Shown here: one piece after another, positions 1 through 64,000 of the stretch
Position numbering within the stretch: the first letter of the stretch is position 1
Layout: the number at the start of each line of letters is the position of its first letter
Assembly: GCF_030733745.1 (NCBI RefSeq)
Contig: NZ_JASHIK010000024.1
Coordinates: 1-64,000, forward strand
Origin: Stappia sp. MMSF_3263
Lineage (GTDB): Bacteria > Pseudomonadota > Alphaproteobacteria > Rhizobiales > Stappiaceae
Reading direction: 5' to 3'
DNA: 64,000 nucleotides
Program-made: the position numbers and the translations under genes
Notes under the pieces: model-generated
Seen by the model: only the letters and a program-made list of their open reading frames with translations
The model's database searches: none
What the model was told of the DNA's origin: nothing

Positions 1-58
1 CCAGTGCCGCGCGCGCAATGCCGTCAGCCGGGAGCGGACGGAACCGCCCCAGGACGCC

Positions 59-976
59 TCAGCGGGCGGCGCCCTCGCGAATGAACGTGCCGTTCTGCAG
101 CTCGCTCACCGCCTGGATCAGCTCCTGCCGGGTGTTCATCACGATCGGTCCGTGCCAGGCCACGGGTTCGCGGATCGGCGCGCCGGAAATCAGCAGGAAG
201 CGCATGCCGAGCGGTCCGGCGGTCACCGTCACCTCGTCGCCGCTGCCGAACCGCACCAGCGTCCGGTCGCCGCTCTGATCGCGGATATGCACCTCCTCGC
301 CGTCGACCTCCTTCTCCAGCAGCACGCCGAAGGGCTGCGAGGCATCGCGGAACGTTCCCGATCCCTCGAAGATATAGGCAAAGGCCTTGCGATAGGTGTC
401 GACCTTGAAGCGCTTTGTGCGCCCGGCCGGCACGAAGATGTCGAGATAGCTCGGGTCGGCGGCGATGCCGTCGACGGGGCCGCGCCTGCCCCAGAACTCG
501 CCGCACACGACCCGCACATGGGTGCCGTCATCGTCGGTGATCTCCGGGATCTCGGCCGACGGCACGTCCTGGTAGCGCGGGCTGGTCATCTTCAGCGAGG
601 ACGGCAGGTTGGCCCAAAGCTGGAAGCCGTGCATGCGTCCCTTCGCATCGCCCTGCGGCATCTCCTGGTGCATGATGCCGCTGCCGGCCGTCATCCACTG
701 GATGTCGCCGGCGCCGAGCGACCCCCGGTTGCCGAGGCTGTCGCCGTGATCGACGGTACCGGCGAGCACATAGGTGATCGTCTCGATGCCGCGATGCGGG
801 TGCCAGGGAAAGCCTGCCTCGTAGTCCTCTGGCCGCTCGTTGCGGAAATCGTCGAACAGCAGGAACGGGTCGAGCGCGGTCGGGTCGCCGAACCCGAAGG
901 CGCGGTGCAGATGCACGCCGGCGCCTTCCAGCGTCGGCTTGGCGGTCTCGAGATGGGTGACGGGTCTGACGGACAT
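59..976 (-). CDS. Pirin family protein
   Basis: A 305-residue bicupin of the pirin family. The N-terminal cupin carries the usual metal ligands: His59 and His61 in HPHRGIET, then His103 and Glu105 in SGIMHQEMP. Bacterial pirins of this type are putative quercetin dioxygenases or redox-sensing proteins; the substrate here cannot be told. The frame extends upstream to 1069, but the start at 976 is preceded by an AAGGCAG-like ribosome site and begins with the typical pirin N-terminus. It is transcribed away from the L,D-transpeptidase gene, and an inverted repeat lies about 100 bases upstream. No gene is visible in bases 1-58. Confidence 0.9.
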   Translation of the reverse strand: MSVRPVTHLETAKPTLEGAGVHLHRAFGFGDPTALDPFLLFDDFRNERPEDYEAGFPWHPHRGIETITYVLAGTVDHGDSLGNRGSLGAGDIQWMTAGSGIMHQEMPQGDAKGRMHGFQLWANLPSSLKMTSPRYQDVPSAEIPEITDDDGTHVRVVCGEFWGRRGPVDGIAADPSYLDIFVPAGRTKRFKVDTYRKAFAYIFEGSGTFRDASQPFGVLLEKEVDGEEVHIRDQSGDRTLVRFGSGDEVTVTAGPLGMRFLLISGAPIREPVAWHGPIVMNTRQELIQAVSELQNGTFIREGAAR

Positions 977-1078
977 CTGTCTGCCTTTCTCTCGCGCAGG
1001 GCGCGAGCTTCCTTGAACATCCTGCTCCCAAGATAAGTGCGTTCGCGCGGCGGACCAGACACCGCGCATTGGACGCAG

Positions 1079-1098
1079 TGTTCAGTCAATGATGAACA
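1079..1098. promoter_or_regulatory. Perfect inverted repeat upstream of the pirin gene
   Basis: TGTTCA, 8 bases, TGAACA. The spacing suits a dimeric regulator, and the site lies about 105 bases upstream of the pirin start. That it is an operator is inference. Confidence 0.35.
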
Positions 1099-1135
1099 AT
1101 CGGATCGCAGGTTTCCGCCGGGCGAACAGTCTGGC

Positions 1136-1711
1136 TCAGCTGATCCGCATCGCGCTGCCCGGGCGGCAGCGGGCCAGCACGCTTTCCATGTCGCGCCGCG
1201 CCAGCGCCACACAGCCCTCCGTCGGTGTGTAGCCGGGACGCGCCAGGTGAAAGAAGATGGCGCTGCCCTTCCCCCGCACCGCTGGAAACAGGTTGCAGTC
1301 GAGCACGACGACGATGTCGTAGAGTGGATCCTCCCGCCACAGGCGCTCGTGCGAAGCGCCGAAAGGCAGCGGCACCATGCGGTTGTAGCGTGCATGGCCG
1401 GGATCGTCGCACCAGCCCGCATCCCGGGGCAATGGCGAGACAGGAAGGGCGGTGCGCGGCCTCCCGACCCGGTCGGGGCGATAGTAGACATGCAGCAGGC
1501 GAAACGTTCCCGCCGGCGTCGCGCCGTCTCCCTCGCTCTTGGCGTACGAGATTCCGCCGCGGCCCAGCGCGCACGCAAACGTGAGCGCCCCGGATCGCAG
1601 CCAGCCGGCGGTCCGGCATGCGGAAAGGGCGCCGACTTCCAGTTCCGGTGCCCTTTCGCGGCCCTGACCCGACAGAGCGGCAAGACGGGGGGCGAAAAGT
1701 TCCGCGGACAT
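1136..1711 (-). CDS. L,D-transpeptidase (YkuD fold), no obvious signal peptide
   Basis: A 191-residue protein whose C-terminal half has the YkuD signature: His155 in FFHLARPG and catalytic Cys167 in TPTEGCVAL. Such enzymes make 3-3 crosslinks in peptidoglycan or attach proteins to it. The N-terminus (MSAELFAPRLAAL) has no clear hydrophobic export segment, unusual for a periplasmic enzyme, and no better upstream start is seen. It has extra cysteines at 32, 47, 101, 139 and 182. It is probably monocistronic and divergent from the response regulator gene. Confidence 0.8.
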   Translation of the reverse strand: MSAELFAPRLAALSGQGRERAPELEVGALSACRTAGWLRSGALTFACALGRGGISYAKSEGDGATPAGTFRLLHVYYRPDRVGRPRTALPVSPLPRDAGWCDDPGHARYNRMVPLPFGASHERLWREDPLYDIVVVLDCNLFPAVRGKGSAIFFHLARPGYTPTEGCVALARRDMESVLARCRPGSAMRIS

Positions 1712-1869
1712 CTGAGACTCTCCATCACCGGCGCATCAAGTGCGCGTGAGCAGATGTGTTGTCGGATTGGCGTGAACTCGTCAATCCGTGCTCGCGCAAT
1801 CGTGTCCGCTTGCTTAAGTGAGGAAAAATAGCTTTGATTCCGAAGCAGTGTAGAGGAAAGGACCCGGCC

Positions 1870-2553
1870 ATGAGCGCACGCAAGATCCTGATCGTGGACG
1901 ATGACGACGATCTGCGGGAGGCCCTGGTGGAGCAGCTTTCGCTCTATGACGAGTTCGAGACCCAGCAGGCGGCGACCGCGGCAAGCGGCATCCAGGCGGC
2001 CGAAGGCGGACATGTCGACCTGCTTCTGATGGATGTCGGCCTGCCCGACATCGACGGGCGAGAGGCCGTCAAGCTGCTGCGCAAGAAGGGCTTCAAGGCG
2101 CCGATCATCATGCTGACCGGGCATGACACGGACAGCGACACGATCCTCGGGCTGGAGGCCGGCGCCAACGACTATGTCGCCAAGCCGTTCAAGTTCGCGG
2201 TTCTGCTGGCCCGCTTGCGCGCCCATCTGCGCAGCCACGAGCAGAGCGAGGATGCGGTCTTCACCATCGGCCGCTTCTCCTTCCGTCCGGCGCAGAAGCT
2301 GATGACCGACGACAAGGGCGGCAAGATCCGCCTGACCGAGAAGGAAACCTCGATCCTCAAGTTTCTCTACCGCGCTGGCGAGAAGCCGGTCACCCGCGAC
2401 GTGCTGCTGACCAAGGTCTGGGGCTACAATTCCGGGGTCACGACCCACACGCTCGAAACCCATATCTACCGCCTGCGGCAGAAGGTGGAGCGCGACCCGT
2501 CCAACGCCGAATTGCTGGTGACGGAGGCCGGTGGCTACAAGCTTGTCCCCTGA
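1870..2553 (+). CDS. OmpR-type response regulator without a kinase neighbour
   Basis: A 227-residue regulator with an N-terminal receiver (acidic pocket Asp10/Asp11, phospho-acceptor Asp55 in LLLMDVGLPD, Thr83, Lys105 in YVAKPF) and a C-terminal winged helix (about 128-227, ending LETHIYRLRQKV...GGYKLVP). The frame could open at a TTG at 1834, but ATG 1870 follows a GAGGAAAGGA ribosome site and gives the family N-terminus MSARKILIVDDD. No histidine kinase is adjacent. The next gene, 75 bases on, is a cyclic-nucleotide-binding protein, so the two may share a transcript. Confidence 0.9.
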   Translation: MSARKILIVDDDDDLREALVEQLSLYDEFETQQAATAASGIQAAEGGHVDLLLMDVGLPDIDGREAVKLLRKKGFKAPIIMLTGHDTDSDTILGLEAGANDYVAKPFKFAVLLARLRAHLRSHEQSEDAVFTIGRFSFRPAQKLMTDDKGGKIRLTEKETSILKFLYRAGEKPVTRDVLLTKVWGYNSGVTTHTLETHIYRLRQKVERDPSNAELLVTEAGGYKLVP

Positions 2554-2628
2554 CCAGCGCAACCGCCCGGGACCTGAGGTCGTTTCGGGACTTGTGCAAA
2601 TCGGCGGCTTCGGCGTAATGCTCAAGAC

Positions 2629-3150
2629 ATGAGTCTTGCCCGGGACATGGATCTCCTGCGACAGGTGCCGCTGCTCTCCGAATTCCCGGACGAGCAGATG
2701 CGCCTGCTCGCCTTCTCCGCGGAGAACGTCTCCTATCGCGACGGAGAGGTGCTGTTCATCTCCGGCGAACGCGCCGATGCCGGGCTGGTGATTGCCTCCG
2801 GCTCGGTCGCGCTTGAAGGCGACGGCGAGGAACGCGCGGACCTTGGCACCTATGGTCCCGGCAGCCTGATCGGCGAGACCGCGCTGCTGGTGGAGACCCG
2901 CCGGCCGGCCCGCGCGGTGGCCGTCGGCCCGACGGAAGTGATCCGCATCCGCCGGGCCCTGTTCAAGCGCATGCTTCAGGAATTCCCCGACATCGCCCGG
3001 CGCCTGTTCGAGGCACGGGCCGCGCATTTCCGGGCAACCGCCGGGGCGCTTGCCCGGGTGGGCACGGTGCTCGAGCAGATCGAGCGCGAGCACCAGGCCT
3101 TTCGCGAGGACCGCCGCCGCGCCGGCGGCATCGGCGACGAGGGCAACTAG
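2629..3150 (+). CDS. Stand-alone cyclic-nucleotide-binding domain protein
   Basis: A 173-residue Crp-like effector domain (about 10-130) with the phosphate-binding-cassette pattern in PGSLIGETALLVETRRPAR, followed by a charged helical tail. There is no DNA-binding helix-turn-helix, so it is not a Crp/Fnr regulator; it may pass a cNMP signal to a partner, perhaps the upstream response regulator (inference). Its TAG stop codon is unusual: the TA is the target duplication of the adjoining MITE-like element and the G is the element's first base. The empty site would read TAA, so the reading frame keeps its length. Confidence 0.85.
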   Translation: MSLARDMDLLRQVPLLSEFPDEQMRLLAFSAENVSYRDGEVLFISGERADAGLVIASGSVALEGDGEERADLGTYGPGSLIGETALLVETRRPARAVAVGPTEVIRIRRALFKRMLQEFPDIARRLFEARAAHFRATAGALARVGTVLEQIEREHQAFREDRRRAGGIGDEGN

Positions 3151-3412
3151 GACGTGGACTCATAATTGTGCCGGAAACGGCGTCCGGTCCGGCAATGATC
3201 CGCCAGAAAGGCCGCGATGGCCGGGGCGGGACCCCGGTCAAGCGGCCTGACGCCGCGGATCGAAGCCGGACGGGCGCCCTCCGGGTATGAGAGAACGGGC
3301 TGGCAACGGCGTCGCACCCCCTTGAAAACCGGTCGGTTTCCTGCGGGTTTGCTCCTGGTATCCAGTCCCGTTCCCTCATACCGTTTCTCGCCAGAATTAT
3401 GAGTTCACGTCC
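3150..3412. mobile_element. MITE-like element, 263 bp, imperfect terminal inverted repeats, TA target duplication
   Basis: The left end (3150-3170) and the reverse complement of the right end (3392-3412) match at 19 of 21 positions. Both begin GGACGTG and share ACTCATAATT. The element is flanked by TA (3148-3149) and TA (3413-3414), the duplication typical of Tc1/mariner-IS630 and some IS5 elements. There is no transposase, so it is either a non-autonomous element or an internally deleted insertion sequence. It sits between the convergent cyclic-nucleotide-binding and ohr genes and carries a second, internal inverted repeat. Confidence 0.75.
3284..3382. repeat. Internal inverted repeat inside the MITE-like element
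   Basis: Arms 3284-3303 and 3362-3382 both read GGTATGAG-GAACGGG-CTGG on opposite strands, with one substitution and one extra base. A transcript could fold on itself here. Confidence 0.7.
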
Positions 3413-3422
3413 TAAGCCCACC

Positions 3423-3845
3423 TCAGGCGAGGTTCAGCGTCACCGGAATATTGCCCCGCGTCGCATGCGAGTAGGGGCACACGACATGGGCCTTGTCGAC
3501 CAGGTCCCGCGCCTCGGCCTCATCCAGTCCCGGAACGGTGATGTTGAGCGTCACCGCAATTCCGAAACCCGTACCATCGTCACGCGGACCGATACCGACA
3601 TCGGCGGCGACCCGGGTGTCTTCGGACAGTTTCAGCTTCTGCTGGCCGGCGACGAACTTCATCGCGCCCAGGAAACAGGCCGAATAGCCGGCGGCGAAAA
3701 GCTGCTCGGGATTGGTGCCCTGGCCGCCGTCGCCGCCGAGCTCCTTGGGTGTCGACAGGGTCACTTCCAGGCGGCCGTCGTCGGACTTCGCCGCGCCGGT
3801 GCGTCCGCCGGTCGCCGATCCGTGTGCGGTGTAGAGAATGGGCAT
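3423..3845 (-). CDS. ohr: Organic hydroperoxide resistance protein Ohr
   Basis: A 140-residue OsmC/Ohr-fold thiol peroxidase that reduces organic hydroperoxides, using lipoylated partners in known members. The redox pair is visible as Cys57 (AAGYSACFLGAM) and Cys123 (VVCPYSHATRG), with Ohr spacing. The frame extends to 3908, but ATG 3845 follows GGAAGGA and gives the usual start MPILYTAHGSATGG. It is divergent from ohrR across an AT-rich operator region, the classic arrangement in which OhrR represses ohr until peroxide oxidises it. Confidence 0.96.
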   Translation of the reverse strand: MPILYTAHGSATGGRTGAAKSDDGRLEVTLSTPKELGGDGGQGTNPEQLFAAGYSACFLGAMKFVAGQQKLKLSEDTRVAADVGIGPRDDGTGFGIAVTLNITVPGLDEAEARDLVDKAHVVCPYSHATRGNIPVTLNLA

Positions 3846-3915
3846 TGCTGCATCCTTCCTTGATGACGGGGCCTTGAGGCCTCCGCTTCGTTGAATGTCG
3901 CGGCACATCGCCGTT

Positions 3916-3942
3916 CAATTTAAATAGTGCAAAATTAAATTG
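3916..3942. promoter_or_regulatory. Putative OhrR operator between ohr and ohrR
   Basis: CAATTTAA (3916-3923) and TTAAATTG (3935-3942) form a perfect inverted repeat with an 11-base spacer, within a strikingly AT-rich patch (3913-3958). A further overlapping GTGTGCAATT may be a second half-site. Known OhrR boxes are AT-rich palindromes in this location; binding here is inferred. Confidence 0.65.
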
Positions 3943-4034
3943 TGTGCAATTCATTTTTGAGCGATAGTTCTTGACAGATCCTACCCTGCCGGCAAAGCAG
4001 GCTGGCACCCGCGCAAGAGACGAACGGACTGCTC

Positions 4035-4523
4035 ATGGACGAGATCCTGGCCACGCACGACCGAACCGGCAAGGAAGCGGCGCAGGACCTGCTCCTGTCG
4101 AGCCAGCTCTGCTTCGCGCTGCATTCGACCACGCTGGCGCTCGGCCGCGTCTACCAGAAGGTGCTCGCCCCGCTCGGTCTCACCTACACGCAGTATCTGG
4201 TCATGCTGGTCCTTTGGGAACGCGGCCGCCTGTCGGTGAAGGAACTCGGCGAGGCGCTTGCCCTCGACAGCGGCACGCTGACCCCGCTGCTCAAGCGGCT
4301 GGAACAGGCCGGCCATGTCCGCCGCGCGCGCGATCGGCGCGACGAGCGGCGGGTACTGGTGGAACCGACACCTTCAGGCCTTGCCTTGCGCGAGGAGGCG
4401 GCCGGCATTCCAGCGCGCATTTTCGCCGCCTGCAACGGGTCGGGCGTTGCCCTCGACCGGTTCAAGGCGGATCTGGAAGCCCTCAGGTCCGCGCTGACGA
4501 CGAGCGGGGAAGAGCCCGCCTGA
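4035..4523 (+). CDS. ohrR: MarR-family peroxide sensor OhrR, 2-Cys type
   Basis: A 162-residue winged-helix repressor. The sensing cysteine is Cys26 in SSQLCFALHS, matching the conserved N-terminal OhrR cysteine. A second cysteine, Cys133, lies 107 residues later, close to the 105-residue spacing of the Xanthomonas 2-Cys OhrR, so an intersubunit disulfide mechanism is likely. The winged helix spans about 50-115 (LDSGTLTPLLKRLE recognition region). It is divergent from ohr. Its last 41 bases overlap the 3' end of the convergent msrQ gene. Confidence 0.95.
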   Translation: MDEILATHDRTGKEAAQDLLLSSQLCFALHSTTLALGRVYQKVLAPLGLTYTQYLVMLVLWERGRLSVKELGEALALDSGTLTPLLKRLEQAGHVRRARDRRDERRVLVEPTPSGLALREEAAGIPARIFAACNGSGVALDRFKADLEALRSALTTSGEEPA

Positions 4524-5391
4524 TCCGCTCCGGCAACCGCTGCACAAGCGGCACCAGCGCAAGCGCGAGCCCGCAGCCGAATACCCACCAGGCCGGCCGC
4601 ACGGAAAAGCGGAAGTCGAGATTGGCGGCCAGCACCCGCTCCGCCGGGATCCCCGTTGCCAGCGCATACCAGAGATACTCGATCCCCGCCGTGGCAAGGC
4701 CCGCCAGAACCGCGATCGCCGCGACAACAAGCGGCGAGGCAAGCGCCAGACCCCGCTTCTGCGCGACCCGGTACGCCATCAGCGCCACGTAGAACCCCGC
4801 CATCAGCGTTGCCTCGGTGACATCCGCCTTCGATTGCAGGAAGAAATGCACCGTGGCGAGAAGCGCCAGGCCATAAGTGATCCCGTGCAGCCGATGCCAG
4901 TTCCGCCCCATGGCGCGGATGGCCCCGTCGGTCGAGGTGAGGCCGAGGGCGACAAGCCCCAGGAGCGCCACGAAGCCGATGGTCAGGTAGACGCGCAGCA
5001 CGATCTCGAGTGCCACTTTGGCAAGGTCGAACGCCTGGTCGGCCGCATAGAACCCGAGATGCAGCAAGGCATAGGCGAGCGCCGCGAGGCCGAGCATCCG
5101 GCGGATGCCGATCAGGCGGTTCCAGCCCGCGACCCGGCGCAGCGGCGTCACCAGCAGCGACAGAAAGAGAAAACGGATCGCCCAGGTGCCGCTCTCGTGC
5201 AGCAGCACCGTCACGGGCTTCGCCCCAAGCGTATCGAGAAGAAACCCGCCGCCCAGCCAGAAACCGGGCGCCATGACGGCAACGAAGACCGCCAGCCCGA
5301 GCGGCGAGAAGCGGCCGTTGCGTTCCCGCCAGGGGATATGGGCCTTGTATTGTCTCGCCTGGAATCCGGATGCCTGCATCTGCCTGTCCAT
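4483..5391 (-). CDS. msrQ: Heme-binding membrane subunit MsrQ of the periplasmic methionine sulfoxide reductase
   Basis: A 302-residue inner-membrane protein with about six to seven hydrophobic helices and the ferric-reductase-like layout of MsrQ. Conserved histidines appear in LLHESGTW, ALLHLGFY, NWHRLHGITYGL and TVHFFLQSK. MsrQ passes electrons from the quinone pool or Fre to the molybdenum enzyme MsrP. MsrP is normally next door but is absent from this window. The C-terminus overlaps ohrR by 41 bases on the other strand. The start could be 5391 or, with a similar ribosome site, 5379. Confidence 0.88.
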   Translation of the reverse strand: MDRQMQASGFQARQYKAHIPWRERNGRFSPLGLAVFVAVMAPGFWLGGGFLLDTLGAKPVTVLLHESGTWAIRFLFLSLLVTPLRRVAGWNRLIGIRRMLGLAALAYALLHLGFYAADQAFDLAKVALEIVLRVYLTIGFVALLGLVALGLTSTDGAIRAMGRNWHRLHGITYGLALLATVHFFLQSKADVTEATLMAGFYVALMAYRVAQKRGLALASPLVVAAIAVLAGLATAGIEYLWYALATGIPAERVLAANLDFRFSVRPAWWVFGCGLALALVPLVQRLPERIRRALPRSSSART

Positions 5392-5558
5392 TCGCTTCTC
5401 GTCCGCGCATGTGGCGGGCGCCTGTCACCGGACAGATAGTCTTTCGCGAGCTGCAGGTCGCAGCACACCTGTTCAAGCCTTGGTGAGGCGAACGTGCGCG
5501 TGGCCGGCTGCCCTTCCGCTTCTCGCCCCGCACAGGCGGGCAAACGGCGCGGCCCAAA

Positions 5559-5589
5559 GAAAAAGCCGGCGAAACCGCCGGCCTTTTTG
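5559..5589. terminator. Bidirectional intrinsic terminator downstream of leuD
   Basis: The stem GCCGGCG/CGCCGGC (5565-5571 and 5576-5582) has loop AAAC. It is preceded by AAAGAAAAA and followed by TTTTTG, so it can serve either strand; it most plausibly ends leuD. Confidence 0.85.
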
Positions 5590-5604
5590 TCTCGCTCCAG
5601 GGTG

Positions 5605-6210
5605 TTACGCCCAGGGACGGCTTTCCGCCGTGACTTTCTCGAAACGGTCGATCGACGGGGCCTTTTCCATGGTCAGGCCGATATCGTCGAGGCCGTTCAG
5701 CAGGCAGTGCTTGCGGAACGGATCGATGTCGAAGGTGATCGTGCCGCCATCGGGTCCGCGGATTTCCTGGGCCTCGAGATCGACCGTCAGCGTCGCGTTG
5801 GCGCCACGCCGCGCGTCGTCCATCAGCTTCTCCAGGTTGTCCTCGGAAACGACGATCGGCAGGATGCCGTTCTTGAAGCAGTTATTGTAGAAAATGTCGG
5901 CGAAGCTCGTCGAGATGACACAGCGGACGCCGAAGTCGAGCAAGGCCCAGGGCGCATGCTCGCGGCTCGAGCCGCAGCCGAAATTGTCGCCGGCCACGAG
6001 AATGCTGGCACCCTTGTAGGCCGGCTGGTTGAGCACGAAATCCGGGTTCTCCGACCCGTCGTCATTGGTGCGCATCTCGTGGAAAAGGGCCGAGCCGAGG
6101 CCCGTGCGCTTGATCGTCTTCAGGAACTGCTTGGGGATGATCATGTCCGTGTCGATATTGATGATCGGCAGCGGTGCGGCGACACCCGTCAGCTTGTCGA
6201 ATTTTTCCAT
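5605..6210 (-). CDS. leuD: 3-isopropylmalate dehydratase small subunit
   Basis: A 201-residue LeuD, which with LeuC isomerises 2- to 3-isopropylmalate in leucine synthesis. Visible signatures are the N-terminal [14 protein letters not shown] and the swivel-domain core [17 protein letters not shown]. Length is normal. It follows argC by 33 bases on the same strand, so the two may be co-transcribed. leuC lies about 28 kb away on the other strand, and leuB is not seen. Confidence 0.97.
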
Positions 6211-6243
6211 GGTCTCTTCGGTCTCCTGCGAAAACGGGCGCGA

Positions 6244-7194
6244 TCAGGCGGCGAGGCTGGTGGCAGCGTCGACGCCGATCATCAGGTTGAGATTCTGCAC
6301 GGCGGCGCCGGACGCGCCCTTGCCGAGATTGTCGTAGACGGCCATCAGCACCACCTGGGCGCGCGCGTCGCTGCCGAAGACATGCAGGCGCATGTGATTG
6401 CTGCCGTTGAAGGTCTCCGGGTCGAGATCCGGCGCCTTGTCGGCGCCCGACAGCGGCGCCACGTCGACGAAGGAGCCCGAAAGCGAGCGGAAGTGCTCGT
6501 CGAGGACCGCATGGATCTCGGCGCTGGCGGGAACCCGGGCGAGCCCCTCGAGCCGGAGCGGCACCGCCGTCACCATGCCTTGCGCGAAATTGCCCACCGC
6601 CGGCACGAAAATCGGCGTCGAGGCAAGCCCCGCATAGCGGGTCATCTCCGGCAGGTGCTTGTGGTTGAGCGTGAGCGCATAAGGCAGGAAGGGCGGCTTC
6701 TGCGCGCCGGCCGCCTCATAGGTCTCGATCATCTGCCGGCCGCCGCCGGAATAGCCGGAAATGGCGTTTACCGTCACCGAATAGTCCGCCGGCAGCAGGC
6801 CGGCATCGATCAGCGGACGCAAAACCGCGATCACCCCTTGCGGATAGCAGCCGGGATTGGCGACGCGTTTCGAGGCGGCGATCGCCGCGCCCTGCGCGGC
6901 CGTCATCTCGGCAAAGCCGTAGTCCCAGCCCTCGGCGACGCGATGCGCGGTGGAGGCGTCGATCACCCGTGTCGTGCCGTTCTCGATCAGCGCCACGCTC
7001 TCGCGCGCCGCATCGTCCGGCAGGCACAGGATCGCGACGTCGGCGCTGTTGAGCAGCTCGGCGCGCGCGCCAAGGTCCTTGCGCCGCTCGGGCGCGATCG
7101 ACAGGAGTTCGATGTCGCGACGACGGGCGAGGCGCTCGCGGATCTGCAGACCCGTCGTGCCGGCTTCGCCGTCGATGAACACTTTCGCGACCAT
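6244..7194 (-). CDS. argC: N-acetyl-gamma-glutamyl-phosphate reductase, short type
   Basis: A 316-residue NADP-dependent reductase of arginine synthesis. It shows the N-terminal nucleotide motif [14 protein letters not shown] and the catalytic cysteine in ANPGCYPQG. The length and GEAGTTG motif indicate the shorter (type 2) ArgC class. A ribosome site is not strong, but the start gives the full Rossmann fold. leuD follows 33 bases downstream. Confidence 0.95.
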
Positions 7195-7304
7195 GGCTCC
7201 AACTCCAGATAGGATGACGGCCGGGGAAATCCCCCGGCAAGGGGGGCTTTCTACACCACGTCAGGCCCTCTTGTCATGCCCCTCGGGAGGGCGGCGCGGG
7301 CCGC

Positions 7305-7877
7305 TCAGCGCGCCATCGCGTGATATTCGGGATTGGGGCGCATGTCGGTCGCCGCCGCCACCCGGTTCGACATGTTGAAGAAGGCCGCGACCGAGGCAAT
7401 GTCCCAGATGTCGCGATCCGTGAACCCGGCATCGCGCAGTCCCTGCCGGTCGGCCTCGACGATCTCCTGCGGTGCCTCCGTCAGCTTGACGGAAAAGTCG
7501 AGCATCGCCCGGTGGCGGTCCGACAGGTCGGCGACGCGGTAGTTCATCACCATCAGCTCGCCGAGCTCGGGATCGCCGGAAATCTGGCGCACGGCCGCGC
7601 CATGGGCGGTCAGGCAGTAATAGCAGCGGTTCACCGCCGACACCGCCACCGCGATCATCTCGCGCTCCAGCTTGGAAAGCCCGCTGTCGGCCAGCATCAG
7701 GTCGTTGTACATCTGCGTGAAGGCGGACAGCTTCGCCTCGTTGAAGGCATAGGCGGACAGCACGTTCGGCACCATGCCGAGCTTTTCCCGACACTTGTCG
7801 AAATAGGCGAGCGTGGCATCGCCAAGCGGCGTCTCGTCCGCGATGTCGAGCGCAATCGGCCGTTTCGTATCGCTCAT
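7305..7877 (-). CDS. Peroxidase-related protein, carboxymuconolactone decarboxylase/AhpD-like
   Basis: A 190-residue AhpD-fold protein with the redox motif Cys85-x-x-Cys88...His92 (RCYYCLTAHG). Members act as alkylhydroperoxidases or thiol redox proteins; the physiological partner is unknown. The frame extends upstream to 7991, but ATG 7877 has a ribosome site (GGGAGGA) and gives the family start. It is 110 bases upstream of argC on the same strand and divergent from the glutamate dehydrogenase gene across 236 bases. Confidence 0.88.
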   Translation of the reverse strand: MSDTKRPIALDIADETPLGDATLAYFDKCREKLGMVPNVLSAYAFNEAKLSAFTQMYNDLMLADSGLSKLEREMIAVAVSAVNRCYYCLTAHGAAVRQISGDPELGELMVMNYRVADLSDRHRAMLDFSVKLTEAPQEIVEADRQGLRDAGFTDRDIWDIASVAAFFNMSNRVAAATDMRPNPEYHAMAR

Positions 7878-8113
7878 GTCATGCTCCTCCCTTAAGGGTT
7901 GCCGGCGCGCATCACTCCCGCACGGACCAACCCGAATACCGTGTATCCCGCCTCGGAAATGATTCCATCCCGTGCCATCTCGCTCTAGCATGCCGTGTTA
8001 CCGGCGGCGACCGCGAGACGGTTCGCGGGAAAAAAGCGCGGCGAAGACAACGGAACCGGGCGGATGCGCTTGAGAACGATCGCGTATCGACAGACCCGGA
8101 TGATGGGGGACAA

Positions 8114-11100
8114 ATGCCCGAAGCACGTGAGCACGCAAAAGCCCGACTGATCGAAACGGTGGTCGCGGGGCTCGAGCCCGACATCGGCGCCTTCGCGCGA
8201 GACCTGTTCGCCCGTGGCGCGGCGGAAGACATTGTCAGCTATACGGAAGCCGACCTCGCCGCGATCGCGCGCACCGCCTGGTCGGAAATGGCGAACCATC
8301 CGCTCGGCACGCACCGGGTCCACATCTACAATCCGCAACCGACGGGCGAGGGCAGCCGCGCCGATGACGTCACGGTCGTCGAGATCGTCAACGACAACAT
8401 GCCCTTCCTGGTCGATTCCGTGATGGGCGAGCTGCAGGCGAGCGGCTTCGAGGCCCGTCTGGTGCTGCACCCGATCCTGGCCGTCGAGCGCGACGAGGCC
8501 GGCAAGCTCACGACCTTCCACGGCACCAGCAAGGCGCGCGAGGCCGGCATCCGCCGCGAGAGCCTCATCCACATCCACGTGGCGCGCATCGACACCAGCC
8601 TCGAGCGCGAGCAGCTGGCCGAGCGGCTTGAGCTGGTGATGAAGGATGTCGGCTCGGCCGTGCGCGACTGGGAGCCGATGCGCGACCGCCTCGCCGCCGC
8701 CATCGGCACCTACAAGGACACGCCGCCGCCGGTGCCGGTCGACGAACTCGGCGAGGCGATCCAGTTCCTGGAATGGATCGCCGCCGACAACTTCATCCTG
8801 CTCGGCATGCGCGAGTATTACTTCGAGGGCGGCGTCGCCAAGGGCGAGCTCTCGCACCGCAAGGGCACGGGCCTGGGCCTGCTCGCCGATCCGGACGTGC
8901 GGGTGCTGCGCCGGGGCTCGGAATTCGTGGTGATCACGCCGGAAATCCGCGAGTTCCTGATGAAGCCGGAGCCGCTGATCGTCTCCAAGGCCAACGTCAA
9001 GAGCCGCGTCCACCGCCGCGTCCACATGGACTATGTCGGCATCAAGCTGTTCGACGACAATGGCGAGCTGGCCGGCGAGCTGCGCGTTGTCGGCCTGCTG
9101 ACGGCAACCGCCTACACCCTGTCGACACGCAGCATCCCCTTCCTGCGGCGCAAGGTCGACAGCGTACTGGCCCGCGCCGGCTACGATCCCGAGAGCCATT
9201 CCGGCCGGGCGCTGACCAACGTGCTGGAGAGCTATCCGCGCGACGAGCTGTTCCAGATCGATCCGGACCTGCTCTACCATTTCTCCACCGCGATCCTGCA
9301 GCTCGACGAACGTCCGCGCATCCGCGTGCTTGCCCGCCGCGACCGCTTCGACCGCTTCGTCTCGATCCTGTGCTACGTGCCGCGCGACCGTTACACGACC
9401 GAGGTGCGCCTGAGGATCGGCGCCTATCTGGCCAAGGTCTATGACGGCCGCCTGTCGGCCTGGTACGTGTCCTATCCGGAAGGACCGCTCGCCCGCGTTC
9501 ATTTCATCGTCGGTCGCGACCAGGGCGAGACGCCCGATCCGGCGCAGGAAGACCTGGAACAGTCCGTCGCCGGCATCGTGCGCACCTGGGCCGACGGCCT
9601 GCGCGAGGCGCTGCGCGCCGCCTATGGCGGCAACAAGGCGCTGGAGCAGGCGACCCGCTATGGCGACGCCTTCCAGGCCGGCTACCGCGAGGTCTATGCC
9701 GGCGAGACCGCGCTGGAGGATATCCGCATCGTCGAGAAGCTCGACGACAGCGCCGACACCGCCCTCACCTTCTCCAGGCGCCAGCAGGACGCGCCCAACC
9801 GCGTCGTTCTCAAGGTCTATCACCATCTGGTGCCGATCCCGTTGTCCGCCCGCGTTCCGATCCTGGAGAACATGGGCTTCCGGGTGATCAACGAGCGCAC
9901 CTACCGCATCACTCCGGCCGACCGGCCGCTCGCCTATCTGCACGAACTGTCGCTGGAGCCGGCCGGCGCCAACGATATCGACCTGACGGACGACCTGAAG
10001 GGCCGGCTGGAGAGCCTGTTCCTGGCGATCTGGCGCGGCCGCGCCGAGTCCGACGGCTACAACGCCCTGGTGCTCAACGCGGGCCTTGCCTGGCGCGACA
10101 TCGCCATGCTCAGGGCCCTGTCGCGCTACCTGCGCCAGGCCGGCATCCGCTTTTCCGAGGACTACATGTGGCGGACGCTCAACCGCTACAGCGACATCGC
10201 CGCCAAGCTCGTCGAGCTTTTCCACCTGCGCTTCGACCCTTCGCTGGAAGGGGCCGACCGCTCGCTCGGCGCGGCCCGCGTCGAGCAGGAGATCTCCGAC
10301 GCGCTCGACCACGTCGACAGCCTCGACGACGACCGCATCCTGCGCCGCTTCGGCAACATCATCGCGGCGATGCTGAGGACCAATTTCTTCCAGCTCGACG
10401 CCCATGGCCTGCCCAAGCAGACCTTCGCCTTCAAGCTCGACCCGCACCGCGTGGAAGAGCTGCCGCTGCCCCGTCCCTTCCGCGAGATCTTCGTCTACAG
10501 CCCGCGGGTCGAGGGCGTGCACCTGCGCTTCGGCAAGGTCGCGCGCGGCGGGCTGCGCTGGTCGGACCGTGCCCAGGACTTCCGCACCGAGGTGCTGGGC
10601 CTGGTCAAGGCCCAGCAGGTGAAGAACGCCGTCATCGTGCCGGTCGGCGCCAAGGGCGGCTTCGTGCCCAAGCACCTGCCGGCCGGCGGCAGCCGGGACG
10701 AAATCTTCGCGGAAGGCACGAAGGCCTACAAGATCTTCATCTCCTCGCTGCTCGACGTCACCGACAACCTGTCCGGCGACGACGTCTGGCCGCCCGAACG
10801 GGTCGTGCGCCACGACGATGACGATCCCTATCTGGTCGTCGCCGCCGACAAGGGCACCGCGACCTTCTCCGACACCGCCAACGGCATTTCCGAAAGCCGC
10901 AACTTCTGGCTCGGCGATGCCTTCGCCTCCGGCGGCTCCGCCGGCTACGACCACAAGAAGATGGGCATCACCGCGCGTGGCGGCTGGGAGGCGGTCAAGC
11001 GCCACTTCCGCGAGATGAACCGCGACATCCAGAGCGAGCCGTTCACGGTCGCCGGCGTCGGCGACATGTCCGGCGACGTCTTCGGCAACGGCATGCTGCT

Positions 11101-12910
11101 GTCCAAGGCGATCCGCCTTGTTGCCGCCTTCGATCATCGCGACATCTTCATCGACCCGGATCCGGATCCGGAAACGACCTGGGAGGAGCGCAAGCGTGTC
11201 TTCGATCTCGGCCGCTCGTCCTGGAACGACTACAACACCGCACTGATCTCTGAAGGCGGCGGCATCTTCTCGCGCCAGTCCAAGTCGATCCCGCTGAGCC
11301 CGCAGATGCAGACCCTGCTCAACCTGACCAAGGCGAAAGCGACCCCCCAGGAGGTCATGAACGCCATCCTCAAGATGCAGGTCGACCTGCTGTGGTTCGG
11401 CGGCATCGGCACCTATATCCGCGCCGCCTCGGAAAGCGACGCCGATGTCGGCGACCGCGCCAATGACGCGATCCGCGTCACCGCAGGCGAGGTTGGCGCC
11501 AAGGTGATTGGCGAAGGCGCCAACCTGGGCATGACCCAGCTGGCGCGCATCGCCTTCAGCCGGCGCGGCGGCCGCAGCAACTCGGACGCCATCGACAATT
11601 CGGCAGGCGTCAACTCCTCCGACATGGAGGTCAACATCAAGATCGCGCTCGGCGCGGCCGTGCGCGGCAATCGCCTGTCGCTCGCCGACCGCAACATCCT
11701 GCTTGCCGAGATGACCGACGAGGTCGCCGCTCTCGTCCTGCGAAACAACTACCTGCAGACGCTGTCAATCAGCCTGACCGAAGCGCGCGCCATGGAGGAT
11801 TTCGGCTATCAGCGCCGCATGATGCGCCAGCTCGAGCAGGAAGGCCTGCTCGATCGCACAGTCGAGCAGCTGCCCGACGAGGCGGCGCTCGACGAACTGG
11901 CGGCGGCGGACACGGGTCTCACCCGTGCCGAGATCGGCGTGTTGCTCGCCTATGCCAAGATCACCCTGTTCGACCGGCTGCTCGGCAGCACGGTGCCCGA
12001 CGACGCCTATCTGGCCCGGGAACTGTTTCGCTATTTCCCCGTGCAGATGCAGGAAGGCTATGCCGGGGAGATCGAAGGGCACCGGCTGCGGCGCGAGATC
12101 ATCTCGACCATGCTCGCCAACTCGATGATCAACCGCGGCGGCCCGACCTTCCTGACCCGCATCGCCGATCAGACCGGCGCCGATCCCGCCCAGATCGCCC
12201 AGGCCTTCGCCGCCGTGCGCGATGCCTACGGGCTGACCGCCCTCAACAGCGAGATCGACGCGCTCGATACGCGGATTGACGGCCAGTTGCAGCTCGCCCT
12301 CTACCGTGCCGTGCAGGACCTCGTGCTCGAACAGACCGTCTGGTTCCTGCGCAACGTCACCTTCGAGACCGGCCTGGAGGCCGTTATCGCGCGGTTCGGC
12401 GCCGGCATCGACACACTTGCCCCCGCGCTGCCCAATCTCGTCCAGCCTTCGCTCAAGGCGGAGATCGAGGCCGAGGCCACCCGCCTTTGCGAGGCGGATG
12501 CACCCGAACCACTGGCCGCGCGCATCGCCCGGCTGCCCGTGGAGGCCGAGCTGCCCGACATCATCCTGATTGCCGAGCAGACGGACCGCGACCTTGCCGA
12601 GGTGGCCGAGGTGTTCTTCAAGGTCGCCGGCCATTTCCGGCTCGGTGCGATGGACGCCAAGGCCCGCGGCCTGCGCATCTCGGACTATTACGACGGTCTG
12701 GCGCTCGACCGCGCCAGGGCAACGCTGGCCGGCGCCCATCGCGATGTCACCGCCGAGGCGCTGGCTGCGGGCGGCTTCGACGCCTGGCTGTCGGCCAACG
12801 AGACGCGGGTCGGCCGCACGGCACGCGCCGCCGGCGAGATCCTCGAGGGTGACCTGTCCGTGTCGAAGTTCTCCGTCGCGGCCGGCCTCCTCGCCGAACT
12901 CGCGCGATGA
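8114..12910 (+). CDS. NAD-specific glutamate dehydrogenase, large (GDH-180) type
   Basis: A 1598-residue enzyme of the 180-kDa class that deaminates glutamate to 2-oxoglutarate with NAD. A long N-terminal regulatory part (ACT/PAS-like by family knowledge) precedes the catalytic core. The glutamate site motif KVARGGLRWSDR is near residue 815, the catalytic-lysine stretch PVGAKGGFVPK near 845, and the nucleotide-domain motif IGEGANLGMTQLARIAF near 1135. An extended helical C-terminus follows. The stop overlaps the start of a transporter by 4 bases, so translation is coupled. Confidence 0.97.
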   Translation: MPEAREHAKARLIETVVAGLEPDIGAFARDLFARGAAEDIVSYTEADLAAIARTAWSEMANHPLGTHRVHIYNPQPTGEGSRADDVTVVEIVNDNMPFLVDSVMGELQASGFEARLVLHPILAVERDEAGKLTTFHGTSKAREAGIRRESLIHIHVARIDTSLEREQLAERLELVMKDVGSAVRDWEPMRDRLAAAIGTYKDTPPPVPVDELGEAIQFLEWIAADNFILLGMREYYFEGGVAKGELSHRKGTGLGLLADPDVRVLRRGSEFVVITPEIREFLMKPEPLIVSKANVKSRVHRRVHMDYVGIKLFDDNGELAGELRVVGLLTATAYTLSTRSIPFLRRKVDSVLARAGYDPESHSGRALTNVLESYPRDELFQIDPDLLYHFSTAILQLDERPRIRVLARRDRFDRFVSILCYVPRDRYTTEVRLRIGAYLAKVYDGRLSAWYVSYPEGPLARVHFIVGRDQGETPDPAQEDLEQSVAGIVRTWADGLREALRAAYGGNKALEQATRYGDAFQAGYREVYAGETALEDIRIVEKLDDSADTALTFSRRQQDAPNRVVLKVYHHLVPIPLSARVPILENMGFRVINERTYRITPADRPLAYLHELSLEPAGANDIDLTDDLKGRLESLFLAIWRGRAESDGYNALVLNAGLAWRDIAMLRALSRYLRQAGIRFSEDYMWRTLNRYSDIAAKLVELFHLRFDPSLEGADRSLGAARVEQEISDALDHVDSLDDDRILRRFGNIIAAMLRTNFFQLDAHGLPKQTFAFKLDPHRVEELPLPRPFREIFVYSPRVEGVHLRFGKVARGGLRWSDRAQDFRTEVLGLVKAQQVKNAVIVPVGAKGGFVPKHLPAGGSRDEIFAEGTKAYKIFISSLLDVTDNLSGDDVWPPERVVRHDDDDPYLVVAADKGTATFSDTANGISESRNFWLGDAFASGGSAGYDHKKMGITARGGWEAVKRHFREMNRDIQSEPFTVAGVGDMSGDVFGNGMLLSKAIRLVAAFDHRDIFIDPDPDPETTWEERKRVFDLGRSSWNDYNTALISEGGGIFSRQSKSIPLSPQMQTLLNLTKAKATPQEVMNAILKMQVDLLWFGGIGTYIRAASESDADVGDRANDAIRVTAGEVGAKVIGEGANLGMTQLARIAFSRRGGRSNSDAIDNSAGVNSSDMEVNIKIALGAAVRGNRLSLADRNILLAEMTDEVAALVLRNNYLQTLSISLTEARAMEDFGYQRRMMRQLEQEGLLDRTVEQLPDEAALDELAAADTGLTRAEIGVLLAYAKITLFDRLLGSTVPDDAYLARELFRYFPVQMQEGYAGEIEGHRLRREIISTMLANSMINRGGPTFLTRIADQTGADPAQIAQAFAAVRDAYGLTALNSEIDALDTRIDGQLQLALYRAVQDLVLEQTVWFLRNVTFETGLEAVIARFGAGIDTLAPALPNLVQPSLKAEIEAEATRLCEADAPEPLAARIARLPVEAELPDIILIAEQTDRDLAEVAEVFFKVAGHFRLGAMDAKARGLRISDYYDGLALDRARATLAGAHRDVTAEALAAGGFDAWLSANETRVGRTARAAGEILEGDLSVSKFSVAAGLLAELAR

Positions 12911-14328
12911 ACGACACGGTGGCCGCCGCAAGGCGGACAGGACAGGATGACGGCGCCGGGCAACCGGCGCCGGTCAGGGGCCGCGCGGTCGCAAGCTGGC
13001 TGTTCTTCGACTGGGCCGCCCAGCCCTTCTTCACGCTGGTGACGACCTTCGTCTTCGCCCCCTATTTCGCCTCGGCGCTGGCCGCAACACCCGCCGAAGG
13101 ACAGGCGCTGTGGGGCTATGCGACGGCCGCCGCCGGCCTCGCCATCGCCCTGCTGGCTCCCGTCCTGGGGGCAATCGCCGACCGCACCGGCGCGCGCAAA
13201 CCCTGGATCGCCGCCTTCTCGCTGCCGCTTCTGGCCGGTTCCGCCGTCCTCTGGCTCGCCGTTCCCGGCGAACCCTGGAGCATCGCCATCGCGCTTGCCG
13301 GTTTCGCCCTCGCCACGCTCGGCGTCGAGTTCGCCACCGTCTTCACCAACGCGATGATGCCGGACCTGGTACCCCGCGCGCGCCTCGGCCGCCTGTCGGG
13401 CAACGGCTGGGCGCTCGGCTACGCCGGCGGGCTTGTCTCGCTGGTCATTGCCCTCGGCCTGATGGCGGCCAGCCCGGCCACCGGGCTCACGCTTCTGGGC
13501 CTCGAACCCGTCTTCGGCCTCGATCCCGCGACACGGGCCGGCGACCGGGCCTCCGGGCCCTTTTCCGCGCTCTGGTATCTCGTCTTCGTGCTGCCGCTGT
13601 TCTTCTTCGTGCCGGACGTGCCGCGCCGGGCCGTCCCTCTCGCCGGGGCGGTTCGCCAGGGCCTGCGCGACCTTGCCGCCACCCTTCGCCAGGCGCGGGC
13701 CAACCGGCAGGTGATGACTTTCCTGATCGCCAACATGGTCTACAAGGACGGCCTTGTGGCGCTCTTCGCCTTTGGCGGCATCTATGCCGGCGGCGTGCTC
13801 GGCTGGTCGTCGATCGAGATCGGCATCTTCGGCATCCTGCTCACCGTCACCGGCACGTTCGGCGCGGTCGTCGGCGGGCGGCTCGACGACCGGCTGGGGC
13901 CGAAACCGGTGATCTCCGGCGCCCTCGTCGTGTTGATCCTGTGCGGCCTAGGTCTTGTCTCCGTCGACCGCGACACGGTGTTCTTCGTCATCGACGTGGC
14001 GCCGCCGGCCGCTGGTGCGGGGCTGTTCTCGACCCTGCCAGAACAGGTGTTCCTGGTCCTCGGTGGCTTTCTCGGCGCCGCCGCCGGACCCCTGCAGGCG
14101 GCCTCGCGCACCCTGCTCGTGCACCTGTCGCCGCCGGCCGGGCTGACCCAGTATTTCGGCCTTTTCGCCCTCTCGGGAAAGGTGACGAGCTTCCTCGCGC
14201 CGCTGAGCGTCGGCCTCGTCACCGCCGCCACCGCCAGCCAGGCGGCAGGAATGGCGGTGATCCTTGTCTTCTTCTCTGCCGGCCTGATGCTGCTCTCCCG
14301 CGTCGACGGCACCCGCATCCGCCCCTGA
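12907..14328 (+). CDS. MFS transporter of the UMF1/Atg22-like group
   Basis: A 473-residue membrane protein with about twelve hydrophobic helices. It begins near ASWLFFDWAAQPFFTLVTTF and includes GAIADRTGARKPW after helix 2, as in the UMF1 (Atg22-like) branch of the major facilitator superfamily. ATGA overlap with the glutamate dehydrogenase gene suggests co-translation and perhaps a role in amino-acid movement; the substrate is not known. A strong hairpin follows the stop. Confidence 0.87.
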   Translation: MNDTVAAARRTGQDDGAGQPAPVRGRAVASWLFFDWAAQPFFTLVTTFVFAPYFASALAATPAEGQALWGYATAAAGLAIALLAPVLGAIADRTGARKPWIAAFSLPLLAGSAVLWLAVPGEPWSIAIALAGFALATLGVEFATVFTNAMMPDLVPRARLGRLSGNGWALGYAGGLVSLVIALGLMAASPATGLTLLGLEPVFGLDPATRAGDRASGPFSALWYLVFVLPLFFFVPDVPRRAVPLAGAVRQGLRDLAATLRQARANRQVMTFLIANMVYKDGLVALFAFGGIYAGGVLGWSSIEIGIFGILLTVTGTFGAVVGGRLDDRLGPKPVISGALVVLILCGLGLVSVDRDTVFFVIDVAPPAAGAGLFSTLPEQVFLVLGGFLGAAAGPLQAASRTLLVHLSPPAGLTQYFGLFALSGKVTSFLAPLSVGLVTAATASQAAGMAVILVFFSAGLMLLSRVDGTRIRP

Positions 14329-14336
14329 AACGCGAA

Positions 14337-14360
14337 ACGGGCGGGGTTTCCCCCGCCCGT
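14337..14360. terminator. Hairpin between convergent transporter and typA genes
   Basis: A perfect 10-bp stem ACGGGCGGGG/CCCCGCCCGT with loop TTTC lies in the 66-base gap. There is no long T run on the plus side; the minus strand is followed by TTTCG. It probably terminates both genes. Confidence 0.7.
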
Positions 14361-14394
14361 GCGAATGTCATGATGCGGCAACGCGCCGAAGGCG

Positions 14395-16218
14395 TCAGGC
14401 GCTCTGCTTGGTCGAGGCGCGCTCGGCCCGCTTGCGGTCGTTCGGATCGAGCAGCGCCTTGCGCAGGCGGATGTTCTTCGGCGTCACCTCGACCAGCTCG
14501 TCGTCGTTGATGTAGGAGAGCGCGGCCTCCAGCGACAGCCGGATCGGCGTCGTCAGGCGCACCGCCTCGTCCTTGCCGGACGCGCGCACGTTGGTGAGCT
14601 GCTTGCCCTTCAGCACGTTGACCTCGAGGTCGTTGCCGCGCATGTGCTCGCCGATCAGCATGCCGCGATAGACCTTGACGCCCGGATCGATCAGCATCGG
14701 ACCCCGGTCTTCCAGGTTGAACAGCGCGTAGGCTGCCGCCTCGCCGTCGCCATTGGAGATCAGCACGCCGGTGTGGCGGCCCGGGATCTCACCCTTGTAG
14801 GGCGCATAGGCATGGAACAGGCGGTTGAAGATCGCCGTGCCGCGCGTGTCCGACAAGAGCTCCGACTGGTAGCCGATGAGCCCGCGCGTCGGCGCGTGGA
14901 AAACGAGCCGCGTGCGGCCGGCACCCGACGGGCGCATCTCCAGAAGGTCGGCCTTCCGCTCGGAAAGCTTCTGCACGACGATGCCGGAATGCTCCTCGTC
15001 GACGTCGATGATGACTTCCTCGATCGGCTCCAGCCGCTCGCCGTTTTCGCCGGTCTGGAAGACGACGCGCGGACGGCCGACGCACAGCTCGAAACCCTCG
15101 CGGCGCATGTTCTCGATCAGGATGGCAAGCTGCAGCTCTCCGCGGCCCGCCACGACGAAGGCATCGGCCTCGGCGCTGTCCTCGATCTGCAGCGCGACAT
15201 TGCCCTCGGCCTCGTCCATCAGCCGCTTGCGGATGACGCGCGACTGCACCTTGTCGCCTTCCGTGCCCGCGAGCGGCCCGTCATTGACCCGGAACGTCAT
15301 CGACAGGGTCGGCGGATCGATCGGCTGGGCCGGCAGCGCATCCGGCACTTCGGGGGAGCAGATCGTGTCGGAAACGGTCGCCTCGGACAGGCCGGCGATG
15401 GAGATGATGTCGCCCGCCACGGCCTTGTCGATCGGCTGGCGCTCGAGCCCGCGGAAGGCGAGCACCTTGGAGATGCGGCCGGTCTCGACCACCTTGCCGT
15501 CACGCGACAGGGCCTTGACTGCCATGTTCGGCACCGCTTCGCCCGAAACGATGCGCCCGGTGAGAATGCGGCCGAGGAACGGATTGGCCTGGACCGTCGT
15601 CGCCAGCATGCGGAACGCGCCCGGCTCCGCCTCCGGTGCACGCACATGGGCGCGCACCAGTTCGAACAGCGGGTCCATGGAGTCCTGCGGGCCGGACGGA
15701 TCGGAGGCCATCCAGCCCTGCTTGGCCGAACCGTAGAGAACCGGGAAGTCGAGCTGCTCCTCGTTGGCGTCGAGTGCGGCGAACAGGTCGAACACCTCGT
15801 CGAGCACTTCCTCGGCGCGCTGGTCGGGCTTGTCGATCTTGTTGATCGCCACGATCGGGCGCAGGCCGAGCTTCAGCGCCTTGCCGAGCACGAACTTGGT
15901 CTGCGGCATCGGGCCTTCCGCCGCGTCGACCAGCAGCACGACGCCATCGACCATGTGCAGGATGCGCTCCACCTCGCCGCCGAAATCGGCGTGGCCGGGC
16001 GTGTCGACGATGTTGATCCGCGTGTCGCCGTGGTTCAGCGAGGTGACCTTGGCGAGGATGGTGATGCCGCGCTCGCGCTCCAGGTCGTTGGAATCCATCA
16101 TCCGCTCTTCCGTGCGCTGGTTGTCGCGGAAGGAGCCTGACTGCTTCAGGAGCACGTCGATCAGCGTCGTCTTGCCATGATCGACGTGGGCAATAATGGC
16201 GATATTACGCAGGTCCAT
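14395..16218 (-). CDS. typA: Ribosome-associated GTPase TypA/BipA
   Basis: A 607-residue translational GTPase related to EF-G, involved in ribosome assembly and stress or cold adaptation. G1 is [12 protein letters not shown] at about residues 10-21, the switch/G3 region is [15 protein letters not shown], and G4 is NKIDKPD. The C-terminal TypA-specific part ([15 protein letters not shown]...GMLIGEH...[15 protein letters not shown]) is complete. It is monocistronic, divergent from a MarR gene. Confidence 0.98.
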
Positions 16219-16365
16219 GTGTAAGGTGCTCCGGAAATGAGAACGCGGGCCCCTCGGACCCGCGCATTTTCGCGCCCTCTATAAACCCCGGACCCGATTC
16301 TTGCAACGCAGCAAACGCAGGTCAGCCTTGACATGCGGGCGGGGCAGGCGCATTTGATAAGGATA

Positions 16366-16378
16366 CCATATTATATGG
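16366..16378. promoter_or_regulatory. Palindromic operator candidate before the MarR-efflux pair
   Basis: CCATATTATATGG is a perfect 13-base palindrome centred 14 bases before the marR start. A TTGACA at 16328-16333 could be the -35 box. A MarR repressor binding here would control its own operon (inference). Confidence 0.5.
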
Positions 16379-16385
16379 AAGACTT

Positions 16386-16841
16386 ATGGATACCGATCTC
16401 CCCACGCGGCCGCTCGGCTTTCTGGTCGGCGATATCGCGCGTCTGCTGCGCCGCCGCTTCGAGCGGGCGCTTGCCGCCGCCGACACCGGGCTGACCGCCG
16501 CCGAAGCCCGCGCGCTCGCCTTCATCGAGCACTATCCCGACCAACGCCAGGGCGCGCTCGCCGAACGCCTCGGCGTCGAACCGATGACGCTGTGCGGGTT
16601 TCTCGACCGTCTCGAGACCGCCGGCCTGATCGAGCGACGCCCGGATCCCAGCGACCGCCGCGCCAAGCTGGTGGCGTTGTCGCCGACCGCCCAGCCGGTT
16701 CTCGAGCGCATCCATGACGAGGCAATCGCCATCCGCCGCGCCGCCCTGCAGGGGATGAACCGGGCGGAGATGGAGGCCGCCTACGGCCTGCTCGAGCGCA
16801 TGCGCGCCAATCTGGGCCTGCCGGCGGAGGCAGAGCGATGA
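16386..16841 (+). CDS. MarR-family transcriptional regulator
   Basis: A 151-residue winged-helix protein. Helix-turn-helix and wing lie at about 50-100 (LAERLGVEPMTLCGFLDRLE...RRPDPSDRRAKLVALSPT). It overlaps the downstream drug-efflux gene by 4 bases (ATGA), so it is most likely the local repressor of that pump, released by the pump's substrate. A GGAAGA ribosome site precedes the ATG, and a palindrome lies just upstream. Confidence 0.9.
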   Translation: MDTDLPTRPLGFLVGDIARLLRRRFERALAAADTGLTAAEARALAFIEHYPDQRQGALAERLGVEPMTLCGFLDRLETAGLIERRPDPSDRRAKLVALSPTAQPVLERIHDEAIAIRRAALQGMNRAEMEAAYGLLERMRANLGLPAEAER

Positions 16842-18196
16842 CCGACACGACCGCCGGCACGGCATCCCCCGTCCAGTCCTCTGCGTCTCAAGAACAGTCC
16901 GCATCGGACACCGCACGCACCATGACCTCCTCGCCCGCCTCCGCATCCGCCATGACGCTCGCAGCCGGCGGCACGCCGCCCGCGGCGTCCAATCCGATGA
17001 GCGAACTGCGCACCGCCGCCCTTGGCGCCGCGCTCGTTGCGATCGGACCGATCACCATGGCGCTCTACACGCCCGCCATGCCGGTCCTGGCGGATGTCTT
17101 CGGCACCTCGCAATCGATGGTGAAGCTGACGCTGACCGCCTATTTCGCCGGTTTCGCGCTGACCCAGCTTGTCTGCGGCCCGCTCACCGACGCATTCGGC
17201 CGACGGCCGGTGACGATCGCCTTCCTGGTGCTCTATCTGGCCTCGACCGTCGTCGCCACCTATGCCCCCACCATCGAGTGGATGCTGGTCGCACGCACCC
17301 TGCAAGGGATCGGCGCCTCCGTCGGCGTCGCCGTGTCGCGCGCCATCGTCCGTGACCAGTTCACCGGCCAGACCTCGGCGCGGATCATGAACACCATCGC
17401 CATGATGCTGGCCATCGGCCCAGCGATCGCCCCCACCATCGGCGGCGTGACGCTGGAGCTGTTCGGCTGGCGCGAAATCTTCTGGGCGATGCTGGTCTAC
17501 GGCCTTGTCCTGTCGGTTGCCATGGTGATCGGCCTGAAGGAGACGAACGCCTATATCGACCGCGCCAATCTGCGCCCGCGCACGCTGCTGAGGAACTATG
17601 CCACCCTGCTCGCCGATCCGCGCTACATGCAGCCCAGCCTGCTTGTGGGCCTCGGCATCGGCACCATCTACACGCTCGCCTCGGTGCTGCCTTTCGTGCT
17701 CATCGACCGGGTCGGCCTGACGGCGACCCAGTTCGGCTTCGGCATGATGATCCAGTCCGGCTCCTTCATTTCCGGCACCATCGTCACCGGACAGATGATG
17801 CGCCGCATGGACGCCGAACGCCTGCTCCCCTTCGGCATGGGCGGCATGGTCGTTGCCGGCCTTGCCATGCTGTGCGCGCTCTCCCTGTTTCCGCCGAGCT
17901 TCCTCGGCACCATGCTGCCCGTCGGCATTTTCGCCTTCAGTCTCGCCCTATCGCTGCCGGCCGTCTCGACCGCCGCCCTTCAGGGCTTTCCCCGCATGGC
18001 CGGCGCGGCCTCGGCGATGATGGGCTTCCTGCAGTTCGGGGCGGGCCTGCTCGGCAGTCTCGTGATCGCGGCGATCGGCGATCCGCTCACCGGCATCGTC
18101 CTGGTACCGCCCGCGATGCTGTTCTCCGGCGTCGGGGCCTATCTCTGGCTCGGCCGGATCAACGCCCGCCGGGCAGGCGCCTCCGGCGTCGCCTGA
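16838..18196 (+). CDS. Bcr/CflA-family multidrug efflux MFS transporter
   Basis: A 452-residue drug:H+ antiporter with twelve predicted membrane helices. The signature FAGFALTQLVCGPLTDAFGRRPV lies between helices 2 and 3 and LQGIGASVGVAVSRAIVRD in helix 4-5. The N-terminus has an extra, low-complexity Ser/Thr/Ala-rich stretch of about 45 residues, so translation might instead start at an internal Met. However, the ATGA overlap with marR favours 16838. Confidence 0.9.
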   Translation: MTDTTAGTASPVQSSASQEQSASDTARTMTSSPASASAMTLAAGGTPPAASNPMSELRTAALGAALVAIGPITMALYTPAMPVLADVFGTSQSMVKLTLTAYFAGFALTQLVCGPLTDAFGRRPVTIAFLVLYLASTVVATYAPTIEWMLVARTLQGIGASVGVAVSRAIVRDQFTGQTSARIMNTIAMMLAIGPAIAPTIGGVTLELFGWREIFWAMLVYGLVLSVAMVIGLKETNAYIDRANLRPRTLLRNYATLLADPRYMQPSLLVGLGIGTIYTLASVLPFVLIDRVGLTATQFGFGMMIQSGSFISGTIVTGQMMRRMDAERLLPFGMGGMVVAGLAMLCALSLFPPSFLGTMLPVGIFAFSLALSLPAVSTAALQGFPRMAGAASAMMGFLQFGAGLLGSLVIAAIGDPLTGIVLVPPAMLFSGVGAYLWLGRINARRAGASGVA

Positions 18197-18266
18197 GACA
18201 TGGACGGGGTCGTGTTTCTGCCTTGACGCGGCGGCGGGAACGTCGCAAGACCCGGCATACGGACAA

Positions 18267-18287
18267 CCCGGGCCGATCGAGCCCGGG
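18267..18287. terminator. Hairpin between the efflux gene and folP
   Basis: CCCGGGC/GCCCGGG with a 7-base loop, in the 119-base gap. It lacks a T run, so it may equally be a REP-like palindrome. Confidence 0.35.
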
Positions 18288-18315
18288 AACCGGATTCCAG
18301 CGCCGGGGCAAGCGC

Positions 18316-19212
18316 ATGACTTCATCCAGCACGAACGACGCCGGGCCGCACAAGCCCGAAGGAGAACCGGGCGCGCGTCCGGCCGGCACTCCGGCGCATC
18401 TTGCATGGCATGGCGGCGCAGTGCCGCTCGACCGGCCGCGCGTCATGGGCATTCTCAACGTCACCCCGGACTCCTTTTCGGACGGCGGCCGCTTCATGGC
18501 CCGCGAGGACGCGCTCGCCAGCGCTCGCAAGATGATCGCCCACGGCGTCGACGTCATCGACGTCGGTGCCGAAAGCACCCGCCCCGACGCGGTCCCCGTG
18601 GAGTTAGACGAGGAATGGCGCCGGCTCGAGCCGGCGATCGGCGAACTCGTCGCCCTTGGCGCCCCTGTTTCCATCGACACCTACAAGGCGGAGATCGCCG
18701 CGCGTGCCTGCGCGGCCGGCGCCGTCATCGTCAATGATGTCTGGGGCCTGCAGAAGGACCCTGCCATGGCCGACACGGTGGCCGCGGCCGGCGCCGCGGT
18801 GATCATGATGCACAACCGCAAGGGCGCCGATCCCAACATCGACATTCTCGCCGAGATCGACCGCTCCTTCGAGCGCTCGATGGAACTTGCCGCGCGCGCC
18901 GGCATTCCTCCCGAACGGCAGATGCTCGACCCGGGCATCGGCTTCGGCAAGACGCTCGACCAGAACTACATGGTCATCAACCGGCTCGACCATTTCGCCC
19001 GCCACGGCTTGCCGCTGCTTGTCGGCGCCTCGCGCAAGCGGCTGATCGGCGCCGTTCTCGACGTCGACACGGACGACCGGCTGTATGGTTCGCTCGCCTT
19101 GCACACGATCGCATTTGTAAAGGGAGCGGCCATGGTCCGCGTGCACAATGTCCAGCCGCATGTCGATGCCGCGCGCATCGCCCATGCCACCTTGCGCGAG
19201 CATGTCGGATGA
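18316..19212 (+). CDS. folP: Dihydropteroate synthase
   Basis: A 298-residue TIM-barrel enzyme joining p-aminobenzoate to the pterin pyrophosphate, the sulfonamide target. The signatures MGILNVTPDSFSDGG and DVIDVGAESTRPDA are both present, and the C-terminus has the pterin-site GASRKRLIG. The open frame extends much further upstream, but ATG 18316 gives the usual size with an N-terminal extension of about 40 residues. ATGA overlap with folK forms an operon; folB, often between them, is absent. Confidence 0.95.
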   Translation: MTSSSTNDAGPHKPEGEPGARPAGTPAHLAWHGGAVPLDRPRVMGILNVTPDSFSDGGRFMAREDALASARKMIAHGVDVIDVGAESTRPDAVPVELDEEWRRLEPAIGELVALGAPVSIDTYKAEIAARACAAGAVIVNDVWGLQKDPAMADTVAAAGAAVIMMHNRKGADPNIDILAEIDRSFERSMELAARAGIPPERQMLDPGIGFGKTLDQNYMVINRLDHFARHGLPLLVGASRKRLIGAVLDVDTDDRLYGSLALHTIAFVKGAAMVRVHNVQPHVDAARIAHATLREHVG

Positions 19213-19712
19213 CCGAAACCGGGAACGGAGAGCTCGTCCGCGCCGCCCTGGGCCTCGGCTCGAACATCGGCGACACCCGCGCCCATCTCGATGCCGCGCT
19301 GGCCGCGCTCGCCGCAACGCCCGGCATCGTCGTCGTCGCCCGCTCGTCCGATTACCGCACCCCGCCCTGGGGGCCGGTGCCGCAGGACGACTACCGCAAT
19401 GCCTGCGTGGTCATCGAGACCCGGCTTTCGCCCCGGGCCCTGCTCGACCGCTGCCTTGCGGTGGAACGCGAGCTCGGCCGCGTCCGCGACATCCGCTGGG
19501 GACCGCGCGTCATCGACATCGACGTGCTGGTCTATGGCAAGGAGACGGTCGAGGAGGAGGGGCTGACGATCCCCCATCCGCGCATGGGCGAGCGCGCCTT
19601 CGTGCTCGTGCCGCTGGCCGAGATCTGGCCAAGCGCACCGCTCGGCGACGGGCGCACGGCAAGCCAGGCGCTGGCCACCTGTCCGGGACAGGACGAGATC
19701 CGCGAGATCTGA
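19209..19712 (+). CDS. folK: 6-hydroxymethyl-7,8-dihydropterin pyrophosphokinase
   Basis: A 167-residue HPPK supplying the activated pterin to FolP. Motifs are LGLGSNIGDTRAHLDAAL, PPWGPVPQDDYRNACV and the signature RWGPRVIDIDVLVYG (metal-binding Asp-x-Asp), followed by IPHPRMGERAFVLVPLAEI. It is translationally coupled to folP and converges on the prephenate dehydrogenase gene with 15 bases between stops. Confidence 0.96.
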   Translation: MTETGNGELVRAALGLGSNIGDTRAHLDAALAALAATPGIVVVARSSDYRTPPWGPVPQDDYRNACVVIETRLSPRALLDRCLAVERELGRVRDIRWGPRVIDIDVLVYGKETVEEEGLTIPHPRMGERAFVLVPLAEIWPSAPLGDGRTASQALATCPGQDEIREI

Positions 19713-19727
19713 GCCGGCTGCCGCCGC

Positions 19728-20660
19728 TCAGTCCGCGCCCGACTTGGCCGCGTCGCGGCCGAAATTCGGACTGTCGGTGTCCTGCCCCGCCTCGACGATC
19801 GAACGGCGAATGCCGCGCGTGCGGGTGAAGAGCTCGAACAGCGCCTCGCCGTCGCCCCAACGCACCGCCCGCTGCAGGGCGGCGAGGTCCTCGGAAAACC
19901 GGGCCAGCATTTCCAGGATCGCGTCCTTGTTGTGCAGGCACACGTCCCGCCACATGGTCGGATCGGAAGCGGCAAGGCGCGTGAAATCGCGGAAGCCGGA
20001 AGCCGAATACTTGATCACCTCGGACTTGGTCACCGTCTCCAGGTCGTCGGCCGTGCCGACGATGTTGTAGGCGATGATATGCGGCAGGTGCGAGACGATG
20101 GCCAACACCAGGTCGTGATGTTCTGCATCCATCGTGTCGACCATCGACCCGCAGGCGGTCCAGAAGGCGGTCAGCCGGTCAAGCGCCTGCGGATCGGTGT
20201 CCGGCTGTGGCGTCAGGATGCACCAGCGATTTTGGAACAGCTCCGCAAAGCCCGCATCGGGACCGGATTCCTCCGTGCCCGCGATCGGGTGTCCGGGAAT
20301 GAAATGCGCGTGGGCGGGCAGGTGGGGCGCCATCTGGCGCACGACCGAGGCCTTGGTCGACCCCACATCGGTGACGATGGCGCCCGGCGTCAGCACCGGC
20401 GCGATCCATTTCGCCACGGCCTCGCTGGCTCCCACCGGAACGCAGAGAATGACCAGGTCGGCGCCGCTCGCCGCATCGGCTGCATCGAGGTGATAGCTGT
20501 CGCCCAGGCCGAGTTCCTCCGCCCGCCGCAGGGTCTGCGCCGAGCGGGAGGAAATGGCGATTTCCCCGACAAGCCCCTTGCGCCGCGCCACATGGGCGAG
20601 GGAGGAGCCGATCAGGCCGATGCCGATCAGGGCGAGACGACGAAACTTCGGTTCGGGCAT
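19728..20660 (-). CDS. Prephenate/cyclohexadienyl dehydrogenase
   Basis: A 310-residue NAD(P)-dependent dehydrogenase of tyrosine synthesis (TyrA/TyrC group) with Rossmann motif GIGLIGSSLA at the N-terminus, then DVGSTKASVV and HPIAGTEESGP with the catalytic histidine region. No chorismate mutase domain is fused. A longer start at 20690 is possible. It sits 58 bases downstream of hisC on the same strand. HisC-type enzymes can transaminate prephenate or aromatic keto acids, so the pair may act together. Confidence 0.92.
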   Translation of the reverse strand: MPEPKFRRLALIGIGLIGSSLAHVARRKGLVGEIAISSRSAQTLRRAEELGLGDSYHLDAADAASGADLVILCVPVGASEAVAKWIAPVLTPGAIVTDVGSTKASVVRQMAPHLPAHAHFIPGHPIAGTEESGPDAGFAELFQNRWCILTPQPDTDPQALDRLTAFWTACGSMVDTMDAEHHDLVLAIVSHLPHIIAYNIVGTADDLETVTKSEVIKYSASGFRDFTRLAASDPTMWRDVCLHNKDAILEMLARFSEDLAALQRAVRWGDGEALFELFTRTRGIRRSIVEAGQDTDSPNFGRDAAKSGAD

Positions 20661-20718
20661 GAAACAGGCTTGCTGTTGCGGGCGGCGCAACGCTGAGGCC
20701 GCCCGTCAGGTCTGGCAA

Positions 20719-21846
20719 TCAGGCCGCGAGGAATTCCTTCAGCACGGCAACGACCTCGCGATTGGCTTCTTCCGAGCCGATCGACATGCGCAGGGCGTCC
20801 GGCAGCCCGTAGGCGTTCACCGCGCGCAGCACGCATCCCCGATCGCTCAGATAGCCGTCGGCATCGGCGGCCGTCTTGCCCGGCACTTGCGGGAAATGCA
20901 CCAGCACGAAATTGCCCACGCTCGGCGTCACGGTCAGGCCCAGCGCCTCGAGCTCGCGCGTCACCCAGGGCAGCCAGGTCTCGTTGTGCGCCACCGCCGT
21001 TTCCAGAAAGGCGCGGTCGCGCACGGCGGCAATGCCTGCGGCCTGGGCCGCCGCCGAGACATTGAACGGCCCGCGGATCCGGTTCAGCGCGTCGATGACA
21101 TGCGCCGGCCCGTAGCCCCAGCCGATGCGCAGCGCGGCAAGCCCGTAGATCTTGGAGAAGGTACGCGTCATCAGCACGTTCTCGGCCGTCGCGGCCAGTT
21201 CCACGCCGGCCTCGTAGTCGTTGCGACGCACATATTCGGCATAGGCCGCATCGAGCACCAGCAGCACATGCGGCGGCAGGCCCGCATGCAGCCGGCGGAT
21301 CTCGTCAAAGGAGATGTAGGTGCCGGTCGGATTGTTCGGATTGGCGAGGAAGACCACCTTGGTGCGCGGCGTGACGCGCTCCAGCAGGGCATCGACATCG
21401 GTGGTCAGGTCGCGCTCGGGCGCGATCACCGGCGTGCCGCCGGCGGCCAGCACCGCGATCTTGTAGACGAGGAAACCGTGCTCGGTGAACAGCCCCTCGT
21501 CGCCCGGCCCGATATAGGCCCGCGCCACCAGTTCCAGGATCTCGTCCGAGCCGTTGCCGCAGATCATCCGCTCGGCATTGAGGCCGTAGACGTCGGCAAT
21601 CGCCTCGCGCAGGGCCGCCGATCCGCCGTCGGGATAGAGCTCCAGATGCCCGCTGCACGCGCCGTAAGCCTCGATCGCGCGGGGGCTCGCCCCCAGCGGC
21701 GTCTCGTTGGAAGACAGCTTGTGCAGCTTGCCCCCGCCGGTCGACTTGGTCCGACCGGGCACATAGGGGGCAATGTCGAGGACGCCGGGACGGGGAACGG
21801 GACGGCTCTCGGCAGACTGGAGCATCGATGAACTCTCTGGTTGCAT
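20719..21846 (-). CDS. hisC: Histidinol-phosphate (aromatic) aminotransferase
   Basis: A 375-residue fold-type I PLP enzyme. The PLP lysine is Lys232 in [15 protein letters not shown], and N-terminal [21 protein letters not shown] is typical of HisC. The start at 21846 follows GGGAAGTGGAAAAG; the frame opens farther upstream without a ribosome site. Its neighbour, prephenate dehydrogenase, suggests it may also make tyrosine and phenylalanine, as related enzymes do. It is divergent from metX across 263 bases. Confidence 0.93.
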
Positions 21847-21873
21847 GTTCTTTTCCACTTCCCGGAAAAGACG

Positions 21874-21926
21874 TATTGTCCATTGGGCCGCCAAGCGCGG
21901 GCTGCAGCCCGGAAAACCGGACAATA
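21874..21926. promoter_or_regulatory. Nested inverted repeat between hisC and metX
   Basis: The outer arms TATTGTCC (21874-21881) and GGACAATA (21919-21926) enclose the self-complementary GGGCTGCAGCCC (21899-21910). The 9-base CCCGGAAAA also occurs directly repeated at 21861 and 21908. This could be an operator for either divergent gene or a leader structure. Confidence 0.45.
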
Positions 21927-22109
21927 GACGCGTCGCGCACCCGCGCCTACTCATAGGCAGAGCGGAATGGGAAGGCAAAAGAAAACATTGACGGCGCCCG
22001 GACGGGCTCCTACCTCTCGTTGGCTCCGAAGCCCGACACCGGCCCTCGGCCGGCGACCGCGGGCGATGGCGGGACGGGACCGCGCGGTCAGGAGGAAACC
22101 CGGCGCATC

Positions 22110-23333
22110 ATGACGAACGAGACGACCGTCGACCCGGGCGCGGGCACGAGCGAGCCGCTTTCCGCGCCGGCCAACGAGGCCGACACCCCGTCCAGCAAGG
22201 TCGAGCGGTTCGGTGGCGACAAGGCCCTGCAGCTCGATTGCGGCACCCTGCTCGATCCCTGGCAGATCGCTTACGAGACCTATGGCACGCTCAATGCCGA
22301 GCGCAGCAACGCGGTGCTTGTGTGCCACGCCCTGACCGGCGACCAGTATGTCGCCTCCCCCAATCCGCTGACAGGCAAGCCCGGTTGGTGGTCGATGCTG
22401 GTCGGCCCCGGCCGGCCGGTCGATACGGATCGCTATTTCGTCATCTGCGCCAATGTGCTCGGCGGCTGTCTCGGCACCACCGGGCCGGCCTCGACCAATC
22501 CGCAGACCGGCCGCCGATGGGGCCTCGACCTGCCGCTGGTCACCATCCGCGACATGGTCCGCGCCCAGGCGGTGCTGCTCGACCATCTCGGCATCGAGAC
22601 GCTGTTCGCCGTCGTCGGCGGCTCGATGGGCGGCATGCAGGTGCTGCAATGGGCGGTGAGCTATCCCGAGCGGGTGTTCTCGGCCCTGCCGATTGCCGCC
22701 GCCGCGCGCCATTCCTCGCAGAACATCGCCTTCCACGAGGTCGGGCGCCAGGCGGTGATGGCCGATCCGAACTGGTGCGGCGGGCGCTATTTCGAGCGCG
22801 GCGTGCGCCCCTCCAAGGGGCTCGCGGTGGCACGCATGGCCGCCCATATCACCTATCTGTCGGACCCGGCGCTGCACCGCAAGTTCGGTCGCAACCTGCA
22901 GGACCGCGATGCCATCACCTTCGGCTTCGACGCGGACTTCCAGATCGAGAGCTATCTGCGCCATCAGGGCATGACCTTCGTCGACCGCTTCGATCCCAAC
23001 TCCTATCTCTATGTCACCCGGGCTATGGACTACTTCGACCTCGGCGCCGACTATGGCGGATCGCTCGCCCGGGCCTTCCTGCATTCGCCGACCCGGTTCT
23101 GCGTGATGTCCTTCACCTCCGACTGGCTGTTCCCCACGGCCGAGAGCAAGGCGGTGGTGCGCGCGCTGAACGCGGCCGCCGCCAACGTCTCCTTCGTCGA
23201 GGTGGAGAGCGACCGGGGCCATGACGCCTTCCTGCTCGACGAGCCGGAAATGTTCCGCACCGTGACCGGCTTCCTGACCGGCGCGGCGCATGCGCGCGGC
23301 ATCGCCCCGCCGCCGGCGGGAGGCCTCGCATGA
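22110..23333 (+). CDS. metX: Homoserine O-acyltransferase
   Basis: A 407-residue alpha/beta-hydrolase-fold enzyme that acylates homoserine for methionine synthesis (acetyl by family default). The nucleophile is Ser172 in [15 protein letters not shown], and the C-terminal catalytic histidine is in [11 protein letters not shown]. The first ~35 residues are a low-complexity tail before the conserved [15 protein letters not shown] 22110 follows an AGGAGGAAA ribosome site; an upstream TTG extension looks non-coding. ATGA overlap with metW is the usual alphaproteobacterial pair. I found no SAM-II riboswitch core upstream. Confidence 0.95.
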
Positions 23334-23959
23334 ACCTGCAACCTGCTCCCTCGGGAACCGTGCGCGGCGATCACCGCCTCGTCGCCGATCTCGTCACGCC
23401 CCGCGCCCGCGTCCTCGACATCGGCTGCGGCGACGGCGAACTGCTGGACCTTCTGGTGCGCGAGAAGCAGGTGGACGGGCGCGGCATCGAACTGTCGCAG
23501 GCCGGCGTCAACGCCTGCGTCGCAAGGGGCCTGTCCGTGGTCCAGGGCGATGCCGACCGCGATCTGTCCGACTATCCGGACGATGCCTTCGATTTCGTCA
23601 TTCTCAGCCAGACGCTGCAGGCAACCTATGCCCCGCGCCAGGTCTTGCAGGAGCTGCTGCGCATCGGCTCCAACGTGATCGTCTCGTTCCCGAATTTCGG
23701 CTTCTGGCGCAACCGCTTGCAGCTCATGTTCAAGGGCAGCATGCCGGTCACGGACTACCTGCCCTACTCATGGTACGACACGCCGAACATCCATTTCTGC
23801 ACGATCCGCGACTTCGTCTCGATGTGCGACGAGGTCGATGCCCGCATGGTCCGCTCGATGGCGCTGAACGCGCGCGGCGAGCCGGTCGGCTTCACCGCGC
23901 CGTGGTGGGTGTGGAACCTGATCGGCGAACAGGCGCTGTTCCTGCTGAAACGCTCCTGA
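23330..23959 (+). CDS. metW: Methionine biosynthesis protein MetW
   Basis: A 209-residue SAM-methyltransferase-fold protein with motif [16 protein letters not shown]. MetW partners MetX and is needed for full homoserine acylation in several proteobacteria; no methylation activity is established. It begins inside the metX stop (ATGA) and ends 11 bases from the convergent methyltransferase gene. Confidence 0.95.
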
Positions 23960-23970
23960 AAGCGGAGGGG

Positions 23971-24744
23971 TCAAAGACCCGAGCCGGCCCGCCGGATCAC
24001 CCGGCTCCTGTTCAATCCCGGGGCCGCTCCCTCGGGCACGAACATCGGCCGCAGCGCCTTGATCAGGCGCTTCTCGCCCGCGGGCACGCCGCGAAACACC
24101 TGCTTTTCCGCCTCGATGACAAGAAGCCCCGCGAAGGCCGGCCAGGCCCGCCGGCCGATCCGCTCCCAGGCCGGGGCACCGCGCAGCAACAGCCGCGAGC
24201 GCGTCGGCGGCAGGCACAGCGCCTCGTCGCTCGCCGTCAGCCGGAACTGGCAGGCCCTGAGCAGCCCCTCGATCTGGCCGCGCGAGAACGGCCGGCCATA
24301 GCCGAAGGGGGACAGTTCCGAGCGGGCCCACAATCCGCGCCGGTTCGCCACCACGACGATCATCCGCCCGCCGGGGACAAGCACGCGCCAGACCTCGCGC
24401 AGCAGGGCCTCCGCATCGCCGCAATGGTCGAGGCAGTGGACGATCAGGGCATTGTCGAAAACATGGTCGGGAAACGGCAGGTCGGTCTCTTCCACCAGCG
24501 TCGCCGAATTGCGCCCCCCGCGCGGCCAGGCAACGACGCCCTGGGCCGCCGGCATCGCCGCGACGGAGCGCTCCACCTCTTCCAGATAGGGCCGCATGTA
24601 GGGCGCGGCATAGCCGACGCCGAGCAGCCGGCGCCCGGTCAATTCCGGCCAGCGGGCGCGGATCCGCGCGCCGACCAGCACCCGCAGCATGCGGCCCAGA
24701 GGCAGGTCGTAGAAGGTGCGCTGATGTTGGACGTCGAGATACAT
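23971..24744 (-). CDS. Class I SAM-dependent methyltransferase, substrate unknown
   Basis: A 257-residue protein of the methyltransferase-11 type. Motif I is RLLGVGYAAPYMRPY, the acidic loop is ETDLPFPDHVFDNALIVHCLDHC, and a post-motif is VPGGRMIVVVANRRGLWARS. A closely similar layout in related bacteria sits beside gloB, which is absent here. The frame runs upstream to 24939, but ATG 24744 gives the family N-terminus MYLDVQHQRTFYDLPLG. Its 204-base upstream region holds repeated TTGTCG motifs. Confidence 0.85.
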   Translation of the reverse strand: MYLDVQHQRTFYDLPLGRMLRVLVGARIRARWPELTGRRLLGVGYAAPYMRPYLEEVERSVAAMPAAQGVVAWPRGGRNSATLVEETDLPFPDHVFDNALIVHCLDHCGDAEALLREVWRVLVPGGRMIVVVANRRGLWARSELSPFGYGRPFSRGQIEGLLRACQFRLTASDEALCLPPTRSRLLLRGAPAWERIGRRAWPAFAGLLVIEAEKQVFRGVPAGEKRLIKALRPMFVPEGAAPGLNRSRVIRRAGSGL

Positions 24745-24869
24745 GAAGATCCGCTGCGACCGCCCCGACGGGGTTTGCGGATCAATTGAACCCGCTGCGC
24801 GGGCGAGATGCAACAGGCACGCGCGCAAGGCCCGCGCAGGCGCGCGTTTGCGGATCGTCCACACGGAAT

Positions 24870-24931
24870 CAATTTCGACAAGTTCTGCGCAGAATCTGCG
24901 CGATATTGTCGAATTTCTGATCGAAATTGTC
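24870..24931. promoter_or_regulatory. Cluster of inverted repeats upstream of the methyltransferase
   Basis: AATTTCGACAA (24870-24880) and TTGTCGAATTT (24905-24915) are inverted repeats, 10 of 11 positions matching. A third half-site, GAAATTGTCG, lies at 24922-24931. Between the first two is the perfect palindrome TTCTGCGCAGAA (24882-24893). This looks like a multi-site operator. Confidence 0.5.
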
Positions 24932-24948
24932 GCATGCATTATCGGGAT

Positions 24949-25434
24949 TCAAGGGTCGGGAGCGGCATGCTCGATCAAGAGCGTCAGCGCCCGTTTCAGC
25001 ACCTCGGCCTCGCCCGGACCGATCGCCTCCAGCAACCGCGCCTGATGCCGCTCGGCGGCGGCGATCAGCCCGTCCACCTCCGCCTCCCCCGTTTCCGTCA
25101 GCCGCACCCAGACCCGGCGGCGGTCGTCGCCATCGGTCTGGCGCGACAGCAATCCCCGGATGACCAGCTTGTCGACCATCTTGGAGATCGCCGGCTGGTT
25201 GGCAAGGCAGCTCCTGGCCAGGTCGCCGACCGTCAGCCCGGCCGTCCCCTTCAGCGAGGCGAGGATGCGCCACACCGTGACGGGAACGCCCCGGGCGCGG
25301 ACCTCCTCGTGGAACTCGGCGCTGGCAACGCTCGAGGCCCGGGCCAGCAGGTAGAGCAAATAGGTGTCGACGAACCGCGTCTCGCCCGCAGCGCCCGCAT
25401 CCACAGGCGCCCCCTGTCCCGGCGCCCCGCTCAT
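24949..25434 (-). CDS. MarR-family regulator, probably of the NicX-like island
   Basis: A 161-residue winged-helix regulator. The DNA-binding part is about 60-125 (GDLARSCLANQPAISKMVDKL, then RQTDGDDRRRVWVRLT). Its start overlaps the stop of the flavin reductase gene (ATGA), and both face away from the NicX-like operon. In Pseudomonas putida, nicotinate genes are controlled by the MarR-type NicR, so a similar role is likely here but not shown. Confidence 0.88.
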   Translation of the reverse strand: MSGAPGQGAPVDAGAAGETRFVDTYLLYLLARASSVASAEFHEEVRARGVPVTVWRILASLKGTAGLTVGDLARSCLANQPAISKMVDKLVIRGLLSRQTDGDDRRRVWVRLTETGEAEVDGLIAAAERHQARLLEAIGPGEAEVLKRALTLLIEHAAPDP

Positions 25435-25922
25435 CGCGGCACGGGCAGGTAGTCCGGCGTCGCGTAGCGGCCGGAATGATAGATCAGCGGTTCCTTGTCG
25501 GAATGGTCGAAGGCCTCGACCCGGCCCAGGAAGACCAGATGGTCGCCCCCTTCCATCCTCGTGTCGTTCATGCATTCGAAGACGGCGGTGACGCCATCGA
25601 GAACCGGCACCCCGCACCGGCCGGCCCGCCAGGAAACGCCGGCGAAGCGGTCGGCGACGGGCCGGGCGAAGCGATCGGACAGCGCCTGCTGGTCGGAGGC
25701 CAGGATGTTGACCGCATAATGCCGGGCCGCCTCGAACACCGGCCGGTTCTGCGAGCGCAGCGAAAGGCTCCACAACACCATCGGCGGATCGAGCGAGACC
25801 GAATTGAAGGAATTGGCGGTGAGCCCGACCGGACGTCCCGCCGCGTCCAGCGTCGTGACGATGGTGACGCCGGTGACGAAACGCCCCAGCGCGTTCCTGA
25901 AGCTGCGGTGATCGCTCATCAT
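25431..25922 (-). CDS. Flavin reductase (FMN-binding split-barrel)
   Basis: A 163-residue flavin:NAD(P)H oxidoreductase of the type that feeds reduced flavin to two-component monooxygenases. The FMN-binding segment GLTANSFNSVSLDPPMVLW is clear at about 31-49, and the C-terminal part has GRVEAFDHSDKEPLIYHSG. Tandem ATGs at 25922 and 25919 follow GAGGA. It is coupled to the MarR gene. Its monooxygenase partner is not obvious; the acyl-CoA-dehydrogenase-like protein across the promoter is a candidate. Confidence 0.92.
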   Translation of the reverse strand: MMSDHRSFRNALGRFVTGVTIVTTLDAAGRPVGLTANSFNSVSLDPPMVLWSLSLRSQNRPVFEAARHYAVNILASDQQALSDRFARPVADRFAGVSWRAGRCGVPVLDGVTAVFECMNDTRMEGGDHLVFLGRVEAFDHSDKEPLIYHSGRYATPDYLPVPR

Positions 25923-25974
25923 GGCTCGTCCTCGCGTTAGGGCTCCGGCCGGATGCCGGCAATCAAGTTCATGC

Positions 25975-26009
25975 CTAAAAATATTCCTTTTCATATAATA
26001 ACGAAATTG
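25975..26009. promoter_or_regulatory. AT-rich divergent promoter region of the catabolic island
   Basis: In an otherwise GC-rich sequence, this 35-base stretch (TAAAAATATTCC...CATATAATAACG) lies between the flavin reductase and NicX-like genes. It offers -10-like hexamers on both strands (TATAAT at 25996, TATTAT on the minus strand). It is the likely promoter and MarR target. Confidence 0.5.
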
Positions 26010-26068
26010 CTACGCTCCTCCAAGTTCTTTTCGCTTGCTGCGAAAAACCGGCTTCGGGCGCAACATTC

Positions 26069-26117
26069 GCCTGCCGGGCGCGATCCGGCAGGCAACAGGA
26101 CGGACCCGGAAGGGTCC
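26069..26117 (+). promoter_or_regulatory. Two hairpins in the leader of the NicX-like operon
   Basis: A perfect 9-bp stem GCCTGCCGG/CCGGCAGGC (26069-26077, 26085-26093) is followed by GGACCC-GGAA-GGGTCC (26102-26117), ending 29 bases before the first start codon. They could tune translation or mRNA stability. Confidence 0.4.
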
Positions 26118-26145
26118 AGGCCGACACGGGATCAGGAGGGATCGC

Positions 26146-27192
26146 ATGCTCGCCGACAGGATCGAGGGAAAATGGATCGACGCCTTCGCGGAGGTCTTTT
26201 CCATGTGCAAGGTGACGCCGGGCGAAACCGTCGCGATCCTCTCCGAAACCCAGTCCCGTCCGCTCAATGTCCATATCGCCGAGCTCGCCCTGCTGCGCCT
26301 TGGCGCCAGGGCATTCCACGTGGTGGTGCCGACGCCCCGCCAGGACGCGCCGGTGCCGGTGCGCTCCACCGGGGCCAGTGCCGCGCTGACCGGCCAGGAC
26401 GCGGCGATCGCGGCGCTGGCCGCCAGCGGCCTGGTTGTCGACCTGACGGTTGAAGGCCTGCTGCACGCCCCCGAGCTGCCGCGCGTCATCGGCAATGGCG
26501 CGCGCGTGCTGATGATTTCCAACGAGCACCCGGATGCGCTCGAACGGCTGCTGCCGGTCGAGCGCGACAAGACCCGGGTGCGGGACGCGGTCGCACGGAT
26601 CCGCGCCGCCAGTGAGATGACGGTGACTTCCGCCGCCGGCACCGACCTGACGGTCGCGATGGCCGGCGCCTCCACCGTCGGCGTCTGGGGCTGGTGCGAC
26701 CGGCCCGGCTCGGTCGCCCACTGGCCCGCCGGTCTCGTCGTCTCCTTCCCCGCCGCCCACAGCGTAAACGGCACGCTCGTGCTCGATGCCGGCGACATCA
26801 ACCTGACCTTCAAGCGCTATCTCGAGCGCCCGGTGCGCCTGACCATCGTCGACGACTACGTGACGGAGATCGGGGGCGAGGGAACCGACGCCGAACTGAC
26901 CCGGCGCTACCTTGCCGCCTGGGGCGAGCGCGAGGCCTATGCGGTCGCCCATGTCGGCTTCGGCATGAACCAGGCCGCGCGCTACGAGGCACTGGCCATG
27001 TATGACCAGCGCGAGACCAACGGCACGGAAGTAAGGGCCTATTCCGGCAATTTCCTCTTCTCCACCGGCGCCAACGAATTCGCCGGCCGCTTCACCAAGG
27101 GCCATTTCGACATACCCGTACGCGGCTGTACCATCGCGCTCGACGGCGAGCCCGTGGTGGTCGACGGCGAACTGATCGAGGCGCTGCGATGA
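26146..27192 (+). CDS. 2,5-dihydroxypyridine 5,6-dioxygenase-like protein (NicX family)
   Basis: A 348-residue protein of the M29-like fold to which NicX belongs; NicX is about 350 residues and opens the ring of 2,5-dihydroxypyridine to N-formylmaleamate using Fe(II). The NicX metal site (as I recall, His265, His318, Asp320) has an equivalent: His269 in VAHVGFGMN, then His320 and Asp322 in KGHFDIPV. ATG 26146 follows AGGAGGG. It is the first gene of a coupled operon and overlaps the hydrolase by 4 bases. The true substrate may be another N-heterocycle; an M29 peptidase is the less likely alternative. Confidence 0.78.
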   Translation: MLADRIEGKWIDAFAEVFSMCKVTPGETVAILSETQSRPLNVHIAELALLRLGARAFHVVVPTPRQDAPVPVRSTGASAALTGQDAAIAALAASGLVVDLTVEGLLHAPELPRVIGNGARVLMISNEHPDALERLLPVERDKTRVRDAVARIRAASEMTVTSAAGTDLTVAMAGASTVGVWGWCDRPGSVAHWPAGLVVSFPAAHSVNGTLVLDAGDINLTFKRYLERPVRLTIVDDYVTEIGGEGTDAELTRRYLAAWGEREAYAVAHVGFGMNQAARYEALAMYDQRETNGTEVRAYSGNFLFSTGANEFAGRFTKGHFDIPVRGCTIALDGEPVVVDGELIEALR

Positions 27193-27995
27193 GCCGGCCC
27201 GGGCACATCCGCAAGACCGGCGGTCCTCGCGCGCTTCTCCTGCTGCACGGCATCGGCGCCGGCGCGGAAATGTTCGCTCCCTTGATCGACGCGCTCGGCC
27301 GCGACCATGACGTCATCGGCTGGAACCTGCCCGGCTATGGCGGAACGGAACTTCTCGCGCCGATGACCTTCCCCGGTCTTTCGGCGGCGCTCCTTGCCTT
27401 TCTCGACGGACTCGGGCTGGAAAAGGTCGACCTGCTCGGCCATTCCATCGGCGGCATGCTGGCGCAGGACTTCATCGCCCGCCATCCGGAGCGCGTGCGC
27501 ACCCTGGTGCTGTCCGCCACAACCGCCGCCTTCGGCAGCCGCGACGGCGAATTCCAGAAGCGCTTCGTCGCCGAGCGACTGGCCCCGCTCGATGCCGGGC
27601 GCACCGTGCCCGAGCTTGCCCGCGAATTCGTCCCCGACCTGGTCGGCTCGGCCACCGCCCCGAATGCCGTTCCCGCCGCCATCGCCGCGATGAGCGAGGT
27701 GCCCGAGGCAACCTATCGCGAGGCGATCCGCTGCCTGGCCACGTTCGACGCCCGCGAGACGCTTGGCCAGATCGCCGTGCCGACATTGCTGGTCGCCGGC
27801 GAGGAGGACCGCAACGCGCCCGCCCCCACCATGCGCCGGATGGCGGAAAAGATCGCCGGGGCGCGCCTCGTCGAGCTGGCCGGCATCGGCCATCTGGCGC
27901 CGCTCGAATGCGCCGACGCCTACACGGCCGAGATCAGGGCCTTTCTTCAGGAAACCGGAGACGCGAACGCGTCCGAAAGGGGAGCCGACCGATGA
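27189..27995 (+). CDS. Alpha/beta hydrolase, NicD-like by position
   Basis: A 268-residue alpha/beta-fold hydrolase. The catalytic triad is Ser86 in the elbow GHSIGG, Asp207 in GEEDRNAP and His235 in IGHLAPLE, with the oxyanion region LLHGIGAGAEM. Directly after a NicX-like dioxygenase, the obvious analogue is NicD, which deformylates N-formylmaleamate to maleamate and formate. That assignment rests on context; meta-cleavage or ester hydrolases share the fold. It overlaps both neighbours by 4 bases. Confidence 0.82.
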   Translation: MSRPGHIRKTGGPRALLLLHGIGAGAEMFAPLIDALGRDHDVIGWNLPGYGGTELLAPMTFPGLSAALLAFLDGLGLEKVDLLGHSIGGMLAQDFIARHPERVRTLVLSATTAAFGSRDGEFQKRFVAERLAPLDAGRTVPELAREFVPDLVGSATAPNAVPAAIAAMSEVPEATYREAIRCLATFDARETLGQIAVPTLLVAGEEDRNAPAPTMRRMAEKIAGARLVELAGIGHLAPLECADAYTAEIRAFLQETGDANASERGADR

Positions 27996-29278
27996 CCATC
28001 GCCGCACTGGACAAGCCCGACCCCGACGGGCTCGATGCCGACCGCCCGATCTTCGATCCGGCCGCATTTCGCCTGACCGATCAGGAAGCGGAGCTGACCG
28101 CGCTGGCCCGCCAGGTGGCGAAGTCGCGCTTCGCGCCCCGCGCCGAGGCGATCGACCGCGACGCGGTGTTCCCCACGCAGAACTACCGCGACATGCACGA
28201 GGCCGGCCTGCTCGGCATCTGCGTGCCCAGGGAAGATGGCGGCCACGGCGCGTCGTTCCGCGCCTACATGATGACGGCGGCCGAGATCGGCCGCTATTGC
28301 GGCGCCACCGCCCTGACCTGGAACATGCATGTGTGTTCCTGCCTGTGGACCGGCGCGCTGACCGACGACCTGGACATGAGCGGGGACGACCGGAAAATTC
28401 ATCTGGAGCGCCGCTCGAAGCACTATCAGCGCATCCTCAAGGACGGCGCGATCTACTCGCAGCCCTTCTCCGAAGGCGGCGCGGCGGCGGCCGGCGCGGC
28501 GCCGTTCTCGACCGCGGCGCGCAAGGTCGACGGCGGCTGGCTGATCAACGGCAAGAAGATCTTCGCCTCGCTCTCCGGCCATGCCGACTATTACGGCATC
28601 CTGTGCGGCGAGATGAAAGAGGGGGAGCGGCCCTCGCGCCGGGACACGATGTATATCGCCGTGCCGGCAACGGCCGAGGGCGTCGAGGTCGTCGGCCCCT
28701 GGGACCCGCTCGGCATGCGCGGCACGGTCTCGCGCACGCTGCTGTTCAAGGATGTCTTCGTTCCCGACGACGAGGAACTGATGCCGCGCGGCGTCTACTA
28801 CCAGGCCGCCAGCCGCTGGCCGCACATGTTCATGACCCTGTCGCCGACCTATATGGGCATCGCCCAGGCCGCCTTCGACTTCACGGTGAAATACCTGCGC
28901 GGCGAATGGCCCGGCCTGCCGCCGGTCAAGCGCCGCATGTTCCCGACCAAGCAGATGGGCGTTGCCCAGATGCACCTGATGCTGGAACAGACAAAGGCGC
29001 TGTGGTTCCAGGCGATCACCGAGGCCGGCCCCGACCCCACGCGCGAGCAGATGCTGCGTGCCTGGGCGGCGCACTACACGGTGATGGAAAACGCCAACGA
29101 GATCTGCCAGCTTGCCATCCGCACCTGCGGCGGCCAGTCGATGCTGAAATCGCTGCCGCTGGAGCGACTGTTCCGCGACAGCCGTTGCGGCGCGCTGATG
29201 TTGCCCTGGACAGCCGAGATCTGTCTCGACAGGATCGGCCGGGAGAGCCTCTACCTGCCCGGAGAGACGGACGAGTGA
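27992..29278 (+). CDS. Acyl-CoA-dehydrogenase-like flavoprotein with an altered active site
   Basis: A 428-residue protein with the acyl-CoA dehydrogenase layout: a helical N-domain, a beta-domain flavin stretch (SQPFSEGGAA...WLINGKKIFASLSGHADYY) and a C-terminal domain ending in CGGQSMLKSLPLERLFRDSR. Where typical family members have the catalytic Glu in YEGT, this protein reads LPWT with Pro405. It may therefore use a base elsewhere, as isovaleryl-CoA dehydrogenase does, or be a group D flavin monooxygenase fed by the nearby flavin reductase. It overlaps the hydrolase (ATGA) and the ligase (GTGA). Confidence 0.85.
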   Translation: MTIAALDKPDPDGLDADRPIFDPAAFRLTDQEAELTALARQVAKSRFAPRAEAIDRDAVFPTQNYRDMHEAGLLGICVPREDGGHGASFRAYMMTAAEIGRYCGATALTWNMHVCSCLWTGALTDDLDMSGDDRKIHLERRSKHYQRILKDGAIYSQPFSEGGAAAAGAAPFSTAARKVDGGWLINGKKIFASLSGHADYYGILCGEMKEGERPSRRDTMYIAVPATAEGVEVVGPWDPLGMRGTVSRTLLFKDVFVPDDEELMPRGVYYQAASRWPHMFMTLSPTYMGIAQAAFDFTVKYLRGEWPGLPPVKRRMFPTKQMGVAQMHLMLEQTKALWFQAITEAGPDPTREQMLRAWAAHYTVMENANEICQLAIRTCGGQSMLKSLPLERLFRDSRCGALMLPWTAEICLDRIGRESLYLPGETDE

Positions 29279-30816
29279 CGTCGATCGACCATTGGATCGA
29301 GGCGCATGCGCGCTTCACGCCGAACAGGCCGGCGCTGGTCTTCGAAGGCGCGACACTGACCTATGGCGACATGGCCGGCGCGATCGGCCGGGTCGCCGCA
29401 TGGCTGAGGCACACGCGCGGCATCGGCCATGGCGAGCGGATCGCGTATCTGGGCCTGAATGCGCCGGACCAGCTGCTGCTGCTCTTCGCCGCCGCCCGGA
29501 TCGGCGCGGTTCTGGTGCCGCTCAACTGGCGCCTTGCCCCGCCGGAACTCGCCCATGCGGTCACCGACAGCGGCGCGTCGCTGATCGTCCACCAGCCGGC
29601 CTTCGCCGCCACGTTGTCGGCAATGGGCGCAATCGAAGCGATGCCGCCGGCCCATCTCGCCGACCCCGCGACCGGCGGGCTCGCCGCAAGCACCGCCGAC
29701 AGGCTCCCGGTCGCTGCCGGGGCCGCCGGCGGCGGCTGCGCGAGCGATCCGCTGCTGATCGTCTACACCTCCGGCACGACGGGCCTGCCGAAAGGCGCGG
29801 TGCTGACGCAAAAGGCGCTCGAGACCAATGCGCTCAACGCGGTGCACATGCAGGAGATCGCCGCCACCGACACGATCCTGACGGTGCTGCCGATGTTCCA
29901 TGTCGGCGGGCTCAACATCCAGACGACGCCTGCGCTCTATACCGGAGCCCGCGTCATCCTGCATGACCGCTTCACGCCCGCGGCAACGCTGGCCGCGATC
30001 CGCGACGAACGACCCGACCTCACCGTGCTGGTGCCCGCCACCCTGTCGGCGATGATCGCCCACCCCGACTGGGAGAGGACCGACCTGTCGTCCCTGCGCG
30101 CCGTGGCGACCGGCTCCTCCGACGTGCCGCACATGCTGATGCGCGCCTTCATCCGCCGCGGCGTGCCGGTCCTCCAGATCTATGGCGCGACCGAGACAGG
30201 CCCCGTCGCCATCTACCAGCGGCGCGGCGACAGCGAGGAGGAGTTCGGCGCGATCGGCCGTGCCGGCCTGCACACGCGCGCCCGCATCATGGTCGGCGAC
30301 CGCCGGGCGGAGCCGGGAGAGATCGGCGAGATCGAGCTCAGGGGCGGCAACATCACGACAGGCTACTGGAACAGGCCCGAGGCCGATGCCGGCACCTTCC
30401 AGGACGGCTGGTTCCGCACCGGCGACCTGGCGCTGGCCGACGAGGCCGGCGTCTTCTGGTTCAAGGACCGGCTGAAGAACGTCATCATTTCCGGCGGCGA
30501 GAACATCTATCCGGCCGAGCTGGAGCGGGTGCTGGGCGAGATCTCGGGCCTGAAGGAGGCCGCCGTCGTCGGCGTCGCCGACCTGCGCTGGGGCGAGAGC
30601 CCGGTCGCGGTGGTGGTGCCGCAGGAACAGGGGAAAATCAGCGCGGAAACGGTGCTGAAAGGCTTCGACGGACATCTGGCGCGCTACAAGCACCCGAAAT
30701 CCGTCGTATTCGTGGAGGCCTTGCCGCGCAACGCGCTCGGCAAGATCCAACTGGATAAGGTCAGGAAAATGGCTGAGGATGCCCTCGGCAAGGATAGTAA
30801 AAAACAACGAGCCTGA
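29275..30816 (+). CDS. AMP-dependent acyl-CoA synthetase/ligase
   Basis: A 513-residue ANL-superfamily enzyme that activates a carboxylic acid to its CoA thioester through an acyl-adenylate. The P-loop VYTSGTTGLPKG is near residues 162-173, followed by YGATETGP, the hinge TGDLALADEAGVFWFKDRLK, and the C-terminal lysine in PRNALGKIQLDK near 492. Start is GTG 29275, overlapping the preceding stop after GGAGAG. The substrate is likely an intermediate of the same pathway or the imported acid. Confidence 0.92.
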   Translation: MTSIDHWIEAHARFTPNRPALVFEGATLTYGDMAGAIGRVAAWLRHTRGIGHGERIAYLGLNAPDQLLLLFAAARIGAVLVPLNWRLAPPELAHAVTDSGASLIVHQPAFAATLSAMGAIEAMPPAHLADPATGGLAASTADRLPVAAGAAGGGCASDPLLIVYTSGTTGLPKGAVLTQKALETNALNAVHMQEIAATDTILTVLPMFHVGGLNIQTTPALYTGARVILHDRFTPAATLAAIRDERPDLTVLVPATLSAMIAHPDWERTDLSSLRAVATGSSDVPHMLMRAFIRRGVPVLQIYGATETGPVAIYQRRGDSEEEFGAIGRAGLHTRARIMVGDRRAEPGEIGEIELRGGNITTGYWNRPEADAGTFQDGWFRTGDLALADEAGVFWFKDRLKNVIISGGENIYPAELERVLGEISGLKEAAVVGVADLRWGESPVAVVVPQEQGKISAETVLKGFDGHLARYKHPKSVVFVEALPRNALGKIQLDKVRKMAEDALGKDSKKQRA

Positions 30817-30848
30817 CCGAACCGAACCAGAAGACAGAGGGGACTAGC

Positions 30849-31862
30849 ATGCGCAAATTCATCGGGATGCTGACCGCCGTCGCGGCGCTGGGACTTGCCG
30901 GCGCCGCATCCGCAGAGACCACGCTTCGGGTCTCCAACTGGCTGCCGCCCTCCCATCCGATCGTCAAGGACATCCTCGTGCCCTGGGGCGAACAGGTGGC
31001 CACGGCAACCGACGGCCGTGTCAAGGTCGAGATCATGGCCTCGCCGATCGGCAAGCCGCCGGCGCAGTTCGACCTCGTCCGCTCCGGCGCGGCCGATGTC
31101 GGCTATGGCGTGCATGGCTACACCCCCGGCCGCTTCAAGCTGACGCCGCTGGTCGAGGGGCCGTTCCTGTCCGACAGCGCAGAAGCCTTGTCCGTCGCCT
31201 ACTGGAAGGTACAGGACGCGATGCTCGGCAAGGCCAACGAGCATGACGGCGTCAAGCTCCTGACCGTCTTCACCCACGGCCCCGGCATGATCTACACGAC
31301 GGACAAGAAGGTCGCGACGGTTGACGACCTTTCGGGTCTGAAGATGCGCATCGGCGGCGGCATCGTCGCCGAGATCGCCTCGCGCCTCGGCATGGTCGGC
31401 GTCCAGGCGCCCTCGCCGCAGGTCTACGAGATCCTCTCCAACGGGGTTGCCGACGGCATCCTGTTCCCGGCGGAATCCGTGCCCTTCTTCCGCATCGACG
31501 AGGTCATCCGCAACGGCGTCTCCGTGCCCGGCGGGCTCTACAACACCTCCTTCTTCGTCGTCATGAACCAGGCCAGCTGGGACAAGCTTTCCGACGCCGA
31601 CAAGGCGGCGATCGACGGGGTCTCCGGCGAGGCGATGGCCCGCATGGCCGGCAAGGCATGGGACGCGGCGGACGCGGCCGGCACCAAGGTGATGACCGAC
31701 AAGGGCGTCGCCCTCACGCAGGCCGACGCGGCGATGACCGCGGCGATCACCGAGAAGCTCGCCGGCGTCGAGAACGGCTTCCTCGAGGCTGCCACGGCCG
31801 GCGGCATCGACGGCAAGGCCGCGATGGACATGCTCAAGGCCGAGATCGCCGCGGCGAAATGA
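30849..31862 (+). CDS. TRAP transporter substrate-binding protein (DctP family)
   Basis: A 337-residue periplasmic receptor with a signal peptide (MRKFIGMLTAVAALGLAGAASAE, cut after ASA). The mature DctP fold contains GGGIVAEIASRLGMV and the NGVADGILFPAESVPFF region. Binding proteins of this type usually capture carboxylates, which would suit an aromatic or heterocyclic acid. It is 32 bases after the ligase and overlaps the small permease by 4 bases. Confidence 0.93.
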   Translation: MRKFIGMLTAVAALGLAGAASAETTLRVSNWLPPSHPIVKDILVPWGEQVATATDGRVKVEIMASPIGKPPAQFDLVRSGAADVGYGVHGYTPGRFKLTPLVEGPFLSDSAEALSVAYWKVQDAMLGKANEHDGVKLLTVFTHGPGMIYTTDKKVATVDDLSGLKMRIGGGIVAEIASRLGMVGVQAPSPQVYEILSNGVADGILFPAESVPFFRIDEVIRNGVSVPGGLYNTSFFVVMNQASWDKLSDADKAAIDGVSGEAMARMAGKAWDAADAAGTKVMTDKGVALTQADAAMTAAITEKLAGVENGFLEAATAGGIDGKAAMDMLKAEIAAAK

Positions 31863-32371
31863 GCCGGGAGACCCCCGACAGCGCCACGGCCGGGCGGGAG
31901 GCCTCCCTCCCCGCCCGGCTGCTTGGTGCGGGAACGCGCGCGTTGCAACTGGTGGCAGCCGTCCTGCTGCTGGTGATGATGGCGGTGACCTTCGTCGACG
32001 TCATCGGCCGCTACCTGTTCAACGCCCCGCTCCCCGGCGCCTTCGAGCTGACCGAGGTGCTGCTGGCGCTCATCGTCTTTGTCGGCCTGCCGATCGTCAC
32101 AGCGCGGCGCGAGCACGTCACGGTCGATCTTCTGACCGGCAAGCTGCCGGACGGGGCGCGGGCGGCGCTGGCCTGGCTGGCGACGCTGGCGACCGGCGCG
32201 GTGCTGGCGCTGCTGGCCTGGCGACTGGCCTTGAGCGCCCGCGACTTCTCCGCCTATGGCGATGCCACGGTCTATCTCGGCATTCCGCTCGGGCCGGTGG
32301 CCGGCATCATGGCCGGCCTCACCGCGCTCGCGGCGCTGGCCGCCGCCATGCTTCTGGTCCGGCGACGCTAG
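31859..32371 (+). CDS. TRAP transporter small permease (DctQ)
   Basis: A 170-residue membrane protein with four helices, beginning after a polar N-terminus of about 30 residues. The DctQ pattern FVDVIGRYLFNAPLPGAFELTE is clear. It works with DctP and DctM in Na+-driven uptake. ATGA overlap with the receptor gene supports co-translation. Confidence 0.92.
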   Translation: MSRETPDSATAGREASLPARLLGAGTRALQLVAAVLLLVMMAVTFVDVIGRYLFNAPLPGAFELTEVLLALIVFVGLPIVTARREHVTVDLLTGKLPDGARAALAWLATLATGAVLALLAWRLALSARDFSAYGDATVYLGIPLGPVAGIMAGLTALAALAAAMLLVRRR

Positions 32372-32465
32372 CACCGGCCCGGACCGGCCCCGTTCAACGC
32401 ATGCGTTCCGGGGGGCGGCATCGCCCCCTTCTCCCACACCTCGCGCGACCGGAACTTGCAAGACC

Positions 32466-33758
32466 ATGGAAACCTGGCTTCCCGGCCTCGTCATACTCGT
32501 CGTCGTCATGTTCGCCGGCGTGCCGATCGCCGTCGCCATGGCCGCCGTCGGCGGTCTCGGCCTGACCATGATCCTCGGCTTCACCCCCGCCATGGCGATC
32601 GTCGGCCAGACCACGTTCGACACCGGCCTGTCCTATTCGCTCTCCGTGGTGCCGCTGTTCGTCCTGATGGGCAACCTTGTCACCCGGGCGGGCCTTTCCG
32701 ACGAGCTCTACGCCGCCTGCCATGCCTGGCTCGGCCACCGCAGGGGCGGGCTCGCCATGGCCACCGCCGTCGCCTGCGGTGGATTTTCCGCCGTTTGCGG
32801 CTCCTCGCTGGCCACCGCCGCGACGATGGGCAAGGTCGCGCTGCCGCAGATGCGCCGCTACAAGTATGACGACGGGCTGGCCAGCGGCGTCATCGCCGCC
32901 GGCGGCACGCTGGGAATTCTCATTCCGCCCTCCGTCATCCTGGTGCTCTACGGCGTCACCGCCCAGCAGGACATCGCCAGGCTGTTCATCGCCGGCATCG
33001 TGCCCGGCATTCTCGGCATTCTCGGCTACATGGCCGCCGTGCGCCTCGTATGCTGGTACCGCCCGCAGGCCGGCCCGCCGGCCGAACGCCTGCCCTATCG
33101 CGAGCGTTTCCGCGCGCTCTCCGGCGTCGCCGGCATCACCGCGCTCTTCGTCCTCGTCATCGGCGGCATCTATGCCGGCATCTTCACCGCGACGGAGGCG
33201 GCCGGCATCGGCGCCAGCGGCGCCTTCGTCATCGCCCTTTTCCGACGCAGGTTGACCTGGGCGACCCTGCTGGAGACGCTTTCCGACACGGCCGCCACGA
33301 CGACGATGATGTTCATGGTGCTGATCGGCGCGCTGATCTTCTCCAATTTCGTCAACATCGCCGGCCTGCCCGCCGCCCTGTCCGGCATGGCCAATGCCTC
33401 CGACCTGCCGGCCTGGGCCATCCTGCTCGCCGTGCTCGGCGTCTATCTCTGCCTCGGCATGGTGCTGGAAAGCCTGTCCATGGTGCTCCTCACCGTGCCG
33501 ATCTTCGCCCCGATGATGGCAGCCCTCGGCTACGACCTCGTCTGGTTCGGCATCGTCGTCGTGGTGGTGACCGAAATCAGCCTGATCACCCCGCCCGTCG
33601 GCCTCAACGTCTTCGTGCTGAAGACGGTGATGCCGGACGTTCCGCTCGGCCGGATCTTCCGCGGCATCGTGCCCTTCATCCTCGCCGACATCGTCCGCCT
33701 GGCGGTGATCGTCGCCTTCCCGGCGCTGGTCCTCGCCCTGCCGAACCTGATGCGCTGA
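32466..33758 (+). CDS. TRAP transporter large permease (DctM)
   Basis: A 430-residue inner-membrane protein with about 12 helices and DctM motifs GVPIAVAMAAVGG, SYSLSVVPLFVLMGNLV, FSAVCGSSLATAATMGKVALPQM and GTLGILIPPSV. It completes the TRAP system and is the last gene of the island. The 94-base gap to the small permease is the widest within the operon; no terminator is obvious after the stop. Confidence 0.94.
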   Translation: METWLPGLVILVVVMFAGVPIAVAMAAVGGLGLTMILGFTPAMAIVGQTTFDTGLSYSLSVVPLFVLMGNLVTRAGLSDELYAACHAWLGHRRGGLAMATAVACGGFSAVCGSSLATAATMGKVALPQMRRYKYDDGLASGVIAAGGTLGILIPPSVILVLYGVTAQQDIARLFIAGIVPGILGILGYMAAVRLVCWYRPQAGPPAERLPYRERFRALSGVAGITALFVLVIGGIYAGIFTATEAAGIGASGAFVIALFRRRLTWATLLETLSDTAATTTMMFMVLIGALIFSNFVNIAGLPAALSGMANASDLPAWAILLAVLGVYLCLGMVLESLSMVLLTVPIFAPMMAALGYDLVWFGIVVVVVTEISLITPPVGLNVFVLKTVMPDVPLGRIFRGIVPFILADIVRLAVIVAFPALVLALPNLMR

Positions 33759-34205
33759 AGCGGCCCGCGCGGCGATTCCGGTCTTGACCCGGGCCGTCAT
33801 TGCGCGCAAATGAAAGGAAACGGGCACTCTCCGCACCCTTTCCGGGCGCGGGCACGATGCTTGTGTCCGTTTCGGAGAAAGGGCCGGCCCGCCCGCCAGT
33901 GTCGGACGGGGCAGAACGGCCGGAAGCTGGAGCCCATGCAGGTCGCCACGGCAACATCCCCGATGACTGTTCGCACCGCGACGGCGACCCGCCGCCGCGC
34001 GCGCCGCTGGCGGCGCGTCGAGATCTGCGACCGCCACCGGCTTCCCGCGCGCTTCCATGCCCGCTTCGCCGCCGTCTACGGCCTCGCGCGCGCCTAGCCG
34101 CACGCCCGCATCCGACCGTTTCGCCGCCCGACCGCTTCAGCGCCACGGCGGCATCCGGGGCCAAGGCTCCAGCAAGCCCCCCGACACGTCCTTCAGGAGA
34201 GACAG
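33759..34205. other. 447-base spacer before leuC
   Basis: It holds the leuC promoter region and one small arginine-rich reading frame (33936-34097). No leucine-rich leader peptide, riboswitch or terminator was recognised. Confidence 0.6.
33936..34097 (+). CDS. Possible small arginine-rich protein (53 aa)
   Basis: The frame starts MQVATATSPMTVRTATATRR and ends ARFAAVYGLARA, with a run of arginines and the segment CDRHRLPARFHARFAA. A GGAG lies 4-5 bases before the ATG. It belongs to no family I know. Composition and high GC make a chance frame possible; conservation in related genomes would decide. Confidence 0.3.
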   Translation: MQVATATSPMTVRTATATRRRARRWRRVEICDRHRLPARFHARFAAVYGLARA

Positions 34206-35618
34206 ATGAGCAGCCCGCGCAGCCTTTACGACAAGATCTGGGACGACCATGTGGTCGAGACGCAGGAGGACGGCACCTCGCTGCTCTATATCGACCGCCA
34301 CCTCGTCCATGAGGTGACGAGCCCGCAGGCCTTCGAGGGCCTGCGCATGACCGGTCGCCAGGTGCGCCAGCCCGGCAAGACGCTCGCCGTCGTCGACCAC
34401 AACGTGCCGACCACGGACCGCAGCCACGGCATCGACGACCCGGAATCGGCCCTGCAGGTGAACACTCTGGCCAACAACGCGGCCGAGTTCGGCGTCGAGT
34501 ATTACAGCGAGACCGACGCCCGCCAGGGCATCGTCCACATCGTCGGCCCCGAACAGGGCTTCACCCTGCCGGGCATGACCATCGTCTGCGGCGACAGCCA
34601 CACCTCCACCCATGGCGCCTTCGGCGCGCTCGCCCACGGCATCGGCACCTCGGAGGTCGAGCACGTGCTCGCCACCCAGACGCTGATCCAGAAGAAGGCG
34701 AAGAACATGCGGGTGACGGTCGACGGCGTCCTGCCCGAGGGCGTCACGGCCAAGGACATCATCCTTGCCATCATCGGCGAGATCGGCACTGCCGGCGGCA
34801 CCGGACATGTCATCGAATATGCCGGCGAGGCGATCCGCGCCCTGTCGATGGAAGGCCGCATGACCGTCTGCAACATGTCGATCGAGGGTGGCGCGCGCGC
34901 CGGCCTGATCGCGCCGGACGAGAAGACCTTCGCCTATATCAAGGACACCCCGAAGGCCCCCAAAGGCGCCGCCTGGGACCAGGCCGTCGCCTACTGGAAG
35001 ACGCTGTTCACCGACGAGGGCGCGCATTTCGACAAGGAAATCCGCCTCGACGCGGCCAACCTGCCCCCGATCGTCACCTGGGGCTCGAGCCCGGAAGACG
35101 TCATCGCCGTCACCGGCCGCGTGCCCGATCCGGAAGAGATCGCCGACGAGAACCGCCGCGCCTCCAAGCGCCGCGCGCTGCAGTATATGGGCCTGACCGC
35201 CGGGACGCCGATCACCGAGATCGCCGTCGACCGCGTCTTCATCGGCTCCTGCACCAACGGGCGCATCGAGGACCTCCGCGCCGCCGCCGCCGTTATCGGC
35301 GGGCGCCAGGTCGCCGGCAGCGTCAGCGCCATGGTCGTGCCCGGCTCGGGCCTGGTCAAGGCGCAGGCGGAAGCCGAAGGTCTCGACAAGGTGTTCAAGG
35401 CAGCCGGCTTCGACTGGCGCGAGCCCGGCTGTTCGATGTGCCTTGCCATGAATGCCGACAAGCTGTCGCCGGGCGAGCGCTGTGCTTCCACCTCGAACCG
35501 CAATTTCGAGGGACGCCAGGGCTTCAAGGGCCGCACCCATCTCGTCTCCCCGGCCATGGCCGCGGCTGCCGCGATCGCCGGCCACTTCGTCGACATCCGC
35601 GAGTGGCCGAAGGCCTGA
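34206..35618 (+). CDS. leuC: 3-isopropylmalate dehydratase large subunit
   Basis: A 470-residue aconitase-superfamily enzyme that pairs with LeuD. The 4Fe-4S ligands are in GSCTNGR (near 348) and [10 protein letters not shown] (near 406 and 409); substrate motifs include [23 protein letters not shown]. Start has AGGAGAGACAG before ATG. It is separated by 28 kb from leuD, which is read on the other strand. A hairpin terminator follows. Confidence 0.98.
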
Positions 35619-35654
35619 GCCGCGCCGCCCGCGGCCTCCGGCATGCTTTGAGCG

Positions 35655-35682
35655 AAGGGCGCGGCGCGAGCTGCGCCCTTTC
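35655..35682 (+). terminator. Intrinsic terminator of leuC
   Basis: The stem AAGGGCGCGGC/GCTGCGCCCTT (one mismatch) with loop GCGA is followed by TTTCC, 37 bases after the leuC stop. Confidence 0.75.
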
Positions 35683-35794
35683 CGCATGGCACGGCCGTTT
35701 CACGCCGTTTGCCGGGCTTCACAAGACTGTCACTGTCGCTCTACACTATCGCCGCGTCCGGATTGCCTGATCCAGGTGATTCCGGCGAACAGGC

Positions 35795-36367
35795 ATGAGG
35801 AGCGAAGGTGTGAATGTCGCCATCTCTCCAGGTGCTCACCCGGCCCTGGTGCTTAACGCTGACTATCGACCGCTGGCCTACTACCCCCTGTCGCTATGGG
35901 CGTGGCAGGACGCCGTGAAGGCCGTTTTCCTCGACCGGGTCAACATCGTCTCCGAATACGACGTTACGGTCCGAAGTCCGAGCAGCGAGTTCCGTCTTCC
36001 CAGCGTCGTTTCGCTGAAAAGCTACATCAAGCCGAGCCGCCATCCCGCCTTCACCCGTTTCAACGTCTTCCTTCGCGACCGGTTCCAGTGCCAGTATTGC
36101 GGCTCCCGCGAGGAACTCACCTTCGACCATCTCGTCCCCCGCTCCCGCGGCGGGCAGACCACCTGGGACAACGTCATCACCGCCTGCTCGCCCTGCAACC
36201 TGCGCAAGGCCAACAAGGCGTGCTCCGACATCGGAATGTGGCCGATGCACATGCCCTTCCAGCCGTCGGTCCAGGACCTGCACAACAACGGCCGCATGTT
36301 CCCGCCAAACTACCTGCACGACAGCTGGCTCGACTTTCTCTACTGGGACACCGAGCTGGAGCCCTAG
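35795..36367 (+). CDS. HNH endonuclease domain protein
   Basis: A 190-residue protein with a zinc-ribbon HNH core: CQYCGSREELTFDHLVPRSRGG then TWDNVITACSPCNLRK, so CxxC pairs plus DH and N residues are all present. Such chromosomal HNH proteins are common in this group; their DNA target is unknown. A GTG at 35810 with AGGAG nearby is an equally good start and would remove five residues. It is monocistronic. Confidence 0.9.
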   Translation: MRSEGVNVAISPGAHPALVLNADYRPLAYYPLSLWAWQDAVKAVFLDRVNIVSEYDVTVRSPSSEFRLPSVVSLKSYIKPSRHPAFTRFNVFLRDRFQCQYCGSREELTFDHLVPRSRGGQTTWDNVITACSPCNLRKANKACSDIGMWPMHMPFQPSVQDLHNNGRMFPPNYLHDSWLDFLYWDTELEP

Positions 36368-36551
36368 GGACAAGCTCCCCGGCTGCACCGCCCCTCCGCG
36401 TCACTTTCCCGGATCCCGTTTACGCTTTCTCAACCCAGTCGCCGAAAGGCCCGGATTTCCGCAATCGGTTTAACCAACCGGTTGTTTCTTGCTGCCATTT
36501 TCATCCCCGTCAGGACGTCGCCGGAAGCCGGCAGCGGGAGTGGGACGACAA

Positions 36552-37952
36552 ATGAACGCGCGCGACATGCATTCGGCCTCAAAGCGGGCCTCACGCCTTT
36601 TCAACGCCTTCCGGCACGATCGCCGTGGCGCGATCCTGCCGTTTCTCGCGATCGTCATCATCGTTGTCATCGTCGCGGCCGGAGCTGGTCTCGATTTCGG
36701 CCGCGCCGTCAACCAGCGCCAGGCGATCTCGCGCGGTCTCGACGCGGCGATGCTTGCGGTGGCGCGCGAGCTTTCCGTCCGCAACATGTCGTCCAGCGAG
36801 ATCAAGGCCTTTCTCGACAGCAACTACGAGGCCTATTTCGGTGCCAACTCGGAAGGCTCCGGCATCAAGGGCGCGACGATCGTCATCGACGAGCCCAAGA
36901 TCGATACGGAGACGCGCAAGATCGAGGTCTCGGCAAGCTCACGGGTGCCGACCTATTTCATCCATCTCGCCGGTTTCGGTCCGGATGCGCTCAATGTCAG
37001 CGTCGACGCACAAGCGGTCTACCCCAAGAGCGTCGAGGCAACGCTCGTCCTCGACGTCACCGGCTCGATGGGCGGCAGCAAGATCCAGGCCCTGCGCAAC
37101 GCCGCGGCAACCTTCGTCAACACACTGGTTCCCCCGGATGCGGTCGCGACCAACGAGAAGGTCAAGATCGCGGTCGTGCCCTATGCCTCCGGCGTCAATG
37201 TCGGCACGGCGCGGGCAACGCTTGCCACCAAGGGCGCCAATGCCAGCCGGACGTCCTACACGGATTGCGTCACCGAGCGCGACGGCGCGCAGGCCTATAC
37301 AGATGCCAGCTATGTCACGGCTTCCATCGGTCCCGGCGCCCAGCAGGCCGGCTACAACAGCGGCTATTACAGGAGCGGCAACAACGTCTACAGCAGCAGC
37401 GGCTTCGTCTGTCCGAATGCCGAACTGGTGCCGCTGACGCTTGATCCGGGATCTTCTTCCAAGGCCGGCACGCCGCTCTACACGATCGCCAGGCTGTCGG
37501 CGAGCGGCAACACCGCCGGCCAGACCGGTGTCGCCTGGGGCTGGTACACGCTCTCGAATGCCTGGTCGGGCCTGTGGCCGGCGAACTCGAAGCCGGCGCC
37601 CTATACCGACGAGCGCGTGCTGAAATACATGCTGCTGATGACGGATGGCGACTTCAACACCTATTTCGACGGGCCGACCAAGGTCAGGGGCACGACCTAC
37701 GACTGGATTGCCGAGTTGAACGGAACGGAGTCCACGAACCGGGCCATCAGCCTGTGCAGCGCCATCAAGAAGACCGGCATCAAGATCATCACCGTCGGCT
37801 TCCAGATCGGCAGCCTGGCCAATGCCAAGAAGGTGATGAGCCAGTGCGCCTCCTCGTCCGCGGATTATTATCTCGCAGAGGACGATGCGGAACTAAACGC
37901 GCGCTTCTCGGCCATCGCCAACCAGATCAAGACCACCTACCTGTCGCGTTGA
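36552..37952 (+). CDS. TadE/TadG-like pilus-associated protein with a von Willebrand A domain
   Basis: A 466-residue protein. A TadG-like N-terminus (RHDRRGAILPFLAIVIIVVIVAAGAGLDFGRAV) supplies one membrane anchor at about 28-48 and leaves the rest outside. A von Willebrand A domain starts near 163 with the metal site Asp168-Val-Thr170-Gly-Ser172 and continues with LLMTDGDFN. A Tyr/Ser/Gly-rich insert (about 250-300) lies inside it. Proteins of this type help Flp/Tad pili or surface adhesion. No tad/cpa genes are nearby. An upstream ATG at 36489 is less likely; GGGAG precedes 36552. Confidence 0.87.
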   Translation: MNARDMHSASKRASRLFNAFRHDRRGAILPFLAIVIIVVIVAAGAGLDFGRAVNQRQAISRGLDAAMLAVARELSVRNMSSSEIKAFLDSNYEAYFGANSEGSGIKGATIVIDEPKIDTETRKIEVSASSRVPTYFIHLAGFGPDALNVSVDAQAVYPKSVEATLVLDVTGSMGGSKIQALRNAAATFVNTLVPPDAVATNEKVKIAVVPYASGVNVGTARATLATKGANASRTSYTDCVTERDGAQAYTDASYVTASIGPGAQQAGYNSGYYRSGNNVYSSSGFVCPNAELVPLTLDPGSSSKAGTPLYTIARLSASGNTAGQTGVAWGWYTLSNAWSGLWPANSKPAPYTDERVLKYMLLMTDGDFNTYFDGPTKVRGTTYDWIAELNGTESTNRAISLCSAIKKTGIKIITVGFQIGSLANAKKVMSQCASSSADYYLAEDDAELNARFSAIANQIKTTYLSR

Positions 37953-37981
37953 GGCGGCCGTGTGACGACCCGCTGGCACCG

Positions 37982-38119
37982 GACGCCGCGTGGCGGGTGG
38001 GCACCTGCTTGAAAAGGTCTCGGCACCTACCTGCCGCGACCGTCCGCGCCGAAAACATCCGCCGGGGTTGCCAATGGACCCCCGGTCAAGCCGGGGGTGA
38101 CGCCGGAGAGGGGGCAAGG
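37982..38119 (+). repeat. REP-like composite repeat, copy A1
   Basis: The 138-base unit begins GACGCCGCGTGGCGGGTGGG and contains the palindromic core CCCCCGGTCAAGCCGGGGG near its end, finishing in GGGGCAAGG. Copy A3 is close to full length and A2 is a partial copy. Confidence 0.8.
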
Positions 38120-38202
38120 GTCGACGATCGGCCGCCACCCCCACCCCAAGCAGTCCTCTCCAACAGCGAGACCGGCACTCAACCGCCAGCCCACCCTCGG
38201 GT

Positions 38203-38250
38203 CGTCACCCCCGCCGGGGCGAAGCGCAGAGCGGGGGCCCATTGGTTGCC
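38203..38250 (-). repeat. REP-like repeat, inverted copy B1
   Basis: CGTCACCCCCGCC...GCGGGGGCCCATTGG, read on the other strand, matches the core of the A repeats (TTGCCAATGG...GGGGGTGACG). It is nearly identical to B2, with similarity running on to about 38285. Confidence 0.8.
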
Positions 38251-38343
38251 AGAGAGGCGGCGATAAGATCGCGGTGGCAGCGTGACCGACCGGCGCGCAA
38301 GCGGCGGTGGCCGCATTCACCACCGATGGCGAAGGGCTCCGTG

Positions 38344-38434
38344 CCTGCCGCGACCGGCGGTACCTGTCACATCCATCGGGGTTGCCAATGGACCCCCGGT
38401 CAAGCCGGCGGTGACGCCGGAGAGGGGGGCAAGG
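38344..38434 (+). repeat. REP-like repeat, partial copy A2
   Basis: Its 3' part (GGGGTTGCCAATGGACCCCC through GGGGCAAGG) is almost identical to A1. The 5' third of the A unit is missing or degenerate. Confidence 0.78.
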
Positions 38435-38597
38435 CTGGTTGTGGCCGGCAGCACGGAGGGATGATGCCGGGGTCCGCGGAGCACCCTGCGCTTCTCTCCT
38501 GCCGGTGCAGGGAGGCGGCCCTCTGTGGTCGCTCCACCCTCAATCCGTCAACCTGAATTCAGCCGACCAACACTCGGCAGTTGCCCCACACACAGGG

Positions 38598-38645
38598 CGT
38601 CACCCCCGCCGGAGCGCAGCGCAGAGCGGGGGCCCATTGGCTTCC
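38598..38645 (-). repeat. REP-like repeat, inverted copy B2
   Basis: Close copy of B1, 395 bases downstream of it, with the same orientation. Confidence 0.8.
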
Positions 38646-38680
38646 AGAGCGATGGCGACAGTGACGCATTCCGTTCCGCT

Positions 38681-38818
38681 GACGCCGCGTGGCGGGTGGG
38701 CATCTGCTTGAGAAGGTCTCGGCACCTGCCTGCCGCAACCGTCCGCGCCGAAACATCCATCGGGATTGCCGATGGATCCCCGCTCGGAGGCGGGGATGAC
38801 CTCCGTGGGGAGGCAAGG
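38681..38818 (+). repeat. REP-like composite repeat, copy A3
   Basis: Same length as A1 and aligned end to end, with scattered substitutions. The core has drifted to GATCCCCGCTC...GCGGGGATGAC, keeping its palindrome by compensating changes. The rest of the 984-base gene-free gap (37953-38936) shows no credible gene. Confidence 0.8.
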
Positions 38819-38936
38819 CCGGCGCGACAGCCGCCCCGGGTGACGGCCCGCGAGCATGGTCCGTGCACGGCAGTCCTTCACCTTGCGCCTGGGCGCGCCC
38901 CTCCCCCAGTCAGGGAAGGAGCGCGCGTCGGCCGGT

Positions 38937-40877
<1,941 letters not shown>

Positions 40878-41053
40878 ACGGACCCTCCCGAGGTGTTTTC
40901 CGGGCGCTGGCTGGCCATCCGCGCCCTGATGATCGCCGCGCATTATGAGGATCGCGGCCCGGGCCGTCCACTTCGCTGAAATCGTTCTTTCGTAGGCTCG
41001 CGGCAAACCGCGCGCGCCCCGGCGGAAGGCAGCAGGGCGCGCAGCCGATGACC

Positions 41054-41452
41054 TCAGCCGAACAGGCCGATCACGCAGCCCTGGACGACGAGCACGGCAA
41101 GCCAGTGGCCGCCGTCGATCACCGTCAGCGCCCAGGACTGGCCCTGGAAGCGATGGTTGACGATGAGGCTGGTGGCCAGAAAGCCGACCCAGACGAGCAC
41201 CGCCGACAGGATGCCGTTGCCCAGCGTCACCGGACCGGCGTGATAGATGATCCCGGCAAAGACGAAGGCCATCACGAGCTGGCAGGCGAAGGCACCGGCG
41301 AAAAGCAGCGGGTTCGGTCGGACATCGTCTTCGCCGAGCCGGGCCGCGCGCATCCAGGCCTTGCCCAGGACCCCGTACCACAACGCCCCGACCGCGAAGG
41401 ACGCAACGGCAGCGACCAGCACCGCCACCAGATTGATCCCGTCGAACATCAT
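41054..41452 (-). CDS. DUF1761 small membrane protein
   Basis: A 132-residue protein with four hydrophobic helices and the DUF1761 opening [25 protein letters not shown]. Function unknown. Double ATGs at 41452/41449 follow GGGAGG. It is 176 bases upstream of acs and 52 bases downstream of a hypothetical gene on the same strand. Confidence 0.85.
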
Positions 41453-41504
41453 CCCCGACACCTCCCGTTGAAAAGCCTGTTCACGCGGTAGCTCACCCGC
41501 CCCT

Positions 41505-42083
41505 TCAGCCGAAGAGGATCCGCGTGGTGCCGCCCCCGAACGCGGCGACAAGGTCCTCCAGCACCTGTCGGCGCCCGGCAAGCAGATGCACCAGCGCCTC
41601 GCGCCCGCGCAGTTCGGCGCCCGACAGGGGTGGCCCGCGCCGCGTCCCGTAGCGGTCGACCTCGCCGATCCACAAGGTGCGCGGCGGGCCGGACGCGTCC
41701 TCGCCGCCCCGCCCGTCTTCCCCCTGTCCGTCCGCCTTGCCCCGGCGGCGGGTGCCCAGCTCGATCAGCACGACCGCATTGCGGAAATCCTCCAGCGTGT
41801 CGGCCGCAACAAGGGAAAACAGGTAACGGGCGCCCGAGGCGCCGGCCAGATAGCGGTAGCGGTCGCCAAGCCCGAGATCTTCCGCCGCCCGCGGCGCCTC
41901 GGCGGCATTGCTCCGCCCGGCCGCAGGCGCCCCGTCGGCAGGCAGACTGCCGGCGGGCAGACTGTCAGCGGGCGCCGGCATCCCCGCCGGGACTGGCAGG
42001 TCGGAGGAATGCAGCGCGTCGGCGGCGCGTAGCGCCCCGCCTTCGCCGGGAGCCTGCCGCACCGGTGAGGCCGGTTGTTTCAT
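41505..42083 (-). CDS. Hypothetical protein with a low-complexity N-terminal half
   Basis: A 192-residue protein I do not recognise. Residues about 33-60 are a Pro/Ala/Gly/Ser/Asp repeat tract (PADSLPAGSLPADGAPA). The C-terminal part looks folded (LGDRYRYLAGASGARYLFS, NAVVLIELGTRR, TLWIGEVDRYG) with a helical end (ALVHLLAGRRQVLEDLVAAF). No signal peptide. It lies between acnA and the DUF1761 gene, all on one strand. Confidence 0.65.
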   Translation of the reverse strand: MKQPASPVRQAPGEGGALRAADALHSSDLPVPAGMPAPADSLPAGSLPADGAPAAGRSNAAEAPRAAEDLGLGDRYRYLAGASGARYLFSLVAADTLEDFRNAVVLIELGTRRRGKADGQGEDGRGGEDASGPPRTLWIGEVDRYGTRRGPPLSGAELRGREALVHLLAGRRQVLEDLVAAFGGGTTRILFG

Positions 42084-42162
42084 GCCGACAATCTAGAACG
42101 TATCGTGAACCCTCGCCAGTGCAAAAAATCGCAGGGCCGCCCCTGGCCGTCCCCGTCCGGCA

Positions 42163-42197
42163 CGAAAAGGCCGCCGGCGGAACTCCGTCGGCGGCCT
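42163..42197 (-). terminator. Intrinsic terminator of acnA
   Basis: The 13-bp stem (AGGCCGCCGGCGG pairing with CCGTCGGCGGCCT, one G-T wobble), loop AACT, is followed on the minus strand by TTTTCG. It lies 33 bases beyond the acnA stop. Confidence 0.85.
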
Positions 42198-42229
42198 GTC
42201 GATCAGTGCAATCCTGCCCGCAGGGCGGA

Positions 42230-44977
<2,748 letters not shown>

Positions 44978-45339
44978 GGCTGGCGGTCCCCTTAGTTGTC
45001 TCGGGCGCGGCTGACCCCATGGCCGCGTCGCGCCCAACGAATGCGTTCGCCCGCCTTACGGTCGTCGTCTTGGAAAACGCCGCAAGCCGGGCTCGCCGTC
45101 TCGCGCGCGCGGACTTGGGCATCCGAGCACGGGTCGGCGCCCGTATAGCGAATTTCAGCGCCGGGGGCCAGCGGATAGCGCCACGACGGGCATTCGCAAT
45201 AAGGTTAGGCCGCCTCGTGGGGAAATCCAGGGCCGGCCGCGGCGCTTTGCGCCTTGATCGGCCTGCATCCCCATGCGATGGCTCGAGGCAGGCGGGGCGG
45301 AGCTTTCGCATCGCCCAGCGCCCTTGAAACCGGAACGTC
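44978..45339. other. 362-base divergent spacer between acnA and ccmA
   Basis: It must hold the promoters of both transcription units. I see no clear sigma-factor boxes, riboswitch or hairpin. The open frame at 45019-45327 looks non-coding. Confidence 0.6.
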
Positions 45340-45972
45340 ATGCGTCTGATCGCCGAAAACCTTGCCTGCGACCGGGGCGGCCGCCGTGTCTTCGCCGGCG
45401 TCCGGCTGTCCCTGGAAAGCGGCGCGGCCCTCGTCGTCACCGGCCCCAACGGCGTCGGCAAGTCGAGCCTGCTGCGCGTGCTGGCCGGCCTCGTTCAGCC
45501 GGCGGAGGGACATGTCGCCATCGAAGGCGGCGACGACGAGGCGACGCCGGGCGAACACTGCCACTATTCCGGCCATCTCGACGCGCTGAAGCCGGCCTTG
45601 AGCGTTGCCGAGAACCTCCTCTTCTGGCGCGCCTTCCTGTCGGCTCCCGACGAACCGGCCTGCTTCGGCCTTGCCCCGTGCGATCCGGAGGCGGCGCTGG
45701 AACGCGTCGGCATCGGCCATGTCGCCGACCTGCCGGCCGCCTATCTGTCCGCCGGCCAGCGCCGGCGGCTGGCGCTGGCCCGCCTTCTCGTCACCGCCCG
45801 CCCGGTCTGGCTGCTCGACGAACCGACCGCCGCCCTCGATGCGGCCTCCGAGGAGGCCCTGACGGAGCTGATGCGCGCCCATGTGAACGCCGGCGGCATG
45901 GTTATCGCCGCCACCCACCAGCCGCTTGATCTCGACCCGGTCTCGACGCTCCGTCTGGAGGCCGCGACGTGA
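45340..45972 (+). CDS. ccmA: Heme exporter ATP-binding protein CcmA
   Basis: A 210-residue ABC ATPase for cytochrome c maturation. Walker A is TGPNGVGKSSLL (Lys41), the signature is LSAGQRRRLALARLL, and Walker B is VWLLDEPTAAL. CcmAB with CcmCD releases holo-CcmE carrying heme. It is first in the ccmABCDG operon, and the ccmB GTG overlaps its stop. Confidence 0.97.
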   Translation: MRLIAENLACDRGGRRVFAGVRLSLESGAALVVTGPNGVGKSSLLRVLAGLVQPAEGHVAIEGGDDEATPGEHCHYSGHLDALKPALSVAENLLFWRAFLSAPDEPACFGLAPCDPEAALERVGIGHVADLPAAYLSAGQRRRLALARLLVTARPVWLLDEPTAALDAASEEALTELMRAHVNAGGMVIAATHQPLDLDPVSTLRLEAAT

Positions 45973-46658
45973 GCGGCCCGACACCTGCCGGCACCTGGGT
46001 CGGGGCGCTGTTCGCGCGCGAGCTGCGCCTTTCCGTCCGCGTCGGCGGCGGCGCGCTGATCGGCGTGCTGTTCTTTCTCGCGGTGATCACGGTCATCCCC
46101 TTCGGCGTCGGCCCGGACCTCAACCTTTTGGCGCGCATCGGTCCGGCGGTGCTTTGGATCGGCGCGCTGCTCGCCACCCTGCTCGGCCTCGACAGGCTGT
46201 TCCAGGCCGACCGCGACGACGGCTCGCTCGACCTGATGCTGATGGCCGGCCGGCCGCTGGAACTCGTCGTGCTGGTCAAGTGCCTGGCCCACTGGGCCGG
46301 CACCGGGCTGCCGCTGGTGATCGCCGCCCCGGTTCTCGCCATCTTCCTCAACCTGGAGCCGCTGGCCACCGGTGCCGTCACACTGACGCTCGCCGTCGGC
46401 ACCCCCGCACTGACGCTGATCGGCGCGATCGGCGCGGCGCTGACCGTTTCCCTGCGCCGCGGCGGGCTGCTGCTCGCGGTGCTCGTCATTCCGTTCAGCA
46501 TTCCGGTGCTGATTTTCGGCGTCAGCGCCGCCGACGCGGCGATCACCGATCCGACACCGTTCCTGACGCCGTTCCTCTTCCTCTGCGCGCTGACGCTGGT
46601 CGCATCGGTCGTCGGACCGTTTGCCGCGGCGATGGCGTTGCGGTTTTCCTCCGACTGA
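45969..46658 (+). CDS. ccmB: Heme exporter membrane protein CcmB
   Basis: A 229-residue protein with six hydrophobic helices and CcmB features (LFARELRLSVRVGG, DDGSLDLMLMAGRPLELVVLVK). It forms the ABC complex with CcmA. GTG start overlapping the ccmA stop (GTGA). The 101-base gap to ccmC is the largest in the operon. Confidence 0.96.
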   Translation: MSGPTPAGTWVGALFARELRLSVRVGGGALIGVLFFLAVITVIPFGVGPDLNLLARIGPAVLWIGALLATLLGLDRLFQADRDDGSLDLMLMAGRPLELVVLVKCLAHWAGTGLPLVIAAPVLAIFLNLEPLATGAVTLTLAVGTPALTLIGAIGAALTVSLRRGGLLLAVLVIPFSIPVLIFGVSAADAAITDPTPFLTPFLFLCALTLVASVVGPFAAAMALRFSSD

Positions 46659-46759
46659 CCGGCGCTATCCAGGGCCTCGCGCCGGTTTGATCGAGATCAG
46701 CGCGCATGCGCGCCGCATGCCGCATTGAAAGCAGGCCGCCCCGACATTAGAACAGTTCC

Positions 46760-47518
46760 ATGGCAATCGCAGACCTCGCCAATCCGACCCGTTTCATGGC
46801 CCTTTCGGGCAGGCTGCTGCCGTGGCTGGGCATCGCCTGCGCGCTCGCCTTCGCCGCCGGCCTCTACATGACCTTCTTCGTCGCTCCCGACGACTACCAG
46901 CAAGGCGCCACGGTCAAGATCATGTTCCTGCATGTGCCGGCCGCCTGGCTTGCCATGATGTGCTATTCGGTCATGGCGGTCTCCGCGCTCGGCACATTGA
47001 TCTGGAAGCATCCGCTCGCCGACGTCTCGGCCCGCGCGGCGGCGCCGATCGGAGCAGCCTTCACGTTCCTGTCGCTGATCACCGGCTCGCTCTGGGGCAA
47101 GCCGATGTGGGGCACTTACTGGGTATGGGACGCGCGGCTGACCTCGGTTCTGGTGCTGTTCATCATGTATCTCGGCCTGATCGCGCTGTGGCGCACGGTC
47201 GAGGACCCGATCCGCGCCGGCAAGGCGACCGCCGTGCTGACCCTGGTTGGCGCCATCAACCTGCCGATCATCAAGTTCTCCGTCGACTGGTGGAACACGC
47301 TGCACCAGCCGGCAAGCGTCGTGCGCCTCGACGGACCGGCCATCCATCCGACGATCCTGTGGCCGCTGCTGGTCATGGCGCTCGCCTTCACCCTTCTGTT
47401 CTTCACCTTGCACATGATGGCGATGCGCAACGAGGTGCTGCGCCGCAGGCTGCGCACCCTGCAGCTGGGCGCGGCCAGCGCCCGCACCGCCACAGCCCGC
47501 CCGCAGGCAGCCGAATGA
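46760..47518 (+). CDS. ccmC: Heme-handling membrane protein CcmC
   Basis: A 252-residue protein with six helices and the tryptophan-rich heme-binding loop WGKPMWGTYWVWDARLTS. Conserved histidines flank it in LHVPAAWLAMM and WWNTLHQPAS. It loads heme onto CcmE. It overlaps ccmD by 4 bases. Confidence 0.97.
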   Translation: MAIADLANPTRFMALSGRLLPWLGIACALAFAAGLYMTFFVAPDDYQQGATVKIMFLHVPAAWLAMMCYSVMAVSALGTLIWKHPLADVSARAAAPIGAAFTFLSLITGSLWGKPMWGTYWVWDARLTSVLVLFIMYLGLIALWRTVEDPIRAGKATAVLTLVGAINLPIIKFSVDWWNTLHQPASVVRLDGPAIHPTILWPLLVMALAFTLLFFTLHMMAMRNEVLRRRLRTLQLGAASARTATARPQAAE

Positions 47519-47739
47519 CCGCACTTCTCGATCTCGGCCCCCATGCCGGCTTCATCCTCTCCAGCTACGCGATCACGCTGGCGACGATCGCCGGCCTGTT
47601 CCTCTGGCTGCGCATGGACCGGGCCCGGCTTGTCACCGCCCTTGAACGGCTGGAGGCGCAGGGCGTGCGCCGGCGGTCGGGGCGCTCCGCGACCGGCAAT
47701 GGCGCAGGCCCCAGAACAGCGACGGGATCCGGACGATGA
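47515..47739 (+). CDS. ccmD: Small cytochrome c maturation protein CcmD
   Basis: A 74-residue protein with one membrane helix preceded by LDLGPHAGFILSSYAIT, the recognisable CcmD opening, and a basic C-terminal tail (RSGRSATGNGAGPRT) a little longer than usual. It overlaps ccmC and ccmG by 4 bases each. Confidence 0.92.
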   Translation: MTALLDLGPHAGFILSSYAITLATIAGLFLWLRMDRARLVTALERLEAQGVRRRSGRSATGNGAGPRTATGSGR

Positions 47740-48404
47740 GCGAGACGGAAACCGGCAGGACGGAGACCGACACGGCACAGACCGGCTCTTCGGCGCGAGG
47801 CGGCGCCCGGGATGACGGGCAGGCCGCGCCCCGCCGCCGCATCCCGCTGCTGGCGCTGCTGCCGCTGATCGTCTTCTCGCTGCTGGCAGCCCTCTTTCTG
47901 GTGCAGCTGCTCAGCGGCAAGGACACGTCCCAGGTGCCGTCCGCGTTGATCGACAAGCCCTCGCCCGAATTCACGCTGCCGCCCGTCGACGGGCTCACAA
48001 GGGACGGCGCGGCCGTGGCCGGCGTGTCGCGCGCCGACCTTCTGGGCAAGGTCAGCATCGTCAACATCTTCGCCTCCTGGTGCGTGCCCTGCCGGCAGGA
48101 GCACCCCCTGCTGGAGGAACTGGCCCGCTCCGGCAAGGCGCAGATGATCGGCATCAACTACAAGGACAAGGCGGAGAACGCCCGCCGCTTCCTCGGCACG
48201 CTCGGCAACCCGTACGACCTGGTCGGCGCCGACGAGAACGGCCGCGCCGCCATCGACTGGGGTGTCTACGGCGTGCCGGAAACCTTCATCGTCGATGCAC
48301 GCGGCACGATCCGCTTCAAGTTCATAGGCCCGCTTTCGCCGCAGTCCTACAAGGACGCGTTCCTGCCAGAGCTGGAAAAGGTCCTCGCCACCCCGCAAGG
48401 GTGA
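47736..48404 (+). CDS. ccmG: Thiol:disulfide interchange protein CcmG/DsbE
   Basis: A 222-residue membrane-anchored thioredoxin-like protein (anchor about 38-58) with redox motif Cys116-Val-Pro-Cys119 in FASWCVPCRQEHP and the DsbE-type YGVPETFIVDARGTIRFKFIGPL. It reduces apocytochrome c for heme attachment. The N-terminal 35 residues are an unusually long polar tail. It is last in the operon; ccmE, ccmF and ccmH are not here. Confidence 0.96.
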   Translation: MSETETGRTETDTAQTGSSARGGARDDGQAAPRRRIPLLALLPLIVFSLLAALFLVQLLSGKDTSQVPSALIDKPSPEFTLPPVDGLTRDGAAVAGVSRADLLGKVSIVNIFASWCVPCRQEHPLLEELARSGKAQMIGINYKDKAENARRFLGTLGNPYDLVGADENGRAAIDWGVYGVPETFIVDARGTIRFKFIGPLSPQSYKDAFLPELEKVLATPQG

Positions 48405-48594
48405 CATCCCGAACGGGTCCGTGCGAAATTTTCCCGTTTGCGTGATCTCAAGTCCTCGTGAGTGGCCTTCGTCGGCAACGCAACCTATTGTCCGGATCGA
48501 GGGCGGCGCACCGGCACGGGGCCGGCGCCGAAGGTCAACCGGACGACACGGCCTATCGGGCATCGTGGCGCCGGACAACAGTGCGACAGGCCCA

Positions 48595-49317
48595 ATGCGG
48601 ACAGTCTCCCGGTTCCTTGCTTTCGTGTTTCTGCCGCTGGCCATGGCGGCCGGCGCCGCTCATGCCGGCGACCAGCGTGCCGTGGTGGAGCTGTTCACCA
48701 GCCAGGGCTGCTCCTCCTGCCCGCCCGCCGACAAGCTGATGGGCGAGTTGGCCGGGCGCCGCGACCTCGTGGCGCTCTCCTATCCCGTCGACTACTGGGA
48801 CTATCTGGGCTGGCGCGACACGCTCGCATCGCCCGACAACAGCGCCCGCCAGCGCGCCTATGCCGAGGCCCGTGGCGACCGCTCCGTCTACACACCGCAG
48901 ATCGTCGTCAACGGCGCCGCCCATGTCATCGGAAGCGACCGCGCCGCGCTGAAGCGCGAACTCTCCCGCCGCCCGTCGCTGCCGGTCACGGTCGACCTGC
49001 GCATGGCCGGGGACCTGCTGGAAGCGCGGGTCGACGGGACGCTGCCGCTGCGCGCCAAGATGGCCACCGTCTATTTCGTCTTCGTCGCCGATCCCGTCAC
49101 CGTCGATATCGGCCGCGGCGAGAATGGCGGCCGCGCGGTAACCTATCACCATGTCGTGCGCGGCATTCGCGCCGTTGGCATGTGGGAAGGCGGGTCGGCC
49201 ACCTACCGGTTGCCGAAAAGCGAGATGGCCAAGATGAAGGCCGGGCATTGCGCGGTGCTCGTCCAGATCGAGGACGGCGGGCGTCCGGGCACGATCCTCG
49301 GCGCCGCGATCCACTGA
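48595..49317 (+). CDS. Exported DUF1223 (thioredoxin-like) protein
   Basis: A 240-residue protein with a signal peptide (to about residue 24, AGAAHA). An N-terminal thioredoxin-like part holds CxxC Cys39-Ser-Ser-Cys42 in LFTSQGCSSCPPADK, and a beta-rich C-terminal part follows. Function unknown, though the CxxC and position after ccmG hint at periplasmic redox work. The frame extends upstream, but ATG 48595 gives the clean signal peptide. Confidence 0.88.
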   Translation: MRTVSRFLAFVFLPLAMAAGAAHAGDQRAVVELFTSQGCSSCPPADKLMGELAGRRDLVALSYPVDYWDYLGWRDTLASPDNSARQRAYAEARGDRSVYTPQIVVNGAAHVIGSDRAALKRELSRRPSLPVTVDLRMAGDLLEARVDGTLPLRAKMATVYFVFVADPVTVDIGRGENGGRAVTYHHVVRGIRAVGMWEGGSATYRLPKSEMAKMKAGHCAVLVQIEDGGRPGTILGAAIH

Positions 49318-49459
49318 ATTCCGCCGACGCGCGCGGGTTTGTCATTCCCGGGAAAACAGGGTAGGCCTTTGCCGCCGCCGGCGTGCCGGCGAGCTGTTCC
49401 CGACGCCCGTGCCTTCCGGCAGGCCGGCGTCCCCGGTTTCGTGCTGAAGGCCGCCCGCC

Positions 49460-50347
49460 ATGTCACTTCGCCTGCGCGTCGCGCTTGCCAGCATCCTTGT
49501 CGGCCTGATCGTGCTCGGGCTGAAATTCCTCGCCTACTGGTGGACGGGCTCGGTCGCGCTTTACTCCGACGCGCTCGAATCGGTGGTCAACGTGGCCTCC
49601 GCGATCGCCGCCTTCCTGGCGGTCTGGTTCGCCGCCAAGCCGGCCGACAGCAACCACCCCTATGGCCATCACAAGGCCGAGTACATGGCCGCCGTGCTCG
49701 TCGGCGTGATGATCGTGCTCGCCGCCCTGTCGATCGCCCGCGAGGCCTGGCTCGCCTATCAGGACCCGCCGCCGGTCTCCTTCACGCCGGAGGGCCTTGG
49801 CATGAACGCGCTCGCCAGCGTGATCAACGGCGCCTGGGCCTTCGTGCTGATCCGCGTCGGCCGGAGCCACCGGTCGATGGCGCTTGTCGCCGACGGCAAG
49901 CACCTGACCACGGACGTGGTCTCTTCGCTCGCCGTGCTCCTCGGCGTGCTGCTGGTCTTCCTGACCGGGATACAGGCGCTCGATTCGCTGCTTGCCGGGC
50001 TCGTCGCCCTCAACATCCTGTGGTCGGGCTGGGGATTGATGAAGGAATCGCTCGGCGGACTGATGGACGAGGCCGTCGCTCCCGCCCTGCAGGACCGTAT
50101 CCGGGACGTGATCTCCTCGGCCGGCGACGGCGCCATCGAGGCGCATGACCTCAGGACCCGCTCGGCCGGACACGTGATCTTCGTGGACTTCCACCTGGTG
50201 GTGCCCGCCGACATGACGGTCGAACGCGCCCACGAGATCTGCGACCGGATCGAGGAGGCCATCTCCACCGACGTGCCAGGCGCCCGCAGCACCATCCATG
50301 TGGAGCCCGAGCACAAGGCCAAGCACACGGGCATCGTCGTCATCTGA
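49460..50347 (+). CDS. Cation diffusion facilitator (CDF) metal efflux protein
   Basis: A 295-residue CDF transporter with six helices. Metal-site motifs are SDALESVVN in helix 2, HPYGHHKAEY in the loop, and a second His/Asp set in VADGKHLTTDVVSS (helix 5). The C-terminal cytoplasmic domain ends in STIHVEPEHKAKH. Likely substrates are Zn, Fe or Mn. It converges on the hybrid kinase gene. Confidence 0.93.
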   Translation: MSLRLRVALASILVGLIVLGLKFLAYWWTGSVALYSDALESVVNVASAIAAFLAVWFAAKPADSNHPYGHHKAEYMAAVLVGVMIVLAALSIAREAWLAYQDPPPVSFTPEGLGMNALASVINGAWAFVLIRVGRSHRSMALVADGKHLTTDVVSSLAVLLGVLLVFLTGIQALDSLLAGLVALNILWSGWGLMKESLGGLMDEAVAPALQDRIRDVISSAGDGAIEAHDLRTRSAGHVIFVDFHLVVPADMTVERAHEICDRIEEAISTDVPGARSTIHVEPEHKAKHTGIVVI

Positions 50348-50370
50348 ACGGCAGGCGCAAGGGCCGCCCC

Positions 50371-51615
50371 TCAGCCGGCGGCGCGGCCCAGGATCGCCCG
50401 GTCGAGCGCGGAGAACAGCATCGCCGGCAGCACCGGCTTTTCCATAAGCGCGTCGAAGCCCGCCGCCTCCAGGCCGGGACGGTCGGCAAGCGTGGCCGCG
50501 GTGATGCCGATCACCGGAAGCCGGGCGGTGGCAGGGCGGGCACGGATCCCGGCAAGCGTCGCGACCCCGTCCATTTCCGGCATGTTGATGTCGAGCAGCA
50601 CCGCGTCGAAAGGTTCCTCGGCAAGACGTTCAAGCGCCGCCTCGCCGCTCTCGGCCAGCACCGTGTCGCAACCGAAGGCGCCGAGAATCGCCTCCATCAT
50701 CCGCCGGTTGGCCTCGTTGTCATCGACGACGAGCAGCCGCCGCCGGGCGACGGGACGGACATTCCCGCGCGCCGCCCAGCCGGTCGCCGGACCATCCCCG
50801 CCCTCCGGATCGCGAGGGCCGGGCAGGTTCGCCGCCGGAGCGAGAAGCGGCAGGCACAGTTCGAAGCAGCTGCCCTGCGGAGAACTTTCAAAAAGCGTCA
50901 GCCCTCCGCCCTGCGCGGCCGCCAGCCGCGCCGCGCTCCACAGGCCGAGCCCGGTGCCGGACGCGGTGCCGCGCGCCAGATCGCCCCGCTGCCGCGCCCT
51001 GAACAGAAGCGGCTGCTCCTCCGGCGGAATGCCGATCCCGGTATCGGCCAGCCGGATCGCCACGGCCGGCCGGGCGCCGCCCGGCACGAGCGCGGCGGTG
51101 AGCGCGATACCTCCTTCACCGGTGTATTTGAGCGCGTTGTCGTAGAGCACGGACAGGATGCGCCTGAGCGCCAACGGATCGGCAACGCCATAGGCGTCGA
51201 GCTCGCCGGCGATCTCGCAGCGGCTGGCAAGGCCCCTGGCGCGGGCATCGGCGGCAAACAGGTCGGTGACCGACCGGATGATCCCGACCAGGTCGCGCGC
51301 ATCGTCCGTGCGCGAGGCCTGCGCACCCGAAAGCCCCTCCGCCGTCATCGACAAGAGGGCATCGATCGCCATCTCCAGCGTGCGGATCGCGGAGGTCTGG
51401 CGCGGTGTCGTCGGCTCGGTATCGATGATCTCGACCGCCGTGCGCATGGCCGAAAGCGGCGTGCGCAGGTCATGCAGCAGAACCGAGATGCGCGTGTCCT
51501 CCGCCGCTCCGCCACCGGCGGGCGGCCCGTCCGCGACGCCGTCCGGGGATCCTGAAGGCCCCTCGTGCGATCCTGCCGCGCGGCGTTCGTCCTCGCCTCC
51601 GGTCGTTGCGGACAT
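50371..51615 (-). CDS. Soluble hybrid histidine kinase with a C-terminal receiver
   Basis: A 414-residue protein. Its first ~40 residues are low-complexity (Gly/Asp/Ala), with no sensor domain and no membrane helix. Then come a HisKA dimerisation region with His48 (SVLLHDLRTPLSAMR), an ATPase domain (NALKYTGEGG, DTGIGIPPEE, GTGLGLWSAARL) and a receiver with phospho-acceptor Asp342 (VLLDINMPEMDG) and Lys393. Start ATG 51615 follows GGAAGGAGA. No partner is adjacent; the signal must come from a partner protein. Confidence 0.9.
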   Translation of the reverse strand: MSATTGGEDERRAAGSHEGPSGSPDGVADGPPAGGGAAEDTRISVLLHDLRTPLSAMRTAVEIIDTEPTTPRQTSAIRTLEMAIDALLSMTAEGLSGAQASRTDDARDLVGIIRSVTDLFAADARARGLASRCEIAGELDAYGVADPLALRRILSVLYDNALKYTGEGGIALTAALVPGGARPAVAIRLADTGIGIPPEEQPLLFRARQRGDLARGTASGTGLGLWSAARLAAAQGGGLTLFESSPQGSCFELCLPLLAPAANLPGPRDPEGGDGPATGWAARGNVRPVARRRLLVVDDNEANRRMMEAILGAFGCDTVLAESGEAALERLAEEPFDAVLLDINMPEMDGVATLAGIRARPATARLPVIGITAATLADRPGLEAAGFDALMEKPVLPAMLFSALDRAILGRAAG

Positions 51616-51739
51616 GCCGTCTCCTTCCGTGGTGCGGGCACGCTCGCGTCCGCACGGTATGCTGCGCACTGTGACCGAGCCGCCAGCCGAATCAAGCCTA
51701 CATCTTGTCGCCCGGACCGACCCATGCGAAAGAGCCAAC

Positions 51740-52693
51740 ATGGTTGACCAGATCCTTGCCATCGTCCTGCCGGTCTTCGCGCTGATCGCGATCGGCTACA
51801 TCGCCGCACGAATCAAGCTGCTCGACGCCCGTATCGGCGACGCGCTCGGCCAGTTCGTCTATGTGATCGCGATCCCCGTGCTGATCTTCCGGACTCTGGC
51901 GACGAGTTCGCTCGACGGCGTCTCGCCCTGGGGCTTCTGGATTTCCTACTTCACCGGCGTCGCCGTCGTGTGGACCGCCGGCACGCTGATCATCCGCAAG
52001 GTCTTCAAGCGCGAGGCACGCGCCGGTGTCATCGGCGGCATCAATGCCGGTTTCGCCAACACCGTTCTGGTCGGCATCCCGCTGATCACCGCGCTGCACG
52101 GCGAGGCCGGCCTGGTGCCGCTCTTCGTGCTGATCTCCATCCACCTGCCGGTGCTGACCATCGTCTGCGCCGTATTGATGGAACGGGCCGCCGTTCTCGA
52201 CGGCACCCAGGAGGCAAAGCCGCTGGGCGAGCTGCTCGCCGGCATCGCCCGCAATCTCGCGACCAACCCGATCGTCATCGGCATCCTCGCCGGCGGCATC
52301 TGGCGCGTCACCGGACTGCCGGTCGAGGGCATCTTCGCCGACGTGCTCGGCCGCATCGCCGGCGCGGCGATCCCCATCGCCCTGTTCTCGCTCGGCATGA
52401 GCATGGTCGCCTACGGCATTCGCGGCAATCTCGCCCCGGGTCTCGTCCTCGGCGCGCTGAAGATCGTGGTGATGCCGGCCGTCGTCTATGTGATGGCCGC
52501 CCATGTGGTGCACCTGCCGCCGCTGTGGATCTCGGTGGCGACACTGACGGCGGCCTGCCCGACCGGCATCAACGCCTTCCTTTTCGCCAATCGCTACGGC
52601 ACCGGCCATGCAATGTCGGCCAACTCGATCACCCTGACGACGGCGCTCGCCGTGGTCGCCACGGGCGCCTGGATGGCCTTTCTCGGGCTCTGA
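51740..52693 (+). CDS. AEC-family (auxin efflux carrier-like) transporter
   Basis: A 317-residue membrane protein with ten helices. It opens with ILAIVLPVFALIAIGYIAARIKLLD and contains the paired GGINAGFANTVLVGIPL and ACPTGINAFLFANRYG motifs of the auxin-efflux-carrier/malate permease family. Substrate probably an organic acid. It is divergent from the hybrid kinase across 124 bases. Confidence 0.92.
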   Translation: MVDQILAIVLPVFALIAIGYIAARIKLLDARIGDALGQFVYVIAIPVLIFRTLATSSLDGVSPWGFWISYFTGVAVVWTAGTLIIRKVFKREARAGVIGGINAGFANTVLVGIPLITALHGEAGLVPLFVLISIHLPVLTIVCAVLMERAAVLDGTQEAKPLGELLAGIARNLATNPIVIGILAGGIWRVTGLPVEGIFADVLGRIAGAAIPIALFSLGMSMVAYGIRGNLAPGLVLGALKIVVMPAVVYVMAAHVVHLPPLWISVATLTAACPTGINAFLFANRYGTGHAMSANSITLTTALAVVATGAWMAFLGL

Positions 52694-52719
52694 CGCCCGC
52701 GCAACGCGGCGCACCGCGA

Positions 52720-53595
52720 TCAGGCAAGCCCGACCAGGGCGCGAATGTCCTTCGGCTCCGCCCCTTGCGCCCTGAGCACCGAAAGCGCCGTGTCTCCCTG
52801 GGATTTCGACAGCTTGCGCCCGTCCTCGCCCAGCACCAGGCGATGATGGCGGTAGACGGGTTCGTCCAGCCCCAGCAGCATCTGAAGCACCCGGTGGACG
52901 GCGGTCGCCTCGAAGAGATCGCGCCCGCGCACCACATGGGTGATGCCCTGCAGCGCATCGTCGAGGACAACGGAAAGATGATAGCTCGTCGGCGTGTCCT
53001 TGCGCGCCAGCACCACATCGCCCCAGCGCGCCGGATCGGCGGCGACCCGCGCGATCTGTCCGTCCTCGCCGAGCTCCCGCCAGGTGAGCGGGGTCGCAAG
53101 GCGCGCCAGCGCGGCGCCCATGTCGAGCCGGAGCGCGAAAGGGGCGGCCGCCGCCGCACGCATGCCGATCTCCTGCTCAGCCAGCACGGCGGCGTCACCT
53201 GGATAGAGCGGCGCCCCGTCGGGATCGCGGGGAAAGGGGGTTCCCTCGCGCGTTTCGAAATCGGCAACCGCCTGGCGGATCTCGCCGCGCGTCAGGTAGC
53301 CGCGATACAGCACCCCCATAGCCTCAAGCCGGTCAAGCGCCGCCGCGTAGTCGGAAAAATGCTCCGACTGCCGGCGCACGGGCTCCTCCCATACGAGGCC
53401 GAGCCAGGCGAGATCGGCCAGCATCGCCGCCTCGAGTTCCGGCGTGCAACGTGCGCGGTCGATGTCTTCGATCCGGATGAGGAGGCGGCCGCCCGCCTGC
53501 CGCGCCATGTCGGCGTTGAGCAGGGCGGACAAGGCATGGCCAAGATGCAGGCGGCCATTGGGCGAGGGCGCGAAACGAAAGACCGGGCGTATCAT
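52720..53595 (-). CDS. gluQRS: Glutamyl-Q tRNA(Asp) synthetase
   Basis: A 291-residue truncated glutamyl-tRNA-synthetase paralogue that glutamylates queuosine in tRNA(Asp). It has the class I motifs FAPSPNGRLHLGHA (HLGH at 17-20) and RKLSKSQGD and lacks an anticodon domain, as expected. The zinc-site cysteines of the E. coli enzyme are not visible in the matching stretch (LYRGYLTRGEIRQ). ATG 53595 with AGGGG upstream is preferred over 53616. Confidence 0.92.
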   Translation of the reverse strand: MIRPVFRFAPSPNGRLHLGHALSALLNADMARQAGGRLLIRIEDIDRARCTPELEAAMLADLAWLGLVWEEPVRRQSEHFSDYAAALDRLEAMGVLYRGYLTRGEIRQAVADFETREGTPFPRDPDGAPLYPGDAAVLAEQEIGMRAAAAAPFALRLDMGAALARLATPLTWRELGEDGQIARVAADPARWGDVVLARKDTPTSYHLSVVLDDALQGITHVVRGRDLFEATAVHRVLQMLLGLDEPVYRHHRLVLGEDGRKLSKSQGDTALSVLRAQGAEPKDIRALVGLA

Positions 53596-53660
53596 GTCGC
53601 CCCTGTTGTCCGGCACCGGAGGGATCCGGTCAATGGCCGCCCGGGCTCAAGAACCCAGGT

Positions 53661-54518
53661 TCAGCGATCGGCATCGTCCATGTCGCTGCAGGTCTTCAGG
53701 TAGACGCCTTTCGGCAGCTTCGTCGTCGGATCGCCGCAAGCCCCGACCATGCGCGCCGCGTCGAGCCCGCGCGCGCCGGCAAGGTTTGCCCCCACCAGCC
53801 GCGTCCGCCGCATCAATGCGCCTTCCAGATTGGCATCCGACAGATCGGCTCCGGTAAGGTCGGCGCTGGAAAAATGCGCGCCGGAAAGATCCGCTCCGCG
53901 AAAGATCGCGCCGACCGCCTTCACCCGGTCGAAATCGGCATAGGGAAGGCGGGCCCCCGTCAGGTCGGCATTCATCAGGTCGGCGCGTTCCAGGTTTACA
54001 CCGTCCATCTTGGCTTCGCGAAAACTCGCGCCGGCGGCCTGGGTCCGGATCAGCAGCGCCAGCCGCATGTCCGCGCCGGCAAGGCTTGCGCCGGCAAGCT
54101 TCGCCTCGATCAGGTCGGCGTTGCGCAGGTCGGCGCCATCGAGCCTGGCCTTGATCAGAACCGCCTTTTCCATGTCGACGCCGCGCATCGAGGCGCCCGT
54201 CAGGTCGGCACCGGAAAGATCCGTCCGCTCGACCTCGGCGCGGCGCAGGTCGGCGTCCTTCAGGTCGGCGCCGACAAGCGCGGCCTCCTTCAGGTCCGCC
54301 TCGCGCAGGATCACCCGCGATAGCTTCGCCTGCTCCAGCTTGACGCCGCGCAGCTCCGACAGGCGCAAGTCGCAGCGCACGCATTCGCCCGTGCGCTTCA
54401 GGCGCTCGACATCGGTCTCCGCCGCCGCCATGCCGGCAAGCATCGTGCCCATGAACCCGGCAAGCGCCATCGCCGAGGCGAGGCGGCCAAGACGACCAAC
54501 ACGTGAACCCAAAGCCAT
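53661..54518 (-). CDS. Exported pentapeptide-repeat protein
   Basis: A 285-residue protein. A signal peptide (about residues 1-33, MALAGFMGTMLAGMAAAE) is followed by CVRC (Cys46, Cys49) and then some 40 consecutive pentapeptides of A(D/N)LXX type up to about residue 255. These should form a right-handed square beta-helix in the periplasm or on the surface. A short tail holds two more cysteines (GACGDPTT, KTCSDMD). ATG 54518 is preceded by GGAGG; frames upstream to 54608 lack this. gluQRS follows 65 bases on. Confidence 0.87.
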   Translation of the reverse strand: MALGSRVGRLGRLASAMALAGFMGTMLAGMAAAETDVERLKRTGECVRCDLRLSELRGVKLEQAKLSRVILREADLKEAALVGADLKDADLRRAEVERTDLSGADLTGASMRGVDMEKAVLIKARLDGADLRNADLIEAKLAGASLAGADMRLALLIRTQAAGASFREAKMDGVNLERADLMNADLTGARLPYADFDRVKAVGAIFRGADLSGAHFSSADLTGADLSDANLEGALMRRTRLVGANLAGARGLDAARMVGACGDPTTKLPKGVYLKTCSDMDDADR

Positions 54519-54749
54519 CCCGGATATTCCTCCCATGCGCCCGGCCTCCCCAAGCCGGACCACGTCACCCTCGACATGTCTTTTCAGGTAGGCGAAGACC
54601 ACGGCCATTTTAAGGGCCTGCGCATTGCAAATCGGTTTAACCGCGCAATGCCCGTACAGTTGCGACCCTGTGAAAGAAGCTGAGGACTCCCGTTCGGCAA
54701 CTTGTTAATATCCTGTGGATTCTGCCAAGCGAACCGGGGGGCGGTCGCC

Positions 54750-55247
54750 ATGAAGGGACTTCTGAAATTCCTCAAGGAAACGCGCCGGCGGCGGGTGCGA
54801 AAACCGGTGCGGCAAGTTGTTGTCCTGCTCGCCGCGGGCCTCATTGCACTCGCCGCGGCCGGCGCGGGGCCGACACCGGCGCAGGCGGCGGAGATCGTCG
54901 CGCGCATCGATCTGTCCGACCAGCGCATGAATGTCTATGTCAACGGCCGGCGGGCGCACTCCTGGCCGGTTTCCACCGCCCGGCGCGGCTACCGCACGCC
55001 TGTCGGAACCTTTCGGCCCGGGCGCATGCACAAGCGCTATTTCTCGAAGAAATACAATGGCGCGCCGATGCCCTACTCGGTTTTCTTCCATGGCGGCTAC
55101 GCCATCCATGGCACCGACCAGATCCGCCGGCTCGGCCAGCCGGCCTCGCATGGCTGCATCCGCCTGCATCCCGGCAATGCAAGGCAGCTGTTCTCGATGA
55201 TACGCCAGTCGGGAAAACGCAATGCGCGAATCGTTATCACCCGGTAA
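54750..55247 (+). CDS. Exported L,D-transpeptidase (YkuD)
   Basis: A 165-residue protein. A basic N-terminus and hydrophobic segment (22-47, ending AQAAE) give an export signal. The YkuD catalytic motif is complete: His120-Gly121 (YAIHGTD) and Ser133-His134-Gly135-Cys136 (PASHGCIRLH). It should crosslink peptidoglycan or anchor outer-membrane lipoproteins. It is monocistronic. Confidence 0.93.
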   Translation: MKGLLKFLKETRRRRVRKPVRQVVVLLAAGLIALAAAGAGPTPAQAAEIVARIDLSDQRMNVYVNGRRAHSWPVSTARRGYRTPVGTFRPGRMHKRYFSKKYNGAPMPYSVFFHGGYAIHGTDQIRRLGQPASHGCIRLHPGNARQLFSMIRQSGKRNARIVITR

Positions 55248-55316
55248 CCTTTACCGGCGATCGCGCGCAACGCCCCTTTGCGGAACGGCGCATGACGCAT
55301 AAAGTGAGGGGATCGG

Positions 55317-55340
55317 TCTCCCGCCGCGCAAGCGGGGAGA
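55317..55340. repeat. Hairpin 1 of the structured spacer
   Basis: TCTCCCGC pairs with GCGGGGAGA (one bulge) around CGCGCAA, about 70 bases after the L,D-transpeptidase stop. Confidence 0.5.
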
Positions 55341-55348
55341 GGCTGGCG

Positions 55349-55394
55349 GGACGAAGGAAGACAGCGGGGTCGCATTTGCCGCCTTCCCTCGTCC
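55349..55394. repeat. Hairpin 2 of the structured spacer
   Basis: GGACGAAGGAAG (55349-55360) pairs with CTTCCCTCGTCC (55383-55394) at 11 of 12 positions. Inner GCGG/CCGC extends the stem, and flanking GGCGG/CCGCC extends it outward. Confidence 0.65.
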
Positions 55395-55425
55395 GCCAAT
55401 CGCTGACGACGCACTACCTACTATC

Positions 55426-55472
55426 AGCGTGCCAATGATGGAGCAAAACCCTTGCCAAATCGTTGGCACGCC
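55426..55472. repeat. Long-armed inverted repeat
   Basis: AGCGTGCCAATGAT (55426-55439) and ATCGTTGGCACGCC (55459-55472) match at 12 of 14 positions with a 19-base spacer. Core GTGCCAA/TTGGCAC. Confidence 0.6.
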
Positions 55473-55582
55473 GATCCCACAGGATCTGCGCGCGCGACTA
55501 CTCGTTTCCACAACATGTTGAGGCTATTAGGGGTTCGCTAACCTCTCCTGCGAGGCATTCCGCAAGGCGGGATGCGAACCGG

Positions 55583-55600
55583 CGTTAAGAACCGTTAACG
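55583..55600. promoter_or_regulatory. Perfect short inverted repeat near the patatin 3' end
   Basis: CGTTAA, 6 bases, TTAACG. It resembles, but is one base shorter than, the TTAA-N7-TTAA CtrA box of alphaproteobacteria. Confidence 0.35.
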
Positions 55601-55622
55601 AAGACCCGGAAAACCACCCCGA

Positions 55623-56669
55623 TCACAGGAATTCCTCGCGCAGATCGACGCTGGAGCGGGTGCCGACCGAATCATAATGCGCGTCCGCCCACTGCTCGGC
55701 CGCCTGCCGGCCGATGTCGCGCAAATGGGTGAGAAAGCGCCATTCCGCGTTGACCTTCGAGGAGGCCTGCAGCGGCTTGAGTCCTTCCGCCGAGATCCGG
55801 TGGATATGGACCTTCTGGTAGTCCTTGCGGTCGAGCTTGCCGTCCTCGATCAGCCGCGTGACGAATTCGATGGCCCGCATCTCGCGCAAGAGCGTCGAGT
55901 TGAAGGTGATCTCGTTCAGCCGGTTGAGGATCTCGCGCGCCGTGCGCGGCGTCTCGCGGCGCTCCACCGGGTTGATCTGCACCAGCACCGTGTCGGGCGT
56001 GCCGGTGGCGCCGAACAGCGGAAACAGCGGCGGGTTGCCCATGTAGCCGCCATCCCAGTAGGGCACGCCGTCGATCTCCACCGCCTGGAAGAGATGCGGC
56101 AGACAGGCCGACGCCATCACCGCGTCGAGCGTGATCTCCTCGCCGGAGAAGACCTTGATCTTGCCGCTATGGACATTGGTCGCGCTGATGAAGACCTTCA
56201 TGCGCTCGCAGGCATTGACCGCGTCGAAATCGACGGTTTCCTCCACCACCTCGCGCAGCGGGTTGATGTTGAGCGGATTGAACTCGTAAGGAGAAGCAAA
56301 GCGCGAGGCGATGTCGAAGGCGAGGAAGCTCGGCGACATGTCGAGGCTCCACTGGCCCATGATCACGTCGAGCGGCGTGCGCCGGATCGGGCTCAGCCAG
56401 GCCCCGTCGCTGACCGCCTTCCAGAAGCGGTGGAGCGCGGCGCGCGCCCCCTCCTCGCCCCCTTCATGCATGCCGGCGGCGAGCGCCACCGCGTTCATCG
56501 CCCCGGCCGAGGTGCCGCTGACGCCCTCAATGGTAAAGAGCTCGCGTTCCAGCAGCCAGTCGAGCACGCCCCAGGTGAAGGCGCCATGGGCACCGCCCCC
56601 CTGCAGGGCAAGGTTGATCGGCTTGGGTGAGCTGCCCACCTTCGTCTTCCGGCTCTTGCCGGCCGTCAC
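55623..56669 (-). CDS. Patatin-like phospholipase
   Basis: A 348-residue lipid acyl hydrolase. It has the oxyanion loop ALQGGGAHGAFTWGVL (about 21-36), nucleophile Ser54 in SGTSAG and catalytic Asp206 in WDGGYMGN, a Ser-Asp dyad. No signal peptide. Start is taken as GTG 56669, overlapping the bdhA stop (GTGA), so the two are co-translated. It could act on membrane lipid or on polyhydroxybutyrate granules. The frame running farther upstream is a shadow of bdhA. Confidence 0.9.
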   Translation of the reverse strand: MTAGKSRKTKVGSSPKPINLALQGGGAHGAFTWGVLDWLLERELFTIEGVSGTSAGAMNAVALAAGMHEGGEEGARAALHRFWKAVSDGAWLSPIRRTPLDVIMGQWSLDMSPSFLAFDIASRFASPYEFNPLNINPLREVVEETVDFDAVNACERMKVFISATNVHSGKIKVFSGEEITLDAVMASACLPHLFQAVEIDGVPYWDGGYMGNPPLFPLFGATGTPDTVLVQINPVERRETPRTAREILNRLNEITFNSTLLREMRAIEFVTRLIEDGKLDRKDYQKVHIHRISAEGLKPLQASSKVNAEWRFLTHLRDIGRQAAEQWADAHYDSVGTRSSVDLREEFL

Positions 56670-57448
56670 TGGGCGACCCAGCCGCCATCCATCTGCAGCA
56701 TCGCACCGGTGATCGCCGAGGCCTGGTCTCCGGCGAGATACAGCGCCAGCGCCGCCACCTGGTCGACGGTGACGAATTCCTTGGTCGGCTGGGCGGCGAG
56801 CAGCACGTCGCGCTTGACCTGTTCCTCGGTCATCCCGCGCGCCTTCATCGTGTCGGGGATCTGGGCTTCCACCAGCGGCGTCCAGACATAGCCGGGGCAG
56901 ATCGCGTTGACGGTGACGCCCGACTGCGCCACTTCCAGCGCGATGGTCTTGGTGAAGCCGGCGATGCCGTGCTTGGCCGCCACATAAGCGCTCTTGAACG
57001 GCGAAGCGACCAGAGCATGGGCCGAGGCGGTGTTGATGATCCGCCCCCAGCCCTTCTTCTTCATGCCCGGCACGGCGGCCCGCGTCGTGTGGAAGGCCGA
57101 GGACAGGTTGATGGCGATGATCGCATCCCATTTCGCGACCGGAAAGTCCTCGACCGGAGAGACGTGCTGGATGCCGGCATTGTTGACGAGAATGTCGACG
57201 CCGCCGAAGGCCTCCTCCGCCTCCGCCATCATCGCCGCGATCTCGTCCGGCTTCGTCATGTCGGCGGGCGAATGGCGGCAGGCAACGCCGAACTCGCTTT
57301 CGATCCCGGAACGTTCCTTCTCGATCGCATCCCGATCGCCAAAGCCGTTGATCACCACATTGGCGCCGTTGGCGGCGAAGATGCGGGCGATGGCCAGGCC
57401 GATGCCGGAGGTCGAACCGGTGACGAGGGCGGTCTTGTTGGTCAGCAT
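56666..57448 (-). CDS. bdhA: D-3-hydroxybutyrate dehydrogenase
   Basis: A 260-residue short-chain dehydrogenase oxidising 3-hydroxybutyrate to acetoacetate with NAD. It has the cofactor motif TGSTSGIG (11-18), NNAG at 89-92, and the catalytic Ser142, Tyr155 (SAYVAAKHG) and Lys159. The BdhA-specific GYVWTPLVEAQIPD and the C-terminal MDGGWVAQ distinguish it from other SDRs. ATG 57448 follows AGGAG. Its leader carries hairpins and a direct repeat. Confidence 0.95.
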   Translation of the reverse strand: MLTNKTALVTGSTSGIGLAIARIFAANGANVVINGFGDRDAIEKERSGIESEFGVACRHSPADMTKPDEIAAMMAEAEEAFGGVDILVNNAGIQHVSPVEDFPVAKWDAIIAINLSSAFHTTRAAVPGMKKKGWGRIINTASAHALVASPFKSAYVAAKHGIAGFTKTIALEVAQSGVTVNAICPGYVWTPLVEAQIPDTMKARGMTEEQVKRDVLLAAQPTKEFVTVDQVAALALYLAGDQASAITGAMLQMDGGWVAQ

Positions 57449-57469
57449 GCGAAACGATCTCCTGTCCTG

Positions 57470-57537
57470 CCGGGCGAGGGACGCCCGGCCGGCGCCCTTG
57501 CGGCGCCTTCTGGCACGGCGGACGCCCTTGCGGCGCC
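57470..57537. repeat. Hairpin and direct repeats in the bdhA leader
   Basis: CCGGGCG-AGGGA-CGCCCGG (57470-57488), then CGCCCTTGCGGCGCC twice with a 30-base period (57493-57507, 57523-57537). The first copy can form GGCGCC-CTTGC-GGCGCC. Confidence 0.55.
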
Positions 57538-57600
57538 CCATGGAAAACCCGCCACATAGAACATGAGATCGCGTTGCACTGCAACAAGGCGGCGGACGGC

Positions 57601-58455
57601 TCAACGCCGCAAAGGGCCGCCCGCGTCCCGTCCCGTACCGCCCCGCTCCCGTGACAACACCCTTGCACGGCCGGCGGGCTGGGGTTGCGGATCGGCCGGA
57701 GCGACCGACAAGGCCAGAACATTGCCGAGCATCGCGAGCACAAGCGCGAACCCGGCCGACTGGACAATGCTCTCGCCGGTCCGCATGACCACGATCGCCG
57801 GTACCCTGTATCCGGCCGCCAGGATCAATTCGGCAAGAACGAAGACACCGAGATACAGCAGCGCCAGGACAAGCAGGATCAGGAGCAGCGTCACGCTCAT
57901 CGGCACGCCGTAGCCGCGGGACCTGCGGAAGGCACCGGACAGCGTCAGTCGCCCGCCCAGCGAGACGGCTGGAAGCACGACCGAGGCCCGCAGCAGAACG
58001 GGCAGCAGGACGATGAGCATGCCGCTGGCGACCGCGGAGTTCCAGGTTATGAGCCCGCTCGCCACGACGACAAGCACGTAGAGCGCGATAAGGCCGAACA
58101 TCGTCGCCAGGTAGCGCAGATGCGTGCCGCCAATGGCGAAACGGAAGAAGGAGGGACGCTCGCCGACGAGAAGATACCGATGCCAGGCAATCGCGGCGAT
58201 CGCGTGCATGACCAGTGCCAGAACGATCAGGGTGATGTTCTCGAGCATCCGGCTGTCACCGAAGAGGCGCGCCCGCAGGCCCGCATAGGCGGCATCCGCA
58301 TCGATCTCCAGCAGAGTTCCGATCCGCGCACCGGTCAGGAGTTCCGGCAGTTCGAGCAGGATCGAGACGAGCCCGAAGGCCATGGCGAAGGGAACAAGGC
58401 CGCCGAGGAGGTCAGCAAATGTCCGTGCCGCAAGATCGCGCGTTCTTCGAAGCAT
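57601..58455 (-). CDS. Membrane protein of unknown function, paralog 1 of 4
   Basis: A 284-residue protein with about six hydrophobic helices. Shares two motifs with the three genes upstream: AWHRYLLVGERP near residue 105 and VLPAVSLGGRLTLSGAF near 170. Its C-terminal tail differs (PQPQPAGRARVLSRERGG) and lacks the RERQMAQG end of paralogs 2 and 3. ATG 58455 gives MLRRTRDLAARTFADLLGG. I do not recognise a family. Confidence 0.8.
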   Translation of the reverse strand: MLRRTRDLAARTFADLLGGLVPFAMAFGLVSILLELPELLTGARIGTLLEIDADAAYAGLRARLFGDSRMLENITLIVLALVMHAIAAIAWHRYLLVGERPSFFRFAIGGTHLRYLATMFGLIALYVLVVVASGLITWNSAVASGMLIVLLPVLLRASVVLPAVSLGGRLTLSGAFRRSRGYGVPMSVTLLLILLVLALLYLGVFVLAELILAAGYRVPAIVVMRTGESIVQSAGFALVLAMLGNVLALSVAPADPQPQPAGRARVLSRERGGTGRDAGGPLRR

Positions 58456-58577
58456 GGGAAATGACGATCCGAGACTGTGCCCGGCCGGGGCGGGCAGCAA
58501 TATCCGTTCCTAACCGATCGCCCGCGCGGGGCGGGCAAAAACCGCATCGCATGGTTGACGCGCCGTATGACGCGGGC

Positions 58578-59369
58578 TCACGCGGCTGGTGGACCGGCCC
58601 CTTGCGCCATCTGGCGCTCGCGCAGGATATAGTAGCCGCCGGCAAGGATGCCGATCTGCAATGCGGCACCGACAACCAGCAGGACGACGTCGAGGACGAT
58701 GTTCGCAGCCGTCGAGACGAACCTGCCAAGCATGCCAGCGACGAACTGCAGCAGCCAGACCGGAAGCGCAACGAAAAGGGCGGCAAAAAGGCTCGCTCCG
58801 ACCATCGGCCAGCCCAGCCCGGCGCTCCACGCGAACGCCTCGCGCAGGCCCAGCCGCTCATCGAATGCGGCCGGCGGCAGAACCAGCATCAGGCGCATCC
58901 AAAGGGGAAGCGAGAGCACGAACGCGACAAGATAGGCAATCGCGACAATGCCCGAGAGCACCGTCCCGCCAAGCATCTCTGCCAGCGTGCGAAGGAACGA
59001 CAGGGAGAGTGCGAAGGCACCGCCGAGCAGTGCGATCGCCACCAGCCGCCATGCATAGGCGACCTCCCGCCGCCCGAACGCCAGATGCACCGCGCCCGGA
59101 CGCTCGCCAAGCAGCACGCGTCGATGCCAGGCAACCGCGATCGACGCTCCGGAAACAATGGAGAGCGCGAGCAACGCCAACGATCCGGCAAGCTGCTGCG
59201 GGTCGAAGGCGGGACCGTCGACGAGGTCGGCCGCCTCGCGGCCGAGCAGCAACGTCGCCAGGACCTGGATCGAGAACCAGGCCCAGCAGATCTTCAGGAA
59301 ATCCCCAAAGTTCGAGAACAACGCATTGAACGTGCCGTCGATCAATCGGCTGGCGGTGCTTGCGGCCAT
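58578..59369 (-). CDS. Membrane protein of unknown function, paralog 2 of 4
   Basis: A 263-residue, six-helix protein. N-terminus GTFNALFSNFGDFLKICWAW closely matches paralog 3 (GTFKALFSNFEDFLRIAWAW). Motif A AWHRRVLLGERPG, motif B VLPPAAFDERLGLREAF, and C-terminus GGYYILRERQMAQGAGPPAA, which is shared with paralog 3 also at the DNA level. The cytosolic C-terminal charged tail suggests a protein contact. 30 bases after paralog 3, so co-transcribed. Confidence 0.82.
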   Translation of the reverse strand: MAASTASRLIDGTFNALFSNFGDFLKICWAWFSIQVLATLLLGREAADLVDGPAFDPQQLAGSLALLALSIVSGASIAVAWHRRVLLGERPGAVHLAFGRREVAYAWRLVAIALLGGAFALSLSFLRTLAEMLGGTVLSGIVAIAYLVAFVLSLPLWMRLMLVLPPAAFDERLGLREAFAWSAGLGWPMVGASLFAALFVALPVWLLQFVAGMLGRFVSTAANIVLDVVLLVVGAALQIGILAGGYYILRERQMAQGAGPPAA

Positions 59370-59399
59370 TCGTGCCTCCTCCTGGTCCCGCGGTCCGGC

Positions 59400-60176
59400 T
59401 CAGTCGGCGGCCGGGGGACCTGCCCCTTGCGCCATCTGACGCTCGCGCAGGATGTAATAGCCGCCGGTGAGCACACCGATCTGCAGGGCGGTCACCGCGA
59501 TCTGCAGCGCCACCGACAGGATGAAGAGGGCAACGACACCGAACAGCGACCCGGCGCCCAAAACGCCCACGAACGAGCCGAGACCGTACTCCAGCGCGCC
59601 GGCAATCAGCAGGACAGCGATGCCGGCGACGGCCATCGGCGGGCCGAGGCCCTCGCTGTCGCGGAACGCCTCGGCAATGCCGAGCTTCTCGTCGAGCGCG
59701 GTGGCCGGCAGGATCAGAAAAACACGCATCACCACAGGCAACGCAAAGAGGAAAAAGATCGCCAGCCCGCCAAAGAGGATTGATCGCGATCCAGCCATCT
59801 GTCCGATCGCTCCCAGGATCGCACCCACGATCGCACTCGCAGCGACCACGCAAAGCGTGATCAGAAGCGTCTTGGCGGCATAGCGCAACTCGCGGCCGCC
59901 GAACTTCAGATTCACCGGCCCCGGCGCTTCCCGCAGCAGCAGGTTGCGATGCCAGGCCACAGAGATTGACGCGGAGGCGCAGAGGAAGACCAGCGCGGTG
60001 AAAGCGGTGACAGCGACGGACTGAGCGGCGAACAGCCGGCCGGCGACGGAGAGCACCGCGACCAGCAGATACCAGGCCCAGGCGATCCTGAGGAAGTCCT
60101 CGAAATTCGAGAACAATGCCTTGAACGTGCCGCTGAAAAGCCGGCCGGTTGTCCTTGCAAACACTTGCGCCCCCAA
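59400..60176 (-). CDS. Membrane protein of unknown function, paralog 3 of 4
   Basis: A 258-residue, six-helix protein. Motif A is AWHRNLLLREAPGPVNLKFG, motif B is ILPATALDEKLGIAEAF, and the C-terminus GGYYILRERQMAQGAGPPAAD. It is the closest relative of paralog 2, probably by tandem duplication. Start ATG 60176; 108 bases downstream of paralog 4. Confidence 0.82.
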   Translation of the reverse strand: MGAQVFARTTGRLFSGTFKALFSNFEDFLRIAWAWYLLVAVLSVAGRLFAAQSVAVTAFTALVFLCASASISVAWHRNLLLREAPGPVNLKFGGRELRYAAKTLLITLCVVAASAIVGAILGAIGQMAGSRSILFGGLAIFFLFALPVVMRVFLILPATALDEKLGIAEAFRDSEGLGPPMAVAGIAVLLIAGALEYGLGSFVGVLGAGSLFGVVALFILSVALQIAVTALQIGVLTGGYYILRERQMAQGAGPPAAD

Positions 60177-60284
60177 TCACTTTCGCCGCGCGACGGCCGC
60201 GCGGCACAATTCACGAATGACAAATTGCAACCGGAGAGCGGTCAAGGCAAGCAGATTGGCCCTTGAGGCGAGGCGGACGGAACC

Positions 60285-61199
60285 TCAGTCGCGCCGCGAC
60301 CTGGAACCAAGCACCGAGCGCACCGCCTGCCGCGCCTTGTCGCGATGCGCCTCCTCCCGCCGTGCCGCCACCCGTTCGGCATCCACCATGCACAGGCCCG
60401 CCTGTTCCACGAAGCGCTCGCGCGTCAGCGCATAGGCGGTCGCATGCAGCGAGGCGAAGAGCCAGGTGAGGATCACCATCGCGCCCATCGGTACCAGCGC
60501 CGAGCGCAGCTGCGCGGCAAGGCCGGTGGCCGGCACGAAGGCGTCGCCGACCAGCGACACGAAGCCGATCCAAAGACCGGTCGCAAGCGCGGCAAGCAGC
60601 GACACGACCAGCGCGGCGAAGGCGAGGGACCAGCCGATGCCGGCGGTGAGCCGCCAGGAATCCTTCAGCGACATGCTGTCGTCGAGGGCGGCAGCCGGCA
60701 GCACCAACGACACGCGCTGCACGAGCATCAGCGTGATGAAGGGGCTGGCCAGCAGCAGGAAGCCGCCGATCGGCCCCGTCACCGACGTCAGCAGGGCGCC
60801 GAGCAGCAGCAGCGGCAGAAAGAACAGCACGGACAAAAGGCCGAGCAGCGCCAGTTTCCACGCGACGCGGATGTTGCGCGCCCCGAACGCCAGCGGAAAT
60901 CCTCGTTCACCAAGCAGGATACGGCGCAGATAGGCCACGGCGATGGAAAAGCCGGCAAGGATGTTGGCGAGCACCGCAAGGCCCCGCAGCGCCTTCTCCC
61001 GGGCGGCCGCATCGCCCGTTGCCGTCAGCGGTTCCATCATGTAGGAGCCCGTGGTGAACCCGTTTTCCGGCATCATCTGCAGGCTGATCGCGACATTCAG
61101 CGCGACGAGCACCAGCATGTAGCCCCAGCCGGCGGAAAACAGCGTGGGCAACCGGTGGCGCGCGAGATCGAGCGTGCGGCTGAGGACGACGAGCAGCAT
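60285..61199 (-). CDS. Membrane protein of unknown function, paralog 4 of 4
   Basis: A 304-residue protein, the longest and most distant copy. It has an extra loop after helix 1 ([20 protein letters not shown]), motif [13 protein letters not shown], motif [18 protein letters not shown], and a C-terminal helix end [13 protein letters not shown] that parallels ILRERQMAQ. A basic 40-residue tail follows. It is first in the array and divergent from ispG. Confidence 0.82.
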
Positions 61200-61385
61200 G
61201 GGACGGGGCTCCTTTGCCTCCTTCAGAAGCGGTCTGGGTCTTCCTCAGATGCGGTCTGGCGACCGCCGCGTCAAGAACACACGGCCCGCCCGCCTTGCAA
61301 GGAGGCCCGGCGCGCCCTATTCAATCGGCAGTACCCCAGTTGGCGGCGCAAGGCGACGCGCCGCGAGATCGGACGGACCGGCATC

Positions 61386-62702
61386 ATGCAGAGCGGCATT
61401 TCCAATCCCGGAGCACAGGCCGGAAACCTGCCGGCGGCGGAGACCCCGATGAGGGAGACGCTTGCCGGTCCCGCGCCGCGCCGCGTCTCGGTGCCCGTCA
61501 AGATCGGCTCCGTCACGGTCGGCGGCGGCGCGCCCGTCGTCGTGCAGTCGATGACCAACACAGACACGGCCGATATCGACGCCACCGTCGCCCAGGTCTC
61601 GGCGCTGGCCCGCGCCGGTTCGGAGATCGTCCGCATCACCGTCGACCGCGACGAGGCCGCCGCCGCCGTGCCGAAGATCCGCGACCGGCTGGCGCGCATC
61701 GGCTGTCATGTGCCACTGGTCGGCGACTTCCACTATATCGGCCACAAGCTGCTTTCCGATCATCCGGCCTGCGCCGAGGCGCTGGAGAAATACCGGATCA
61801 ATCCGGGCAATGTCGGCTTCAAGGACAAGCGCGACCGGCAGTTTTCCGACATCATCGAGATCGCCCTGAAACACGACAAACCGGTCCGGATCGGCGTCAA
61901 CTGGGGCTCGCTCGACCAGGACCTCCTGACCCATCTGATGGACGAGAACGCCAGGAGCGCCACCCCCGTCTCCGCCCCCGCCGTGATGCGCGAGGCGATC
62001 ATCCGCTCCGGCCTGCTCTCCGCCGCCCGGGCCGAGGATCTCGGCATGGGCCGCGACAAGATCATCCTCTCGGCCAAGGTCAGCCAGGTCCAGGACCTGA
62101 TCCAGGTCTATGCCGACCTTGCCGCGCGCTGCGACTACGCGCTGCATCTCGGCCTCACCGAAGCGGGCATGGGCACCAAGGGCATCGTCGCCTCGGCCGC
62201 CTCGATGGGCATCCTGCTGCAGCAGGGCATCGGCGACACGATCCGCGTGTCGCTGACCCCGGAACCGGGCGGCGACCGCACCCGCGAGGTGCAGGTGGCG
62301 CAGGAACTGCTGCAGGTGATGGGCTTCCGCGCCTTCGTGCCGATCGTCGCCGCCTGCCCCGGCTGCGGCCGCACCACCTCGACCGTGTTCCAGGAACTGG
62401 CTCAGGACATCCAGGAGAACATCCGCGTCTCCATGCCCCTGTGGCGGGAAAAATATCCCGGCGTCGAGGCGCTCAATGTCGCGGTGATGGGCTGCATCGT
62501 CAACGGGCCGGGCGAGAGCAAGTTCGCCGATATCGGCATCTCGCTGCCAGGCACCGGCGAGAGCCCCGCCGCGCCCGTCTTCGTCGACGGCAGGAAGGTC
62601 GCCACCTTGCGCGGACCGACAATCGCCGACGACTTCAAGGCGATGGTCGACGACTATATCGAGGCCCGTTTCGGCGGCGCCGGGCGCAGCGCGGCCGAAT
62701 GA
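61386..62702 (+). CDS. ispG: 4-hydroxy-3-methylbut-2-enyl diphosphate synthase (flavodoxin)
   Basis: A 438-residue 4Fe-4S enzyme of the MEP isoprenoid pathway. TIM-barrel motifs include [18 protein letters not shown] and [12 protein letters not shown]. The cluster cysteines are in [17 protein letters not shown] (near 324 and 327) and [22 protein letters not shown] (near 368). ATG 61386 adds ~20 residues before the conserved region; ATG 61449 after GATGAGGGAG is an alternative. ATGA overlap with pdxY. Confidence 0.96.
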
Positions 62703-63568
62703 GCGCGCGGCCGGGAGGCGAGGTCCTCGTCATCACCTCGCAGGTCGTGCGCGGCGCCGTCGGCGGTCGCCCCTCCGTCTTCGCGCTGGAACGCCTCGGC
62801 TTCCCCGTGTGGTTCCTGCCCACCGTGCTGCTGCCCTGGCAACCCGAGCAGGGCATCGGCCATCGCGAGGTGCCCAGCGATGCCAGCTTCGCCGCCCTTG
62901 CCGGCAACATCGCCGGCGCCGACACGCTCGCCAATGTCAGCGCGGTGATCTCCGGCTATCTCGGCAGCCCGGGCCAGGCGGACGAGGTGGCGCGTCTGGT
63001 CGGCACCGTGCGCAAGGCCAATCCCGATATGCTTTATCTCTGCGATCCGGTCATCGGCGACCAGTCCGGCCTCTACGTGCCCGAGGAAACCGCCACCGCG
63101 ATCCGCGACCGGCTGTTGCCGCTGGCCGATGTCGCCACCCCCAACCTCTTCGAACTGGAGTGGATGACCGGCGACCGGCTGGAGAGCGAGGCGCAGGCCA
63201 TCGCCGCTGCCCGCGCGCTCGGCCCGGCGCGGGTGCTGGTCACCTCGTCGCCGGCACTGCGCCGCAACTCGGTCGCCAACCTGCTGGTCACCGCGCGCGG
63301 CGCCATCGCCGCCGAGCACGGACTGGTGCCGGATGCGCCGAAAGGCACCGGCGACCTGATCGCCGCCCTTCTGACAGCCAACCTGCTTGCCGGTCTCGAC
63401 GACGAGACCGCGCTGAAGCGGGCCGCCGCGTCGGTGTTCGAGCTGGTGGCCCGCTCCGTCAAGCACGGCGCGCGCGACCTGCTGATCGCCGCCGAACAGG
63501 CCGCCCTCGTCAATCCGATGGCGCTCGTCTCCTGCCGGCGGGTGCTCGACGCGCCGCTGCGCGCCTGA
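62699..63568 (+). CDS. pdxY: Pyridoxal kinase
   Basis: A 289-residue ribokinase-fold enzyme phosphorylating pyridoxal. It has [24 protein letters not shown] at the N-terminus, [26 protein letters not shown], and the anion-hole/catalytic [10 protein letters not shown] near 215-224. Its ATG overlaps the ispG stop. A DUF429 gene follows after 11 bases. Confidence 0.92.
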
Positions 63569-63579
63569 AGGGCGGCGCG

Positions 63580-64000
63580 ATGCGTGCCGGCCTGCGCGTT
63601 GCCGGCGTCGATGGCTGCCGCGCGGGGTGGATCGCCGTCATTCGCGAGAGGGATGCGCGGCACCCGGACGCGGACCCGCGCCACACGCTCATCGTCACCG
63701 AAGGCATCGCCACGCTTTTCGGCGACGCAGCGCTGGAAACCATCGCGATCGACATGCCGATGGGCCTGCCGGAGCGGGCCGGTCAAGGCGGACGCGGCCC
63801 GGAACGGGTCGTGCGGCCGCTGCTCGGCGCACGCCAGTCCTCGGTCTTTTCCGTTCCCTCCCGCGCCGCCGTTGCTTGCGAGGAATATGGCGAGGCCTGC
63901 CGCGTGGCGCTGGCGACGTCCGATCCGCCCCGCAAGGTCTCCAAACAGGCCTTCCACCTGTTTCCCAAGGTCCGCGAGATCGACGCTCTGCTGACGCCGG
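63580..64000 (+). CDS. DUF429 protein, 3' end cut by the window
   Basis: At least 140 codons remain open to the window edge. It starts MRAGLRVAGVDGCRAGWIAV with the DUF429 acidic motif VDGCRAGW. The pattern continues with AIDMPMGLPE, GARQSSVFSVPSRAAV and SKQAFHLFPKVREID. DUF429 proteins are predicted RNase H-like nucleases without a proven role. ATG 63580 follows GGGCGGCG, 11 bases after pdxY, so it likely belongs to the same transcript. Confidence 0.85.
   Translation, partial: MRAGLRVAGVDGCRAGWIAVIRERDARHPDADPRHTLIVTEGIATLFGDAALETIAIDMPMGLPERAGQGGRGPERVVRPLLGARQSSVFSVPSRAAVACEEYGEACRVALATSDPPRKVSKQAFHLFPKVREIDALLTP

Follow-up and report, generated by a model that had tools for sequence, protein, structure and literature searches.

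A NicX-clade dioxygenase module recurs in marine and soil bacteria, in some genomes adjoins 2-aminobenzoyl-CoA pathway genes and may convert an N-heterocyclic acid to anthranilate

The window, a stretch of 64,000 nucleotides from Stappia sp. MMSF_3263, contains an island of nine genes. A MarR-family protein (24949-25434), which matched HpaR and other MarR models of NCBIfam, all below cut-off, and an HpaC/C1-like NAD(P)H:flavin reductase (25431-25922; Pfam Flavin_Reduct, E=1.2e-41; PDB 5zc2, E=1e-42; outermost possible start of the reading frame at 25994) are encoded on the minus strand. They face a row of enzyme genes on the plus strand: a predicted NicX-clade non-heme Fe(II) ring-cleavage dioxygenase (26146-27192; PDB 7cn3, E=4.1e-60), a PcaD-like alpha/beta hydrolase (27189-27995; Pfam Abhydrolase_1, E=6e-27), an acyl-CoA-dehydrogenase-fold (ACAD-like) protein, the likely oxygenase partner in a two-component flavin monooxygenase (27992-29278; Pfam Acyl-CoA_dh domains) and an AMP-forming acyl-CoA ligase with a GTG start (29275-30816). 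The ligase reached 418.2 bits with NF005307, below the cut-off of 748, and 355.6 bits with PDB 8wev, a feruloyl-CoA synthetase. The row ends with a TRAP transporter comprising the solute-binding protein DctP (30849-31862; Pfam DctP, E=2.2e-33; PDB 4p56, E=1.4e-88), the small permease DctQ (31859-32371; Pfam DctQ, E=3e-25, scored on the longer reading frame 31658-32371) and the large permease DctM (32466-33758; TIGR00786, 322.3 bits, above the cut-off of 268.45).

These genes, their order and their strands agree with an earlier note on this DNA, which had placed the island at 25431-33758; the MarR gene extends beyond that span to 24949. The note had also counted five coding overlaps on the plus strand. 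Four overlaps of 4 bp are present there (NicX/hydrolase, hydrolase/ACAD-like, ACAD-like/ligase and DctP/DctQ), and the fifth joins the flavin reductase and MarR genes of the minus strand.

NicX of P. putida was the sole distinct PDB sequence matched by the first enzyme up to E=1. When the protein starts at 26146, the proposed metal triad His269, His320 and Asp322 is exact, and Ser306 is the counterpart of the fourth iron ligand of NicX. In NicX numbering, the ligands H265, H318 and D320 were each found in 84/84 aligned rows and S302 in 83/84; R293 was kept in all 84. The iron ligands of NicX and the substrate-binding role of its Glu177 are described in the available part of PMC7910607. A Glu at this position occurred in 0/83 ungapped rows, the window enzyme having Val, and is present in three NicX-type rows of the comparison set. 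An AlphaFold2 model of the enzyme (pLDDT 92.1) gave a Foldseek TM score of 0.92 to 7cn3. The tree was built from 70 of the best 80 loci (length 335 to 356) and 10 others, and it placed the window enzyme in a clade of 75 rows, separate from NicX with a support of 100/100 and with a long-branch warning from the tool. Among the models of Pfam and NCBIfam, none matched the protein. From its residues and modelled fold, the first enzyme is predicted to be a NicX-fold Fe(II) dioxygenase with a complete iron site and a changed substrate pocket.

The hydrolase had been assigned to the position of NicD. An alpha/beta hydrolase is indeed encoded there, but its best models are of the PcaD type (TIGR02427, 145.9 bits with a cut-off of 255.85; NF051488, 172.1 bits; both below their cut-offs), and it is only 22% identical to NicD from the nic cluster of Azospirillum. 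None of the best 25 of the 36 models matched was named NicD. Residues S86, D207 and H235 were invariant across 23 aligned rows.

The earlier note had called the next protein acyl-CoA-dehydrogenase-like; its role is now most likely that of a hydroxylase. At the usual position of the catalytic glutamate, Pro405 was present in 41/41 rows; the alternative position held Met in 39 rows, Ser in one and Gly in one, so that 0/41 rows had a glutamate at either position. Among 15 ACAD loci taken from the same genome, the reading frame was readable in seven, of which six have the glutamate at one position and the seventh at neither. Because both usual catalytic glutamates are missing in all 41 rows, the protein probably serves as oxygenase in a two-component (group D) flavin monooxygenase and not as an enzyme of beta-oxidation. 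Its best sequence matches were PDB 5gj7 and 5z8t, it scored 47.3 bits with the model of the 4-hydroxyphenylacetate hydroxylase oxygenase (cut-off 650), and the closest chains in a fold search were monooxygenases and dehydrogenases alike. The flavin reductase matched NF045919, the model of the 4-hydroxyphenylacetate hydroxylase reductase, with 201.6 bits and did not reach the cut-off of 340; the MarR protein aligned weakly (24.7 bits) with the C-terminal portion of this model. Pairs of this kind are fused in four other loci (L112, L037, L064 and L070), and the pair in the island looks like a split form of this reductase. In line with a hydroxylase role, on plasmids of Aminobacter and Ensifer and in an Achromobacter locus (L073), flavin reductase, NicX and ACAD-like genes stand in one run. 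A class A hydroxylase stands in as a replacement within the module of L106, and the more distant clusters L107 and L108 encode an HpaB-type protein that shares 28% identity with HpaB of L070.

The earlier note had proposed a search for the same gene order in related genomes, and in many genomes the enzyme genes were found close together. Selection was by the NicX relative; 93 loci were found, the best 80 were kept, and neighbours were counted in the 49 of these that reached 7 kb to either side of the NicX gene. In this range, the ACAD-like gene was present in 43 loci, the ligase gene in 36 and the hydrolase gene in 32, the last count being probably low since the simple gene finder overlooks short genes. 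Of the 43 loci that have the ACAD-like gene, nine lack a ligase gene nearby. The neighbourhood of these four genes is not due to chance. The module occurs in alphaproteobacterial, betaproteobacterial and actinobacterial records; it is widespread in marine and soil bacteria and apparently undescribed. A literature search on NicX in the context of ACAD, ligase, TRAP, indole or auxin, with thin coverage of subscription literature, returned no description of the module among the matches listed. Some neighbours were locally restricted, namely agmatinase and aminotransferases in Acidimicrobiaceae, PGK and pyruvate kinase in L077, and cobS/gcpE in L014. AndAa-like ferredoxin reductases, which are generic and were given no weight, were seen in five loci, and the Aminobacter run also includes a dioxygenase of the gentisate/5-aminosalicylate type and a FAH protein.

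New here is that the module adjoins genes of the 2-aminobenzoyl-CoA (anthranilate) pathway, beside them or in one run with them, in four gene arrangements. The marker is NF006101, the family that we take to be aminobenzoyl-CoA monooxygenase/reductase (ACMR). In L160, a plus-strand run of NicX, hydrolase, ACAD-like and ligase genes is followed after a gap of 2 bp by an ACMR relative and then by genes for SDR, MarR, enoyl-CoA hydratase, ACAD, a second ligase and RidA; L042 resembles this arrangement. The module and the anthranilate cluster lie within 10 kb on an 8.0-Mb contig in L159, and in L039 the ACMR gene lies 35 bp ahead of NicX. A single run in L059 contains enoyl-CoA hydratase, ACAD, a second ligase and RidA together with the hydrolase, ACAD-like and ligase genes. 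Among the 80 kept loci, strong matches to the anthranilate cluster near NicX were found only in L039, L042 and L059, which are metagenome assemblies. The genome of the window has the same seven-gene anthranilate set (L158), with an ACMR above the cut-off of NF006101, on another contig than the island (C3 and C16, respectively). Continuation through CoA thioesters, as proposed in the earlier note, is likely. In several other genomes the module is physically linked to this pathway. In L160 and L059, the anthranilate cluster contributes a ligase that differs from the module ligase present alongside it; the module ligase therefore probably acts on a side-chain or ring-opened acid and not on anthranilate.

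We also compared the occurrence of both gene sets in whole genomes, with window-type NicX defined as at least 52% identity (26 genomes) or the partial, 74% identical match of one further genome (G187). ACMR was present in 19/27 genomes with and 49/358 without window-type NicX (p=4e-10). A control, gentisate dioxygenase, scored as high (20/27 versus 55/358, p=2e-10), while the signal of the second control, PaaA, was weaker (p=0.003). Since the first control matches it, the co-occurrence of ACMR reflects catabolic breadth, and we dropped it as proof of a link. ACMR was more frequent in genomes with window-type NicX than in those with only weaker NicX relatives (19/27 versus 8/23, p=0.02); among 61 relatives it was found in 20/21 genomes with and 17/40 without window-type NicX, a comparison confounded by kinship. 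By positions read by eye, ACMR lay within 10 kb of window-type NicX in 3/19 genomes having both, gentisate dioxygenase in 0/20 and PaaA in 0/9. Against the pooled controls (3/19 versus 0/29, p=0.06), the closeness of ACMR to NicX is suggestive. L042, from which the ACMR query was taken, belongs to G430, one of these three genomes.

We propose, with slightly less than even confidence in the explanation as a whole, that the island is a peripheral catabolic operon. The TRAP transporter would take up an aromatic acid, and flavin reductase and ACAD-like oxygenase would hydroxylate its hetero-ring. The NicX-clade enzyme would then insert O2 and cut the bond adjoining the new hydroxyl group, and the hydrolase would cleave off the N-acyl or acyl arm to leave anthranilate or a 2-aminobenzoyl compound. 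This product would be fed into the 2-aminobenzoyl-CoA pathway, whose genes lie elsewhere in the same genome, with the ligase activating a side-chain or ring-opened acid, probably rather than anthranilate. That hydroxylase, dioxygenase and hydrolase together turn a benzo-fused N-heterocyclic acid into anthranilate is a tentative assignment, with a chance that falls a little short of one half. The likeliest substrate class would be an indole carboxylic acid, e.g., indole-3-acetate, followed by a quinoline acid such as kynurenate. An N-heterocyclic substrate is favoured by the anthranilate link; the missing Glu177 agrees with a substrate that has no 2-pyridone, so that a ring nitrogen is not required and a carbocyclic ring is possible.

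The substrate could instead be a monocyclic acid without ring nitrogen, such as hydroxyphenylacetate or hydroxybenzoate, with the monooxygenase producing a hydroquinone-type ring, the NicX-clade enzyme opening it and the hydrolase cutting the fission product. This agrees with the missing pyridone-contacting Glu177, with the likeness of flavin reductase and MarR protein to the two halves of a reductase that is fused in four loci, and with the lack of an amidase among the nine island proteins. The nearest PDB entry to DctP is 4p56, a mandelate-binding protein. Such a substrate would however leave unexplained why the module is repeatedly linked to the aminobenzoyl-CoA cluster, and the available part of PMC7910607 names 2,5-dihydroxypyridine as the sole substrate reported for NicX; we regard a monocyclic acid as unlikely. 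The linkage also fits a role in the lower pathway, in which the module would 5-hydroxylate anthranilate or 2-aminobenzoyl-CoA and the NicX-clade enzyme would open a para-aminophenol ring. The monooxygenase/reductase yields 5-hydroxyanthraniloyl-CoA under limiting NADH, according to the available part of PMC3534580, and the additional dioxygenase and FAH protein of the Aminobacter run are in line with such a role. On the other hand, L160 and L158 already have the ACMR gene set, complete with a ligase of its own, and the 49 sampled genomes with ACMR in the absence of window-type NicX imply that it functions without the module. This role appears unlikely too, slightly more so than a monocyclic substrate.

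The enzyme might also be orthologous to NicX and cleave 2,5-dihydroxypyridine that derives from another precursor, as its 41% identity to Azospirillum NicX and the shared fold and metal site would allow. With a separate clade (despite the long-branch warning), the absence of Glu177 from this clade and its presence in three NicX-type rows, and no NicF match in the genome, we consider this very improbable. Plasmid relatives with about 51% identity are annotated as 'peptidase M29', and the model shares its fold distantly with M29 peptidases (TM 0.55 to 0.61). PF02073 (M29), which was positive in 4/14 control genomes, matched neither the protein nor its genome. The clustering with true M29 aminopeptidases that the earlier note had wanted checked was not seen; given also the far higher TM score to NicX and the conserved single-iron site, we rejected a peptidase identity, and a cluster around an M29-type aminopeptidase, unrelated to ring cleavage, is extremely improbable.

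Although the protein of the island matches no Pfam or NCBIfam model and its plasmid relatives are labelled as peptidases, the clade is part of a recurring ring-cleavage module and allows one to test directly how the NicX fold changes its substrate. If anthranilate is the product, the module would add an unknown funnel by which N-heterocycles, possibly auxin, a plant hormone, reach central metabolism. The more specific idea of a third aerobic bacterial route for indole acids beside iac and iad, with group D hydroxylation of the pyrrole ring and cleavage to anthranilate at a NicX-type, Ser-coordinated Fe(II), is doubtful, yet it would mean a NicX-family enzyme acting on a substrate other than 2,5-dihydroxypyridine.

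With NicX/Hpo of the nic cluster, the island enzyme shares the fold, the ligands H265/S302/H318/D320, His105, mostly His189 and an alpha/beta-hydrolase neighbour. It differs in its separate clade and in the loss of Glu177. The neighbouring hydroxylase is of the ACAD type here and an FAD monooxygenase in the nic cluster, and a CoA ligase and a TRAP transporter replace NicE and NicF as neighbours. Nicotinate hydroxylase NicAB is absent among the nine island proteins. The genome, 99.87% complete, gave no match to the maleamate amidase NicF at E<=1e-3 in a search run without a positive control, and one family-level match, 25% identical, to the maleate isomerase NicE. The departure from the nicotinate route described in the earlier note is supported.

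An ACAD-fold probable oxygenase, a flavin reductase and a MarR-like part are shared with 4-hydroxyphenylacetate hydroxylase of the Acinetobacter type (available part of PMC10816480), in which MarR forms the C-terminal domain of the reductase, whereas reductase and MarR are encoded by separate overlapping genes in the island.

The 2,4-dioxygenase of the quinaldine route is cofactor-independent. As far as covered by the available parts of PMC3534580 and PMC6221969, the quinaldine and indole (iif/ind) pathways follow the same logic, with a hydroxylated hetero-ring, opening by O2 and a CoA route from anthranilate; the indole route uses the likewise cofactor-independent IifA where the island has a NicX-type Fe(II) enzyme. 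For indole-3-acetate, the available parts of PMC11630574 and PMC9613470 name no NicX-type enzyme for iac, iad or iaa, and the iad locus encodes the ring-hydroxylating dioxygenase IadDE, a type absent among the nine island proteins. According to the same parts, MarR regulators are present in the iac and iad loci, as in the island, and the iad route leads to anthranilate and the iaa route to 2-aminobenzoyl-CoA.

The window belongs to an alphaproteobacterium with Stappia as its closest named matches. By gene calls and profile matches, the island (25431-33758, with the MarR gene reaching 24949) comprised nine genes. MarR and the flavin reductase are encoded on the minus strand, while the plus strand carries, in this order, the NicX-like protein (26146..27192), an alpha/beta hydrolase, an acyl-CoA-dehydrogenase-like (ACAD-like) protein (27992..29278), a CoA ligase, DctP, DctQ and DctM. 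An earlier note described a plus-strand row of five coding overlaps. There were five 4-bp overlaps, four at plus-strand junctions and the fifth on the minus strand; the ligase/DctP and DctQ/DctM junctions had none. Upstream, at 22110-23959, an alpha/beta-hydrolase gene is followed by a gene for a MetW-family methyltransferase.

As to the proposed search for this gene order, module genes recurred near NicX in other genomes. From the best 80 of 93 loci, 49 extended 7 kb or more to both sides of NicX; in these, the ACAD-like protein was encoded within 7 kb of NicX in 43, the ligase in 36 and the hydrolase in 32 (MarR 22, DctP 17, flavin reductase 13). With the Stappia group (L001 to L012) left out, the first three counts were 32, 25 and 21 of 38. 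The ligase was missing in 9 of the 43 loci with the ACAD-like protein, the putative oxygenase thus being kept more tightly than the ligase. We concluded that the island represents a genuine variant of ring cleavage by NicX-type enzymes and that it is widely conserved. Literature searches gave no account of this module among the matches listed. Genes resembling 3-hydroxyacyl-CoA dehydrogenase and octopine dehydrogenase recurred beside the module (L030:1238-3303, L112:408-2467, L159:12889-14967).

The NicX likeness of the first enzyme was confirmed: NicX was the only PDB sequence matched up to E=1 (E=4.1e-60), and the enzyme shared 41% identity with the NicX protein from an Azospirillum cluster annotated as nic. 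The structure model reached a TM of 0.92 to NicX and only 0.55 to 0.61 to M29 peptidases, and an M29 identity was rejected. The iron ligands of NicX are H265, S302, H318 and D320, and its substrate residues Leu104, His105, Glu177 and His189, according to PMC7910607. The alignment of 84 rows comprised the window protein, 80 loci and three plasmid relatives; the four ligands were present in 84, 83, 84 and 84 of them, respectively. His105 was kept in all 81 ungapped rows and His189 in 79 of 84 (four Asn, one gap). At position 177, none of the 83 rows without a gap had Glu; the residue was Val in 50, Gly in 11, Ile in 10, Ser in 6, Thr in 3, Asn in 2 and Ala in 1. Among five NicX-type rows outside the window-type clade, Glu177 was kept in L104 (annotated cluster) and in L105 and L109 (judged nic-like from gene order); L107 and L108 (HpaB-type cluster) had Gln. 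In a tree with 70 of the 80 loci, 75 window-type rows formed a single clade (support 100/100, subject to the tool's long-branch warning).

The fold likeness behind the earlier designation "acyl-CoA-dehydrogenase-like" stood; the usual catalytic Glu is missing. At its position in most acyl-CoA dehydrogenases, all 41 aligned rows had Pro (Pro405), and the alternative position held Met in 39, Ser in one and Gly in one. Seven ACADs of this genome could be read, and six carry a Glu in one or other of these two positions, which we take to be the catalytic ones. Reductase genes stood in one run with the ACAD-like gene in Aminobacter, Ensifer and Achromobacter. In a fold search the nearest chains comprised both monooxygenases and dehydrogenases. 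Group D monooxygenases contain an ACAD domain, according to PMC10816480. From sequence, we infer that the ACAD-like protein and the flavin reductase form a predicted two-component monooxygenase. In a plasmid collection the ACAD-like protein matched seven records at E<=1e-30; by listed coordinates a NicX relative adjoined it in six, and the annotation of the seventh had none beside it. Plasmid pDol_DET69_01 from a cyanobacterial metagenome assembly (L137:8995-10242) carries a lone ACAD-like gene (56% identical) surrounded by transposase, toxin-antitoxin and hypothetical genes.

A physical link to anthranilate genes (ANTHRANILATE) was examined in L160, L042, L159, L039, L059 and the own genome; L039, L042 and L059 are metagenome assemblies. 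L160 has a single plus-strand run of NicX, hydrolase, ACAD-like protein, ligase and, after a 2-bp gap, a relative of aminobenzoyl-CoA monooxygenase/reductase (ACMR), then SDR, MarR, enoyl-CoA hydratase, ACAD, second ligase and RidA. In L042 the module, ACMR, SDR, MarR and hydratase are ordered likewise, with one opposite-strand gene intervening. NicX starts 35 bp past the ACMR end in L039, and in L059 hydratase, ACAD, second ligase and RidA continue into hydrolase, ACAD-like protein and ligase. In L159, one 8.0-Mb contig, module and anthranilate clusters occur within 10 kb. The own genome carries the L160-type seven-gene set too, on contig C3 and not on that of the island. Its ACMR and that of L042 exceeded the cut-off of NF006101, labelled "bifunctional salicylyl-CoA 5-hydroxylase/oxidoreductase", which we take to be the 2-aminobenzoyl-CoA monooxygenase/reductase family. 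After indole and quinaldine, anthranilate is described as degraded via aminobenzoyl-CoA ligase and 2-aminobenzoyl-CoA monooxygenase/reductase (PMC6221969, PMC3534580).

Genome-level co-occurrence of ACMR with window-type NicX was not specific. Among 385 genomes of the class, ACMR was found in 19 of 27 with and 49 of 358 without window-type NicX; the controls gave 20 and 55 (gentisate dioxygenase) and 9 and 39 (PaaA). ACMR lay within 10 kb of NicX in 3 of 19 genomes with both (G430, the source of L042, G147 and G421), the controls in 0/20 and 0/9. Since p was 0.06 against the pooled controls, this closeness is only suggestive; a rough chance estimate for the three cases, assuming 4.7-Mb genomes, was 8e-5.

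Because the known product of NicX is N-formylmaleamate, the hydroxyl-bearing carbon would become a carboxylate and the carbon beside nitrogen would be left as N-formyl. Such cleavage of a benzene-fused hydroxylated pyrrole ring would yield an N-acylanthranilate, or a 2-aminobenzoyl acid if the ring bears a 3-side chain; anthranilate could then be released by the hydrolase, or a CoA ester formed by the ligase. Both the loss of Glu177 and the lack of any NicF match in the own genome (E<=1e-3) are consistent with a ring other than 2-pyridone. We infer indole-type substrates as first candidates, quinolines as second and carbocyclic compounds as third.

Other arrangements were seen. Plasmid clusters L101:5263-17376 and L102:9001-16729 look like an aromatic amine version of the module. 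Both encode a NicX relative, an ACAD-like protein, a hydrolase, a glutamine-synthetase-family protein and an APC permease; in L101 the hydrolase has a polyketide-cyclase domain, and a gentisate-type dioxygenase and an FAH protein are present as well. Genome G009, which is apparently that of Stappia indica SN13-18, contains a paralogous, second NicX-clade cluster (L106:7979-15230) with a NicX relative, hydrolase, YCII protein, MarR, TRAP and a class A FAD ring hydroxylase, which replaces the ACAD-like protein. A methylmalonyl-CoA-mutase-type gene close to the module (L021:16872-18578) is, we presume, reminiscent of the mutase in anaerobic indoleacetate breakdown. According to PMC10816480, a MarR domain at the C terminus of the Acinetobacter 4-HPA reductase binds the substrate. 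The island has both parts as separate overlapping genes; such parts are fused in L112, L037, L064 and L070. Clusters L108:3479-9832 and L107:7337-14801, with HpaB-type hydroxylase, flavin reductase, SnoaL protein, two amidases (tested in L108) and the NicX relative with Gln at 177, differ from the nic cluster and represent another NicX-family cluster.
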